Positions 1 through 50,306 of a stretch of 50,306 nucleotides of DNA are shown here, one piece after another. Under the pieces are notes generated by a model. The model did not search any database. It was not told where the DNA came from and saw only the letters and a program-made list of their open reading frames with translations. The number at the start of each line of letters is the position of its first letter. Position 1 is the stretch's first letter. This stretch comes from Actinomycetota bacterium (GTDB lineage Bacteria > Actinomycetota > CADDZG01 > JAHWKV01). The DNA lies in assembly GCA_035759705.1 (NCBI GenBank), contig DASTUJ010000178.1, positions 1-50,306 on the forward strand. The letters run 5' to 3'. A program made the position numbers and the translations under genes.

Positions 1-5
1 TTGGG

Positions 6-491
6 CTACGGGGGCGTCAGGCTCCTACCGATATTTCTACCTCTATATGTACTTGTTTGAGCGTGGCAGTTCGGGCACAGCAGCGCAAGGTTCTCCAGCC
101 GGTTGTCGGTGTTTCGACCGTTGACATGCTCCAACTCCAAGGGTATGGGCTGTCCCCTCCACAAAGATCCCCCGCATCCTTCGCAAATCGGTTGCTTGAG
201 GCCCTCCCGGAGAAGCCTCTTCTTGAGGTGCGATGATCTTGTGGTCGACCCATCCACCAGCACTTCAACAAGCGGCCGCGGCGGCCGAAGGGTAATTGAC
301 TGTCCCCTCGACCAGCCCTGTCCTCGGAAATGAGAGGTATCTAAATCCAGTTCGAGGATACGCGACTGAACGGTCTTGTAATTGCCTCCGGCAGGTCGCA
401 ACCCAATCGCCTTAAGCACTTGCGCAACGCTGAATGCTTCCGGAACGGCTGTTCTCAGGTCGTCGTCCGTGTACTTGCGCTGCATCGCCAT
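6..491 (-). CDS. HNH endonuclease domain protein
   Basis: About 161 residues. The C-terminal half is an HNH nuclease fold: a CEGCG zinc knuckle, then LELEHVNGRNTDNRLENL carrying the catalytic His and the Asn of the motif, then CPNCHAQT. Four cysteines form the structural zinc site. The N-terminal half (KYTDDDLRTAV, then SVAQVLKAIGL) resembles the small helical, DNA-binding-like region found in stand-alone bacterial HNH proteins. Such proteins cut DNA, but the substrate cannot be told from sequence. No phage or restriction genes lie beside it. The start is uncertain: GTG at 497, ATG at 491 and ATG at 485 are all in frame and none has a clear ribosome binding site. Confidence 0.8.
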   Translation of the reverse strand: MAMQRKYTDDDLRTAVPEAFSVAQVLKAIGLRPAGGNYKTVQSRILELDLDTSHFRGQGWSRGQSITLRPPRPLVEVLVDGSTTRSSHLKKRLLREGLKQPICEGCGGSLWRGQPIPLELEHVNGRNTDNRLENLALLCPNCHAQTSTYRGRNIGRSLTPP

Positions 492-536
492 GTACACAGC
501 TTAGAGACGACCACTGACATTTTTGAGGCGACTCCG

Positions 537-974
537 TTACCCCTCCACCGGCACCTTTAACGGCGCCATGATCGCCTCCGACTCCTTCAGGATCTTGCCC
601 AGCACGTCGAAGTCGATGTGCTCGAACTTCTTGAACCGGATGCAGGACTTGCCGATGTCCGCCTTCGGCATCTGGTCCTTGAAGCGCTCGGCCACGTACT
701 GCTCGCCGTCACCGCCGGTGGCATAGACCGAAATGTAGGCCTTCCGGCTCGACAGCCCGATGATCGAGGCTTCGCCCTCCCGGCCGGTGGCGTACTTGTA
801 GTGGTATCTGCCATAGCCGATCAGGTCCTTGCCGTACATGTAGGGCTGAAGATCCGGGACCGTCTTACGGATGAACGCGTGGATCTGCTGCAGGTCGGAC
901 CGCCGGGGCTCTTCTAATCCGTCGATGTACGCCTGCGCTGCCTCTGCTCCCGAAATCGGATCCTCTCCGGTCAA
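537..974 (-). CDS. DUF1801 (YdhG-like) family protein
   Basis: A 145-residue protein matching the DUF1801/YdhG fold by its opening helix (AQAYIDGLEEPRRSDLQQIH), the central PYMYGKDLIGYG and HYKYATGREGE segments, and the closing KSCIRFKKFEHID region. Members are small cytosolic proteins related in fold to frataxin-like iron chaperones; their reaction is not established. It begins with TTG only 12 bp after the stop of the glycosidase-like gene, so the two may share a transcript. No strong ribosome binding site is visible, and no ATG or GTG alternative exists near the domain start. Confidence 0.75.
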   Translation of the reverse strand: MTGEDPISGAEAAQAYIDGLEEPRRSDLQQIHAFIRKTVPDLQPYMYGKDLIGYGRYHYKYATGREGEASIIGLSSRKAYISVYATGGDGEQYVAERFKDQMPKADIGKSCIRFKKFEHIDFDVLGKILKESEAIMAPLKVPVEG

Positions 975-986
975 ACTGAGGTCAGG

Positions 987-2171
987 CTACTTCAGGTTGC
1001 CGAGGTGCTTCCAGATCGGGACACCGCTGGACTGGGTGGTGGCGTAGTCGTAGAAGCTGCCACCGATGCCCACCTGGTTGGTGGCGGCGACGTATCCGAC
1101 CACCTCGGCCTCGGTGACGCAGTCGGCGATGCCGCCCACCGGGTGGATCGGCCGGTCCGACCCCATGTAGCTGCGGGTTAAGGAGACGACCTCCCGGATG
1201 TAGGCGTCGGCGTCGTACTGGGTGCCGCAGCCGCCGTTCTTTGCTTTGGTGACGGTCCAGTACGCCATGGGAAGCACCACGTCGTAGTTCTTGGAGATCT
1301 CCCCCCACGGGAAGCCGGCGTGCCGCTCGGGCGCCCTCAGGTTGTTCTTGGCGTCGTCCACGATGGCCCCGATGGTTGCGTTCGGTAGCTGGGAACGCAG
1401 CCGGACGCTGTACTCGGCGACGCCGGCGTTGTAGCGGGCGGCGCTTCCTCCGACCTCTTCACGGGTCTCGATGTCCGGGGCGAACCCGTCGAACTGGTGG
1501 CCGCCGGGTGTCTTGTGCTCAAGCACCACGAGGCTGCGGCGGATGTCCCGGTCGAGGTTGCCGAAGCCGGGAACGTACCACCCGACGACCTTCAAACCCC
1601 GGGCATGTGCGGCCTCCAGGAAGGTGTTGACCGCTCCGACGTTGACGATGTCGTTGGGGTCCTTCCAGCGGCCGGTCTGCAGATAGAGGGTCTTGACGCC
1701 GCGATCGGCCATCACGTTGACCGCTTCGGGAATGTTCATGGTGTCCCGGATGGCGTAGTCGTAGATGTCCACCCAGGCGCCGAACCCGCGGTAAGGGTCG
1801 ATGCTTGCCGTGCTCCGGGGGGCCGGCGCCGGTGCGGGCGCAGCTTTCGGTGCAACCGGGGCGGCTTTGGGTGCCGCAGCAGGTTTGGCCGCCGCCGGTG
1901 CAGGCGCCGGAGGAGCCGGAGCCGGGGCGGGAGCGGGAGGGGGCGGAGGGGGAGGTTCGCGGTGCAGCGGAACCAGTTCGTCGTCCACGTCGATCACCTT
2001 GGCGGACCCGCCCTTCGCCTGGGCGATGGTCTCGGTGGCGTCGCCGACGGACGCGCTCTTGTCCAGCATCACGACCGTGAGGCCTGCCAGGATCAATATC
2101 AGCAGGCCGACGACGGTGGTCGACACGAGCGGCAATTTGTGGCGCGTCAAGCGCTCAGAGTGTTTTGGCAT
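987..2171 (-). CDS. Membrane-anchored putative glycoside hydrolase (GH18-like TIM barrel)
   Basis: 394 residues. A basic N-terminus leads into one membrane helix (about 15-37), then an extracytoplasmic stalk of Pro and Ala repeats (about 72-118), then a barrel-like domain from about 128 to the end. The domain shows FGAWVDIYDY, GVKTLYLQTGRW, GLKVVGWYVPG, FAPDIETRE (acidic pair D233/E235) and VVLPMAYW, an order of strands seen in DUF4015-type putative glycosidases and GH18-like barrels. Catalysis is inferred only. The Pro/Ala stalk suggests the domain reaches into or beyond the cell wall. The ATG has no obvious Shine-Dalgarno. The gene lies downstream of the cyclophilin gene with a 41 bp gap. 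Confidence 0.7.
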   Translation of the reverse strand: MPKHSERLTRHKLPLVSTTVVGLLILILAGLTVVMLDKSASVGDATETIAQAKGGSAKVIDVDDELVPLHREPPPPPPPAPAPAPAPPAPAPAAAKPAAAPKAAPVAPKAAPAPAPAPRSTASIDPYRGFGAWVDIYDYAIRDTMNIPEAVNVMADRGVKTLYLQTGRWKDPNDIVNVGAVNTFLEAAHARGLKVVGWYVPGFGNLDRDIRRSLVVLEHKTPGGHQFDGFAPDIETREEVGGSAARYNAGVAEYSVRLRSQLPNATIGAIVDDAKNNLRAPERHAGFPWGEISKNYDVVLPMAYWTVTKAKNGGCGTQYDADAYIREVVSLTRSYMGSDRPIHPVGGIADCVTEAEVVGYVAATNQVGIGGSFYDYATTQSSGVPIWKHLGNLK

Positions 2172-2212
2172 GGGTTGGACAGTCTAGCGGAGTTACGTCC
2201 AGTTACAACGGA

Positions 2213-2926
2213 CTAGGGTTCTTTAATCTCAACCTTTTCAATCGTAACCGGGTTCACGGGCGTAGATTGTTCCCCGCCGGCAGGTCCGGAGGTCGGCACC
2301 GCGTTCAGCTTGTCCACCGTCTCGAGCCCCGAGATGACCTTGCCCAGGATGGCGTAGTCGGGCGTCAGCCGGTCGGCGGCGGCGTCGCTGGGGACGATGA
2401 AAAACTGGCTGCCGGCGGTTCCGGCCTCCTCGTCGCCGCCTTTTGCCATGGCAACCGTGCCCCGTACGTACCGAAATCCCTCAGGAATCGCGTCGACGGT
2501 CTTCGTGTCCGGGCCGCCGGTGCCGTTACCCGCGGGGTCTCCACCCTGGATCGCGAAGTCCTTGACTATTCGGTGGAAGGTGAGTCCGTCGTAGAACCCT
2601 TCCTTGGCCATGGCCTGGAACGCAGCTGCGACGTTGGGAGAGGTGTCGGTCGCCAGCTCGATCTCGAGAGGCCCTTCAGAGGTCGTCATGACGGCCACCG
2701 GCTTGGGATCGGAGGGGTCGGCGGGAGTGGCGCTGGCCGCAGGCTCCGGGTCGTCGCCGCCCCGGTCGACAAAGAAGAGGGCTCCGATCACCACGACTGC
2801 TGCCAGGACACCGAGGATGCCGGCCGTCCGGCGCTTCTTCGCCAGGGCAGCTTTGCGCTCCTGCTCGAGCTTCAACCTGCGAAGTTCCTTCTGGCGCTGG
2901 CGCTTGGGGTTCGGCACGTTGTTCAT
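2213..2926 (-). CDS. Membrane-anchored cyclophilin-type peptidyl-prolyl isomerase
   Basis: 237 residues: a highly charged basic N-terminus (about 1-33), one membrane helix (34-53), a short Asp/Pro/Ala linker, then a cyclophilin domain (about 77-232). The active-site segment FHRIVKDFAIQGGDP and GSQFFIVPSDAAADRL are clear, and R119 of the FHR motif, needed for prolyl isomerisation, is present. The domain probably folds exported proteins outside the membrane. The ATG is preceded by CAGGAGG about 9 nt upstream. It follows ppx on the same strand after 182 bp, and similar anchored cyclophilins are common in Actinobacteria. Confidence 0.9.
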   Translation of the reverse strand: MNNVPNPKRQRQKELRRLKLEQERKAALAKKRRTAGILGVLAAVVVIGALFFVDRGGDDPEPAASATPADPSDPKPVAVMTTSEGPLEIELATDTSPNVAAAFQAMAKEGFYDGLTFHRIVKDFAIQGGDPAGNGTGGPDTKTVDAIPEGFRYVRGTVAMAKGGDEEAGTAGSQFFIVPSDAAADRLTPDYAILGKVISGLETVDKLNAVPTSGPAGGEQSTPVNPVTIEKVEIKEP

Positions 2927-2952
2927 CTTCAGTGGCCTCCTGGGAGCAGCAC

Positions 2953-2967
2953 TCGAAGCTGCTTCGA
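2953..2967. promoter_or_regulatory. Inverted repeat upstream of the cyclophilin gene
   Basis: A dyad of two 7-bp arms (TCGAAGC and GCTTCGA) around one base, located 27-41 bp upstream of the cyclophilin start codon. It could be an operator or a 5' UTR hairpin. It is not the TCGAAC-N4-GTTCGA LexA box seen at the other end of the window. Function unknown. Confidence 0.25.
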
Positions 2968-3108
2968 TGTCTGGTTACCAATTTCGGGTGGCCGCCCACC
3001 CAGGACCTGCTCGCAAATCAGCAAGCACGGCTTTTAGCGGTTCTTCACCGCTTCCGATCGGATTCTACTGTGCCGCCGGTGTGATACGTCCCGGGGACAA
3101 CGGTAACG

Positions 3109-4047
3109 TCATCCGGGCAAGCCCCGATCGTCCAACCGGCCCATCAGCTGGAGCACCAAACCGTCCAGGATGTCCTTCTCCGATACCACGACCTGATCGA
3201 AGCTCCACCTGGCCAGGATGCGCGAAAGGATTGCCGCGCCGGCCACGATGACATCCGCCCGGCCTTCGGGCAGGACAGGAATCCGGGAACGCTCGGCCAG
3301 GGACATCCGGGCCAGGTTGCGGTAAAGCGCATCCAGCGACTCCCGCCGCAGGCTGGTCTGGTCCACCGACTCCGGCTTGTATCGGTCCAGCCCCAGGTGA
3401 ATGGCGGCCAGGGTGGTCACCGTGCCCCCGAGGCCGACAAACACCGCCTCGGAGCCGTTCTGGATCTGGGCGTCGGCCCGCGACAGAAGTTCGTCGATCG
3501 CTGCCTCCATGAACAGGATCTCCTCGGTCGCAGGAGGGTCGGAGACCAGGTAGCGCTCGGTAAGCCGGACCGAGCCGATGTCCAGCGAGATCCGGCCGGC
3601 GATCTCCGCCGACGGGGTCCCCAGAACGAACTCGGTCGACCCGCCGCCGATGTCGCACACCAGGCATTGGGAGACCGCCAGGTCGCCGGTGGCCCCCCAG
3701 AACGACAGACGCGCCTCCTGGTCGCCCGTGAGCGCCACTGCGGGGGATCCGGAGAGCTTCCCGGCGGCCTTGAGAAAGTCGGAGGAGTTTTGCGCATCCC
3801 GCACGGCGCTGGTGCCGGCGACCTGCACCTTCTCGACGCCGAACTCGCCGCAGAGCGAGCAGAACTCGGCGATGGCGGCCAGGGTTCGCTTCATGGCGAC
3901 TGGCTGTATGACCTTGCCGGAGTCGACCCCTTCGCCCAGACGCGTGAAGGTCAGCCTCCTATCCAGCTCCCGGTAGCCGGTGCCCTGCGCCTCGGCGATC
4001 AGCAGCCGCGTGGTGTTGGTCCCGACGTCGATGGCGGCGACCCTCAT
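3109..4047 (-). CDS. ppx: Exopolyphosphatase / pppGpp phosphatase (Ppx/GppA)
   Basis: 312 residues from ATG at 4047, chosen because the actin-like fold starts at once with MRVAAIDVGTNTTRLLIAE and because this ATG overlaps the DUF501 stop by 4 bp (ATGA). Other family marks are GDQEARLSFWGA, VCDIGGGSTEFVLG (phosphate-binding loop) and GLGGTVTTLAA. The length suits the short actinobacterial Ppx form that lacks the C-terminal HD domain. Family role: hydrolysis of polyphosphate chain ends, or of pppGpp in the stringent response. The order DUF501 then ppx is the same as Rv1025-Rv1026 in M. tuberculosis. Confidence 0.93.
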   Translation of the reverse strand: MRVAAIDVGTNTTRLLIAEAQGTGYRELDRRLTFTRLGEGVDSGKVIQPVAMKRTLAAIAEFCSLCGEFGVEKVQVAGTSAVRDAQNSSDFLKAAGKLSGSPAVALTGDQEARLSFWGATGDLAVSQCLVCDIGGGSTEFVLGTPSAEIAGRISLDIGSVRLTERYLVSDPPATEEILFMEAAIDELLSRADAQIQNGSEAVFVGLGGTVTTLAAIHLGLDRYKPESVDQTSLRRESLDALYRNLARMSLAERSRIPVLPEGRADVIVAGAAILSRILARWSFDQVVVSEKDILDGLVLQLMGRLDDRGLPG

Positions 4048-4517
4048 ACGCACGGCCTCGTCGGGTCGACCCAGCCCAGTTCTTTCAGGACCTCGGCGCC
4101 GACCGGGTTGTCGCCCTCGACCAACTGGTGCGCGGTGTGGGCGTGCAGGCACTTCACCCGATCAGGCCCGCCGCCGGGGTGGGCGGTGGGGCCGAGGGCA
4201 TCCAACGCGTTCCGTTTGGTGACGTACGCCTCGGTCGACCGGCGCAGAGCGTCGTGAAACTCGGGGTCTTCGACCAGGCGCCGGTTCAGGCCGGCCATCC
4301 AGCCGCCCGACTCCAGCCCGCCGATGGCTGACGACAGCTTGCGGCAGCTGAGCCAGTAGAGAGTGGGGAACGGGGTTCCGTCGTCCAGCCGGGGATAGGT
4401 TTCCAGGACCTGCGGTTTGCCGCAAGCACACCGGCGTGCGACCTTCCACTGCCCGCGCGGGGCGCGGCCGAGCTGAGCCTTCACGGACTCGAAGTCCTGC
4501 TCCGGATCTGGGGTCAC
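4044..4517 (-). CDS. DUF501 domain protein
   Basis: About 157 residues from a GTG at 4517; the reading frame continues upstream into the S1 gene but that part does not resemble a protein. The DUF501 family is recognised by QLGRAPRG, the CACGKP cysteine motif, TPFPTLYWLSC and the later HTAHQLVEGDNPVG. Its function is unknown. It is conserved in Actinobacteria between ftsB and ppx (Rv1025 in M. tuberculosis), the position it has here with only the S1 gene inserted. The start lacks a good ribosome binding site, so the first dozen residues are uncertain. Confidence 0.85.
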   Translation of the reverse strand: MTPDPEQDFESVKAQLGRAPRGQWKVARRCACGKPQVLETYPRLDDGTPFPTLYWLSCRKLSSAIGGLESGGWMAGLNRRLVEDPEFHDALRRSTEAYVTKRNALDALGPTAHPGGGPDRVKCLHAHTAHQLVEGDNPVGAEVLKELGWVDPTRPCV

Positions 4518-4560
4518 TGAGATTAAAGGGGCGACGGCCGGGGTTGGGCCATGCAGTTGA

Positions 4561-4926
4561 TTACTGGCGCTTTGAGTCCCGCTGCCTCCGGACGTCGGCC
4601 AGGCGCTCCTGAGATTCACGCATGAACCTCTTGAGCTTGGCTTCGAACTCAGGGTCTCTTCCTGAGCGGGCTCGGGTGGACTGCTCCTCCCAGGAGGGGT
4701 CTGCCTGCTTGATGGACAGATCGATCTTCCCATCCTCTTTGATGGCGACAACTTTGACGTTGACCTTGTCGCCTTCCTTCAGATGCTCCTTGATGTCCTT
4801 GACGTAGTTGCGGTCTACCTCCGAGATGTGAACCAGGCCTGTTTCGCCTGCTCCAATCTGTACGAAAGCTCCGAAGTCCGCTAGACGCGTGACCGTGCCT
4901 TCGACGATTGCTCCTACTTCTGCCAA
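4561..4926 (-). CDS. S1-domain RNA-binding protein (YabR / GSP13-like)
   Basis: 121 residues. Positions 1-73 form one S1 OB-fold domain: VGAIVEGTVTRLADFGAFVQ, TGLVHISEVD, then DKVNVKVVAI and GKIDLSIKQ. The charged tail (about 85-121) is rich in Arg, Lys and Glu. Single S1 proteins of this size bind RNA and associate with ribosomes; Bacillus YabR lies immediately after divIC, and here the gene likewise follows the ftsB/divIC gene after 97 bp. The start is TTG, supported by AGGGGG four bases upstream. Confidence 0.88.
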   Translation of the reverse strand: MAEVGAIVEGTVTRLADFGAFVQIGAGETGLVHISEVDRNYVKDIKEHLKEGDKVNVKVVAIKEDGKIDLSIKQADPSWEEQSTRARSGRDPEFEAKLKRFMRESQERLADVRRQRDSKRQ

Positions 4927-5023
4927 TCAACCCCCTAAATTAGATGCTTCGTGAATGGGCAATAAATCAACCCTAATCGTACCTTGATACCGACATAGAC
5001 GGCACTTTACGCCTGGGAGGCGC

Positions 5024-6687
<1,664 letters not shown>

Positions 6688-6911
6688 TTAACAGCGCCCA
6701 CGGCGCATATCGACTGTCGGCCCGCCCGGCCCGGCCCGTGGGAGGGGCGTGCCATGGGGGTTGGGTTCGGCGACGGGCTCCAAACGTTGGGACCGGCGGA
6801 AAGCCGAATCCAGCTTCAATTCGGTCCTGGGACGCCAACCGGGAATTGCGATGAACCTACAGCGTAGTTGAGAAAGGGCAGGGGCGAGTGCAGGCCGATC
6901 GGGAGTGGGGG

Positions 6912-7619
6912 CTATTCGACCGGAGCGCCGTCCTGGGCCGTCTGCATCAAAGCGTTGGATCGTCGCCTTAGGGCCCCCTCGGGGTCGATACCGGCGCTCC
7001 CGGCCAGGGCCACAACCTCCATCAGGAGATCGCCCACGGATTCCTCCGTAACCTCACCGCCCAGCGCCTCGGACAGCTTCGCCAGCCGCTCCGGCGAGGC
7101 GTCGAACTCGTGGCCCACGCCGGAAACCCTCCGCAGGACCTTGTGGGCGTACACCAGGGCGGGCAGGCCCTTGGGGAGGCCCTCGTCCAGCTTCGTCCGG
7201 CCCTTTTGCGCCTTCTTCAGCGTCTCCCAGTTCGCAACCACGTCGGCCGAGCCGCTCACCTGCACGTCACCGAACACGTGCGGATGCCGGTCGACCAGCT
7301 TCTTCACCAGGCCGTCGACGACGTCGCCGATCTCAAACCGGCCGGTCTCGGCTGCGATCTCGGCGTGGAACACCACCTGCAGCAGAAGGTCGCCCAGCTC
7401 CTCCTCCAGGTCGTGCATGTTCCCCGAGTCGATGGCGTCCAGCGTCTCGTGCGCCTCCTCCAAAAGGTGGACGGCCAGGGACTGGTGGGTCTGTTCGGCG
7501 TCCCAGGGGCAACCCCCGGGGGCCCGGAGGCGGGCCATGATGGCAACCAGCTGCTCGAAAGCCGGTCCGGCGCGCTCGGCCGCTCCCTGGATCGGGGTCG
7601 ATGCGGCTCCTGAAGTCAA
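6912..7619 (-). CDS. mazG: Nucleoside triphosphate pyrophosphohydrolase MazG
   Basis: 235 residues with two MazG-type helical regions. The first shows GGCPWDAEQTHQSL, then the metal-binding EEAHETLDAID and EELGDLLLQVVFH. The second, EVTEESVGDLLMEVVAL, is weaker, as is usual. The enzyme hydrolyses non-canonical or excess NTPs to NMP and pyrophosphate and can lower ppGpp levels. The start is a TTG without clear ribosome binding site, 9 bp after the SurA-like gene, so coupling to that gene is possible. The placement between the lipoprotein and eno matches Rv1021-Rv1023. Confidence 0.93.
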   Translation of the reverse strand: MTSGAASTPIQGAAERAGPAFEQLVAIMARLRAPGGCPWDAEQTHQSLAVHLLEEAHETLDAIDSGNMHDLEEELGDLLLQVVFHAEIAAETGRFEIGDVVDGLVKKLVDRHPHVFGDVQVSGSADVVANWETLKKAQKGRTKLDEGLPKGLPALVYAHKVLRRVSGVGHEFDASPERLAKLSEALGGEVTEESVGDLLMEVVALAGSAGIDPEGALRRRSNALMQTAQDGAPVE

Positions 7620-7628
7620 GACGGGGGG

Positions 7629-8738
7629 TTAGGGGGCTGCTGGCGGAGCGGCGGGCGGCTGTACGGGGTTGCTTGCGCCCTGGGCCTGCTTGGTGGTCTT
7701 GGGCACGACCGACTGCGTGATCTGGTCGAAGACCCCGAGCTTCGGGTTCACCTTGACCTGCGAGCCCTTGACGGCGTCGATCAGCCACTCCTCGAAGGCG
7801 GCGTTGGCCTTCTGGGTGGCCAGAGCGTTGGCGATCTCCGGCTTGGCCTCCTCGAACGGGCGGCCCACCGCAATCAGCTTCAGCACGTGGAAGCCGAAGG
7901 GGGTCTGGACCGGCTCCGAGATGTCGCCCGGGTCGAACAGGCTGAACGCAGCCTCCTCGAGCTCGGGAACCACGTCGCCCCTCGAGAAGAAGTCCAGCTC
8001 GCCGTTGCGCTCCTTGCTCACCGAGTCGACCGAAAACTCTCTGGCCATGGCGCCGAAGTCGTCACCGTTGCGGGCCCGCTCGGCGATGTCCTTGGCCCTC
8101 TGCTGGTCGGCGGGGCTGACCGCGCAGGTGCGCTTCTCGGCGTCGAAGTTGCCGCAGACGACGATGTGGGCGATCTTGACCTGCTCGTCGAACTGGGACT
8201 TGTTGAGCTCGTAGTACCGCTCGACCTCCTGGTCGGTGGGTTTGGCGTTCTTGCCGACGGTGTCACGGACCCGGGCAAGGATGCTCTCGTTCTCCAGGAA
8301 ACCTCTCAGCTCCCGCTCGGTCAGGCCCTCGTCCTTCAGGGCCGCCTTGAAGGCTTTGTCACCGTCGAAGCCGGCCTTGACGTTTTCGAACCGGTTGTCG
8401 ATGTCCTCCTGGTCGGTGGTGATCTTCATCGTGCGGGCCATCTGCAGGCCGACCTCCTGGCGGATCAGCTCGCCGAGGATCTCGCGCTGGGCGTCCAGCT
8501 TGTTGGTGTTGCCCTCCGGTCCCTTGAAGACGTTGGCGGTGGAGGGGTCCTTTACCACCGACGACAGGCGGCCGTTGATCCGGCTCTCGGGGATCTTCTC
8601 GCAGTTGATCGCGCCGCAAACCACGGCGGCAGTGGGTGCGAAGTAGCTGCCCTGCTCGTCGAGGGTCGTTTCGCCGCCGCATGCGCTGAGCAACAGCGCG
8701 GCTAGTAGCACGAGGGAAAGCTGGAGTTTGGGTCTCAC
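7629..8738 (-). CDS. SurA-like peptidyl-prolyl isomerase lipoprotein
   Basis: 369 residues. A signal peptide ends in the lipobox LLLSAC (C20), so the mature protein should be a lipoprotein outside the membrane. A SurA_N-type helical region (about 45-165, with GELIRQEVGLQMAR) precedes a parvulin rotamase domain (about 185-285) with KIAHIVVC, a short extra Cys-containing loop, and DPGDISEPVQTPFGFHVLKL. The C-terminus is a Pro/Ala tail. Role: folding or quality control of exported proteins. The GTG start overlaps the mfd stop in GTGA, indicating coupled translation. Confidence 0.9.
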   Translation of the reverse strand: MRPKLQLSLVLLAALLLSACGGETTLDEQGSYFAPTAAVVCGAINCEKIPESRINGRLSSVVKDPSTANVFKGPEGNTNKLDAQREILGELIRQEVGLQMARTMKITTDQEDIDNRFENVKAGFDGDKAFKAALKDEGLTERELRGFLENESILARVRDTVGKNAKPTDQEVERYYELNKSQFDEQVKIAHIVVCGNFDAEKRTCAVSPADQQRAKDIAERARNGDDFGAMAREFSVDSVSKERNGELDFFSRGDVVPELEEAAFSLFDPGDISEPVQTPFGFHVLKLIAVGRPFEEAKPEIANALATQKANAAFEEWLIDAVKGSQVKVNPKLGVFDQITQSVVPKTTKQAQGASNPVQPPAAPPAAP

Positions 8739-11700
8739 TGGGGGTCGAGAATATCACGGAGCGTATCGAGAACCCACCGGGGCGTGTCGGCCGCCGGGAC
8801 GTTCAGCAGCAGAGTCCCGGAGACCTCTTTGTAGACCGCCGTCGGGTACTTGCGCCGCAGGCGAACCTGCTGGGAGTCCCTCAGCTCGGGGATGGGCCGG
8901 AGTTTCATCAGGCCGTTGCGCACCCCGGCTTCGGTGATTCCCTTTTCGGCGAGGTACGCGCGCAGCTCGGCGACCACCAGTAGGGTGCTGAGCGGCTTGG
9001 GGACGGGACCGTACCGGTCGGTGAACTCCTCGATGAGGGCGACGACGTTCTCCGGCGCCCGCACCTGCTCGATCTGGCGGTAAGCCTCCATCCGCAGCGA
9101 CTCACGCTGGATGTAGTCGGCCGGGATGTAGGCGTCGGCCGGGATGTCGAGCTTGATCTGCAGCTTGGGCTCGGGCGACCGGCCGGTGAGCTCGGAGATG
9201 GTCTCGGTCATCATCCGCATGTACAGGTCGAACCCCACGGCGGCGATGTGCCCGGACTGCTCGGCTCCCAGCAGGTTGCCGGCGCCCCGAAGCTCCAGGT
9301 CTCGAAGAGCGATCTTGAAACCGCTCCCCAGCTCGGTGAACTCGGACAGGGTCTTCAGGCGCTCGTGGGCTTCGGCGGTCAGGACCGTCTCGTGGGGGTA
9401 GAAGAAGTAGGCGTAGGCCCGCTCCCGGGAACGTCCGACCCGGCCCCGCAGCTGGTACAGCTGCGACAAGCCCAGCAGGTCAGCCCGCTCGACGATAAGG
9501 GTGTTCATCGCCGGGATGTCCAGGCCGCTCTCGATGATCGTGGTGCAAACCAGGACGTCCACCTTGCCGTCCCAGACGTCGACCATGACCTTTTCCAGCT
9601 CGCCCTCGGTCATCTGCCCGTGGGCGATCTCCACCCGGGCGCCGGGGACGAGCGATGCGATCCGCCGGGCGGTGGCTTTGATCGAGCTGACCCGGTTGTG
9701 GACAAAGAAGACCTGGCCGTCCCGCGCCAGCTCGCGCCGGATGGCGGCGGTGACCATGCGGGCATCGTAGTCGCCGACGAAGGTCATCACCGGCCTTCGG
9801 TCGGTGGGCGGTGTGTCCATGAGCGAGAGGTCCCGGATGCCGGTCACGCCCATCTCCAGGGTCCGGGGGATCGGGGTGGCGGTCATCGTCAGCACGTCGA
9901 CGTTCTCCCGCAGGTGCTTGATCTTCTCCTTGTGCTTCACGCCGAAACGCTGCTCCTCGTCGACCACGAGCAGGCCGAGGTCGTGGAACTTCACATCCGG
10001 CTGCAGCAGGCGGTGGGTGCCGACGACGACGTCAACCTTGCCGGCGGCCACCTCCTCCAGCACCGCCGCCTGCTGGGCGGTCGTCAGGAAGCGGGAGAGC
10101 TGGGCGACCTTCACCGGGAAGCCGGCGAAGCGCTCCGAGAAAGTCTGGTGGTGCTGCTGGGCGAGGATCGTGGTCGGCACGAGGACCGCGGCCTGCTTGG
10201 AGTCCTGAACCGCTTTGAATGCGGCCCTGACGGCAACCTCGGTCTTGCCGAAGCCGACGTCGCCGCAGACCAGCCGGTCCATGGGGATCGGCTTCTCCAT
10301 GTCCTCTTTGACCGCGTCGATCGCCCTCTGCTGGTCCGGCGTCTCCATGTGCGGGAAGGCGTTCTCGAGCTCGGCCTGCCAAGGCGTGTCGGGTGAGAAC
10401 CGGAAACCCTCGGAGCGGATGCGGGTGGAGTACAGGCGGATGAGGTCCTTGGCGATGTCCTGCACCGCCTTCTTGGCCTTGGCCTTCGACTTCTCCCACT
10501 CGCCGGTGCCCAGGCGGTTGAGGCGCGGGGACTCGCCGCCGGTGTACTTGGTGATGGCGTCGAGCTGCTCGGTCGGCAGGTAGAGCTTGTCGTCCCCGGC
10601 GTAGCTGATCACCAGGTAGTCGCGGCTGATCCCCGCGACCTCACGCGTCAACATGCCGTGGTACCGGCCGACGCCGTAGGTGTCGTGGACGACGAAGTCG
10701 TCGGCGGCCAGCTGGAGCAGCAGAGCCGAGGCCCGGGCCGGCGCTTGCGGGCCCGACGAGACGACCGGCCGGCGGCGCCCGAACAGGTCGTTCTCCCCCA
10801 CGACGGCGACCGGCGATCCGTTCGGGAAGTTGAGAAGGAACCCCCTGCCGACCGAGTGCTCGCTGAGAACGCCCTTGCCCAGCCCCGGCTCCGAAATGGG
10901 GAGGCCCAACCCGTTCTCGGCCAGGATCTGCTGCGCCCGCGGGGCGCTCCTGCCGGCGGCGACGACGACGCTGCCTCCTGCGGAAAGCACGTCGTTCAGG
11001 GCGGACGCCAGCCGGTCGACCCGGCCCATCTGCTCGTCCCAGCCGGTGACGTCCAGGTCGAGACCCTCCTCACCCCGGCCGTAGGCCCAGAGCTCGACGG
11101 TGACGGCGTCCTCGATGATCTGCTCGAGGGGCACGAACAGGCCTGCGGTTTCCGGTGCGCCCCAGGAGGCGGCCTGCTCCATGAAGTCGGCGCTGCGGTC
11201 CCGGATCTGCTTCGGGTCGCAGAGCACCAGCTTCGCCCCCTCGGGCAGCAGGTCGGTGATCGGCTTGAGAGGCCCTGCCAGTACCGAAAGGTAGGCCTCC
11301 ATACCGGGGAAGACCACGCCCTCGGCAATCTTCGTCAGATCCCCGTGCAGCTCCGAGCCCTCGGGGGCCTGCTCCAGGAGGTGGGCCGCCCTCGTCCGGA
11401 CGGCGTCGTCGAGCCGCAGCTCCCGGCACGGGGTGATCTCTACCGACTTCAGGTGGGCGCCGCTGCGCTGGCTGGAGACGGAGAAGCTTCGGAGGTCGCT
11501 GACTTCGTCGCCGAAGAACTCGGCCCGGACCGGGTCGTCGGAGTCGGCGGGGAACACGTCCAGCAAGCCGCCGCGAACCGAAAACTCGCCCGGCCGCTCC
11601 ACCAGGTAGTTGCGTTCGAAACCGTAGTCGACAAGGCGCGCGACGGTGTCTTCCAGCGAGACCTCGGACCCGACCGACAGGTCGATCGCATCGGCCGGCG

Positions 11701-12070
11701 GCTCGGCAACCCCCTGGACCAGCGCCCGCACCGAGGTGACCAGTACCTTCGGCGAGTTTCCGGCAGCCAGGTCCCGCAGCACCTTGATCCGGCACCCCAT
11801 GGTCTGCAGGGTCGGGGACATCGCCTCGCCGGGCAGCACCTCCCACGCCGGGAACAGGGCCACCTCCGACGGGTCCATCCACACCTTCATCGCCTCGGTG
11901 AACATCTCGGCGTCCCGGCTGCGCGGCAGCACGACCAGCAGGACCGGGGCGCGGCGGGCGAGGCCCGCCACGGTGAAGGCGCGCGCCACCTCGGGCACGC
12001 CGCCCCCGCCCTGATCCGCCAGCTCATCCAGCAGTCCGGAGGGATCCCAGGCCTTCAGCAGGTCATTCAT
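8735..12070 (-). CDS. mfd: Transcription-repair coupling factor Mfd
   Basis: 1111 residues, close to the usual 1150-1230. It removes RNA polymerase stalled at lesions and recruits UvrA. Domains in order: UvrB-like N-terminus with the [11 protein letters not shown] segment (about 1-400), RNA polymerase interaction domain starting near [12 protein letters not shown] (about 455-520), RecG-like translocase with Walker [10 protein letters not shown] (about 600) and DEEQRFGV (about 700), helicase C with [12 protein letters not shown] and IIESGLDIP, and the C-terminal TRCF domain. Its ATG lies 8 bp inside the end of pth, and its stop overlaps the SurA-like start. Confidence 0.97.
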
Positions 12071-12674
12071 CGGTGCTCTTCGATACCCCCGTCGAGGTGT
12101 TGAACTTGTTCATGGTGGTCTCCAGCCCGGAGTGGACCAGTGACAAAGCCGCTTCACCGGCCCGCTCCTCCAGCGCGAACAAATCGAGCGCCGCGGCCTT
12201 CGACAGGGGCTCCAGCACGAAGCTCGCCGGCTCCTGGAACGGGTTCGGGGGCCGCCCCACCCCGATGCGCACCCGGTAGAAGTCTTTAGTACCCAACGAT
12301 CGGGCGACCGATTCAATTCCCTTGTTCCCCGCGCTCCCTCCGCCTATCTTCACCTTCAGGGCGCCGGCCGGCAGGTCGATCTCGTCGTGCAGGACCACGA
12401 TGTTCTCCGGGGGGACCTTCTTCAGTTTCGCCAGCACCGCCACCGCCCGGCCGCTCTCGTTCATATAGGTGGAGGGGCGCGCGAGGTAGACGCGGACACC
12501 GTCGGAGGTGACCTCGCCCATGGCGGCCACCGAACGGGTCGAGCGCATCCTGACGCCGAACTTTTTGGCCAGCTTCTCCACGGCACGGGCGCCGGCGTTG
12601 TGCCGGGTGTACTCGTACTTGGTGCCGGGGTTGCCGAGGCCAACCACCAGCCAGGCGGATTCCGCGGAAGACAT
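12063..12674 (-). CDS. pth: Peptidyl-tRNA hydrolase
   Basis: 203 residues. It recycles peptidyl-tRNA released by stalled ribosomes. Signatures: LVVGLGNPGTKYEYTRHNAG with catalytic H25, PSTYMNESG with the substrate Asn, and LHDEIDLPAG with the catalytic Asp. The 12-residue C-terminal tail is longer than usual. The ATG has AAGGA about 9 bases upstream. The gene follows rplY after 78 bp, and the pair rplY-pth is conserved across Gram-positives. Confidence 0.96.
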   Translation of the reverse strand: MSSAESAWLVVGLGNPGTKYEYTRHNAGARAVEKLAKKFGVRMRSTRSVAAMGEVTSDGVRVYLARPSTYMNESGRAVAVLAKLKKVPPENIVVLHDEIDLPAGALKVKIGGGSAGNKGIESVARSLGTKDFYRVRIGVGRPPNPFQEPASFVLEPLSKAAALDLFALEERAGEAALSLVHSGLETTMNKFNTSTGVSKSTDE

Positions 12675-12752
12675 GACTTGGTCCTTGGAGGAGTTGAACC
12701 TTGAGAAGGGGGGCGTTACGGGGTCCAGCTTAAGAGAAAGGCCGTCAAAGCC

Positions 12753-13415
12753 TTAAGACTCGTCGGAGCCTTCGGAGGATTTGGAGGTTTCCTCGGCTTC
12801 TGCCTCGGCGATCTCTGCATCGGTGGGCACCGGAGCGATGCCGGTGAGCTCCTCCTCGGTGACGACCCTGGGCTCGATCACTGCGGCGATCATCTCTTCG
12901 CCCGGCGTCAGGATCTCGACTCCGCTCGGAGCCTTGACGTCGCTAACGTGGACGGTGTCGCCGATACCCATGCCGGAGATGTCGATCTCGATGGAGGTGG
13001 GAATATCGGTGGGGACGGCCTCGACCTGAAGCTCGTGCATGTGCTGGTCGAGCACTCCACCCTCATGGACTCCGTGCGAGTCGCCGACCAGGTGCAGCGG
13101 TACCTGAGCCTCGATCTTCTGGTCACGGGCGACGTTGACGAAGTCGACGTGAAGGATGGTGCCCCGGATGGGGTGGCGCTGGACCTCACGGGCAACCGTC
13201 AGGCGGGACGTGCCCTCGACGTTCAAGTTGATGAGGACGTTGCCTCCGGCCTCGGTGTGCAGAGCCTGGCTCATTGCCTTGGCGTCGACCAGAAGGGACA
13301 CCGGATCGGCCGAGGGGCCGTAGAAAACTGCGGGGACCTGACCGGACGCGCGGTAGCGGGAGGCGGGGCCTTTACCCGTCTCAGTGCGCGGCTTTACATC
13401 CAGTGTGATCTCCAT
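12753..13415 (-). CDS. rplY: 50S ribosomal protein L25 (Ctc form)
   Basis: 220 residues, the long Ctc/TL5 form: an N-terminal L25 beta-barrel that binds 5S rRNA (about 1-92, with TGKGPASRYRASGQVPAVFYG and HPIRGTILHVDFVNV) and a second C-terminal domain (about 95-185, with VEAVPTDIPTSIEIDISGM). The last 25 residues are an acidic Glu/Ser tail, as in other actinobacterial L25. No Shine-Dalgarno is seen before the ATG; a TACACT element about 20 bases upstream makes a leaderless or short-leader transcript possible. Confidence 0.95.
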   Translation of the reverse strand: MEITLDVKPRTETGKGPASRYRASGQVPAVFYGPSADPVSLLVDAKAMSQALHTEAGGNVLINLNVEGTSRLTVAREVQRHPIRGTILHVDFVNVARDQKIEAQVPLHLVGDSHGVHEGGVLDQHMHELQVEAVPTDIPTSIEIDISGMGIGDTVHVSDVKAPSGVEILTPGEEMIAAVIEPRVVTEEELTGIAPVPTDAEIAEAEAEETSKSSEGSDES

Positions 13416-13461
13416 GAGCTACGAGTGTACCCGGTAAAACCGAGTCTCGCTCCTGTCCGCT

Positions 13462-14469
13462 TTAATCAAGACCACCCAGCCCCCGCTCCGGCGGACTGGC
13501 CTCCAGGTGCTCGCCCTGGAAGATCTCCGAAACCGACTCGTCCTCGAAGACCGCCTTGATCGTCGAGGCCAGGATCGTGGCGATGGAGAGAACCGTGATC
13601 TTGTCGGATTGCGCCTCGAGTCCCGAGGGCAGGCTGTTGGTCACGATGACCTCTTTCAAGGGCGAGTCTTCGATCCGCTTCATCGCCTCCCCGGAGAAGA
13701 TCCCGTGGGTCGCGACGGCAATAACCTCCTTGGCGCCGTGGTTCATCAGCTCGACCACCCCGCCGCAGAGCGTGCCGGCGGTGTCGATCATGTCGTCCAC
13801 GACCAGGCAGATCTTCCCCTCGACGTCGCCGATCAGCCCGGCGGTCTGGCTGACGTTGCGAACGTCGGTCCGCCGGCTCTTGTTCATGACCGCGATGTCG
13901 GCGTGCAAATGCCGGGCGAACTTTGCGGCATGCCCGGCCCGGCCGGCGTCGGGGGCCACGACCACCAGGTTGTCCGGGTAGTTCAGCTCAACGTACTTCG
14001 ACAGGATCGGCAGGGCGGTCAGGTGGTCGACCGGACCGTCGAAGAAGCCCTGGGTCTGGCCGCTGTGCAGGTCGACCGTCAGCACCCGGTCGGCGCCGAC
14101 CGCCGCCAGAAGGTCCATGACCACGCGGGCGGAGATCGGCTCCCGGGCCAGCGACTTGCGGTCCTGGCGGGAGTAGCCGTAGAAGGGGATGACTGCGTTG
14201 ATGCGCTTGGCGCTGGCCCGCTTCAGTGCGTCGATCATGAACAGTTGCTCCATGATCATCTCGTTCACCGGGTGGCAGTGGCTCTGGACGACGAAGGCGT
14301 CGGTGCCGCGGACGGACTCGTGGAAGCGGACGTAGACCTCACCGGAGGCAAACCGGCTGACCTCCACCTCTCCCAGGCGCATTCCCAGGTGTACCGCTAT
14401 CTCCTCTGCCAGGTCCGGGTTCGACGTCCCGGAGAAGATCATCGCCCGCTTCTTAACGGAAATCTGCAT
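13462..14469 (-). CDS. prs: Ribose-phosphate pyrophosphokinase
   Basis: 335 residues, class I PRPP synthetase making PRPP from ribose 5-phosphate and ATP for nucleotide, His and Trp synthesis. Marks: SGTSNPDLAEEIAVHLG, IPFYGYSRQDRK, the DLHSGQTQGFFDGPVDHL loop, KSRRTDV and the PRPP-binding LVVDDMIDTAGTL. The C-terminal extension is about 15 residues. Its ATG overlaps the glmU stop by one base (TAATG), with AGGAG just upstream, so the two are translationally coupled, as in most Gram-positives. Confidence 0.96.
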   Translation of the reverse strand: MQISVKKRAMIFSGTSNPDLAEEIAVHLGMRLGEVEVSRFASGEVYVRFHESVRGTDAFVVQSHCHPVNEMIMEQLFMIDALKRASAKRINAVIPFYGYSRQDRKSLAREPISARVVMDLLAAVGADRVLTVDLHSGQTQGFFDGPVDHLTALPILSKYVELNYPDNLVVVAPDAGRAGHAAKFARHLHADIAVMNKSRRTDVRNVSQTAGLIGDVEGKICLVVDDMIDTAGTLCGGVVELMNHGAKEVIAVATHGIFSGEAMKRIEDSPLKEVIVTNSLPSGLEAQSDKITVLSIATILASTIKAVFEDESVSEIFQGEHLEASPPERGLGGLD

Positions 14470-15878
14470 TACTCCTGCTCCAGCTTTCGTTTCCTAAAAG
14501 GCCTGGCGGGGACACCGGCAACGATCTGCCCGTCTTCGACATCCTTGGTGACCACCGATCCTGCGCCGGTGCCGGCGTTGCGCCCGATCCGAACCGGGGC
14601 TATCAGGGTGGTGTTGGTGCCGGTGAAGGCGCCGTCCTCCACCACCGTCGGAGACTTTACCTTGCTCTCCGTATCGTAGTTGGCGGTGATGGTTCCTGCC
14701 GCGATGTTGACCCCTTTCCCTATCTGGCCGTCGCCTATATAGGACAGATGGGGGACCTTGGAGCCCTCCCCGATGGTCGACTTCTTGGTCTCGACGAAGG
14801 TCCCCGCCTTCGAGCCCGCCTCCATACGGGTACCGACTCTGAGCGACGCAAACGGCCCGACCGTTGCACCGGGGCCGATGTGCGACTCCTTGACCACCGC
14901 AAACGTCACCTCCGCCCCGTCGGCGACCACCGAGTCGACCAGCCGGGTCGACGGGCCGATCAGGCAGCCCTCCCCCACCCGGGTCCTGCCTTCTATAAAG
15001 GTGAGGGGCCGCAGCACCGTGTCCGGCCCGACCTCGGCGCCGACGTCGACGTAGGTGGTGTCGGGGTCCTCCACGGTCACTCCGGAGGCCGCCAACTCGG
15101 CGATCTTGCGCCTCCACAGGACCTTTGCGGCCGCCGCCAGCTGCAGCCGGTCGTTCACGCCCTCTATCTCCGCGGCATCCGGGGTGGAGACCGAGCCCAG
15201 GCCGCTGCCGTCCCGGGCAATCACCAGCGCCGCCTGCGGCAGGTAGTACTCGCCCTGGGCGTTGTTGTTGTCGATCCGGCCGAGCGCATCGAACAGTTCC
15301 TCCTGCTCGAAGCACCAGATGCCGCTGGAGACCTCGGCGACCTTTCGCTGCTCCTCGGAAGCGTCCTTCTCCTCGACCACGTCGAAGACCTCGCCGGCGG
15401 CATCCCGGAGGATGCGGCCGTACCCGGCGGGGTCGGGGACCGTGGCGGTCAGAACGGTGGCGGCAGACCCTTTGAGCCGGTGGGCTTCGGTGAGGCGGGC
15501 GAGCGTCTGGGTGGTGACGAGCGGGCTGTCGCCAGACAGAACCAGGACCGTGCCGTCGAAGCCGGCCAGGGCGTCCTTGCAGCGTGCAACCGCATCGCCG
15601 GTGCCCAACAGCTCGGTCTGGTGGACGAAGACGGTGTCGGGAAAATGCTCCTCGATGTAGCCGGAGACCCGGTCCGCCCCGTTCCCGATGACCACCAGCA
15701 CCTGTTCGACGCCGGGCAGGGAGTGAGCCGCCGAAAGGACGTGGTGCACCAGCGGCAGGCCTGCTGCTCGGTGGAGCACCTTCGGAAGGTCGGAGTGGAA
15801 ACGCTTCCCGGCGCCGGCCGCCAGGATCACGACCGACAGCTTAGGAGAATCGGGTTCGGGCGGGTTGGGCGGCGGCAT
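14469..15878 (-). CDS. glmU: Bifunctional UDP-GlcNAc pyrophosphorylase / GlcN-1-P acetyltransferase
   Basis: 469 residues from ATG at 15878; earlier in-frame codons fall in or beside the tRNA-Gln gene. It makes UDP-GlcNAc for peptidoglycan. The N-terminal domain (about 10-230) has LAAGAGKRFHSDLPKVLH, a variant of the usual LAAGxGTRM-x-S-x-x-PK, plus TELLGTGDAV and VLVLSGDSPL. The C-terminal left-handed beta-helix (about 255-460) includes HLSYIGD, NIAAGTITANYD and GTGAGSVVTKDV. A GGAG contributed by the 3' acceptor stem of tRNA-Gln lies 10 bases before the ATG and may act as the ribosome binding site. Confidence 0.96.
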   Translation of the reverse strand: MPPPNPPEPDSPKLSVVILAAGAGKRFHSDLPKVLHRAAGLPLVHHVLSAAHSLPGVEQVLVVIGNGADRVSGYIEEHFPDTVFVHQTELLGTGDAVARCKDALAGFDGTVLVLSGDSPLVTTQTLARLTEAHRLKGSAATVLTATVPDPAGYGRILRDAAGEVFDVVEEKDASEEQRKVAEVSSGIWCFEQEELFDALGRIDNNNAQGEYYLPQAALVIARDGSGLGSVSTPDAAEIEGVNDRLQLAAAAKVLWRRKIAELAASGVTVEDPDTTYVDVGAEVGPDTVLRPLTFIEGRTRVGEGCLIGPSTRLVDSVVADGAEVTFAVVKESHIGPGATVGPFASLRVGTRMEAGSKAGTFVETKKSTIGEGSKVPHLSYIGDGQIGKGVNIAAGTITANYDTESKVKSPTVVEDGAFTGTNTTLIAPVRIGRNAGTGAGSVVTKDVEDGQIVAGVPARPFRKRKLEQE

Positions 15879-15888
15879 TGATCTCACG

Positions 15889-15959
15889 CTCCGGGACAAG
15901 GATTCGAACCTTGACTAAGGGATCCAAAGACCCTGGTGCTGCCATTACACTATCCCGGA
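15889..15959 (-). tRNA. tRNA-Gln (anticodon UUG)
   Basis: 71 nt, read on the minus strand. Acceptor stem TCCGGGA pairs fully with TCCCGGA, with discriminator G and no encoded CCA. D-arm GTGT/GCAC. The anticodon loop is CTTTGGA, giving UUG for Gln. T-arm CAAGG-TTCGAAT-CCTTG is perfect. The anticodon stem AGGGT/TCCCT has a T-T mismatch at its loop-closing pair. It lies 10 bp ahead of glmU, probably on the same transcript. Confidence 0.95.
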
Positions 15960-16052
15960 ATAGGCGGGTGGACGCCCCTCCCCTACATTTAACACCGTCG
16001 TCGCCTGCTTCCGGCCAACTAAGGCGATTGACCCCGCTGTGGGAAAAAACTA

Positions 16053-16072
16053 CTCTCGTTAGAGTGCGAGAG
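16053..16072. promoter_or_regulatory. Inverted repeat between tRNA-Gln and the sortase-like gene
   Basis: Arms CTCTCG and CGAGAG separated by eight bases, in the 161 bp gap between the divergent tRNA-Gln and sortase-like genes. It could be an operator serving either side. Purpose unproven. Confidence 0.25.
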
Positions 16073-16120
16073 GTCTCGGAACTGGCTTTATCCAGGCGGC
16101 GGTCACCTTGGAACCTGTTG

Positions 16121-17332
16121 ATGGCTTCCCTTGGCTATATCGGCGCGGGCACCCGGCGCCTCCACCTACCGGACATGCGGATGCCGTACATCGGGCTCCC
16201 GCATCGGCTCCGGTTCCACGTCCCCCACGCCCGCGGCCTGATTATTTCGGCGTTGCTGCTTGGGATGGTGGTCACCATCGCGTCGGCCACCGGGCTGCTT
16301 GCCCTGCACCGAACCGACGCGGTCGAGGAGGCCGCCCAGGAGGCGTTGCGCCGGCAGTTCATCTCGGGCCTGGTGGCTTCTCCGCTCCAACTCGAAAGTC
16401 AACCGGCCGCCGAGGGCAGCGTCCCTGCGCCGGTTCAGTTCGTACCAGAGCAACCCGCCCCTGTACCCGGCACCCCGATCGCCCGGCTGCAGATCCCTGA
16501 GCTGGAACTCGACAAGATCGTCGTCCAGGGCACCGGCACCTCCGAGCTTCGAATGGGCCCCGGCCACTACCCGGGAACGGTGATGCCGGGAGAGGGTGGA
16601 ACCTTCGGCGTCGCCGGGTACCGGGCCACCTACGGGGCGCCCTTCATGAAACTCGACAAGCTGAAGGCAAAATCCCTCATGTACGTCACCACCTCGGAGG
16701 GCATCTTCGTCTACCAGGTGGCCGGCCGGCGAACCGTCGCACCGAGTGAGAGCTCGTTCCTGGAGTCGGACGGCACCGAGCGGCTGGTGCTCACCACAAC
16801 CGCCCCGTCGGTCGACGACAGCAAACGCCTCGTGGTGATCGCGGAGCTCAGAGAACACTCGGGCCGGGCCAAGGCACCGGTCCAGCTGCCCGCCGGGGAG
16901 CCCGGCGCCGGTTTGACCGAACAAGAGCAGATCATCGACACCTTTGAGCTGAACCCTCTGGGCCGCCTGGCCGCCACCAACGTAACTCCCAGCACCCCGG
17001 TGGCGCCGCCCGCCCCCCCGGCCCCGGCGCCCGCTCCTGCACCCGCTCCGCCGGCCGACCAGGCACAGAACCCGGCTCCGGCGCCTCCTCCGCCGCCTCC
17101 CCCACCTCCCCCGGCGCCGGTTGCGCTGAACCCGCCCCCGGCCTCCGCGCCACAGCCCGCACCGGCTCCGGCACCGCAACCGACGGGGCCGGTACACCGG
17201 AGCCTCAACCCGTTCGCCCCGGCGTGCCGGAACGGCTACGACGACGACGGAGACGGACTTATCGACTACCGGTCACTGGACGGCGAGCGCCAGGACACCG
17301 GGTGCAACGGCGAGAACGACGACGACGAGTAG
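16121..17332 (+). CDS. Degenerate sortase-fold membrane protein (catalytic His and Cys replaced)
   Basis: 403 residues from ATG at 16121; the frame is open further upstream but runs through the tRNA. One membrane helix (38-62), then a class E-like sortase domain (about 118-250): ARLQIPELELDKIVVQGT, GPGHYPGTVMPGEGGTFG, AGYRATYGAPF and LVLTTTAPS followed by SKRLVV. Active sortases read GHR at the first catalytic site and TTC at the second; here they are GYR (Y167) and TTT (T227). Only the Arg region remains. A Pro/Ala stalk (about 285-365) follows, and the end carries CRNGYDDDGDGLIDY, an Asp-rich calcium-binding-like motif closed by a second Cys. Transpeptidation is not expected; a binding or scaffold role is inference. 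Confidence 0.8.
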   Translation: MASLGYIGAGTRRLHLPDMRMPYIGLPHRLRFHVPHARGLIISALLLGMVVTIASATGLLALHRTDAVEEAAQEALRRQFISGLVASPLQLESQPAAEGSVPAPVQFVPEQPAPVPGTPIARLQIPELELDKIVVQGTGTSELRMGPGHYPGTVMPGEGGTFGVAGYRATYGAPFMKLDKLKAKSLMYVTTSEGIFVYQVAGRRTVAPSESSFLESDGTERLVLTTTAPSVDDSKRLVVIAELREHSGRAKAPVQLPAGEPGAGLTEQEQIIDTFELNPLGRLAATNVTPSTPVAPPAPPAPAPAPAPAPPADQAQNPAPAPPPPPPPPPPAPVALNPPPASAPQPAPAPAPQPTGPVHRSLNPFAPACRNGYDDDGDGLIDYRSLDGERQDTGCNGENDDDE

Positions 17333-17338
17333 CGGGCG

Positions 17339-18244
17339 CTAGCCCTCCAGCAGCTCGGCTCCAGCGGTAGTCCCCGAAACGACCTCCACGCGCTGGAACG
17401 CGCCGGCGGCACCTGTGGCCACCTCTTGGGCGTGCGCCTCGTCCCGGCAGAGCCCGATGATCGCGGAGCCGCTCCCGGTCATGATCGCCCCGAGGGCTCC
17501 GCTGTCGGACATCGCCCGCTTCAGCACCTTGAGTGACGGCATCAGGTCGAACGCGGCGATCTCCAGGTCGTTCGCCAGGTTGCCTGCGATTGCTTCGACG
17601 TCGCCGGCGGCCAGCGCGGTGATCAGCGCAGCGGCGCTGCCCGCCGGCCGGCCGTTTCCGGACGGGCGGCCCCCGGTGGGGACCATCTCGTCGTAGTGCT
17701 GGTAGACCTTAGGCGTGGAGAGGGCGCCTTCGGAGATACCCAGGACCCACCACAGGGTGGCCGGGCTCTCCAGAGGACTGAGGACGTCACCGACGCCGGT
17801 GGCCAGTGCCACCCCTCCCTTGAGGCAGAAAGGAACGTCGGCCCCGAGCCGTCGGGCCAGCACGTCGACGTCGAGCGACCCCGCGCACTCCGGCCCCTCG
17901 AGGCGGGTCAGCCCCACGAGGGCGGCCGCAGCGTCGGCGCTGGCTCCTCCGAGCCCGGCCCCGACGGGAATCCTCTTTTCGACTGTGATCGACGGGCGCT
18001 CGGCACACTTCAGACGTGCGGCGGCGACGGTGCGCTGGACGATGTCCGGTGCGGCCGGAATCGGCCCGTCCAGGCCGTCGGCCCACTTGATGGCCACCTC
18101 GGAGTGCTCCGCCGGCTCGATGGTCAGCGTGTCGCCGAGGCTGATCGACTGCATCACGCTCTCCAGTTCGTGATAGCCGTCGGGCCGCCGGCCGACGACC
18201 GCCAGCCACAGATTGACCTTGGCCCGGCCGATAGTCTTTATCAC
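17339..18244 (-). CDS. ispE: 4-diphosphocytidyl-2-C-methyl-D-erythritol kinase
   Basis: 301 residues, a GHMP kinase of the MEP isoprenoid pathway. Marks: RAKVNLWLAVVGRRPDGYHEL at the N-terminus, with the substrate-binding Lys and the family's RPDGYH segment; the ATP loop PVGAGLGGASADAAAAL; and the C-terminal IMTGSGSAIIGL glycine motif. The GTG start overlaps the rsmA stop (GTGA). The rpfB-rsmA-ispE order is conserved in Actinobacteria. It ends 6 bp from the convergent sortase-like gene. Confidence 0.95.
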   Translation of the reverse strand: MIKTIGRAKVNLWLAVVGRRPDGYHELESVMQSISLGDTLTIEPAEHSEVAIKWADGLDGPIPAAPDIVQRTVAAARLKCAERPSITVEKRIPVGAGLGGASADAAAALVGLTRLEGPECAGSLDVDVLARRLGADVPFCLKGGVALATGVGDVLSPLESPATLWWVLGISEGALSTPKVYQHYDEMVPTGGRPSGNGRPAGSAAALITALAAGDVEAIAGNLANDLEIAAFDLMPSLKVLKRAMSDSGALGAIMTGSGSAIIGLCRDEAHAQEVATGAAGAFQRVEVVSGTTAGAELLEG

Positions 18245-19080
18245 CGCAGCTCCCTCACCAATCCGGCGAACTCGTCCAAGCCCAGGGCTTCCGCCCGTGC
18301 GCCGGGGTCGACCCCCGCCCGGGCGAGGGCCGCCTCTACCTCGCCCACCTCCATGTCGAGCCCGGATGCAAGAGTATTCCGAATTGTCTTGCGCCTCTGG
18401 CTGAACGCCGCACGAACCACCCGCATGAGCTCCGGGCCCCCGAGGTCCGCCACCGGCTCACGCCGAGTGAGCCGGACCAGCAGCGACTCCACCTTGGGCA
18501 CCGGCCAGAAGACCGACGCCGGCACCTTGCCCAGCAGCTTCGCCTCCGAGTGGTACGCAACCAGCAGGCTCACCGCGCCGTAGGCCTTCGATCCCGGCGG
18601 GGCGACAAACCGCTCGCCGGCCTCCCGCTGCACCATCACCACGAAGTCCGTGATCTCCGGCCGCTGCTGCAGCAGGTCGGCGATCAGAGGGGTGGCGATG
18701 TTGTAGGGCAGGTTGGCCACCAGCCGGTGCGGCCCCCCTGCAACCAGCGGAGCGAAGTCGAGGTCCATGGCGTCGCCGACCACCACGTCGACGTTGTCGG
18801 TCCCCTCGAGGACCTCCTCCAGAGCAGGGATCAGCCTCCGGTCCAGCTCGATGGCGGTGACGTGCTGTGCCGCCTCGGCCAGCCCGAGAGTGAGGGTCCC
18901 GACGCCTGCGCCGACCTCGATGATCCTGTCCTCCGGTGCGATCCCGGCCAGCCGGACGATGCGGCGGATGGTGTTCTGGTCGATTACGAAGTTCTGGCCG
19001 AGAGCCTTCGTGGGAACTATCCCGTACCGCCGTGCCAGCTCTCCGACGTCCGCAGGGCTTAGAAGCCTGCGGCCTACCAC
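18241..19080 (-). CDS. rsmA: 16S rRNA dimethyladenosine transferase RsmA (KsgA)
   Basis: 279 residues. It dimethylates the two adjacent adenosines in the 3' end hairpin of 16S rRNA during 30S maturation. Marks: KALGQNFVID at the N-terminus, SAM-binding EVGAGVGTLTLGLAE (from E55), VVGDAMDLDF, the catalytic NLPYN (123-127), VMVQREAGERFVAPPG and the C-terminal helical AAFSQRRKTIRNTLA. The GTG start overlaps the preceding RlpA-like gene by 7 bp, and its stop overlaps ispE by 4 bp. Confidence 0.96.
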   Translation of the reverse strand: MVGRRLLSPADVGELARRYGIVPTKALGQNFVIDQNTIRRIVRLAGIAPEDRIIEVGAGVGTLTLGLAEAAQHVTAIELDRRLIPALEEVLEGTDNVDVVVGDAMDLDFAPLVAGGPHRLVANLPYNIATPLIADLLQQRPEITDFVVMVQREAGERFVAPPGSKAYGAVSLLVAYHSEAKLLGKVPASVFWPVPKVESLLVRLTRREPVADLGGPELMRVVRAAFSQRRKTIRNTLASGLDMEVGEVEAALARAGVDPGARAEALGLDEFAGLVRELR

Positions 19081-20312
19081 TCGACCTTTACGTTCAGCAC
19101 GCCCCGGGAGGTCGGCGAGAGCTGGTTGAACGCGGTGTCGGACAGGTCGATGACCCGGCCGTCTATGTAGGGGCCCCGGTCCCGGATGGTGACCGTAACC
19201 TGCTTGCCGTTGGCGACGTTGGTAACCCGCACCACAGTGCCGAAGGGCAGCGTCCGGTGGGCGGCCATCAGGCCGGGCTGGTGATACCAGGAGGCTTTTC
19301 CGGCCTGGTTGTGGCTTGCGGCCTTGAGGGTCGGGCGGTTGGTGCCGACCAGGGTGACCTCGGGCGAGGGCTCCCTAAGGGTCTTGGCGCCGAGGAAGGT
19401 TCGTGACTTGACCTTGCCGTCCTCGTAGAGGATCCGGTACGAACTCTCGCGGATGCCTTCGACACCGGGCTTGGACACCTTGCGGATGCCCAGCTCAAGT
19501 TTGTCGCTCTGCTCGGTCTGGCGCTTGAAGCCAACCTTGGAGTGGAGCTTCTCGACCGCCTGGTTGACCCGGACCACCTTGATGGTGGAGCCCTCTGAGG
19601 GGTAGGCCAGGATGCTCGGCTCGACCCGGTCGTACGGTCCCAGGACCACACCGAGCTGGCGCAGCAGGCCCCCGGCCGTCAGCACGTTCGTGCGAACCGG
19701 CTGGGTCTTGCCGTCGAAGACGACGGTGGCGCCCACGGACTGGGCGACGACGATCTCGTCGCCGGGGTCGACCGGGGTGCTCGGAGCCGGCGCGATCAGC
19801 GCTCCGCGGGATACCACGGAAAGCTCTTTGAGAACCTCGTCGACCGTGCGGCCGGTCACCCGCTCGGTCTTGCGTTCGCCGTTGACCACCAGGACGACGT
19901 CCTTGGCCCGCATGACCTCGATCCGGCGGCCGGGCGTGAGCGGCGCCCCGAGCCCGGGCAGGACCTTGTCCGAAGGCCCAATGGCGACGCCGGCCCGGGT
20001 GAGGGCGTCGCCGACCGTGGGGGCGAAGGTCTCTATGCTGCGCTCGGCGCCCCGGTCGAAGACCGTGACCGTCTTTTGCGCCTGGAGATAGAGGGTGCAG
20101 CCGGCTGCGAGACCAAGCGCCACGGCAGCGCGAATAATCCCGCGAAATACATTGTTTCTGACAGGTTCCGTGGTGTACTGCAGCGAAACGAGGTCAATGA
20201 TTTGGGCATCGGAATCCCACCTGGGTGGGTATTCGGGCGCGAAATCCCAATCGCCTGGCCGGGGAAGTCCGGATGCGCGCGGGGCGGGGGAAGCGTTTGC
20301 TCTGCTTGCCAA
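19074..20312 (-). CDS. DUF348-G5-RlpA-type cell wall protein at the rpfB locus
   Basis: 412 residues from a TTG at 20312, the only near start in frame, without a good ribosome binding site. A membrane or signal helix (about 57-77) is followed by three DUF348 (YabE) repeats (about 80-135, 138-190, 193-248), a G5 domain (about 250-325) and an RlpA-like double-psi barrel (337-412): GKASWYHQPGLMAAHRTLPFG, VTIRDRGPY, and GRVIDLSDTAF. The His and Asp considered catalytic in RlpA lytic transglycosylases match H352 and D378. In mycobacteria this locus is rpfB, with the same DUF348-G5 scaffold but an Rpf domain. Likely role: peptidoglycan remodelling. Confidence 0.87.
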   Translation of the reverse strand: MASRANASPAPRASGLPRPGDWDFAPEYPPRWDSDAQIIDLVSLQYTTEPVRNNVFRGIIRAAVALGLAAGCTLYLQAQKTVTVFDRGAERSIETFAPTVGDALTRAGVAIGPSDKVLPGLGAPLTPGRRIEVMRAKDVVLVVNGERKTERVTGRTVDEVLKELSVVSRGALIAPAPSTPVDPGDEIVVAQSVGATVVFDGKTQPVRTNVLTAGGLLRQLGVVLGPYDRVEPSILAYPSEGSTIKVVRVNQAVEKLHSKVGFKRQTEQSDKLELGIRKVSKPGVEGIRESSYRILYEDGKVKSRTFLGAKTLREPSPEVTLVGTNRPTLKAASHNQAGKASWYHQPGLMAAHRTLPFGTVVRVTNVANGKQVTVTIRDRGPYIDGRVIDLSDTAFNQLSPTSRGVLNVKVEW

Positions 20313-20363
20313 GAAGGTGAAACTAACAGGGTGCCTGCTCCGCGGGCAAACTGAGGCAATTCC

Positions 20364-21053
20364 CTAACCTTTGGCCTTCACCGTTAGCCGCTGCTGAACC
20401 TGCGGGCTGCGAAGCTCCTTCAACGCATCGGAAGCCACCCAGTGAGCCCCTTGGCAATCCATTGCGGCGATGCGTTCCGCAGCCGATATCGCCGCCTCGT
20501 TCAGCGCCGGGTTGCGTTTGCCGATCTGCCTCAAAGCCCAGTTCACGGCCTTTCGGACGAAGTTCCGGCGGTCGCAGGACTCCCGCTCGATCACCGGCAG
20601 AAGAGCGAGCAGCCGGTCGTCCGCCGCCCGCCGGTCGTGGACCGCAATCCCGGCCATGAGGCTGAACCCGGCCCGCTTCACGAACTCCTCCTCGCGGCCC
20701 GCCCACTCGAGCGCCTTGGCGTACCGGTGCTCGGTCCGGTCGAACAGGTTGCAACAGGCAGCGTCGACCACCTCCCAGGAGGCAAACTCCGCCGCCCACG
20801 ACTCCATCTGCTCCGGCGTGACCTGCTGAGGGTCGTCGACCAGTGACGCGAGGATGCGGGCCTCCCGCACCCCGGAGTCCCAGAGGCTCTGAGCCAGTGC
20901 GTGGTCCTTGCCGATTTCCCGCGCCAGCGGGCGCAGCCGGGTCATCGAGATGCCGAGGGAGTTCGAGGTATCGATGCCGAACCGGGCCTGGCCGGGAAGG
21001 TTCGACGGGTCGGCCATCCCACGAAGGCGGCTCATGGTCTGCTCGTAGTCCAC
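20364..21053 (-). CDS. DNA alkylation repair (AlkD-like HEAT) protein
   Basis: About 229 residues from GTG at 21053; ATG at 21035 and an upstream TTG at 21095 are alternatives. All-helical, with GQARFGIDTSNSLGISM, KDHALAQSLWDSGVREARIL, VDAACCNLFDRT, NFVRKAVNWALRQIGKRN and a later AMDCQGAHWVASDA. These are the successive helix pairs of the AlkD/AlkC-like superfamily, which excises or senses N-alkylated bases in DNA. The ARILAS helix carries the family's surface Arg. It stands alone, divergent from the PPOX gene. Confidence 0.82.
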   Translation of the reverse strand: MDYEQTMSRLRGMADPSNLPGQARFGIDTSNSLGISMTRLRPLAREIGKDHALAQSLWDSGVREARILASLVDDPQQVTPEQMESWAAEFASWEVVDAACCNLFDRTEHRYAKALEWAGREEEFVKRAGFSLMAGIAVHDRRAADDRLLALLPVIERESCDRRNFVRKAVNWALRQIGKRNPALNEAAISAAERIAAMDCQGAHWVASDALKELRSPQVQQRLTVKAKG

Positions 21054-21124
21054 AGTCTCAATATAGGCGTGAGCTAGACGTAATCTGGGGTACAACAGCT
21101 ACAAGAACCTAAGGAGGCCAACAG

Positions 21125-21511
21125 GTGTTGAGCGACGAGCAGAAAAAGTTCTTCCGAAAGCCGAACTTCGGCCACCTCGCCACCCTCGAGCCGGACGGCT
21201 CACCCCAGGTAACACCGGTCTGGATCGACGTCGACGGCGACTTCATCCTCATCAACACCGCCAAGGGGCGCAAGAAGGTCCGTAACGTCGAGCGGGACCC
21301 CCGGGTATCGGTCGAGGTCGTGGAGCAGGAAAACCCGTACAGCATGCTGAGCGTCAAGGGCAAGGTGGTCGACATCACCTCCGACGGGGCGGATGCTCAC
21401 ATCGACGCCATGGCGAAGAAGTACCTGGGCCAGGACTCCTACCCGTTTCGCCAGCCGGGCGAAGAGCGCCTGATCATGAGGATCCAGCCTGAGAAGGTAA
21501 TCGCACCCTAG
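21125..21511 (+). CDS. PPOX-class F420-dependent oxidoreductase
   Basis: 128 residues with a split beta-barrel flavin or deazaflavin fold: FGHLATLEPDGSPQVTPVWIDVDGD, then ILINTAKGRKKVRNVERDPRVSV and YSMLSVKGKVVDI. The Arg/Lys-rich strand binds cofactor phosphate in this family. The GTG start is fixed by a perfect AAGGAGG at 21111-21117. Physiological substrate unknown; the family reduces quinones, biliverdin or related compounds. Its TAG stop shares four bases with the opposing gene. Confidence 0.88.
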   Translation: MLSDEQKKFFRKPNFGHLATLEPDGSPQVTPVWIDVDGDFILINTAKGRKKVRNVERDPRVSVEVVEQENPYSMLSVKGKVVDITSDGADAHIDAMAKKYLGQDSYPFRQPGEERLIMRIQPEKVIAP

Positions 21512-21942
21512 AGCTGCGGGGTGAGGATGACCACCGGGATCTCCCGGTCGGTCTTCTTCTCGTACCCGGCGTAACCCTTGAAGACCGCAACGAACATCGG
21601 AAACATTCGCTCGCGTTCTTCGGGTGAGGCCTTGCGGGCGTTGACCGCCAGTCGCTGGCTGCCCGCCTGGATCTCGGCCACCGGGTTCGCCTTGAGGTTC
21701 AGCCACCAGGACGGGAAGTAGTCGTTGCCTGCGTTGGAGGCGGCGAGCAGGTAGTCGTCCCCGTCCTTGACGTATCCCAGGGGTTTGGTCCGCTGTTTCC
21801 CCGACTTGCGTCCGGTGGTGGTCAGCAGCAGCACCGGCATCTTCCCGATGTGCCCGGCCACCCGTCCCCCGCTGGCCTTGTATAGGGCGACATGCAGCGC
21901 CGTAACCACCTTGGAGACCGAGTTGTACGCAGTCCGGTTCAT
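21508..21942 (-). CDS. Nitroreductase/quinone reductase of the Ddn (DUF385) family
   Basis: 144 residues. The Ddn-type deazaflavin fold is recognised by VLLLTTTGRKSGKQRTKPLGYVKDGDDYLLAASNAG, read in parts, and by WWLNLKANPVAEI and the final REIPVVILTP. Relatives reduce quinones with F420H2, and M. tuberculosis Ddn activates nitroimidazoles. With the PPOX genes here it argues that the organism makes F420. It ends inside the stop of the convergent PPOX gene (CTAG). Confidence 0.88.
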   Translation of the reverse strand: MNRTAYNSVSKVVTALHVALYKASGGRVAGHIGKMPVLLLTTTGRKSGKQRTKPLGYVKDGDDYLLAASNAGNDYFPSWWLNLKANPVAEIQAGSQRLAVNARKASPEERERMFPMFVAVFKGYAGYEKKTDREIPVVILTPQL

Positions 21943-21986
21943 GTTTGTACCGAGAATTGTAGTGCCGGACCTGCGCGAGGGGTAGG

Positions 21987-22745
21987 TTGAAAACCGGCGA
22001 ACCGGGAGACGGGAGGCGGGCCATCAGCACCCCCAACGACGTACTGAAGGACCTTCTGAAGCAGCCGAAGGTCAAGACCACCGACCAGGTGGTGGCCCGG
22101 ATGCGGCTCATAGACCAGACCCTGCCCACCCGGGACGGAGTCGCCTGGTTCAACAAGCTCTACCTCAAGACAACCGAGAACGTCCTGGCCGCCGTCGGGG
22201 AGGGATTCTTCAAGTACCCCGAGCTGATGTCCCACCTGGACATTGTTTTCGCCAACCTGTACTTCCAGGCGCTTCACGACAGCCTGCACAAACCGGACGG
22301 CATCCCGCGGGCGTGGCGCCCCCTCTTCTCGGAGCGGTCCCGCCGGGGCATCGCCCCCATCCAGTTTGCGATCGCCGGCATGAACGCCCACATCAACCGG
22401 GACCTGGCGATTGCGGTTGTTCAAAGCTGCAAGGACATGAAGATGAGGCCAGACGCCCGGGTGAAGAAGGACTACGACCTGGTCAACCCGATCCTGCAGA
22501 GCACCCAGGACGAGATCAAGGTCTGGTTTGCAACCGGGTTCGTCGGGGTGCTCGACGAGATCTTCGGCCGGCTGGACGACGTTATGGCGAACTGGAGCAT
22601 CGGCCGGGCCCGGGACGCCGGCTGGGTCAACAGCGTCCTGCTCTGGGAGATCCGGGACAAACGGCTGCTGAGGTCTGCGTTTCTGCAGAACATGGACCAC
22701 ACGGTGGGCTTTGCCGGCAGGGGGCTGCTGATCCCCACGGCCTGA
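21987..22745 (+). CDS. DUF5995 family protein
   Basis: 252 residues. Recognised by DGVAWFNKLYLKTTENV, LDIVFANLYFQALHDSL, the invariant-looking FAIAGMNAHINRDLAIAVV (His at its centre), and KKDYDLVNPILQ. The family is all-helical and of unknown function, common in Actinobacteria. The first codon used is TTG at 21987, with no clear ribosome binding site, so the N-terminal 15 residues are doubtful. Its stop lies 35 bp before the lipoprotein gene on the same strand. Confidence 0.8.
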   Translation: MKTGEPGDGRRAISTPNDVLKDLLKQPKVKTTDQVVARMRLIDQTLPTRDGVAWFNKLYLKTTENVLAAVGEGFFKYPELMSHLDIVFANLYFQALHDSLHKPDGIPRAWRPLFSERSRRGIAPIQFAIAGMNAHINRDLAIAVVQSCKDMKMRPDARVKKDYDLVNPILQSTQDEIKVWFATGFVGVLDEIFGRLDDVMANWSIGRARDAGWVNSVLLWEIRDKRLLRSAFLQNMDHTVGFAGRGLLIPTA

Positions 22746-22780
22746 CGGGCTTAGGTTCGACCGTAGCTACACTGAATCCG

Positions 22781-23878
22781 GTGAAACTCCGGCGGCCGGC
22801 CAGCGGCCTTCTTGCGTGCCTGATGGTCGTGCTGGCGGCCTGCACACCGCAGCCCGGATCCGGCCCTGCGGATCCCGGCCCCGCCGTCGACTTCTCCATG
22901 TTCCAGACCCCCGAGAAGCTCGGCACCGGTCTGGTGGGCGGTGCGACACCCGACGGCGAAGCCCTGTACATCGAGGAGCCCGACCCGGCGTTCCCCGCTC
23001 CAGCCTGCGAGGGCCAGCCCGGCTCCGTGATGTTCCGCCGGCCGCTGGACGGCTCGGAGCGAACCGTGGTCGGGAACGGCACCGACCCGCTGCGCGGGCG
23101 TTTGGTGCGGGGCGGATCCGGCGACCGGGTTGCATTGATCGCCTCCTGCGAGTCCTTCTTCACCGACCTCACCATCGCCGAGGAGGCCGAGGATGGGACC
23201 CTGTCGAAGATCCAGAAGGTCCAACCGGTCGTACCCGACGGCTTCCTGCTCAACCCTTCGACCGTCGCCTGGGCCCGGGACGGCAAACGGCTGCTGGCGG
23301 CAATCCAGGACATCGACGCCCCCGACGGCGACCCGGCCCAGGTCGTCTCGATCGACCCGGCGTCCGGCAAGGTCACCAGCCTCTTCGAAGCCGAACAGGG
23401 AACGGGCGTGTTCAACGTCGGCCAGATGCAAAACGGCAACTACGTGGTGGCCACCAACCTGGTGGTGTCGTTCCGGGACCGCGACGGGGACGTCGTGGCC
23501 GGCTTCCAGGGCCACGACTTTCAGATCTCGCCGGACCGGAGGCGGATGGTGGTCTTCGGACGGACCATCCGGCTCGCCACCCAGGGCGGGGACAAAGCGC
23601 CCGTGATCGTGCCGGAGAAGGAGGGCCTGGAGGTCTCCTCCGCCGGCTGGTCACCGGACGGGGAGGCGGTTGCCTTCAAGCGCTATTCGGTCGAGACCGG
23701 CCAGGTGGAGATCAACGTGCTGACCCCGGACGACCGGGAAGTGACGAACATCGTGACCGGCGACGAGTACGACCGTCCGGTCTTCACCGGCGACGGCAAG
23801 GCCCTGGCGTTCAACCTGTACACCGGCGATCCCGACTACCTCACCGAGGTGTACGTGGCGAGGTTCGAACCTAGCTAG
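22781..23878 (+). CDS. TolB-like beta-propeller lipoprotein
   Basis: 365 residues from GTG at 22781, where the signal peptide begins. The lipobox is VVLAAC (C21). The rest is beta-rich with WD40/TolB-type blades: STVAWARDGKRLLAAIQD, FQISPDRRRMVVFGR, AGWSPDGEAVAFKRYS and PVFTGDGKALAFNLYT. Proteins of this type are extracytoplasmic binding or sensing platforms; a partner cannot be named. The C-terminal eight bases overlap the convergent zinc-finger gene. Confidence 0.75.
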   Translation: MKLRRPASGLLACLMVVLAACTPQPGSGPADPGPAVDFSMFQTPEKLGTGLVGGATPDGEALYIEEPDPAFPAPACEGQPGSVMFRRPLDGSERTVVGNGTDPLRGRLVRGGSGDRVALIASCESFFTDLTIAEEAEDGTLSKIQKVQPVVPDGFLLNPSTVAWARDGKRLLAAIQDIDAPDGDPAQVVSIDPASGKVTSLFEAEQGTGVFNVGQMQNGNYVVATNLVVSFRDRDGDVVAGFQGHDFQISPDRRRMVVFGRTIRLATQGGDKAPVIVPEKEGLEVSSAGWSPDGEAVAFKRYSVETGQVEINVLTPDDREVTNIVTGDEYDRPVFTGDGKALAFNLYTGDPDYLTEVYVARFEPS

Positions 23879-24248
23879 GTCCGGTGGACTGACGCTCGAC
23901 CTTCGCCTGGTCGGCGATGCAGAACCGGGCGGCCGGGCGAGCCTTCAGGCGTTCGTCGGGGATCTTCTTGCCGCACATCTCGCAGGTGCCGTAGGTGCCG
24001 GCATCGAGGCGTGCCAGGGCGTGCTCCACGTCGGCGAGCTGCCCCTCGACGGAGATGCGGATGGAGTCGGCTTTCTCCCTCTCGAAGGTAGCCGTGCCGA
24101 GGTCGCCGGTGTGCTGGTCGACCGAGCTCAGCTCCTGGTAGCTCTGGGTCTCGGACTCGTCCAGGGTCTCCAGCTCCGCTGTGTTCTTGACGTCCTCGAG
24201 CCGGGATCGCTCCGCTTCTAGGAGCTTGCGGGCGGTGGAGTCGTTCAT
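23871..24248 (-). CDS. DksA/TraR family protein with incomplete zinc finger
   Basis: 125 residues. A long helical region (about 1-85, coiled-coil-like, ERSRLEDVKNTAELE) leads to a C4-type finger: GTCEMCGKKIPDERLKARPAARFC. The fourth Cys usual in DksA is absent; the sequence after the third Cys is IADQ. Actinobacterial and Bacillus YteA-like members often vary at this site. DksA-like proteins bind RNA polymerase through the secondary channel, but a role here is inferred. ATG start, divergent from cutA. Confidence 0.85.
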   Translation of the reverse strand: MNDSTARKLLEAERSRLEDVKNTAELETLDESETQSYQELSSVDQHTGDLGTATFEREKADSIRISVEGQLADVEHALARLDAGTYGTCEMCGKKIPDERLKARPAARFCIADQAKVERQSTGPS

Positions 24249-24353
24249 TTGGGGTCCTTCCGTTTTCGGTAGGAGGGGTTATGCCCGATCCTGGGAAGAG
24301 CAATCCTGAGGGATGAATAGTCTTTCAACAACAGGCGGCGAAACGGAGCGGAT

Positions 24354-24677
24354 GTGAACCAGACCTACCTGCAGGTGACGACCACCACCGAGTCACAAAC
24401 CCATGCCCAGGAGCTGGCGCGGGCGATAGTCGAGGCGAGGCTTGCGGCCTGTGTCCAGGTCATGGGGCCGATCCAGAGCACCTACTGGTGGAAGGACGAG
24501 ATCGAGATAGGCCAGGAGTGGTTGTGCCTGATGAAAACAACCGGTGACCGTTACCCGGCACTTGAAGCGTTCATCAAGGAGAAGCACAGCTACGAGACGC
24601 CCGAGATTGTGGCTTCCGAGGTGACGCTGGGGAGCGACGAGTACCTGGAGTGGATCGGCAAGGAAGCCGGGCCCTAG
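24354..24677 (+). CDS. cutA: Divalent cation tolerance protein CutA
   Basis: 107 residues, the full family length: a ferredoxin-like trimer subunit. Marks: LARAIVEARLAACVQVMGPIQSTYWW, KDEIEIGQEW, MKTTGDRYPALEAFIKEKHSYETPEI. Members bind copper and other divalent ions; the cellular role is unsettled. The GTG start has GGAG about 6 bases upstream. Stop TAG is followed directly by the reversed stop of the next gene. Confidence 0.93.
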   Translation: MNQTYLQVTTTTESQTHAQELARAIVEARLAACVQVMGPIQSTYWWKDEIEIGQEWLCLMKTTGDRYPALEAFIKEKHSYETPEIVASEVTLGSDEYLEWIGKEAGP

Positions 24678-25004
24678 CTACTGGCGCTTTTTCCGGTCGA
24701 CCTCCCGCTGAAGCTCCTGCTTGTTCATGTCGGAGCGTCCATGGATCCCGAGCCTCTTGGCGTCGGCGTAAAGCTGCTCGAGTGTCCGCGTTTTGCGGGA
24801 ACGGGATCCCGGGGGGCGGGCCGAGAGGTCGTACTTGGACGGCTTGGAAGTTGACTTCGCCTCTCCGGTAATCACCCGGACCTTGTTGACGGTGCGCGCA
24901 GCGATCTCGGCCGCCTTGCGGTCGGTTGCTCCTCGCTCCAGAAGGCTCTCCTTGATGTGCTCGAACTGGCGCTCGCGCTTGTCGCTCCACCCGTTGACCG
25001 GCAT
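24678..25004 (-). CDS. DUF7218-like small basic protein with Rho_N-like C-terminus
   Basis: 108 residues, strongly basic. The N-terminal part (WSDKRERQFEHIKESLLERG, AAEIAARTVNKVR) is the conserved core of a widespread actinobacterial family often labelled plasmid stabilisation protein without evidence. The end, LEQLYADAKRLGIHGRSDMN and KQELQREV, resembles the Rho termination factor N-terminal SAP-like helix pair, which binds nucleic acid. Function unknown. ATG preceded by AGGAGG four bases upstream. Confidence 0.8.
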   Translation of the reverse strand: MPVNGWSDKRERQFEHIKESLLERGATDRKAAEIAARTVNKVRVITGEAKSTSKPSKYDLSARPPGSRSRKTRTLEQLYADAKRLGIHGRSDMNKQELQREVDRKKRQ

Positions 25005-25148
25005 AAACCCTCCTGAGGTGTCTCCGCCGCTAGTTCTACCTGTTTTCGCCGCTTCCTAAGGAATTTTTCAGGTACGGGTGTAAGGGTAGGTCGAAACCGG
25101 CCCGGAGTGTGGCAGGACGCCCCCCCGGCCCTAGCAAGGAGGCGGTGG

Positions 25149-26078
25149 ATGCAGCAAACGGAGCACGAGAAGTACCTCGTCGAAGAAGTAGGAATCGACT
25201 ACGCCGACGGCCTGATCAGCCGCCGGGAGGCACTCCGCCGGTTGGGCATGATGGGCGTAGGGGCGATGGCCGCATCAAGCCTGCTGGCTGCGTGCGCGGA
25301 CGATGCCGCGGAAAGCCCGAGGGCAACTGCCTCGGCATCCGCTTCGGCGACGGCCAGCGCTTCGGCGACCGCAACCACCTCCGACCCTACCGCCGGAGCA
25401 CTCCCCAGCGAGGACATCACCTTCCCCGGCCCGAACGGAAACGTCTTCGGCGCCTACGCGGCAGCGAGCGACCCCAAAGGCGCCGTGCTCGTCATCCACG
25501 AGAACCGCGGCCTCAAGGACCACTTCAAGAACGTCGCCGGCCGCCTGGCGCGGGACGGCTACTCCGCATTGGCGATCGACCTGCTCTCCGAGGAAGGCGG
25601 CACCGCGGCCCTCAACGACGACGCCAAGGCCATGGCGGCCTTGGGCGCTGCGTCCCCGGCCCGTTTTGTCGCCGACATGAAGGCCGGTCTCGACGAGCTG
25701 GAGAAGCGCAACGCAGACGCCAAGTTGGGCATCATGGGCTTTTGTTTCGGCGGCGGGCAGGTGTGGGCCATGCTGCAGGACGGCGACGAGAGGCTTGCCG
25801 CCGCCGCCCCCTTCTACGGCACCCCTCCCGAAAACCCGGACTTCTCCAAGTCAAACGCCGCGGTCCTTGCGGTCTACGCCGCCCTGGACACCCGCGTCGG
25901 AGCAACCCGCGCCGCGGCGGAGGCAGCCGTGAAGGAGGCGGAGCTGGAGAACAAGTTCCTCGAGTACGAGGGCGCCGACCACGCGTTCTTCAACGACACC
26001 GGCCAGCGGTACAACGCCGACGCTGCGACCAAGGTCTACAAGGAGCTCATCGACTGGTTCGGGCAGCACCTGGCCTAG
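25149..26078 (+). CDS. Exported dienelactone hydrolase family lipoprotein
   Basis: 309 residues from ATG at 25149, six bases after AAGGAGG. The N-terminus has SRREALRRLG before a hydrophobic stretch and the lipobox LLAAC (C49), so Tat export and lipid anchoring are likely. A Ser/Ala/Thr linker follows (about 58-85). The alpha/beta hydrolase domain carries the dienelactone triad: C199 in GFCFGG, D247 in ALDTRVG and H278 in DHAFF, with E118 in HENRGL. Family members open lactone or ester rings; surface display of the enzyme is less usual. Convergent, gapless junction with the next gene. Confidence 0.88.
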   Translation: MQQTEHEKYLVEEVGIDYADGLISRREALRRLGMMGVGAMAASSLLAACADDAAESPRATASASASATASASATATTSDPTAGALPSEDITFPGPNGNVFGAYAAASDPKGAVLVIHENRGLKDHFKNVAGRLARDGYSALAIDLLSEEGGTAALNDDAKAMAALGAASPARFVADMKAGLDELEKRNADAKLGIMGFCFGGGQVWAMLQDGDERLAAAAPFYGTPPENPDFSKSNAAVLAVYAALDTRVGATRAAAEAAVKEAELENKFLEYEGADHAFFNDTGQRYNADAATKVYKELIDWFGQHLA

Positions 26079-26489
26079 CTACACCCCGGGCCCGGGAGTG
26101 GCGTCTGGGTCACGGCCCTCCTGCATGTAGAACTCGTGGAACTCTGCGCATCGCCCATCCGGGCTGAAGCGCATCAGGTAGGCGTTGTGGTACATGCGCT
26201 CCGGCGCTTCGGGGGTCGGCGGGTAGCGGCTCCAGCCGACGGCCACGGCGCGGTCGCCCTCCACGGCGTACGGCTCGTAGCGCGCCTCCCACGCGTCCGG
26301 ATCGTCCGGCTCCTCGAGCCAACTGGCGACGATTGCATCCCGGCCGCGAACGGTGTGCTCATCGCTGTCCCACGGCCGGTAGCCGTAGACCGCGTCCTCG
26401 GTGAACAGCTCCCCGATGGGACCGGGCTCGTTCGCGCGCCACGCCGCTACGTATCGGTCCAGCCAGTCCTGCACGGAAGACCTGTCCAT
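26079..26489 (-). CDS. SnoaL/NTF2-like domain protein
   Basis: About 136 residues from ATG at 26489. Cone-shaped NTF2 fold suggested by VQDWLDRYVAAWRANEPGPI, LFTEDAVYGYRPW, VRGRDAIVASWLEEP, and the beta strands AVAVGWSRYPP and CAEFHEFYMQEG. The family contains cyclases, isomerases and many ligand-binding proteins, and no catalytic set is evident. There is no good ribosome binding site; an upstream in-frame start at 26522 would add 11 unlikely residues. Confidence 0.8.
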   Translation of the reverse strand: MDRSSVQDWLDRYVAAWRANEPGPIGELFTEDAVYGYRPWDSDEHTVRGRDAIVASWLEEPDDPDAWEARYEPYAVEGDRAVAVGWSRYPPTPEAPERMYHNAYLMRFSPDGRCAEFHEFYMQEGRDPDATPGPGV

Positions 26490-26530
26490 GGCCCGAATGC
26501 TACCTAAGCACGGGCCCCGCACGTTTCACC

Positions 26531-26572
26531 CTCTTAACCCCCCTCTCAGTTCAGGCTCACCTGTTTCTCAGG
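26531..26572. promoter_or_regulatory. Candidate response-regulator binding repeats upstream of the two-component operon
   Basis: CTCTTAACC, CTCTCAG, GCTCAC and TTTCTCAGG occur within 42 bp, about 80-115 bp upstream of the regulator start. OmpR-class regulators bind such direct repeats, and mycobacterial MprA boxes have a CTCA-type core. Similar words occur upstream of 28812. Autoregulation is inferred. Confidence 0.35.
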
Positions 26573-26648
26573 CAGCCCTCGCTTAATTGAGCGGGGGCCC
26601 GGGCCCTTAAATGCAGTGATCTTGGCGGGATGCCAAGCTAAGAGGGCA

Positions 26649-27320
26649 ATGCGAATACTGGTTGTCGATGACGAGCCTGCTGTGCGCGACGCGGTTCAGC
26701 GCGCCCTCAAGCTCGAGAGCTACCAGGTGGAGACCGCCGGAGACGGGGCCGAGGCCCTCAAGTCCCTCGCGGTCTCCTCGCCCGACCTGATGATCCTCGA
26801 CCTGCTTATGCCCCGGGTCGACGGGCTGGAGGTGTGCCGGCGACTCCGAGCCGCAGGAGACTCCACCCCGGTCCTCATGCTCACCGCCCGCGACTCGGTC
26901 GCCAACCGGGTGGAGGGCCTGGACGCCGGCGCCGACGACTACCTGGTCAAACCTTTTGCGCTCGACGAGCTGCTCGCCCGGGTGCGGGCGCTGCTTCGGC
27001 GCAGCTCACCCGAGGGCCAGGAGATGCTGAAGTTCTCAGACCTTTCGATGGACTCGGTGTCCCGGGAGGTCAAGCGGGGCGGGCGGCCGATTGAGCTGAC
27101 CCGGACCGAATTTCTGCTTCTCGAACTGTTCCTCAACAACCCCCGCCGGGTACTAACCAGAGAGATCATTCTGGACCGGGTGTGGGGCTTCGACTTCGGG
27201 CCGGAGTCGAACTCGCTGGAGGTCTACATCGGCTACCTGCGCAAGAAGATGGAGGCCGAGGGTGAGCCCCGGCTGATCCACACCATTCGTGGAGTGGGCT
27301 ACGTACTAAGAGAACAATGA
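26649..27320 (+). CDS. OmpR-family response regulator (MprA-like)
   Basis: 223 residues from ATG at 26649, where the receiver domain begins ([10 protein letters not shown]) with GAGGG just upstream. Receiver 1-115: acidic pocket D7/D8, phosphoacceptor D51 (LMILDLLMP), T79 and K101. Winged-helix DNA-binding domain about 128-222 with [34 protein letters not shown] and [10 protein letters not shown]. The sequence resembles the envelope-stress regulator MprA. Its TGA overlaps the kinase ATG in ATGA. Confidence 0.94.
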
Positions 27321-28696
27321 GCTTTAGAAACCGCCTGATCCTCTCTGCCGCCCTGGCGGTGGCAATCGCCGTGGCCCTCTCCTCGGTAATCGTCTACTTC
27401 GCGGTCCGCCGCCAGCTGCTGGACCAGGTGGACACCACCCTTTTCCAGCGGGCCGAGTACCTGCAGAGCATCCAGGGCTCCCACTACGTCCGGCCGCCGC
27501 TCGGCGCGGCCGCCGGCTACGCTCAGGTGGTAACCGCACGAGGCGGCGTCGTTCGAGACACCGACGAGTCGATCACGATCCCCGCCACGCAGGAAGCCCG
27601 GCAGGTCGCCGCCGGGCAGCGGGAGACTTTCTTCAGCGATATGAGCGTCGGCGGGACCCGGGTCCGTGTGATCACCGCACCGCTTACCGAGGGTCTGGCC
27701 GTTATGGTCGTCCGGCCGCTCGACGAGGTCGACCTGATCCTCAAACGCCTCGGGCTGCTCCTCAGCCTCATCGCGGCAAGCGGCGTCGCCCTGGCCGCAG
27801 GACTGGGGCGGATGGTCGCCCAGGCAGCCCTCGTCCCGGTCCAGCGCCTGACCGAAGGGGCAGAGCGGGTCGCCGCAGAGGGAAGCCCGTCGCACCGTAT
27901 CGACGTGGGGGGGAACGACGAGATCGGGCGCCTGGCCAACAGCTTCAACTCGATGCTGGAGGCCCTGGACGAGTCGCAGAAGTCCCAGCGGCAGCTGGTA
28001 GCCGACGCATCCCACGAGCTGCGGACCCCGTTGACCAGCCTGAGAACCAACATCGAGGTGCTCGCCCGGGCGGACGAGCTGCCCGAGGAGGAGCACCAGG
28101 AGCTGCTCAGCGACCTCAAGGTCCAGATCCAGGAGTTCACCGTGCTGGTGGGAGACCTGGTCGACCTTGCCCGGGGCGACGAGCCGGAGGCCGGTGAGGA
28201 GGAGATCAGGCTTGACCACCTGGTGGAAAGGGCGGTCCAGCGAATCCGCACCCACTGGACCCAGGTGCAGTTCACCACCGACCTCAAACCCGGCCTGGTC
28301 CGGGGAGCTCCCTCCCGGCTGGACCGCGCGGTCGCCAACCTGCTGGACAACGCCGGGAAGTGGAGCCCGCCCGGCAGCGTGGTCGAGGTCCGGGTCCAGG
28401 GCGGCGAGGTCACAGTTCGGGACCACGGCCCCGGGATCGACGAAGCCGACCTCCCGCACATCTTCGACCGCTTCTACCGGGCCTCCGAGGCTCGGGCGAT
28501 GCCCGGCTCGGGGCTCGGGCTTTCGATTGTCCGGCGGGTGGTCCAGGCGCACGGGGGCACGGTGTCGGCCGAAAACGCCGAGGGCGGCGGCTCGGTGTTC
28601 CGGTTGAGCCTTCCGGCGCTGCCTTTTTCGCCTCCGCCCGAGCCCAAAACAGTCCCGGAAGCCGGCCCCGGGAAGCCTGCGCTGGCCGGCGAATAA
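27317..28696 (+). CDS. Sensor histidine kinase (MprB-like)
   Basis: 459 residues. Membrane helices at about 7-30 and 145-165 enclose an extracellular sensor of about 110 residues. HAMP about 168-222, then the H-box [13 protein letters not shown] with H233, N-box [11 protein letters not shown] with N345, D-box DHGPGID and G-box GSGLGLSI. The Pro-rich tail (last 25 residues) is unusual but common in GC-rich genomes. With the upstream regulator it forms an envelope-sensing pair; the stimulus is unknown. Confidence 0.94.
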
Positions 28697-28709
28697 CCCC
28701 GCTTTTCCA

Positions 28710-28737
28710 TTCTCACTTGGTTCTTAACCGGACCTCA
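28710..28737. promoter_or_regulatory. Candidate response-regulator binding repeats upstream of the SHOCT-YceI operon
   Basis: TTCTCAC, then TTCTTAACC eleven bases later, then CCTCAG, all within 28 bp, about 75-100 bp before the SHOCT gene. The words match those upstream of the regulator gene (CTCTTAACC, CTCAG). This suggests that the adjacent two-component system controls the operon. Confidence 0.35.
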
Positions 28738-28811
28738 GAGAGCTTTCACACTGAATCGTTTACCTAAGGGCAGGCTGCATTCGACAGCCGCTTTTCAGGA
28801 GGATTTCAATC

Positions 28812-29099
28812 ATGCGTGGATATCCCCAGCACCATTTCGGCGGACCCAGATTTTTCGGCGGCGGCTTCGGGATGTTGTGCGCGCTGATCATCATCGGCCT
28901 TCTCGTCTACCTCGTGGTTCAGTCGAGGCGTGATCGGGACGACCGCCGGACGGTGGTCACCACCAGCAGCCCCGCCGTCCCGGGTGTCCCGCCCGCGACT
29001 CCGGGTCTCCTGACGCCCGCCGAGGTGATCCGCATGCGCTACGCCCGCGGTGAGATCACCCGCGAGGAGTTCGAGACCATGCGCCAGGATCTTGGGTGA
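28812..29099 (+). CDS. SHOCT-domain small membrane protein
   Basis: 95 residues. A Gly/Phe-rich start is followed by one membrane helix (about 20-36, MLCALIIIGLLVYLVVQ), then a Thr/Pro-rich linker and a C-terminal SHOCT helix pair: LTPAEVIRMRYARGEITREE followed by FETM. SHOCT domains appear in small membrane proteins and may mediate oligomerisation. An AGGAGG lies 9 bases before the ATG. Its stop overlaps the next gene in GTGA, so the two form an operon behind the two-component system. Confidence 0.87.
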   Translation: MRGYPQHHFGGPRFFGGGFGMLCALIIIGLLVYLVVQSRRDRDDRRTVVTTSSPAVPGVPPATPGLLTPAEVIRMRYARGEITREEFETMRQDLG

Positions 29100-29806
29100 G
29101 GTTGTCCAAAGGCAAGGCTCTGGCGGGCAGCCTGGTTCTGGTCTCGGTAGCGGGAATCGGCGCGGCCTACCTGGTCTTTTTCACCCCGGACGCCCGGGCG
29201 CCGGTTTCCCTCACCGACCCGGACGACCAGACCCACGCGTCGGCTCGCTTCCCGAATGTCGACGCGGCGGGGCGCTGGGTGATCCGTGAGGGGTCCGAGG
29301 CGGGGTACCGGGTGAAGGAGAAGCTGGCCCGCATGCCTGCGGCAAGCGACGCGGTCGGCAGGACCACCGGGCTCACCGGCGGCTTCACGGTTTCCGGAAG
29401 AGACGGCGGCTACTCGATCTCGAGCATCGCAGTTGACGTCGACATGAGCCGCCTGACCAGCGACAGCCCCCGGCGGGACGAGACCCTGCGCCGCAGGGGA
29501 CTGGAGACCGAGCGCTTCCCGACGGCCAGCTTTCGAAGCCCGGGACCGATGGATCTGCCGAACAACCTCGGCTCCGGCGACCCGATCGAGTTCCTGCTGG
29601 ACGGTGCGCTCACAATTCACGGCGTGACCCGCCAGGTGTCGATACCGGTTCGGGCCCAGCTCGCCTCCGAAACGCTGGAGGTGGTCGGCTCCTTGAGGAT
29701 GCACATGGCCGACTTCGGCATCGAGGCCCCCAACGTGGCCAACATCGTCTCGGTGGAGCCGACCGGCACCATGGAGTTCAAGCTGCTGCTGGAAAAGGCG
29801 GCCTGA
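29096..29806 (+). CDS. YceI family lipid-binding protein
   Basis: 236 residues. N-terminal membrane or signal helix (about 9-29), then a YceI lipocalin-like barrel: WVIREGSEAGYRVKEKL, TGLTGGFTVSG, IAVDVDMSRLTSD, RDETLRRRGLETERFPTASF, LTIHGVTRQVSIPV and MADFGIEAPNVANIVSVEP. These barrels bind polyisoprenoid or other amphiphiles outside the membrane. Translation is coupled to the SHOCT gene. A strong hairpin terminator follows 16 bp later. Confidence 0.92.
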   Translation: MRLSKGKALAGSLVLVSVAGIGAAYLVFFTPDARAPVSLTDPDDQTHASARFPNVDAAGRWVIREGSEAGYRVKEKLARMPAASDAVGRTTGLTGGFTVSGRDGGYSISSIAVDVDMSRLTSDSPRRDETLRRRGLETERFPTASFRSPGPMDLPNNLGSGDPIEFLLDGALTIHGVTRQVSIPVRAQLASETLEVVGSLRMHMADFGIEAPNVANIVSVEPTGTMEFKLLLEKAA

Positions 29807-29822
29807 CGCCGGATTCAAGTGT

Positions 29823-29862
29823 CCCCTGGGTTCGTTTCCTCCCCCCTTAACGAACCCAGGGG
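29823..29862. terminator. Bidirectional hairpin between convergent genes
   Basis: Perfect 14-bp inverted repeat (arms CCCCTGGGTTCGTT and AACGAACCCAGGGG) with a 12-base loop. It lies between the stops of the YceI gene and the minus-strand membrane protein gene. No clear T-run follows on either side, so it may be an mRNA end-stabilising hairpin rather than a fully intrinsic terminator. Confidence 0.65.
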
Positions 29863-29877
29863 GAAGTACCAGGCAAC

Positions 29878-30609
29878 TCAGTCGGAGGCCGGCTCCAAGG
29901 GCTCCAGGTCCTCGTCGTCGACCGGGCGATCCGACCGGCGGATCACGAACGCAGTCCCCAGCATCCAGAACACCAGCATCCAGGGCTGGGCCTGACTCAA
30001 TACGAAGAACAGGCTGCCCAGGAACGCCGACAACGGTCCGACAACCTCGGGGGGCGGAAGCACGCCCAGGACGGCGCCGATCAGGGCGAAGTTGGCAAGG
30101 AGCCCGGAGAAGGCGCCGCTCCTGCGGATGGCCATGCCGAACCCGAGCAACAGAGGGACGGACCCGGGGACGAGGAGAGTTACCGCCACCGCCCAGAGGA
30201 TCGCCAGGCCGGCGACCATCTCGGAGGAAAAGCCGTCCCGGTGGACCAGCCCGACCATACCCAGCTGCAGAAGGCTGACGACAAGAACCAGGACTGCGTA
30301 GACCACCGTCCCCGCCAGCCCGACGATCGCCCAGGCGCGAGCATCCTCGTGGCCGGCGTCGCACAGGCGCCTCCACATACCGGCACCGAAGACGATCAGG
30401 CAGATCGCCGCCAGTCCGTAGAGGTAGGACGACACCGACTGGAAGGTGCTCTGGCCGAGGAAGTATTCGGCGATCTCGCCCGCCGGTGCCTCGAACGGCG
30501 AAGGCACTCCGCCCTTGACGTTGCCGAACCGCGCAGCGAAATGGGCGAACAGGACCGCGCCGAGGCCGGCCAGAGGAACCGATTTGTTGAAAGAGATCTG
30601 TCTGCTCAT
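29878..30609 (-). CDS. Polytopic membrane protein of unknown function
   Basis: 243 residues from ATG at 30609. About six to seven hydrophobic segments are visible: near the N-terminus PLAGLGAVLFAHFAA, then YLYGLAAICLIVFGAGMW, GLAGTVVYAVLVLVVSLLQL, ILWAVAVTLLVPGSVPLLLG, FALIGAVLGVLPPP and WMLVFWMLGTAFVI, ending in an acidic tail. The pattern resembles unnamed DUF4386-like actinobacterial membrane proteins, but I do not recognise a family with certainty. It is a single gene, divergent from the cupredoxin gene. Confidence 0.75.
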   Translation of the reverse strand: MSRQISFNKSVPLAGLGAVLFAHFAARFGNVKGGVPSPFEAPAGEIAEYFLGQSTFQSVSSYLYGLAAICLIVFGAGMWRRLCDAGHEDARAWAIVGLAGTVVYAVLVLVVSLLQLGMVGLVHRDGFSSEMVAGLAILWAVAVTLLVPGSVPLLLGFGMAIRRSGAFSGLLANFALIGAVLGVLPPPEVVGPLSAFLGSLFFVLSQAQPWMLVFWMLGTAFVIRRSDRPVDDEDLEPLEPASD

Positions 30610-30688
30610 GCAGGCTTTCCGCAGGTAGGAGGTCAACCTCTACAATAAGCCCCTGCGACATCTGCCGGTCACCAGGGGGAGGATCCAC

Positions 30689-31186
30689 ATGGCTCGCTAC
30701 ACCCGACTTCTCAGCATCTTTGCGGTACTGGTTCTGTTTGCTTCAGCTTGCGGCGGCAACGGGGACGACGACGGCGACGCCGGCACCGAGGGGACCGGAT
30801 CCGGGTCCGCCACCGGCACCGAAGCGGCGGATGGCACGCCCACCCCGATCGTCGAGGAGACCATGGCACTTTCCGGCGGCGAGACCGCCAACTTCCACGA
30901 CGAGGCGGACGTAACCGGCGAGGACAGCATCGAGCTGGAGCTGGACGACAACTACTTCGAGCCGACCGTCATGACCGGCCAGGCCGGGCAGGAGATCACG
31001 CTGGAGCTGTTCAACGAGGGCGGCAACATCCACAACTTCTCCGTCACCGAACAAAACGTGTCGGAGGACCTCGAAGAGGGCGGCAAACAAGAGGTCGAGG
31101 TCAAGTTCCCCGAGTCCGGTGCTCTCAAGTTCTTCTGCAAGTACCACCAGGAGCTAGGCATGCGCGGCGAGCTGAAGGTCTCCTGA
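30689..31186 (+). CDS. Cupredoxin-domain lipoprotein
   Basis: 165 residues. Signal peptide with lipobox FASAC (C21), an Asp/Gly/Thr-rich linker, then a plastocyanin-like domain from about residue 78: DDNYFEPTVMTGQAGQEIT, NEGGNIHNFSV, FFCKYHQELGMRG. A type 1 copper set is present: H115, C150, H153, M158. It should carry electrons or store copper on the outer face of the membrane. ATG follows GGGGGAGGA about 7 bases upstream. Confidence 0.9.
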   Translation: MARYTRLLSIFAVLVLFASACGGNGDDDGDAGTEGTGSGSATGTEAADGTPTPIVEETMALSGGETANFHDEADVTGEDSIELELDDNYFEPTVMTGQAGQEITLELFNEGGNIHNFSVTEQNVSEDLEEGGKQEVEVKFPESGALKFFCKYHQELGMRGELKVS

Positions 31187-31193
31187 GCCGGGC

Positions 31194-31550
31194 TTAGTCG
31201 GGCAGCTTGAAGTGGGGGTTCTCGATAACCCCGACCACGTCTTCGGTCGGACTGAGAACCGTCGCCACCCTGATCCCTTCGCCCACCTCGAAGATGTCGG
31301 TCCGGGGTTGTGCTCCGCCGCCCATGAGGGTTCCGAGCGCCTGCTCGATGTTCCGAACGCCCCAGTAGGAGACGGCCCCGGCTTCTACGTCGGCTTCGGG
31401 GTCCAGGCCCAGCTCGTATCCGCCTACGTTGAAGCCGACGTAGAAGGGCTCGTCGAAGTACGGCTGCATTCCGAGGACGCTGCTCCACCACTCCTTGGCG
31501 GCTTCCAGGTCGGGGGCGGGGTATATGACGGTTCTAAGGCCCTGAAACAT
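31194..31550 (-). CDS. VOC (glyoxalase/bleomycin resistance) superfamily protein
   Basis: 118 residues from ATG at 31550, preceded by GGAGGT seven bases upstream. Two beta-alpha-beta-beta-beta halves: RTVIYPAPDLEAAKEWWSSV and LGMQPYFDE, then AVSYWGVRNIEQALGTLMGG and VLSPTEDVVGVIENP. Such proteins bind metals or small ligands; the metal set is incomplete to my eye, so an enzyme activity cannot be named. It lies divergent to the PPOX gene. Confidence 0.87.
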   Translation of the reverse strand: MFQGLRTVIYPAPDLEAAKEWWSSVLGMQPYFDEPFYVGFNVGGYELGLDPEADVEAGAVSYWGVRNIEQALGTLMGGGAQPRTDIFEVGEGIRVATVLSPTEDVVGVIENPHFKLPD

Positions 31551-31617
31551 TTGAGCTACCTCCAGAAATCGGGCCGAAGGGCCACGTGTACGCCCCGAGA
31601 AAGCTAGGCTGAAGCAC

Positions 31618-32193
31618 ATGGTAAGTCAGGGTGGAGGTTGGGAACCACCGGGAGCCGGCAGCGGTTGGGGGCCGGCGGGCGTTGCGGCGCCCCGTCCGGA
31701 CAAGCCGGTCTCCAGCAAGCGCCCGTACATGCCCGGCTACGGGGTCAAGGGTCCCGAGGAGGGCGGCGGCCTGCTTCCCTGGGCCTGGGCCGAGGGCAGG
31801 CTGACCCGCAGCCACGACTACTGGCTGGCGTCGGTGCGGCCGGACGGCCGGCCCCACGTCATGCCGGTGTGGGGCGCCTGGAACCAGGGCTCCTTCTGGT
31901 TCAGCGGGAGCGGCAAATCCCGCAAGATTCTCAACCTCCGGGACAACCCCGCCTGCAGCGTCACCACCGACGACGCCCAGGAGCCGGTGGTAGTCGAGGG
32001 GACGGCCGAGATTGTCGACAACCGGGCGCTGCTGGCCATCTTCCTAAACCGGATCAACATGAAGTACCAGACCAACTACACGCTGGACTTCCTCGATCCC
32101 GAGGTGAACGCCTGCGTGAAGGTGAAGCCGGCCCGGGTCTTCGGGCTGGAGCAGGAGAACTTCACCGGCTCGCCCACGCGTTGGGACTTCTAG
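31618..32193 (+). CDS. PPOX-class flavin/deazaflavin-binding protein
   Basis: 191 residues. A Gly/Pro-rich leader of about 35 residues precedes MPGYGVKG, LLPWAWAEGRLTRSHDYWLA, VRPDGRPHVMPVWGAWNQGS and FWFSGSGKSRKILNLRDNP, the conserved face of the PPOX split-barrel family. Cofactor may be F420 or FMN. ATG at 31618 has only a weak ribosome binding site. The TspO gene starts 29 bp after its stop on the same strand. Confidence 0.85.
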   Translation: MVSQGGGWEPPGAGSGWGPAGVAAPRPDKPVSSKRPYMPGYGVKGPEEGGGLLPWAWAEGRLTRSHDYWLASVRPDGRPHVMPVWGAWNQGSFWFSGSGKSRKILNLRDNPACSVTTDDAQEPVVVEGTAEIVDNRALLAIFLNRINMKYQTNYTLDFLDPEVNACVKVKPARVFGLEQENFTGSPTRWDF

Positions 32194-32222
32194 CTACGGG
32201 ACATCGGACCAGAAGCGGGCTC

Positions 32223-32669
32223 ATGGCCGCTCTGTTCATCGCGGCCGCGCAGACGGCCGGACTGATCGGCATCCCTTTCACCACGGTCGGCCCCTGGTAC
32301 AACAACCTCGAGAAGGCGCCCTTCAACCCGCCTTCCTGGGTGTTCGGCCCCGTCTGGACTCTTCTCTACCTGATGATCGGGTACGCCGGGTGGCGCGCCT
32401 GGCTGGCGGAGCCTTCCCGGAGCCGCACGCTCGCCCTTCGTGGTTGGTGGACGCAGCTGGCGCTGAACGCCTCCTGGACTCCGGTCTTCTTCGGACTTCA
32501 GCAGCCGGAGGCCGGGCTGGTGGTGCTGCTGCTGGTCGTGGTGGCGGTCGCCGCAACCTGGTGGCACCTGCGGAAGGCAGCCGCGACGGCCGGGATGCTG
32601 TTCGTGCCCTATCTCGGGTGGGTCCTGTTTGCGACCGCCCTAAACGCCTGGATAGTCTTCGCCAACTAA
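32223..32669 (+). CDS. TspO/MBR family membrane protein
   Basis: 148 residues with five predicted membrane helices. Family marks are WYNNLEKAPFNPPSWVFGPV, TLLYLMIGYAGWRAW, LNASWTPVFFG and the last helix GWVLFATALNAWIV. TspO binds tetrapyrroles, cholesterol-like ligands and protoporphyrin IX and is linked to stress responses and light- or redox-dependent control. It sits in the same direction after the PPOX gene, itself a family that can bind haem-pathway intermediates. Confidence 0.93.
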   Translation: MAALFIAAAQTAGLIGIPFTTVGPWYNNLEKAPFNPPSWVFGPVWTLLYLMIGYAGWRAWLAEPSRSRTLALRGWWTQLALNASWTPVFFGLQQPEAGLVVLLLVVVAVAATWWHLRKAAATAGMLFVPYLGWVLFATALNAWIVFAN

Positions 32670-33232
32670 GGCAGGTACTGCTCCTCGATCGCAGTGATAC
32701 GCCCTCCGGCTACCGTGAGCCAGAACGGCACCGCCAGACGGTCTACCGTCTTCAGGTAGGCGTCCATCTCCTGCAGAGTTGCGTCGTTCAGGTCGGCGTT
32801 GGAGTCCTGAGCCAGCTTCACCAGCTTCACCGTCGCCTCCGGCGCAAGCGTTCCGGTCCGCAGCTTCTTGTTGGCATTGACGATGTAGTAGTCGTTCGGG
32901 AGGTCGCTCTCACCCGGGTTGTCCCGTTTGAAGGCGTCGACCGCCTCCTGCCCGGAGAGGATCTGGATCACGTCGATGGTCGCCTTGCGCTCCGGGACGC
33001 TGAGCTCGGTGAGGTACGCCGGGTGGCGGCCGTCCGCCAGGTCCAGTAGGCCGGCCGCGATCGACTCGGCGGGTAACGGGGTGGTGGAGGCATCCGGCGT
33101 CGGGGTCGCAGGCCCGGAGGTGCCGGTTGGGGTCGGGGACTCCAGGACCACCGGGTCGTCGTTCGAACACGCCGAAAACACGACCAGTAGAAGCACGGCA
33201 GCAAGCACCCTTACTGACCGAAATCGCGTCAT
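32666..33232 (-). CDS. Lipoprotein of unknown function
   Basis: 188 residues. Signal peptide with lipobox VVFSAC (C22), a Thr/Pro/Ser linker (about 28-57), then a compact domain with SIAAGLLDLADGRHPAYLTE, ATIDVIQILSGQEAVDAFKR, NDYYIVNANKKLRTGTLAPE and a final beta pair FWLTVAGGRITAIEEQYLP. I do not recognise a named family. Its stop overlaps the TspO stop in CTAA. ATG at the start; the divergent GT-C gene begins 109 bp away. Confidence 0.75.
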   Translation of the reverse strand: MTRFRSVRVLAAVLLLVVFSACSNDDPVVLESPTPTGTSGPATPTPDASTTPLPAESIAAGLLDLADGRHPAYLTELSVPERKATIDVIQILSGQEAVDAFKRDNPGESDLPNDYYIVNANKKLRTGTLAPEATVKLVKLAQDSNADLNDATLQEMDAYLKTVDRLAVPFWLTVAGGRITAIEEQYLP

Positions 33233-33341
33233 GGGCAGAGCCTAGATCGTAGGCGTGCTTTTCACCACTGGCGCACCACTGCGCCGGAGCCGGACTGTAG
33301 GATCGGTCCGCCTCTGCCCATAACCCCTACACAGGATCTGG

Positions 33342-35081
33342 ATGCCCAGGGAAACCGCAGACGAACCGAGCCGCCGGGGGGTGCTGCCGGCCCTCTCTCG
33401 CCTCGTCGCATCTCCGATCTTCTGCTACCTCAGCGTCCTGGCAATCCAGCTGAGGGTGGTGTGGGAGTTCTGGTCCGGACGCGATCTCCCGTACGGCGAC
33501 ACGTCCGGGTACTTCACGGTCGCTCAGGTCTGGGCAGACTCGCTAAAAAACGCCTTCTTCTGGTCGCCGCTCTACACGGCGTACTACGGAACGGTCCTGA
33601 AATTCGCCGGTGACCCGGTGGTGGCCACGCTGGTCCACCGCATGATCGTCGTCTTCGCCGTCACCGTCCTGGTGACGGCGGTAGCCCGCCGACTGCTCCC
33701 GGCGAGCGCCGCCTGGCTCGTGGCCGTGTGGTGGGCAGTTCTGCCCATCAACTACGACACCCTCTACGAGGTACATCTCTTCTCGTTCATCCCCGTACTT
33801 GCCGCAGTCCTGCTGGTGGCTTCGAACCCGACCCACGGCCGCAGGGCGGCGGCTCTTGCGATCTTCGGCGCTTCAACGTTGCTCGTGCGCAACGAGATGA
33901 TCTTCGCTACCGCAGTCTTCGGGATTTTCTGCCTCTGGGCTCTTTTGCGGGAGGCGCGCCGCAGCGGAGGCGGCGGGGGATTCCTGCGGCTTCTTCGCCC
34001 CTATCTGGCCGGCGCAGCAGTGGCGGCGCTGGTCGTGGCGTTCTTTTACACCCGGTCGACCGTTCAGCTCCCCCAGCTCGCAGATATCTTCCGTGAACGA
34101 GCCAGGGTGAACTTCTGCCAGGCCTACGCCTTCAGCTACAAGCAGAGAAACCCGGAGTGGCCGGGCAACCCCTTCACCGACTGCGGCGGGTTGATGGCAT
34201 CCACCTTCCACTCCGGCGACGAGAGCTCGTCCGGCCCGGGATTCACCGAGAGCGTTCGCCGCAACCCCGACGCGGTGCTGGATTACGTCATGTGGAACGC
34301 GGCTCTCGTGCCCAACGGCATCCAGCTGGCGTTGTTCAACGGGACCTCCCGCAGCCAAAACCCCGACTACGTGACGGTGCCTCTCAACCAGACGCTCCCA
34401 TGGATCCTGTCGGTCGTTTGTTTGTTGATGCTTCTCGGGGGCGCCTGGGCGTACCTCGGGGATCGCCGGTTCTGGAGGGACTGGATCGGTGATCGGCGGT
34501 GGCCGCTGCTCGCATTGGCGTCACCGGCGATCGGGGTGGTTGTCGTGATGATCCAGCAGAGGCCGCGGCCCAGCTACATGTTCTCGTTCACCCTGCTCCT
34601 GATGATCCTCGTCGGGTTCTCGGCGTTCACGTTCCTTCGGGTGTTCCGCTCGAGCGATCTCCTGGCCGCCGCAGTACCGCTGGTCGTCCTGGCGGTTCTT
34701 GTCCTCGCCCCGACGCCCTATACGGAGGGCTCGCGGCCCCTGCAGGAAAGATACGAAAGCCTCGAACCTCGTTTAGAGGAACTGAGCGTCACCGGTACAT
34801 CCGTGCCGGGCTACCGGGAAGATCTGTGCCGGTACCTGTCCGTCTCCAACTGCAAGATCGTCGACTACTGGACCGCCGTGCGCCCGCTTGCGGTGGCAGG
34901 GGGTGACCTCGATGCAGTCCTAGCGCAGCTGGACATCGGACTCTTCTACGCCGACGAAGCCGTCTTGAACGATCCCATCGCCGCCGAAATAGTCGGTGGA
35001 GCCAACCCGGAGTGGAGGCGCACGGAAGGAACCACCGGGCCGGCGCTGTTCGAACGGGTATCGAGCGGGCCGCAGAATTGA
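33342..35081 (+). CDS. GT-C-like multi-pass membrane glycosyltransferase
   Basis: 579 residues. Around ten membrane helices between about 25 and 460, with a periplasmic-loop acidic motif YGDTSGYFTVAQVW after the first helix, comparable to the catalytic Asp loop of GT39/GT83-like enzymes. A large extracytoplasmic insert around 235-320 holds several Cys (VNFCQAY, FTDCGG). The last 110 residues are soluble. Likely transfers sugar from a polyprenyl phosphate donor to a surface acceptor; the linked GT2 enzyme could make such a donor. Function is inferred from topology and context. Confidence 0.75.
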   Translation: MPRETADEPSRRGVLPALSRLVASPIFCYLSVLAIQLRVVWEFWSGRDLPYGDTSGYFTVAQVWADSLKNAFFWSPLYTAYYGTVLKFAGDPVVATLVHRMIVVFAVTVLVTAVARRLLPASAAWLVAVWWAVLPINYDTLYEVHLFSFIPVLAAVLLVASNPTHGRRAAALAIFGASTLLVRNEMIFATAVFGIFCLWALLREARRSGGGGGFLRLLRPYLAGAAVAALVVAFFYTRSTVQLPQLADIFRERARVNFCQAYAFSYKQRNPEWPGNPFTDCGGLMASTFHSGDESSSGPGFTESVRRNPDAVLDYVMWNAALVPNGIQLALFNGTSRSQNPDYVTVPLNQTLPWILSVVCLLMLLGGAWAYLGDRRFWRDWIGDRRWPLLALASPAIGVVVVMIQQRPRPSYMFSFTLLLMILVGFSAFTFLRVFRSSDLLAAAVPLVVLAVLVLAPTPYTEGSRPLQERYESLEPRLEELSVTGTSVPGYREDLCRYLSVSNCKIVDYWTAVRPLAVAGGDLDAVLAQLDIGLFYADEAVLNDPIAAEIVGGANPEWRRTEGTTGPALFERVSSGPQN

Positions 35082-35086
35082 GCTCG

Positions 35087-35839
35087 CTACCGGCTGCAGA
35101 CTGCCATCAAATCCAGGCCGGCTTCCGGGCGGTCCGACCGAAGTTCGAAATCGGAGGTCGTGAACTCCGACCCCGGACTCCCCTCGCGAATGCGGGAGCG
35201 GGTCAGCTTGTAGTCGTAGAGGATCTGCCGGACCCGACGGGGAAGGATTTTGCGAAGACGGAGCGGATCCTTCCTGAGCAGGGACCTCAGCTGCCGGCGT
35301 TCGTCGTCGAAGAAATCCATGTACCGGGGGGAGCCGAAGAGCGCGTATATCTGGACCCGGCGATAGTGCTCCCGGCAAACGGCTTCCAGCTCGAGGGGGT
35401 CGTACTCCCGGTAGTGGTAGGGGTCGATGATCTCATCGGGCATCCCGAACGTCAGGCGGTTGGGCGTGACGAAGACGGCGACGCCGTCCGGCCGGAGCAC
35501 TCGCACCGATTCCGCAAGCAGGGGCTCGGGGTCCGGGATGTGCTCGATCGAGTGGATGGAGAGCACGGAGGAGAATCGATCGCCGGCAAACGGCAGATTG
35601 CGCATGTCTGCCGCAACGCACGGTCCGGCCAGGGCTCCGAGGGGCTCGGGCTCGAGATCCAACCCGACCACCCGTCGGGGCGCGAGCAGCACGTGAGCGT
35701 GGCCCGTGCCGCAACCGATGTCCAGCACCGTTCCCCCGTCGAGGAACTGTGCCGCGAGCGAGTAGCAGGCGGCGTGCCTCTGCCAGCTGGCGTTGAACCC
35801 CCCGCTGGACGTGACGATACGTTCGCCGGTTACCCTCAA
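35087..35839 (-). CDS. SAM-dependent class I methyltransferase
   Basis: 250 residues. Rossmann methyltransferase: motif I VLDIGCGTGHAHVLL, VVGLDLEPE, CVAADMRNLPFAGDRF, SIHSIEHIPDPEPLLAES and RVLRPDGVAVFVTPN. The C-terminal part (about 150-250) contains YHYREYDPLELEAV and a basic stretch, as in methyltransferases of surface polysaccharide or small-molecule clusters. TTG start with GAGG a few bases upstream; only 38 bp separate it from the divergent glycosyltransferase. It ends 5 bp from the GT-C gene. Confidence 0.87.
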   Translation of the reverse strand: MRVTGERIVTSSGGFNASWQRHAACYSLAAQFLDGGTVLDIGCGTGHAHVLLAPRRVVGLDLEPEPLGALAGPCVAADMRNLPFAGDRFSSVLSIHSIEHIPDPEPLLAESVRVLRPDGVAVFVTPNRLTFGMPDEIIDPYHYREYDPLELEAVCREHYRRVQIYALFGSPRYMDFFDDERRQLRSLLRKDPLRLRKILPRRVRQILYDYKLTRSRIREGSPGSEFTTSDFELRSDRPEAGLDLMAVCSR

Positions 35840-35848
35840 AACCGCCTC

Positions 35849-35870
35849 ACCGTACCTTCCGAAGGACGGT
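35849..35870. promoter_or_regulatory. Inverted repeat between divergent methyltransferase and GT2 genes
   Basis: Nested arms ACCGT/ACGGT and CCTTC/GAAGG form a near-perfect 22-bp dyad, with one unpaired A and a single central base. It occupies more than half of the 38-bp gap between two divergent genes and could serve as a shared operator. Confidence 0.3.
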
Positions 35871-35877
35871 CTGCAGC

Positions 35878-36630
35878 TTGAGTTCCCGGCACGAGTCGCC
35901 CCTGGTCATGGTGGTCATGCCAGCCTATAACGCTGCAGGGACGCTGGTTTCCACCCATCAGACAATCCCCGCATCCTGCGTCGACGAGGTGCTGCTCGTT
36001 GACGACGGCAGCTCGGACGAAACGGTCGACATCGCACGGACGCTGCCCCTCAAGATCATCGCCCTTCCCCACAACGTCGGCTACGGCGGGAACCAGAAGG
36101 TCTGTTACCTCGAAGCCCTGCGCCTGGGAGCCGATGTCGTGGTCATGCTGCACCCGGACGGCCAGTACGACGCAGCCGTCATTCCCGACCTGATAGCCCC
36201 GATACTCGCCGGGAACGCCGACCTGGTGCTCGGGAGCCGGATGCTTCAGCCGGGCCAGGCGAGGAAAGGCGGAATGCCGCTGTACCGCTTCGTCGCCAAC
36301 AAGCTGCTGACTGCGGCGGAGAACCTGGCCCTCGGAACTTCGGCCAGCGAGTTGCACACCGGCTACCGCGCCTACTCCCGGCGGTTCCTGGAGCTGGTGC
36401 CCTTCCTCAGAAACTCGAACAACTTCGTTTTCGACTCCCAGATGATCGCCCAGTCGGTCGCCTTCTCCCAGCGGCTGGTGGAGGTGCCGATCCGGACCCG
36501 GTACCACCCGGAAGCTTCTTCGACCTCCCTGAAGGCCAACCTGGAGTACGGGTTGGCAACCCTTCTCACCATGGTGCGCTGGCGCCTACACAAGGCCGGC
36601 ATCCTTAAGTGCAAGCTCTTCCGGCGCTAG
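35878..36630 (+). CDS. Family 2 glycosyltransferase (dolichyl-phosphate-mannose-synthase-like)
   Basis: 250 residues. GT-A fold: VVMPAYNAAGTLVST, LLVDDGSSDETVDIA, ALPHNVGYGGNQKVC, MLHPDGQYDAAVIPDLI (metal-binding Asp pair), LVLGSRML, and LHTGYRAYSRRFLELVPF with FVFDSQMIAQ. This matches the soluble DPM1/GT2 group that makes polyprenyl-phosphate sugars. No C-terminal membrane helices. TTG at 35878 is the apparent start; ATG codons at 35908 and 35917 are alternatives but would cut into the first strand. Confidence 0.9.
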   Translation: MSSRHESPLVMVVMPAYNAAGTLVSTHQTIPASCVDEVLLVDDGSSDETVDIARTLPLKIIALPHNVGYGGNQKVCYLEALRLGADVVVMLHPDGQYDAAVIPDLIAPILAGNADLVLGSRMLQPGQARKGGMPLYRFVANKLLTAAENLALGTSASELHTGYRAYSRRFLELVPFLRNSNNFVFDSQMIAQSVAFSQRLVEVPIRTRYHPEASSTSLKANLEYGLATLLTMVRWRLHKAGILKCKLFRR

Positions 36631-36647
36631 CTTTCGATCGACAGAGG

Positions 36648-36720
36648 CGCCCCCGAGACGAATCGAACGTCCGACACCAGGTTTAGGAAACCTGTGCTCT
36701 ATCCACTGAGCTACGAGGGC
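36648..36720 (-). tRNA. tRNA-Arg (anticodon CCU)
   Basis: 73 nt on the minus strand. Acceptor GCCCTCG pairs with CGGGGGC (one G-T), discriminator G, no encoded CCA. D-arm GCTC/GAGC, anticodon stem CAGGT/ACCTG around loop TTCCTAA, which gives CCU for the AGG codon. T-arm GGACG-TTCGATT-CGTCT has one G-T pair. Confidence 0.95.
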
Positions 36721-36889
36721 TTGGGTGCAACAAACCATCCTACCCAAGGCTGGCGGTCCGAAGAGAGTATCCAGCGTTTCAGGCGCCTCACAGCACTCCC
36801 AGGGTGGTATCGAGCCGACCGGCAGGTGGGAGAGCCGGGTCGGCCACCGGCCCGCGGGGCTTTACCGAGTGAAGGCGGGGTTTCTGGAC

Positions 36890-37006
36890 TTAAGAAGCGG
36901 TAGCACGGCGGTTACCGTCAATTAGCCTCACGGTTACGGCGACGAAACCTGCTGTCCCTACTGTGGTTACCAGGAGCACCCACAAAAGGCCTTCAAATAG
37001 CAGCAC
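36890..37006 (-). CDS. Possible 38-residue single-span membrane protein
   Basis: A short reading frame from GTG at 37006 encodes a charged end, one strongly hydrophobic stretch (LLWVLLVTTVGTAGFVAVTV) and a basic tail. Tiny single-span proteins are real in many bacteria. However, there is no ribosome binding site and the start abuts the 37007-37031 hairpin, so this may be chance. Confidence 0.2.
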   Translation of the reverse strand: MLLFEGLLWVLLVTTVGTAGFVAVTVRLIDGNRRATAS

Positions 37007-37031
37007 GGGGGACCCGCCTGGAGGGTCCCCC
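37007..37031. other. GC-rich hairpin in the leader of the duplicated small protein gene
   Basis: Perfect 9-bp stem GGGGGACCC/GGGTCCCCC with a 7-base loop, 52 bp upstream of the ATG at 37083. No T-run follows on either strand, so it is not a standard terminator. It may be a leader structure. Confidence 0.5.
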
Positions 37032-37041
37032 GCAGTACCCC

Positions 37042-37055
37042 AAGCCGGCCGGCTT
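37042..37055. promoter_or_regulatory. Palindrome AAGCCGGCCGGCTT
   Basis: A perfect 14-bp palindrome ending 27 bp before the start codon of the small duplicated protein. Candidate operator or leader element. Confidence 0.3.
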
Positions 37056-37082
37056 TGTTCGTTCGATCCCCTGGAGGTGCAG

Positions 37083-37304
37083 ATGGAAACCAATGGAATC
37101 ACGACCGCAGAGCTCGAAGCCGCCCTCGGCGGCCTCTACACCGCTCCCAAAGATCCCGACGCACCGGACTTCGCGGATGAGCCGGATCCGACACCGGTCG
37201 ACGAGTTGCCGCTCCCGGCGACCGCACGCCGTTTCACTGTCGCCGACATGGAAGCGACGCTCGGTGACATGTACACCGCCCCCTCCCTGGAGGAGGCCGC
37301 CTAG
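37083..37304 (+). CDS. 73-residue acidic protein with an internal 17-residue duplication
   Basis: From ATG at 37083, with TGGAGG about 6 bases upstream. Residues 6-22 (ITTAELEAALGGLYTAP) and 51-67 (FTVADMEATLGDMYTAP) are copies, with 10 of 17 identical and most others conservative. Between them lies a Pro/Asp/Glu-rich linker (23-46). Each copy looks like a short amphipathic helix ending in YTAP. There is no signal peptide, Cys or membrane segment. A strong terminator follows, so it is a separate, probably well-expressed unit just before the P450 gene. I do not recognise the family; a helical adaptor or a modified-peptide precursor are guesses. Confidence 0.7.
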   Translation: METNGITTAELEAALGGLYTAPKDPDAPDFADEPDPTPVDELPLPATARRFTVADMEATLGDMYTAPSLEEAA

Positions 37305-37326
37305 AACAAAGCTTCGATCCCGCAGG

Positions 37327-37359
37327 AAAGGCCCGGCCCCTGGGAGCCGGGCCTTTTTT
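37327..37359 (+). terminator. Rho-independent terminator
   Basis: Perfect 11-bp stem (AAAGGCCCGGC / GCCGGGCCTTT) with an 8-base loop, running into six T residues. It lies 22 bp after the stop of the duplicated small protein and ahead of the P450 gene, so it separates the two units. Confidence 0.92.
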
Positions 37360-37396
37360 GTGTGGGAGTATTGCTTCAGCGCAAATCGGAGAGTTC

Positions 37397-38779
37397 ATGG
37401 CGATAACCGAGTCCAGCACAGCAACCGAGGCCCCCGGCCCCAAGGGGCTTCCCCTGGTGGGGTCCGCGATCGATCTGCTCCGCGACTTCCTGAACACCAC
37501 TCTCGACGGCCGCCGTGAGTTCGGCGACGTCGTTCGCTACGTGGCCGGCCCGCCCGGACCGATGAGGGTGGTCGCCTACGGCATCGCCCACCCGGATGGG
37601 ATCCAGCACGTGCTCGCCTCCGGTGCCGAGAACTACTCCAAGCAGGATGCCGCCTACAACGAACTCCGCGCCCTCGTGGGCAACGGGCTGCTGACCAGCG
37701 AAGGAGAGACCTGGCGCCGGCAGAAGCGACTCGTCCAGCCTCTGTTCACGCACTCGCGGGTTGCCGGGTACGTCGAGATGATGTCGGAGGAGAGCGCCGG
37801 GCTCATCGAACGGTGGAACGAGATGCGCAACAAGGACGGCACGGTGGACCTCCATTCCGAGATGACCCGGTTCAGCCTGCGGGTGGTCTGCCGGGCGCTC
37901 TTCGGCACCGACGTGGACCGCATCATCCCGGTGCTCAAGGACAACGTCCCGTACCTCAGCCGGAAGGCCTTCACGCGAAGCCTGTCTCCGGTCCACATCC
38001 CCCACCACTGGCCGACACCGGGCAACCGCCACGTCGACCGGGCGGCGAACGAGATCTACGACGTGGTCGACCAGCTGATCGCCGATCGCAGGGCTACGCC
38101 CAGCGGGTCCGAGGACCTGCTCAGCCTGTTGTTGAACGCCCAGGACCCGGAGGGCGGGCAGGGCCTGTCGGATGCCGAGGTCCGGGATCAGGCCCTGATC
38201 TTCCTGCTGGCCGGACATGAGACCACCGCAACCTCTCTGACCTTCACCCTTCACCTTCTCGGACTCCACCCCGAGGCTCAGCAAAAGGTTCGCGACGAGG
38301 CAATCGCCGTGCTGGGCGACCGCCTGCCCGACCACGCCGACACCTCGAAGCTGACCTACTCGACCATGGCCATCAAGGAGGCGATGCGGTTGTACCCGGC
38401 GGTTTACGTGATCCCCCGTCTGGTGGTGAACGATGACGTCGTCGGCGGCTACCGCCTCCCCGCCGGCTCGGTGGCTGCGCTCAGCGCCTGGGTGACGCAC
38501 CGGCACCCGGACTTCTGGGACGACCCGGAGCTGTTCGACCCGGAGAGGTTCACGCCGGACAAGGAAAAATCCCGGCACCGCTACGCATATTTCCCCTTCG
38601 GCGGCGGGCCCCGGGCCTGCATCGGCCAGTACTTCTCGATGCTGGAGTCAATAGTCATGACCCCGGTCCTCGTGAGGGCGTTCCAGTTCACCTCCCCGCC
38701 GGGCGACGTAAAACTGTTCAACGGCATTACGCTCAGGCCGCACCAGGCGATGCCCTGCCGAATAGACCCGGCCCGATAA
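37397..38779 (+). CDS. Cytochrome P450
   Basis: 460 residues from ATG at 37397, with GGAGAG about 4 bases upstream. No membrane anchor. I-helix oxygen motif AGHETT (272-277), K-helix E328-A-M-R331, DPERFTPDK, and the haem loop FPFGGGPRACIG with axial C408. The AGHET and GGGPRACIGQ forms are like the CYP102/CYP4-type fatty acid or terpenoid hydroxylase groups. The N-terminus GPKGLPLVGSAIDLL is typical of the family. No ferredoxin or reductase gene is adjacent, so the electron donor must be elsewhere. Substrate unknown. Confidence 0.95.
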   Translation: MAITESSTATEAPGPKGLPLVGSAIDLLRDFLNTTLDGRREFGDVVRYVAGPPGPMRVVAYGIAHPDGIQHVLASGAENYSKQDAAYNELRALVGNGLLTSEGETWRRQKRLVQPLFTHSRVAGYVEMMSEESAGLIERWNEMRNKDGTVDLHSEMTRFSLRVVCRALFGTDVDRIIPVLKDNVPYLSRKAFTRSLSPVHIPHHWPTPGNRHVDRAANEIYDVVDQLIADRRATPSGSEDLLSLLLNAQDPEGGQGLSDAEVRDQALIFLLAGHETTATSLTFTLHLLGLHPEAQQKVRDEAIAVLGDRLPDHADTSKLTYSTMAIKEAMRLYPAVYVIPRLVVNDDVVGGYRLPAGSVAALSAWVTHRHPDFWDDPELFDPERFTPDKEKSRHRYAYFPFGGGPRACIGQYFSMLESIVMTPVLVRAFQFTSPPGDVKLFNGITLRPHQAMPCRIDPAR

Positions 38780-38820
38780 GTCCCATCGACGCCCTCACCG
38801 CCTCCAGGCAGCTGGACCAG

Positions 38821-39090
38821 ATGTTGATAATCGACGTGCGGGAGGCCTACGAGGTGGAGGAGGGGCACCTGCCGGGGGCGGTCCACATTCCGATAGGCCA
38901 GCTCAGCCACCGCATGTACGACCTGGACCGGTCCCGGCCGATTCTGCTGGTTTGCGAGACCGGGCAGCGCAGCGGCTCCGGCGAGGAGATCCTGAAGGAC
39001 TCGGGGTTCGACGCCCACAACCTCGACGGCGGGATGTGGGGTTGGAGGCTTAGAAACCTCCCGGTGGTCATTCCGCAGGATCCGGGGTAG
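38821..39090 (+). CDS. Rhodanese-like domain protein
   Basis: 89 residues from ATG at 38821. Rhodanese marks: IIDVREAYEVEEGHLPGAVH, active loop VCETGQRSG with C45, and DGGMWGW. It can move sulfane sulfur to a thiol acceptor. The coding look extends upstream (PIDALTASRQLDQ precedes the ATG in frame, as in many rhodanese domains), but no ATG, GTG or TTG exists before the P450 stop, so the true start may be CTG at 38812 or a rarer codon. The 3' end overlaps the convergent lipoprotein gene by 23 bp. Confidence 0.85.
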   Translation: MLIIDVREAYEVEEGHLPGAVHIPIGQLSHRMYDLDRSRPILLVCETGQRSGSGEEILKDSGFDAHNLDGGMWGWRLRNLPVVIPQDPG

Positions 39091-39721
39091 CCTCCGCAGG
39101 GAAGCGGCTGCCTTCCGCGACGGCAGCAAATGACGGCTCGAAGTCGGTGAGAACGGCGTCCCGGAACTCCGCTCCGTCCCCCGGGGAGCAGGTGCCCTCT
39201 TCCTGGGCCTCGGCAGAGACAAGGTGCACCCGGCCGCTTTCGACCGCCCAGTACTTCACGTAACGCTCGACGGTACGGCCGTCGCCGTCCACCACCGAGT
39301 ACCCGCTGCGCCTTCCTTCGCTCCCCCCGACCTCAGCATCCGATGGTTTTTCGGTCTTCACCTCGAACTCGGGAGGGCATGTTCCTTCCCGGTCCTCGGT
39401 GAAGGTGCGGTTGTCGTCCTCGATCAGAGCGTCGACGGTGGCGCCGGGGGACACCGGGAAATTGAGGTACTCCACCAACCCCACCGCATCTCCCGCCCGG
39501 GAGACACAGAGGAAGGGCGCGTCGCCGGGGCACCCCTGCACGCTGAACCCGCCGGCCAGAGCGACGGGCTCGGCAGGACGAGCGGACCAGTCGATCGTCA
39601 CGGTGGGCACCGGCGAACGGGTCGCCTGTGAGGTGGGTGATTGGCTCGGCTCCGGCGAGCTGCTGCCTCCGCAGGACGCCAGAAATAGAACCGAAATTAC
39701 TGCTGCCGTGCGACGGATCAA
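39068..39721 (-). CDS. Lipoprotein of unknown function
   Basis: 217 residues. TTG start fixed by AAGGAGGT four bases upstream. Lipobox FLASC (C17), Ser/Pro/Thr linker, then a domain with four further Cys (GCPGDAPFLCVSR, REGTCPPEF, EEGTCSPGD) that could form two disulfides, and RSGYSVVDGDGRTVERYVKYW. The beta-rich core resembles PsbP/LpqN-type lipoproteins in a loose way only, so no function is assigned. Confidence 0.8.
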   Translation of the reverse strand: MIRRTAAVISVLFLASCGGSSSPEPSQSPTSQATRSPVPTVTIDWSARPAEPVALAGGFSVQGCPGDAPFLCVSRAGDAVGLVEYLNFPVSPGATVDALIEDDNRTFTEDREGTCPPEFEVKTEKPSDAEVGGSEGRRSGYSVVDGDGRTVERYVKYWAVESGRVHLVSAEAQEEGTCSPGDGAEFRDAVLTDFEPSFAAVAEGSRFPAEATPDPAE

Positions 39722-39794
39722 GCTGACCTCCTTCGATCTGGGTGTGCCCGGCCGGGCAGAACCTTATAACCGAGTGTTGCCCGAAACTGAAGGG

Positions 39795-40484
39795 GTGACT
39801 TTTCTGGCGCTGGCCGCCGTGCTCGCGGCATACAACAACGGCCTGAACCGGTGGCCGCCCTTCCACGGCCGGCTCTACGTCCCGCTGAACCTGGCGCTTA
39901 CGGCTGCGGTGACCCTGGTGGGCGTCACCCTGGGCGGCCTCGACCGTGAGGACCTTGGACTGGGGCCCGGGCAGGGCGGCGGCGCGGCGATCGGACTGGC
40001 TCTGGGGGTGGCGGCGTCCGTTCCGCTGTTTCTGGCCGTACTCAGCAGAAGGGCCGCCGAGCGGGTCGCGGACGAAAGGTTCGCCGGCGTCGGCCGGGCC
40101 GGCCTCGCCTACCGGACGCTGCTGCGGATACCGCTGGGGACGGCGCTGCCCGAGGAGCTGATCTTCCGGGGCGTGTTGTTCGGGCTGCTGGTTCAAGGAG
40201 GCGAACTCCAGGCGGCGCTCTGGTCCAGCGTGGTATTCGGCCTGTGGCACCTCGCCCCGGCCTACAACCGGATGGAGGAGAACGGCGGGATTGCAGGCGC
40301 CAGCCGGTACGCCGTGGCCGGGAAGCTGGCGGCTGCGGTTGTGGCGACCGGCGCCGCCGGCCTGACCTTCACCTGGCTGAGGGTGGCGACCGGCGGCATT
40401 GTTGCGCCGTTCGTGCTGCACGCCGCCGCGAACTCCCTGGGCATGATTGCCGCCCACCTCGCCAGCCGGCGGTCGGGTGCCTAG
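39795..40484 (+). CDS. CPBP family intramembrane metalloprotease
   Basis: 229 residues from GTG at 39795 (GTG 39774 or TTG 39777 are also in frame). Five to six membrane helices. Abi/CPBP motifs: LPEELIFRGVLFG with E120/E121 and R125, GLWHLAP with H152, and the last motif FVLHAAANSLG. These residues form the metal site of Rce1-type proteases. Bacterial members process peptides or act in self-immunity, and no bacteriocin gene is nearby. A TATAAC element lies just ahead of 39774, close enough for a short-leader mRNA. Confidence 0.88.
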   Translation: MTFLALAAVLAAYNNGLNRWPPFHGRLYVPLNLALTAAVTLVGVTLGGLDREDLGLGPGQGGGAAIGLALGVAASVPLFLAVLSRRAAERVADERFAGVGRAGLAYRTLLRIPLGTALPEELIFRGVLFGLLVQGGELQAALWSSVVFGLWHLAPAYNRMEENGGIAGASRYAVAGKLAAAVVATGAAGLTFTWLRVATGGIVAPFVLHAAANSLGMIAAHLASRRSGA

Positions 40485-40981
40485 CCCTCGGGGCAGTGCT
40501 CCTGGACGAACTTTTCGATGTTGGCCGCCGCGGTTCTGACCTCCTCGGTGTCCAGCTTCGCCAGAGACTCCTCCATCCTCTGCAGCTGCTCAGGGGTGAT
40601 GCTCGCGATGGCGGACGGGTTGGTGAAGTCGAGGTCCCCGGCTCCTTCGGCGAAAGTGCGGTAGGCGTTGCCGAGGGTCCTGAAGTCGTCCGAGACCTCG
40701 TTGGGCACCTTGTCGGCGACGCTTTCCATGAACTCTGCAATCTTCGTGAAGCTGGACGGGCTCAACGGCTGGTCGGGGTCGGGGGAAAAGCCGGCGAACG
40801 AGTTCGCATACTCCAGGCAGTCGGCGTCGGCGATCGCCCTCGCCTGCGGCGATTCCTCGGCTTCGGTGGCCCGAGCGCTGGGGGTCGACTCGCCTTTGGA
40901 ATCGGAGCCGCCGCCGCAGGCCGGCGCCAGAAGCCCAACCGCAAGGAGCAGCACGCACAATCGAACCCATTTACCTGTCAT
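40481..40981 (-). CDS. Small helical lipoprotein
   Basis: 166 residues. Signal peptide with LLAPAC (C22), a Ser/Glu-rich linker, then a helical domain (about 50-166): DADCLEYANSFAGF, FTKIAEFMESVADKVPNEVS, DFRTLGNAYRTFAEG, EQLQRMEESLAKLD and NIEKFVQEHC. Two Cys at opposite ends could form a disulfide. GAGGAAG precedes the ATG. Family not recognised. The stop shares CTAG with the CPBP gene. Confidence 0.75.
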   Translation of the reverse strand: MTGKWVRLCVLLLAVGLLAPACGGGSDSKGESTPSARATEAEESPQARAIADADCLEYANSFAGFSPDPDQPLSPSSFTKIAEFMESVADKVPNEVSDDFRTLGNAYRTFAEGAGDLDFTNPSAIASITPEQLQRMEESLAKLDTEEVRTAAANIEKFVQEHCPEG

Positions 40982-41226
40982 GGACTTCCTCTCAACGTCG
41001 ATTGTCTGATTCTTCCCTATTGCGCGGTTCAGGTCTTTTCCGGAGCCCCACCGGGGAGTAAAATCGAACCAACGGCGCGTCCCGCGCCCGACCCCTATCC
41101 GGAGCCCACGCGCCGGCTCGTGGGGTAAAGGGGGCTTCGAGCTCTCGGGATTGGTCAGCGATGCCCTTGTCCAGCGGGGCGGCGGGAGCGTGGGTCTCGA
41201 AGCTTCGTTGGGGACGGGAGCACGAG

Positions 41227-41937
41227 ATGACCAAGCAGAAGACCTTCAAGCGCCGGGTGCGCACCCGCATGGAAAAGACCTCCGAAAGCTACACCGCCGC
41301 CAGGCGCCAGCTTTTGGCGCATTCGGAACGGCAGGCGGAACCCCAACCGGCGGCAGGCCCGGAAACGCCTGCGGGCACGTCCTCGACCGGAGTCTCAGAG
41401 AACCGGGTCTCCGCCGAGGTGGTCGCCGCAAAGACCGGCCGGGACTGGGACTCGTGGTTCGCCCTGCTCGACGCATGGGGCGCACAGGGGCGCAAGCACT
41501 CGGAGATCGCGGGCTGGCTCACCGGAGAACAAGGTGTGGCCGGTTGGTGGGCGCAGAGCATCACGGTTTCCTACGAACAGGCAAGAGGCCTGCGGGTGCC
41601 CGGCCAGGGCCGGGACGGCGCCTACTCGGTCAGCGCCAGCAAGACCGTGAACGTGCCGGTCGAATCGTTGTTCCGGGCGGTGGACGACGCCGAGATGCGT
41701 TCACGGTGGCTGCCGCAGGACCTCCTGGAGATCACCACCTCGTCGCCCCACAAGTCGATCCGGGGCAGGTGGGACGGGGGCGACGGCCGGGTCGCCATCG
41801 GGTTCGTCGCCAAGGCAGAGGGCAAGAGCCAGATCGCACTGGCCCACGAAAAGCTGGCCGACCCCGGGTCGGCCCGCCGGATGAAGGCCTTCTGGGCGGA
41901 GCGCCTCAACGAGCTCAAGCGGCTGCTTGAAAGTTGA
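41227..41937 (+). CDS. DUF4287-like / SRPBCC domain protein
   Basis: 236 residues from ATG at 41227, after GGGAG six bases upstream. N-terminus basic (KQKTFKRRVRTRMEKTSESY). Residues about 70-125 hold the short helical DUF4287-type segment: KTGRDWDSWFALLDAWGAQG and HSEIAGWLTGEQGVAGWWAQ. The C-terminal half is a START/SRPBCC fold (AYSVSASKTVNVPVESLFRA and RSRWLPQDLLEI, ending in AFWAERLNELKRLL). Family members bind hydrophobic ligands; the specific ligand is unknown. The 245 bp upstream holds only short dyads (CCCACG/CGTGGG and CGAAGCTTCG). Confidence 0.85.
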   Translation: MTKQKTFKRRVRTRMEKTSESYTAARRQLLAHSERQAEPQPAAGPETPAGTSSTGVSENRVSAEVVAAKTGRDWDSWFALLDAWGAQGRKHSEIAGWLTGEQGVAGWWAQSITVSYEQARGLRVPGQGRDGAYSVSASKTVNVPVESLFRAVDDAEMRSRWLPQDLLEITTSSPHKSIRGRWDGGDGRVAIGFVAKAEGKSQIALAHEKLADPGSARRMKAFWAERLNELKRLLES

Positions 41938-42068
41938 GCCGGGAGGCGGCCGGCGCCCTTTCGGCCCCGAATGAACTGAGAATTCTCTAATTTTCTTTGG
42001 CCTCTATTTAACTTAGTCGGCCCTCCTGCCGATACATGCGCTGTCTTAGCCCTCCGAAAGGCAGCTAA

Positions 42069-44606
42069 ATGAACGGTCCGACCGACCTCTTGCCAAACGC
42101 GTCCCGAATCCTCGGATTCCGCAGGTTTCTCCTGGTGACCATGCTGATCTCGGTCGTCGCAACCCTTGCACCGAGCGCCCCTGCGCTCGCCGTGAGTCCC
42201 AAAGCGGCTGAGGCCGAGCGGATAAAGGATCTGTGCCGGAGGAACGGGCTGAAGGTCGTCGAGAAGGCAACCGCCCAGTGCAGCCACGGCGAGGACCCGC
42301 CCCCCCACGGCAAACAAATTCACAAGTCGGTCAAGCCGGTTGCGATAGCCCCCGCCGCCGAGTTCGGCGCCGCCGCATCTGAGGGGACCCAGCTGACGCC
42401 GGGCGCCCCGAACTTCACCTGCGACGGGGACGGCACCACAGGTTTCCGCACCCAGGTGGTCTACGTCCGTGCCTCCGACAGGGCGGACCGCTACGCCACC
42501 TACAAAGCGTCGTTCCTCCAGTGGGCGTGGGAGGCCGACCAGATCTACCGGATGAGCGCCCAGGACACCGGCGGCCTCCGCCGCATCCGGTTCGTCCACG
42601 ACAACACCTGCACCCCTACCGTCTTGAACCTGACGCTGTCGGCAAGCGGTGACGACAACCTCAGCGCCACGATCTCGCAGCTGGAACAGGCCGGTTACGA
42701 CCGCACCGACCGCAAGTACATGATCTTCATGGACGCCAACGTCCTGTGCGGGGTCGGCACCATGGTCGGCGACGACCGCCCGGGCGCCGAGAACTGGAAC
42801 AACCAGGGACCGGACTACGCCCGCATCGACTCCGGCTGCTGGAGCGGCGACATCGCAGCCCACGAGCATATGCACACCATGGGAGGAGTCCAGAACTCCG
42901 CCCCCCACGGAAGCGGAGGAAACCACTGCACCGACGAGTACGACGTCATGTGCTACTCCGACTCCCCCAACTACCCGTCCATGCAGATCGCCTGCCCCAC
43001 CACCAGCCGGGACTGGAGCCGGTTCGACTGCAACTACGACGACTACTTCCACAGCAGTCCGCCGTCCGGCAGCTACCTGGCGACCAAGTGGAACACTGCG
43101 AACAACCGGTTCCTCGCCTCAGACGGCGGCGGCTCGGCTCCGGTGTGCCCCGACCAGTCCTCCGAGCCGGACGAGACCTACGCCACAGCTCGCCCGCTGA
43201 CCACCGGCGTTGCCGCCGCCCGGACCTTCTGCCTCGCCGGGGACCAGGATTGGATGTACTTCCAGGCGACGGCCAACCAGCGATACCGGGTCGAGATCGT
43301 CAACCACGCCGCGCCGATCACCCCCGCCATCGAGGTCTACGCCGGCAATGGCAGAAAGATGCTGGCATCGAACGTGCCCGCCCCGGGAGGTCACGCGGTG
43401 GTCGAACTCCGCGCCCGCACCGGTGGAGCGCATTATCTAAAGGTCTTCAACACGCCCGCCACCTTCACCCCGGCGGTCACCAACGTCTACAGCATCAAGG
43501 TCTCCGACGCGTCCCAGTCGGGGTCGGCGGTCGGCGGCTTCGGCTACAACGCCTACAGCCAGCTCGGAGGGAGTCCGGCAGAGGCGATCAAGGCGCTTCC
43601 GGGGATCTCGTTCAACGCCGGTGCGGTCCAGGTCGCCGGCGGGCTTCTTCACAGCGCCGCTGCCATGAGCGACGGCACCGTTCGCACCTGGGGCTGGAAC
43701 GCCTACGGCCAGCTGGGCAACGCGACGTTGCTCGACAGCTCCACGCAGGTCCAGCCCACCGGCCTGACCGGCGTAGCTTCGGTCTCCGCAGGTTACCTGC
43801 ACACGGTCGCCTTGAAGAAGGACGGCACGGTTTGGGCGTGGGGCTGGAACGGAGTCGGGCAGTTGGGAGACGGCACCACCGTCGACCGGACGGTCCCCGT
43901 GAAGGTCGCAGGCCTGACCGACATCGTCGAGGTCTCCGCAGGTTGGTTCCACAACCTGGCGATCAAGCGGGATGGGACGGTCTGGGCCTGGGGCTTCAAC
44001 GCCTTTTCGATGATCGGCGACGGCACCACCGTCGACCGGCCCGTTCCGGTCAAGCTCGGCCTGACCAAGGTGACCTCGGTGGCCGCCGGGGGCTATCACA
44101 GCCTGGCGACGCTCGAGGACGGTACCGCTCGGGCATGGGGCTGGAACGGATACGGCCAGCTCGGCGACCGCTCCCGAACCACCCGCACGGTTCCTGTCAG
44201 CGTTTTCGGCCTTACGAACACCTACCGGGTCAGCGCAGGCTGGACCCACTCGGTGGCGCTTCGGAACGACGGGTCCGTTCTGGCGTGGGGAATCAACGCC
44301 CAGCAGCAGGCGGGCGGCGCAGTGAGCCCCGACAGAGTCACGCCGGTCACGATCAACTGCGGCAGCAACGCTGCCTGCCCCAAGGTGACGGGCACCCAGT
44401 TCCTCGGAAAGATCGCCTGGATATCGTCGAACAGCTCACTGCACAACCTGGCGCTGGCGGAAGACGGGACGGTCTGGAGCTGGGGCTGGAACGCCCTGGG
44501 CCAGCTGGGCGACGGTAGCCTGGTGGACTCCGGCGTTGCGGTCAAGGCCGCGACGACGGCCAACGACGTCGGCGCCGGCTTCTATCACAGTCTCTACCGG
44601 TCCTGA
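42069..44606 (+). CDS. Secreted HExxH metalloprotease-PPC-RCC1 repeat protein
   Basis: 845 residues. Signal peptide (1-41, ending APALA). A protease-like domain (about 115-355) contains AAHEHMHTMGGVQ with H265, E266 and H269, then HCTDEYDVMCYSD with a Met-turn-like M294 and many Cys. The eleventh residue of the extended zinc motif is Gln, not His or Asp. A PPC-like beta domain follows (about 360-480, LAGDQDWMYFQATANQRYRV). The C-terminal half is seven RCC1 blades (about 495-845) of the type WGWNAYGQLGDGT, expected to close into a propeller. The order protease, PPC, propeller suggests substrate targeting at the cell surface. It is a single gene. Confidence 0.87.
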   Translation: MNGPTDLLPNASRILGFRRFLLVTMLISVVATLAPSAPALAVSPKAAEAERIKDLCRRNGLKVVEKATAQCSHGEDPPPHGKQIHKSVKPVAIAPAAEFGAAASEGTQLTPGAPNFTCDGDGTTGFRTQVVYVRASDRADRYATYKASFLQWAWEADQIYRMSAQDTGGLRRIRFVHDNTCTPTVLNLTLSASGDDNLSATISQLEQAGYDRTDRKYMIFMDANVLCGVGTMVGDDRPGAENWNNQGPDYARIDSGCWSGDIAAHEHMHTMGGVQNSAPHGSGGNHCTDEYDVMCYSDSPNYPSMQIACPTTSRDWSRFDCNYDDYFHSSPPSGSYLATKWNTANNRFLASDGGGSAPVCPDQSSEPDETYATARPLTTGVAAARTFCLAGDQDWMYFQATANQRYRVEIVNHAAPITPAIEVYAGNGRKMLASNVPAPGGHAVVELRARTGGAHYLKVFNTPATFTPAVTNVYSIKVSDASQSGSAVGGFGYNAYSQLGGSPAEAIKALPGISFNAGAVQVAGGLLHSAAAMSDGTVRTWGWNAYGQLGNATLLDSSTQVQPTGLTGVASVSAGYLHTVALKKDGTVWAWGWNGVGQLGDGTTVDRTVPVKVAGLTDIVEVSAGWFHNLAIKRDGTVWAWGFNAFSMIGDGTTVDRPVPVKLGLTKVTSVAAGGYHSLATLEDGTARAWGWNGYGQLGDRSRTTRTVPVSVFGLTNTYRVSAGWTHSVALRNDGSVLAWGINAQQQAGGAVSPDRVTPVTINCGSNAACPKVTGTQFLGKIAWISSNSSLHNLALAEDGTVWSWGWNALGQLGDGSLVDSGVAVKAATTANDVGAGFYHSLYRS

Positions 44607-44733
44607 CCCGTGAAAGGCAGGCTCTCCCACGCCGTCGACACCCTCTGCCGGTTCCTGGAGTCGAGTCTCGGGCTGTTGCGGTAAACGGCGTTAGGGTGGT
44701 CCCTCGAAATCCAGTCCTGCAGAAAGGGGCCCC

Positions 44734-45129
44734 ATGGAACACACCAGAGCCGAGGACATCCCCTGGGAGCCGGCGCCGGCAGACCACTTCACCGGGAAGG
44801 TCTTCTTCGGCCCCCTGAGCCACGCCACGCCGGACGGCCTGAACGCCCTGGCCGTCCAGTTCGAGCCCGGGGCGCGCACCGACTGGCACACCCACCCGGA
44901 CGGCCAGGTGCTTTACGTGGTCAACGGCGCCGGGATCGTGCAGAAGGACGACGGGACGACGGCTGAGTTCTCGGCCGGCGACGTGGTCTACGCCCCCCCG
45001 GGCGAGCGGCACTGGCACGGGGCCCGGCCGAACAGCCCGATGACGCACCTGTCGCTGACCACCGGCGGCGCCACCGAGTGGCTGGAAGACAAGGTTTCCG
45101 AAGAGCAGTACAACAGCCGTCCGGAGTAG
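44734..45129 (+). CDS. Small cupin protein
   Basis: 131 residues with one cupin barrel. Metal ligands: H52, H54 and Q58 in WHTHPDGQ, and H93 in GERHWHG. The pattern LAVQFEPGARTDWHTHP and VLYVVNGAGIVQKDDGT resembles small quercetinase- and carboxymuconolactone-associated cupins. Activity unknown. ATG preceded by AAAGGGG. It ends 3 bp from the convergent methyltransferase. Confidence 0.9.
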   Translation: MEHTRAEDIPWEPAPADHFTGKVFFGPLSHATPDGLNALAVQFEPGARTDWHTHPDGQVLYVVNGAGIVQKDDGTTAEFSAGDVVYAPPGERHWHGARPNSPMTHLSLTTGGATEWLEDKVSEEQYNSRPE

Positions 45130-45132
45130 GAC

Positions 45133-45690
45133 CTACCTCCGAACCGCAGCGATCCTCTGGACGGCCGCCGGTTTGGGCTCTTCGACCTGAAGGTCCTCGT
45201 ACGCCACGACCTGAAGTGCCGGGCGGGCGACGTCCAGCAGCTCGCCCGGCTCCAGCAGAAAGTCGGGGTTCTTCGGGGTGCCGAACCGCTCGTTGCCCCG
45301 GGCAAAGGTTTCGTAGATGAGGGCCCCGCCCGGCCCAACAGCTTCTACGAGGTTCCCCAGCACCGGCCGGTACAGGTAGTTCGCCACCACGACCGCCCCG
45401 AAGGTGCGGCCCGCAAACGGGAACGGTCCGCCGTCCTCCAGGTCGAGCTCGTGACTTTCGATCGACGGGTTCCCCCGAAGGTCCTCGATCCCCCGGAGGT
45501 CCCGGTCCACCGCAACCACCGGGTGGCCGCGTTCGGCAAAGAAACGGGTGTGCCTGCCGGCGCCGCAGGCGAGGTCCAGCACTGTGGAGCCTGGCGGCAC
45601 CAGGCCGGCGAACCTGACCACCCACGCCGAGGGAGGTGAACCTCGATGCCAGCCTTTAGGGGTTGGTGCGGAGCTCGAATCGGAGTCCAT
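45133..45690 (-). CDS. Class I SAM-dependent methyltransferase
   Basis: 185 residues, a short TehB/UbiE-like Rossmann fold: VLDLACGAGRHTRFFAERG, VVAVDRDLRGIEDL, FGAVVVANYLYRPVLGNLVE and ALIYETFARGNERFGTP. The N-terminus (WHRGSPPSAWVVRFAGLV) is usual in these small methyltransferases. Substrate unknown. ATG start 21 bp after the collagen-like gene stop, so they may be co-transcribed. Confidence 0.87.
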   Translation of the reverse strand: MDSDSSSAPTPKGWHRGSPPSAWVVRFAGLVPPGSTVLDLACGAGRHTRFFAERGHPVVAVDRDLRGIEDLRGNPSIESHELDLEDGGPFPFAGRTFGAVVVANYLYRPVLGNLVEAVGPGGALIYETFARGNERFGTPKNPDFLLEPGELLDVARPALQVVAYEDLQVEEPKPAAVQRIAAVRR

Positions 45691-45711
45691 GAGGCACTGT
45701 AGCGCCTCGGT

Positions 45712-46362
45712 TCAACAGAGGCCGAGCAGCTCTGAAAGACCCAGCAGGCTGAGCAGCGAACCCAAGCCGGCGCAACCCCCGTTCGCCTGGGGCTCGGCGG
45801 TTTCAACCGGCAACTCATTCGCCGGCACGATGCCCTGTGGAACGAGCTCGAGGGTTCCCGCCGGAGGAGGCGCCAAAGCCCCACCGGGAGCGGCGGCCTG
45901 TGGGGGCTGGACGGTTTCCGTTGTCCCCGGAACACCCGCGGTCCCCGGCGTCCCGGCGGTCCCCGGTGTCCCGGCGGTTCCCGGGGAGCCCACTACAGAA
46001 GTTCCGGCAGACCCCGCGGCACCGGCGCCGCCTACCGAGCTCCCCCCCGGAGCGCCGTTGCAGCCGCCGGTACAGGAGCTGGAGCCCCCGTTGGCGCCCG
46101 GCGTCCCGGCGCCGCCGGAGCCCCCTGCACCGCCGGCCAGCCCGCCGATCGACCCACCGGCGCCCCCGTCCGCACCCGAAGCCCCGGAGCCCGGGTGCCC
46201 GGCGGCTCCGAAGACGCTGCTACCGAACCTTGCCGGGGAACAGTCTGAGCCGCAGTGCGCCTCGTCTGAGAGGGTGAACGCTGCGAACACCGTTGCCGCG
46301 ACGGCCAGCAGGAACAGGATTCCAACAACCGGAGTGAGCCTCAAAGAGGCGTTTCTTCCCAT
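45712..46362 (-). CDS. Anchored collagen-like glycine-rich protein
   Basis: 216 residues. A membrane helix (about 10-29), a short Cys pair (HCGSDC), then Gly-rich sequence (about 50-130) passing into GTPGTAG repeats and a Pro/Ala stretch. The end is hydrophobic, LGSLLSLLGLSELLGLC, with a terminal Cys. The repeat lacks strict Gly-X-Y over long runs, so a true triple helix is doubtful. The opposite strand is open too, but it lacks a signal or start context. Probably a surface or cell-wall protein; function unknown. Confidence 0.65.
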   Translation of the reverse strand: MGRNASLRLTPVVGILFLLAVAATVFAAFTLSDEAHCGSDCSPARFGSSVFGAAGHPGSGASGADGGAGGSIGGLAGGAGGSGGAGTPGANGGSSSCTGGCNGAPGGSSVGGAGAAGSAGTSVVGSPGTAGTPGTAGTPGTAGVPGTTETVQPPQAAAPGGALAPPPAGTLELVPQGIVPANELPVETAEPQANGGCAGLGSLLSLLGLSELLGLC

Positions 46363-46470
46363 GGCCTGGCGGACCCCTCAGTGAATCTGCAGCGTGAAGT
46401 GGGGGGACATTGTAGGCAAGCCGGGAAAAAATAGATAGAGGGAAATCTGCAGCCGCGGGATCTTCCAGGC

Positions 46471-46926
46471 TTAGTCGATCACCCGGACGAACAGCCGGCC
46501 GTCGGGGGTGCGGCACTGCTCGGGGTAGGACTCCATGACCGGGTAGCCGGCGGCGGCACACTGCTCGAAGTTACGGATGCCGCTGAACGCCGACGGCGGG
46601 TCGACCATTACGGTTGGCTCCGGCCGGGGGGTGTCGTCCGAGCTGACCGGGGTGTCCGGACCGGCCGGTGACGACGCGTTCCCGCCTGAAGCCGGCGGGT
46701 TGGCGTCCGAGCCCCCTCCTGCCGGTGGGTCGACGAGGGCCGGCTCAGTAGCGGCGGCGTTCCCCTCGCCGGTGGGATCTCCGGTGGACGACGGTTCGGC
46801 GGAGTCCACCTGGAAGTCGTCGTCGCCTCCGCCCAGGTTCCCGGAAGCCGCAGCCACCGCCAACGACGCCAGGACAAAGATCCCGATCAATGCCGCAATT
46901 AGGGTTCGCCGGCCTGGTTTGTGCAT
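46471..46926 (-). CDS. Membrane-anchored protein with conserved two-Cys tail motif
   Basis: 151 residues. A basic start and one membrane helix (8-27), a long Pro/Gly/Ser/Asp linker (about 30-108), and a C-terminal motif: NFEQCAAAGYPVMESYPEQC with C123 and C138, then DGRLFV. The same small Cys-AAGYPVMES-YP-x-QC motif is found at the ends of other bacterial and archaeal secreted proteins of unknown role. It may form one disulfide. The 108-bp gap downstream contains two copies of AATCTGCAGC. Confidence 0.75.
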   Translation of the reverse strand: MHKPGRRTLIAALIGIFVLASLAVAAASGNLGGGDDDFQVDSAEPSSTGDPTGEGNAAATEPALVDPPAGGGSDANPPASGGNASSPAGPDTPVSSDDTPRPEPTVMVDPPSAFSGIRNFEQCAAAGYPVMESYPEQCRTPDGRLFVRVID

Positions 46927-47012
46927 GAGGGCCTCCTGCGGGTGGACTCTGCCAATCTACCCCCATTTGACGGTGCTCCGGGCCGGTTGGTTCCCAGGTG
47001 CCGTGCAAGGCA

Positions 47013-49052
47013 CTAGTCCCACAAAGCCGCAACCATCCGGTCGACAGCCTCGATCCCGGTCGCAGCGCCGGCGGCGGGATCCTCCGGGTCGGCGACCGGC
47101 GTGCGAGAGGAGCTGGTGCTGTCCATGCACGACAGAACCGCAGGCGTGAAGAAGCGGGTCAGCTGGCCGTACCCGTGGCCGTCGTCCCGTCCGTGCGGGC
47201 GGAAGTGGTAGCGGAGCGGCGAGTAGGTGTAGAGGTGGTTGCGAGCCCGGGTCATGGCAACGTAGAGGAGGCGGCGCTCCTCCTCGATTTGTTCGGCGTC
47301 TCCGGTGGCCAGGTCGGACGGGATGTGGCCGTCGGTGACGTGGAGAACGTGGACCACATCCCACTCGCACCCCTTGGCCGAGTGGATCGTGCTGATCGTC
47401 ACGAAGTCGTCGTCCAGGTGCGGCGGGCCGGCCAGGTCGCTGGTGGAGCTGGGTGGGTCGAGCGTCAGGTCGGCCAGGAACTGCCGCAGGCTGGAGCTTG
47501 CCGCCGCCAGCCGGCCCAGCTGGTCCAGGTCCGCGATGCGGGCGCCCGAGTTGGGGTACCGGGCGGTGACCGCCGGGTCCAGCCACGACCTGGCGCGCTC
47601 GACCGCGGCGCCGGGTGCCTCCGGTCCCAGGCTGCGGCACTCCGCAAGCGCCTCGGCCAGGGCTCGGACAGCTGTCTGCGGGGCCTCGGGCAGCCGGGAA
47701 ATCGCATCGACCAATCCCTCGTCGGGGCTCTCTTCCTCCAGGATCCCCGCGGTGACCCGACGGGCGGCGCCGGGCCCCAGGCCGTCGATCAGCTGGAGCA
47801 CCCGGAACCACGCCAGCTCGTCCCGGGGGTTCTCTATCAGCCGCATCAGGCACACCATGTCCTTGACGTGCGCCGCCTCCAGGAACCGAAGGCCACCGTA
47901 CTTGATGAACGGGATTTTGCGGGCGGTGAGCTCCATCTCCAGCAGGCTCGAGTGGTGGGCGGCCCGCACGAGGATCGCCTGTCCCTGCAGCTTGGTCCCC
48001 TGCTCGTGGTGGTGCAACAGCCGGTCGCACACCTGCCGGGACTGATCGGACTCGTCGTCGCAGCGCACCAGCACCGGGCGCCCCCGGTCGTCCCGGGACG
48101 ACCACAACTCCTTGGGGTGGCGCAGCGAAGCCTCGGCGATCACAGCGTTGGTGGCCGAAACCAGCGACGGCGTCGACCGGTGGTTGCGCTGGAGCATCAC
48201 GACCTCGGAGCCGAAGCGCGCCGGGAACTCCATGATGTTGCGGTGGGTGGCCGCCCGGAACGAGTAGATGGCCTGGGCGTCGTCCCCGACCGCGGTCAGC
48301 GTCGCCCCTCCCCCGGCCATCGCCTCCAGGAGGTCGGCCTGCAGCGGGTTTGTGTCCTGGTACTCGTCGACGAGGATGTGGTCGAACTGCGACTGCAGGA
48401 TCCGGGCGACATCCGGCACCTTGAGCAGGGCGTTCCAGAAAAGCAGCAGGTCGTCGAAGTCCAGGACCTGCCGCTCCCGCTTCCGGGCGGTGTAGGCCTC
48501 GAAGGCGGCCCGGATCTCGGCCTTCTCGTCGGCACACCAGGGAAACGTGGTGCGAAGAACCTGCGACAGCGGTGAGTTGGTGTTCACGCACCGGCTGAGG
48601 ATGTCGGCCAGCGTCTGCTTGCGGGCTCGGCGACGGAACGGCGCCTCGGACTGATCGTCCTCGGCCGGGCCCTCGAGCTCCTTGCGGACCAATGCCAGCA
48701 AGTCGGCGGTGTCGGTCTGGTCCAGGACGGTGAACGAGGGCTCCAGCCCGATGGCTCGCCCATGCCGGCGCAGCATCCGGTTGGCAACCGCGTGGAATGT
48801 TCCTCCCCAGGTGCTGGCCGTCGACTCACCGGTCATCTGCTCGGCACGGTTGAGAAGCTCGGCCGCGGCCCGGCGGCTAAAGGTGAGCATTAGGATGCGC
48901 TCCGGAGGGACGCCCGATCGCAGCAGGTGGGTGAGCCGGGCGGTCAGCGTGGTGGTCTTCCCGGTCCCCGCCCCCGCGACGATCAGCAGGTGCCCGGCAT
49001 CGTAGGTGGCAGCGGTCCGCTGCTCGGGAGTAAGGGTTTCTATATCGAACAT
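47013..49052 (-). CDS. UvrD/Rep-family superfamily 1A DNA helicase
   Basis: 679 residues. Motifs in order: Q-motif Q11, Walker A AGAGTGKTTT (26-35), motif Ia LTFSRRAAAELLNRA, motif II VDEYQDTNPLQ, motif III VGDDAQAIYSFRAA, motif IV LQRNHRST, motif V TISTIHSAKGCEWDVVHV, and motif VI RRLLYVAMTRARNHLY. This is a 3'-5' repair helicase that unwinds DNA or strips RecA, like UvrD2/PcrA relatives. Shorter than PcrA and with a Ser/Pro tail. Its ATG lies inside a perfect LexA box; no ribosome binding site is visible, so leaderless translation is plausible. Confidence 0.94.
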   Translation of the reverse strand: MFDIETLTPEQRTAATYDAGHLLIVAGAGTGKTTTLTARLTHLLRSGVPPERILMLTFSRRAAAELLNRAEQMTGESTASTWGGTFHAVANRMLRRHGRAIGLEPSFTVLDQTDTADLLALVRKELEGPAEDDQSEAPFRRRARKQTLADILSRCVNTNSPLSQVLRTTFPWCADEKAEIRAAFEAYTARKRERQVLDFDDLLLFWNALLKVPDVARILQSQFDHILVDEYQDTNPLQADLLEAMAGGGATLTAVGDDAQAIYSFRAATHRNIMEFPARFGSEVVMLQRNHRSTPSLVSATNAVIAEASLRHPKELWSSRDDRGRPVLVRCDDESDQSRQVCDRLLHHHEQGTKLQGQAILVRAAHHSSLLEMELTARKIPFIKYGGLRFLEAAHVKDMVCLMRLIENPRDELAWFRVLQLIDGLGPGAARRVTAGILEEESPDEGLVDAISRLPEAPQTAVRALAEALAECRSLGPEAPGAAVERARSWLDPAVTARYPNSGARIADLDQLGRLAAASSSLRQFLADLTLDPPSSTSDLAGPPHLDDDFVTISTIHSAKGCEWDVVHVLHVTDGHIPSDLATGDAEQIEEERRLLYVAMTRARNHLYTYSPLRYHFRPHGRDDGHGYGQLTRFFTPAVLSCMDSTSSSRTPVADPEDPAAGAATGIEAVDRMVAALWD

Positions 49053-49060
49053 CAGTTCGA
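49045..49060. promoter_or_regulatory. LexA (SOS) box over the helicase start codon
   Basis: TCGAAC-ATCA-GTTCGA matches the mycobacterial SOS box TCGAAC-N4-GTTCGA at all 12 defined bases. A further 3 bp of symmetry on each side gives ATATCGAAC/GTTCGATAT. The ATG of the helicase (49050-49052) falls inside it, and a TAAGAT element (49062-49067, minus) sits just upstream as a possible -10. LexA binding should block transcription. Confidence 0.75.
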
Positions 49061-49074
49061 TATCTTACGCTGCG

Positions 49075-50306
49075 CTAGCTCGGATTCTCCGGATCGATGC
49101 CCATCAAATGCATCTTCGAGTTGATGCCGAGCTTGGCGTAGGCGTTGGAGAGGTGGGTCTCGACGGTCCGGGCGCCGATGAACAGCACCTTGCCGATCTC
49201 CTTGGCGGTCATCCCCTGCTGCGCCAGTCGCACAACCTCGCGCTCCCGCGGCGTCAGCGACGTCTTCCCCCGAGCGCCCGCCGCGGCCCGTCTACCCCTG
49301 GTCCCCAAGGCGGCCAACGCCTGCAGGGTCCTCTGCTTGCGGGCCACTGCGCCGCACTCCTCGAACAGCGCCGCCGCTCGCTCTAACGCCTTGACCGACT
49401 CCTCCCGGTCGGTGGCGGCCAGAGAACGACCCAGCACGTAGTGAGCCCGGGCCAGAAACGCCTGGCACCCGGTCCCCGACAAAAGGCGCACGGCGGCCTC
49501 GGCGGCAACCGCCGCCTGCGGGTTTCGGTCGTCGAGCAAAGCCCAGGCGTGGCCGAGGTGGGCCAGGCCCCGATACATGTCCCGGTCGACCTCCTCGGCA
49601 ATCCGGTCCAGCTCCCCGGCGGCCAGCACGGCATCCTTCCGGCGGCCGGTCACCGAAGCGATCTCCGCGCGGTCCAGCACCATGGGTGCCACCCAGGGCC
49701 GGGCCTGCATCTCGATCATGCTTTTCGCCGCGGGGTCCAGCACCGCGCCGGCCTCCTCGAGGCGGTCCCTGCCGGCCAGAACCTGTGCCTCGGCCCACGA
49801 GGCGAAATCGACACAGAACGACCAGGTGCTGGTTCCGTAGAGCTCGCGGGCCTTGGAGGCGAAGACCTCCGCTTCCGCGAGGCGGCCGGTCTCCACCGCT
49901 GCGGCCGCTGCGAAAGGCAGTGCGTAGCCGCGCCGCCGGCTCAATCCCCCTGGGTTGGCGGCGAGCGCCTGCTCGGTGAAGCTGATGACGGCCGGGTAGT
50001 CGCCGGCGAACCAGCTGACCATGGCCGACCACTCCAGCACCACCGCCTCGATGAACCTGGGGTAGACCCGCCTGGCCTGGTCCAGCAGCGAAATCGCCTC
50101 AGGGATTCTCCCCTGAAGGGCCACGACGAGGGCAATGGCGGACAGCCCGCGCGCCCAGCCGTAGTCGTTGCCCGCATTGCGGGCCAGCTCGGCGCTGCGG
50201 CGGGTTGCATCCTCGGCGGGACCGAAGACCCCCATCGCAAGTTGCTGGTAGCCCCAAACCGCCCCTGCTTCTATTTGGGGGGCCAGCTCGCCGGCTGCGG
50301 AGGCGG
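49075..50306 (-). CDS. LuxR-type regulator with helical-repeat sensor region (5' end missing)
   Basis: At least 410 residues; the reading frame stays open to the window edge past the Met at 50235, so the gene starts outside. The body is a chain of TPR-like helices (WARGLSAIALVVALQGRIPE, EAISLLDQARRVYP, EQALAANPG and later repeats), as in large MalT/LAL-like regulators. The C-terminal DNA-binding domain is LTPREREVVRLAQQGMTAKE, then IGARTVETHLSNAYAKLGIN, a canonical LuxR helix-turn-helix. Signal and targets unknown. The helicase follows 22 bp downstream on the same strand. Confidence 0.9.
   Translation of the reverse strand, partial: ASAAGELAPQIEAGAVWGYQQLAMGVFGPAEDATRRSAELARNAGNDYGWARGLSAIALVVALQGRIPEAISLLDQARRVYPRFIEAVVLEWSAMVSWFAGDYPAVISFTEQALAANPGGLSRRRGYALPFAAAAAVETGRLAEAEVFASKARELYGTSTWSFCVDFASWAEAQVLAGRDRLEEAGAVLDPAAKSMIEMQARPWVAPMVLDRAEIASVTGRRKDAVLAAGELDRIAEEVDRDMYRGLAHLGHAWALLDDRNPQAAVAAEAAVRLLSGTGCQAFLARAHYVLGRSLAATDREESVKALERAAALFEECGAVARKQRTLQALAALGTRGRRAAAGARGKTSLTPREREVVRLAQQGMTAKEIGKVLFIGARTVETHLSNAYAKLGINSKMHLMGIDPENPS

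Follow-up and report, generated by a model that had tools for sequence, protein, structure and literature searches.

The locus described here raises the question of whether a gene that encodes a recognizable sortase domain, and that has lost both the catalytic histidine and the catalytic cysteine, is decaying or encodes a maintained pseudoenzyme. It lies in the window, a stretch of 50,306 nucleotides on a contig of an Actinomycetota bacterium (C178, DASTUJ010000178.1). The genome of the window, referred to as G000, is a 3.0 Mb draft in 225 contigs, and orthologs of the gene are present in two genomes of the same genus, G001 and G002. The explanation favored here, with a probability of about 0.6, is that the gene encodes a maintained pseudosortase: a class E-like domain that was recruited into a surface-stalk system and has no anchoring function. 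This explanation rests on three genomes.

The gene and the parts of its product

The features of the locus, in positions of the window, are the following.

15888..15959, minus strand: tRNA-Gln (TTG), the divergent neighbor
16028..16056, plus strand: candidate promoter TTGACC-N17-TACTCT, conserved in the alignment of the three orthologs, with a weak second hexamer
16064..16120, plus strand: probable N-terminal extension of 19 codons beginning at GTG 16064, VREVSELALSRRRSPWNLL
16121..17332, plus strand: pseudosortase gene with the ATG start as given, an intact open reading frame of 403 amino acids
16232..16315, plus strand: predicted transmembrane anchor, approximately residues 38-65, N-terminus inside, hydrophobic stretch GLIISALLLGMVVTIASATGLLAL
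16457..16870, plus strand: sortase-fold domain, residues 113-250, placed by profile and PDB sequence matches, AlphaFold2 and Foldseek
16559..16570, plus strand: PGHY, residues 147-150, from the alignment of orthologs
16619..16621, plus strand: Tyr167 codon TAC at the catalytic His position (GYR), from the ortholog alignment
16799..16801, plus strand: Thr227 codon ACC at the catalytic Cys position (LTTTAP), from the ortholog alignment
16826..16828, plus strand: codon of Arg236, the third catalytic residue, kept in the three orthologs
16943..16990, plus strand: linker motif FELNPLGRLAATNVTP, residues 275-290, after the sortase domain, nearly invariant
16991..17206, plus strand: Pro/Ala-rich stalk, approximately residues 291-362, varying in length and sequence among orthologs
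17207..17329, plus strand: acidic, Cys-closed tail CRNGYDDDGDGLID...CNGENDDDE, conserved more strongly than any other region of the protein
17339..18244, minus strand: ispE, the convergent neighbor

The coding sequence likely starts at GTG 16064-16066 rather than at ATG 16121. This start is favored because the 57 in-frame bases between the two codons are free of indels and partly conserved in the alignment of G000, G001 and G002, and because the reading frame of G002 opens just ahead of the codon matching GTG 16064. The sequence TTGACC-N17-TACTCT is a lead only as regards the promoter of the gene. Its second hexamer reads TAGCCT in G002, a consensus promoter scan upstream of the gene found none, this sequence included, and on the minus strand the same positions (16028-16056) read as a terminator-like site.

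Within the protein, the predicted anchor overlaps a helix (residues 38-81) that appears at low confidence in a full-length AlphaFold2 model; this model, built from three sequences, had a pLDDT of 37.8 and was otherwise useless. The linker that follows the sortase domain is identical at 15 of 16 residues across the three genomes.

Catalytic positions, fold and substrate groove

The Pfam Sortase family (PF04203) matches residues 123-243 at 6.5e-23, covering model positions 1-124 of 125. The best NCBIfam model is class_E_sortase (NF033747), at 103.3 bits and under its cut-off of 160 bits, and the top matches of a PDB sequence search are class E/F-type sortases. A preliminary description of this DNA had proposed a class E-like sortase gene, otherwise intact, in which GYR replaces GHR and TTT replaces TTC. 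Both codons read as it described, and the 403-residue frame, the Pfam match and the retained Arg236 bear out the remainder.

The catalytic His position is occupied by Tyr, Phe and Tyr in G000, G001 and G002, respectively (GYR or GFR), and the Cys position by Thr in all three (within TTTTAP in G001 and G002). The trio retains 26 of the 36 near-invariant sortase positions in every member. The domain holds no cysteine, as both cysteines of the protein (369 and 395) reside in the tail. Its single conserved histidine, His149 of GPGHY, is Gln in G001 and is thus unable to replace the missing catalytic residue; no alternative active-site His or Cys was found in the domain. Judged from its sequence, the domain cannot perform the Cys-based sortase reaction, since it has neither the cysteine nucleophile nor the catalytic histidine.

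In an alignment of 45 sortase domains, His, Cys and Arg are kept in all 41 of the other domains, the trio and an unrelated gene (L011) being the exceptions. Among 396 genomes of the phylum, G000, G001 and G002 are the only three to contain the pattern G[YF]R.TYG.PF. Three other sortases are encoded by G000, each with GHR and TTC, and they are counted among the 41.

A sortase fold of the domain is predicted with confidence. AlphaFold2 modeled residues 100-258 with a pLDDT of 89.9 from an alignment of 45 sequences, most of them active sortases, an input that favors the sortase fold. The top Foldseek matches of the model are the sortase E proteins of Thermobifida fusca and Streptomyces avermitilis (E 3.5e-14), with SrtE1 of S. 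coelicolor close behind; the best matches include the class E structures 9m2g, 5go5 and 5cuw.

Studies of S. coelicolor SrtE1 have reported that hydrogen bonds from Tyr229 and Arg329 hold the substrate, that the S3 site consists of Ile215, Leu221 and Ala249, and that the S4 site includes Val296, Val298, Leu299, Thr318 and Ile331 (PMC5148588). When these positions are mapped by way of conserved motifs and an alignment to 5go5, the P3-contact residues Tyr229, Leu221, Ala249 and Arg329 correspond to Tyr150, Leu143, Ala165 and Arg236, all of them invariant in the trio. Tyr150 is the class E β3/β4-loop tyrosine that reads Ala at P3, and it is retained even where His149 has become Gln. Leu214, Thr225 and Val238 are likewise kept in the motif mapping, and the equivalents of Leu299 and Ile331 stay hydrophobic. 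The Val296 equivalent is Ser, Asn and Asn, and the Val298 equivalent Phe, Ser and Ser, in G000, G001 and G002; active sortases are mostly hydrophobic at the two positions, and nearly all of them at the second. From these residues, it looks as if the P3 end of the groove is kept and the leucine pocket is changed. The earlier suggestion that the protein binds sorting substrates is in keeping with the first of these features and sits poorly with the second. As the leucine pocket looks changed, the best explanation is not made to rest on the binding of sorting signals.

Orthologs, genomic setting and selection

Full-length matches to the family profile were obtained in three of 24 genomes of the class, all of one genus. 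The G001 and G002 proteins are 62% and 56% identical to that of G000, with the same architecture, and their genes occupy the same tRNA-Gln/ispE site. No stops or frameshifts occur in the three genes; all three genomes are draft assemblies. No close relative with GHR and TTC was found at this site. Among close relatives in a genome-contig database, the one match was the record of G002 itself, and a search of a viral contig database gave no match. In a tree of sortase domains, the trio is monophyletic on a long stem branch. The tree does not place it firmly among the active sortases: it groups with a row of long branches, and that grouping is weakly supported.

The preliminary description had placed the gene inside a conserved housekeeping block, a view that the comparison of genomes does not support. 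The block of ispE, tRNA-Gln and glmU is itself old: the three genes are adjacent in G003, G005, G006 and the outgroups, with gaps mostly of ~130-330 bp, and only G000, G001 and G002 carry the pseudosortase gene there, as a genus-level insertion. No ortholog is present in G003, the remaining one of the four genomes of the genus (97% complete, 7 contigs). Its ispE-glmU gap of ~234 bp contains solely tRNA-Gln, and no clear trace of a pseudosortase remnant was found there. From this comparison, the gene would either have entered the old block as an insertion or have been lost secondarily in G003. The genus tree does not resolve the placement of G002 and G003 relative to G000 and G001, and it does not separate a gain by the trio's ancestor from a loss in G003.

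Among the class genomes examined, other insertions interrupt the block in G004 and G007, two further genomes of the order. Each has an HTH_23 gene beside tRNA-Gln in the ispE-glmU interval (L055 2680-3558 in G004; L056 2933-3880 in G007, the latter inside an insertion of ~7 kb). The interval thus seems to acquire foreign genes repeatedly.

The dN/dS of the sortase domain in the trio is 0.28 at a dS of about 1.0-1.2 (Nei-Gojobori), against 0.06-0.10 for the active sortase A, B and C orthologs of the genus, all of these figures being rough as dS is near saturation. The ratio exceeds that of the active paralogs by a factor of about three to four, and part of the domain may be little constrained. 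The domain is ~60% identical across a dS of about 1, and the stretch near the active site, GTFGVAG[YF]R.TYGAPF, is nearly invariant and among its best-kept parts. The tail is 83-88% identical in the three genomes, with a dN of 0.07-0.12. In a rough neutral simulation, 0.3% of copies remained stop-free at a divergence of 1.0. Taken at the codon level, the comparison points to purifying selection on the domain that is relaxed but real. Shared losses in three genomes, purifying selection, a confidently predicted fold and active sortases elsewhere in the genome speak for a maintained pseudoenzyme and not decay, as had been proposed at the outset.

The stalk system and competing explanations

The tail matches the NCBIfam family acid_disulf_rpt (NF033662) at 8.4e-5 and 22.2 bits, the cut-off being 41. 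This acidic module is matched ten times in G000 and repeatedly across the genus, G003 included; none of the matches in the genus lies above the cut-off. Two modules stand directly before the LPRTGG motif of a protein encoded beside an active type C sortase in G000 (contig C164, L067 5433-6551), and the same conserved LPRTGG surface protein with two modules is found in G002 (contig C132, L062/L107). This protein and the adjacent active class E-like sortase are a good candidate for an enzyme-substrate pair.

The module also occurs in clusters of short, single-pass membrane proteins, in which a head in the cytoplasm is followed by the helix, a Pro-rich stalk and either one or two modules. Such clusters lie on C209 and C42 of G000 (L098, L103, L121), C223 of G001 (L097), C64 (L096) and C35 of G002, and C4 of G003 (L099, L104). 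A Pfam scan of three of the cluster proteins gave no family, and the clusters are possibly an undescribed family of surface stalks. The plan of the pseudosortase is that of a stalk protein with a dead sortase domain placed between the helix and the stalk. The link to the stalk system is drawn from one short module that matches below the family cut-off. Contig C4 of G003 also carries a 518-codon open frame (L058 317-1870) with an active type C sortase domain at its C-terminal end; the part upstream of the domain is without a Pfam match.

Under the maintained-pseudosortase explanation, the product would be a single-pass membrane protein held in place by the helix at its N-terminus. Close to the membrane would lie the dead sortase domain, which may act as a non-cleaving binder of partners, a scaffold or a platform. 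The Pro/Ala stalk would span the wall and so display the Cys-closed acidic module outside, along with the similar modules of the stalk proteins and the LPRTGG protein. The pseudosortase would have been recruited into this system and would itself anchor no proteins.

Among known systems, the class E sortases (SrtE1 of S. coelicolor, 5CUW; S. avermitilis, 5GO5; T. fusca SrtE, 9IOK) are the closest. They share with the pseudosortase the fold, the N-terminal membrane anchor, TYG.PF, LTT..P, the substrate tyrosine and the catalytic arginine, and they provide its best HMM, phmmer and Foldseek matches. Unlike them, the pseudosortase is without the catalytic His and Cys, has polar residues in the S4 pocket, and adds a Pro/Ala stalk and a Cys-closed acidic tail after the domain. 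The tail, C-x-N-G-x-DDDGDG-x-x-D ... C, resembles the acidic double-disulfide repeat proteins of NF033662, but it is one partial repeat under the cut-off, with approximately five more residues between the cysteines, and is fused to a sortase domain. A sortase-like gene of G008 (L011 1147-2286) has also lost both residues (GRR, LTTS) and kept the Arg, but it falls outside the trio in the tree, has different neighbors and is without the acidic tail. It is located on contig C20 at ~507-510 kb, flanked by the genes of a PstS-type, PBP-like protein and of a PstC-type ABC permease. Its loss is apparently independent, and its genome has several other sortase matches, one of which, when aligned, keeps GHR and TTC. 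Pseudopeptidases and other pseudoenzymes, the subject of two reviews (PMC11266112, PMC10211241), likewise have lost catalytic residues and a fold maintained by selection.

The rival explanations differ in what they make of the domain. It may be a non-cleaving receptor that binds LPxTG/LAxTG-type signals or cell-wall stems, an adaptor or decoy that would retain, present or shield active-sortase substrates. The invariant P3-contact residues and the presence in G000 of an active sortase whose LPRTGG substrate bears the same acidic module are consistent with this, but the residues at the Val296 and Val298 positions make leucine binding doubtful, and the receptor role is considered unlikely. The domain could also be a leftover under weak constraint, with selection acting solely on the anchor, the stalk and the acidic tail. 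The raised dN/dS relative to the active paralogs, the long stem branch and a tail better conserved than any other part all fit such a history. However, identity has been held at ~60% across a dS of about 1, the active-site stretch and 26 of 36 near-invariant positions have been kept, and random loss does not readily give a Thr fixed at the Cys position and an aromatic residue always at the His position, so that a mere leftover is improbable.

An enzyme with an altered mechanism, for example one in which Thr227 is the nucleophile and is aided by Arg236, would account for the fixed Thr and the kept Arg. It lacks a conserved general base, as Tyr or Phe occupies the His position and the Phe of G001 is incapable of this role; no sortase is known with Thr as its nucleophile, and the proposal is very improbable. 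A fourth rival, an error of sequencing or assembly or else a recent decay of the gene, has in its favor that all three genomes are drafts. It was rejected, since the orthologs share the losses: the same changes recur in separate genomes at 56-62% protein identity without stops or frameshifts, and few copies would stay open under neutrality, which leaves it a negligible chance.

For the maintained pseudosortase, a wider reading is offered tentatively, with the odds well against it. It would be the first clear pseudosortase family: a dead class E domain that receives or organizes sorting signals or peptidoglycan stems without cleaving them and is linked, through its acidic Cys module, to a genus-specific surface system of stalk proteins and a sortase-anchored partner. 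No published inactive or pseudo sortase was found in the literature searched, most subscription papers being outside that search. Most enzyme families are known to include inactive relatives, or pseudoenzymes.

A maintained pseudosortase would be evidence that the barrel of sortases lends itself to non-catalytic reuse, and it offers a natural setting in which to ask whether pockets of the sortase type serve as non-cutting receptors at the cell surface. For annotation, it is a warning that a match to the Pfam Sortase family does not equal a working sortase. The family of stalk proteins with acidic Cys modules may be undescribed, and could prove the larger story.
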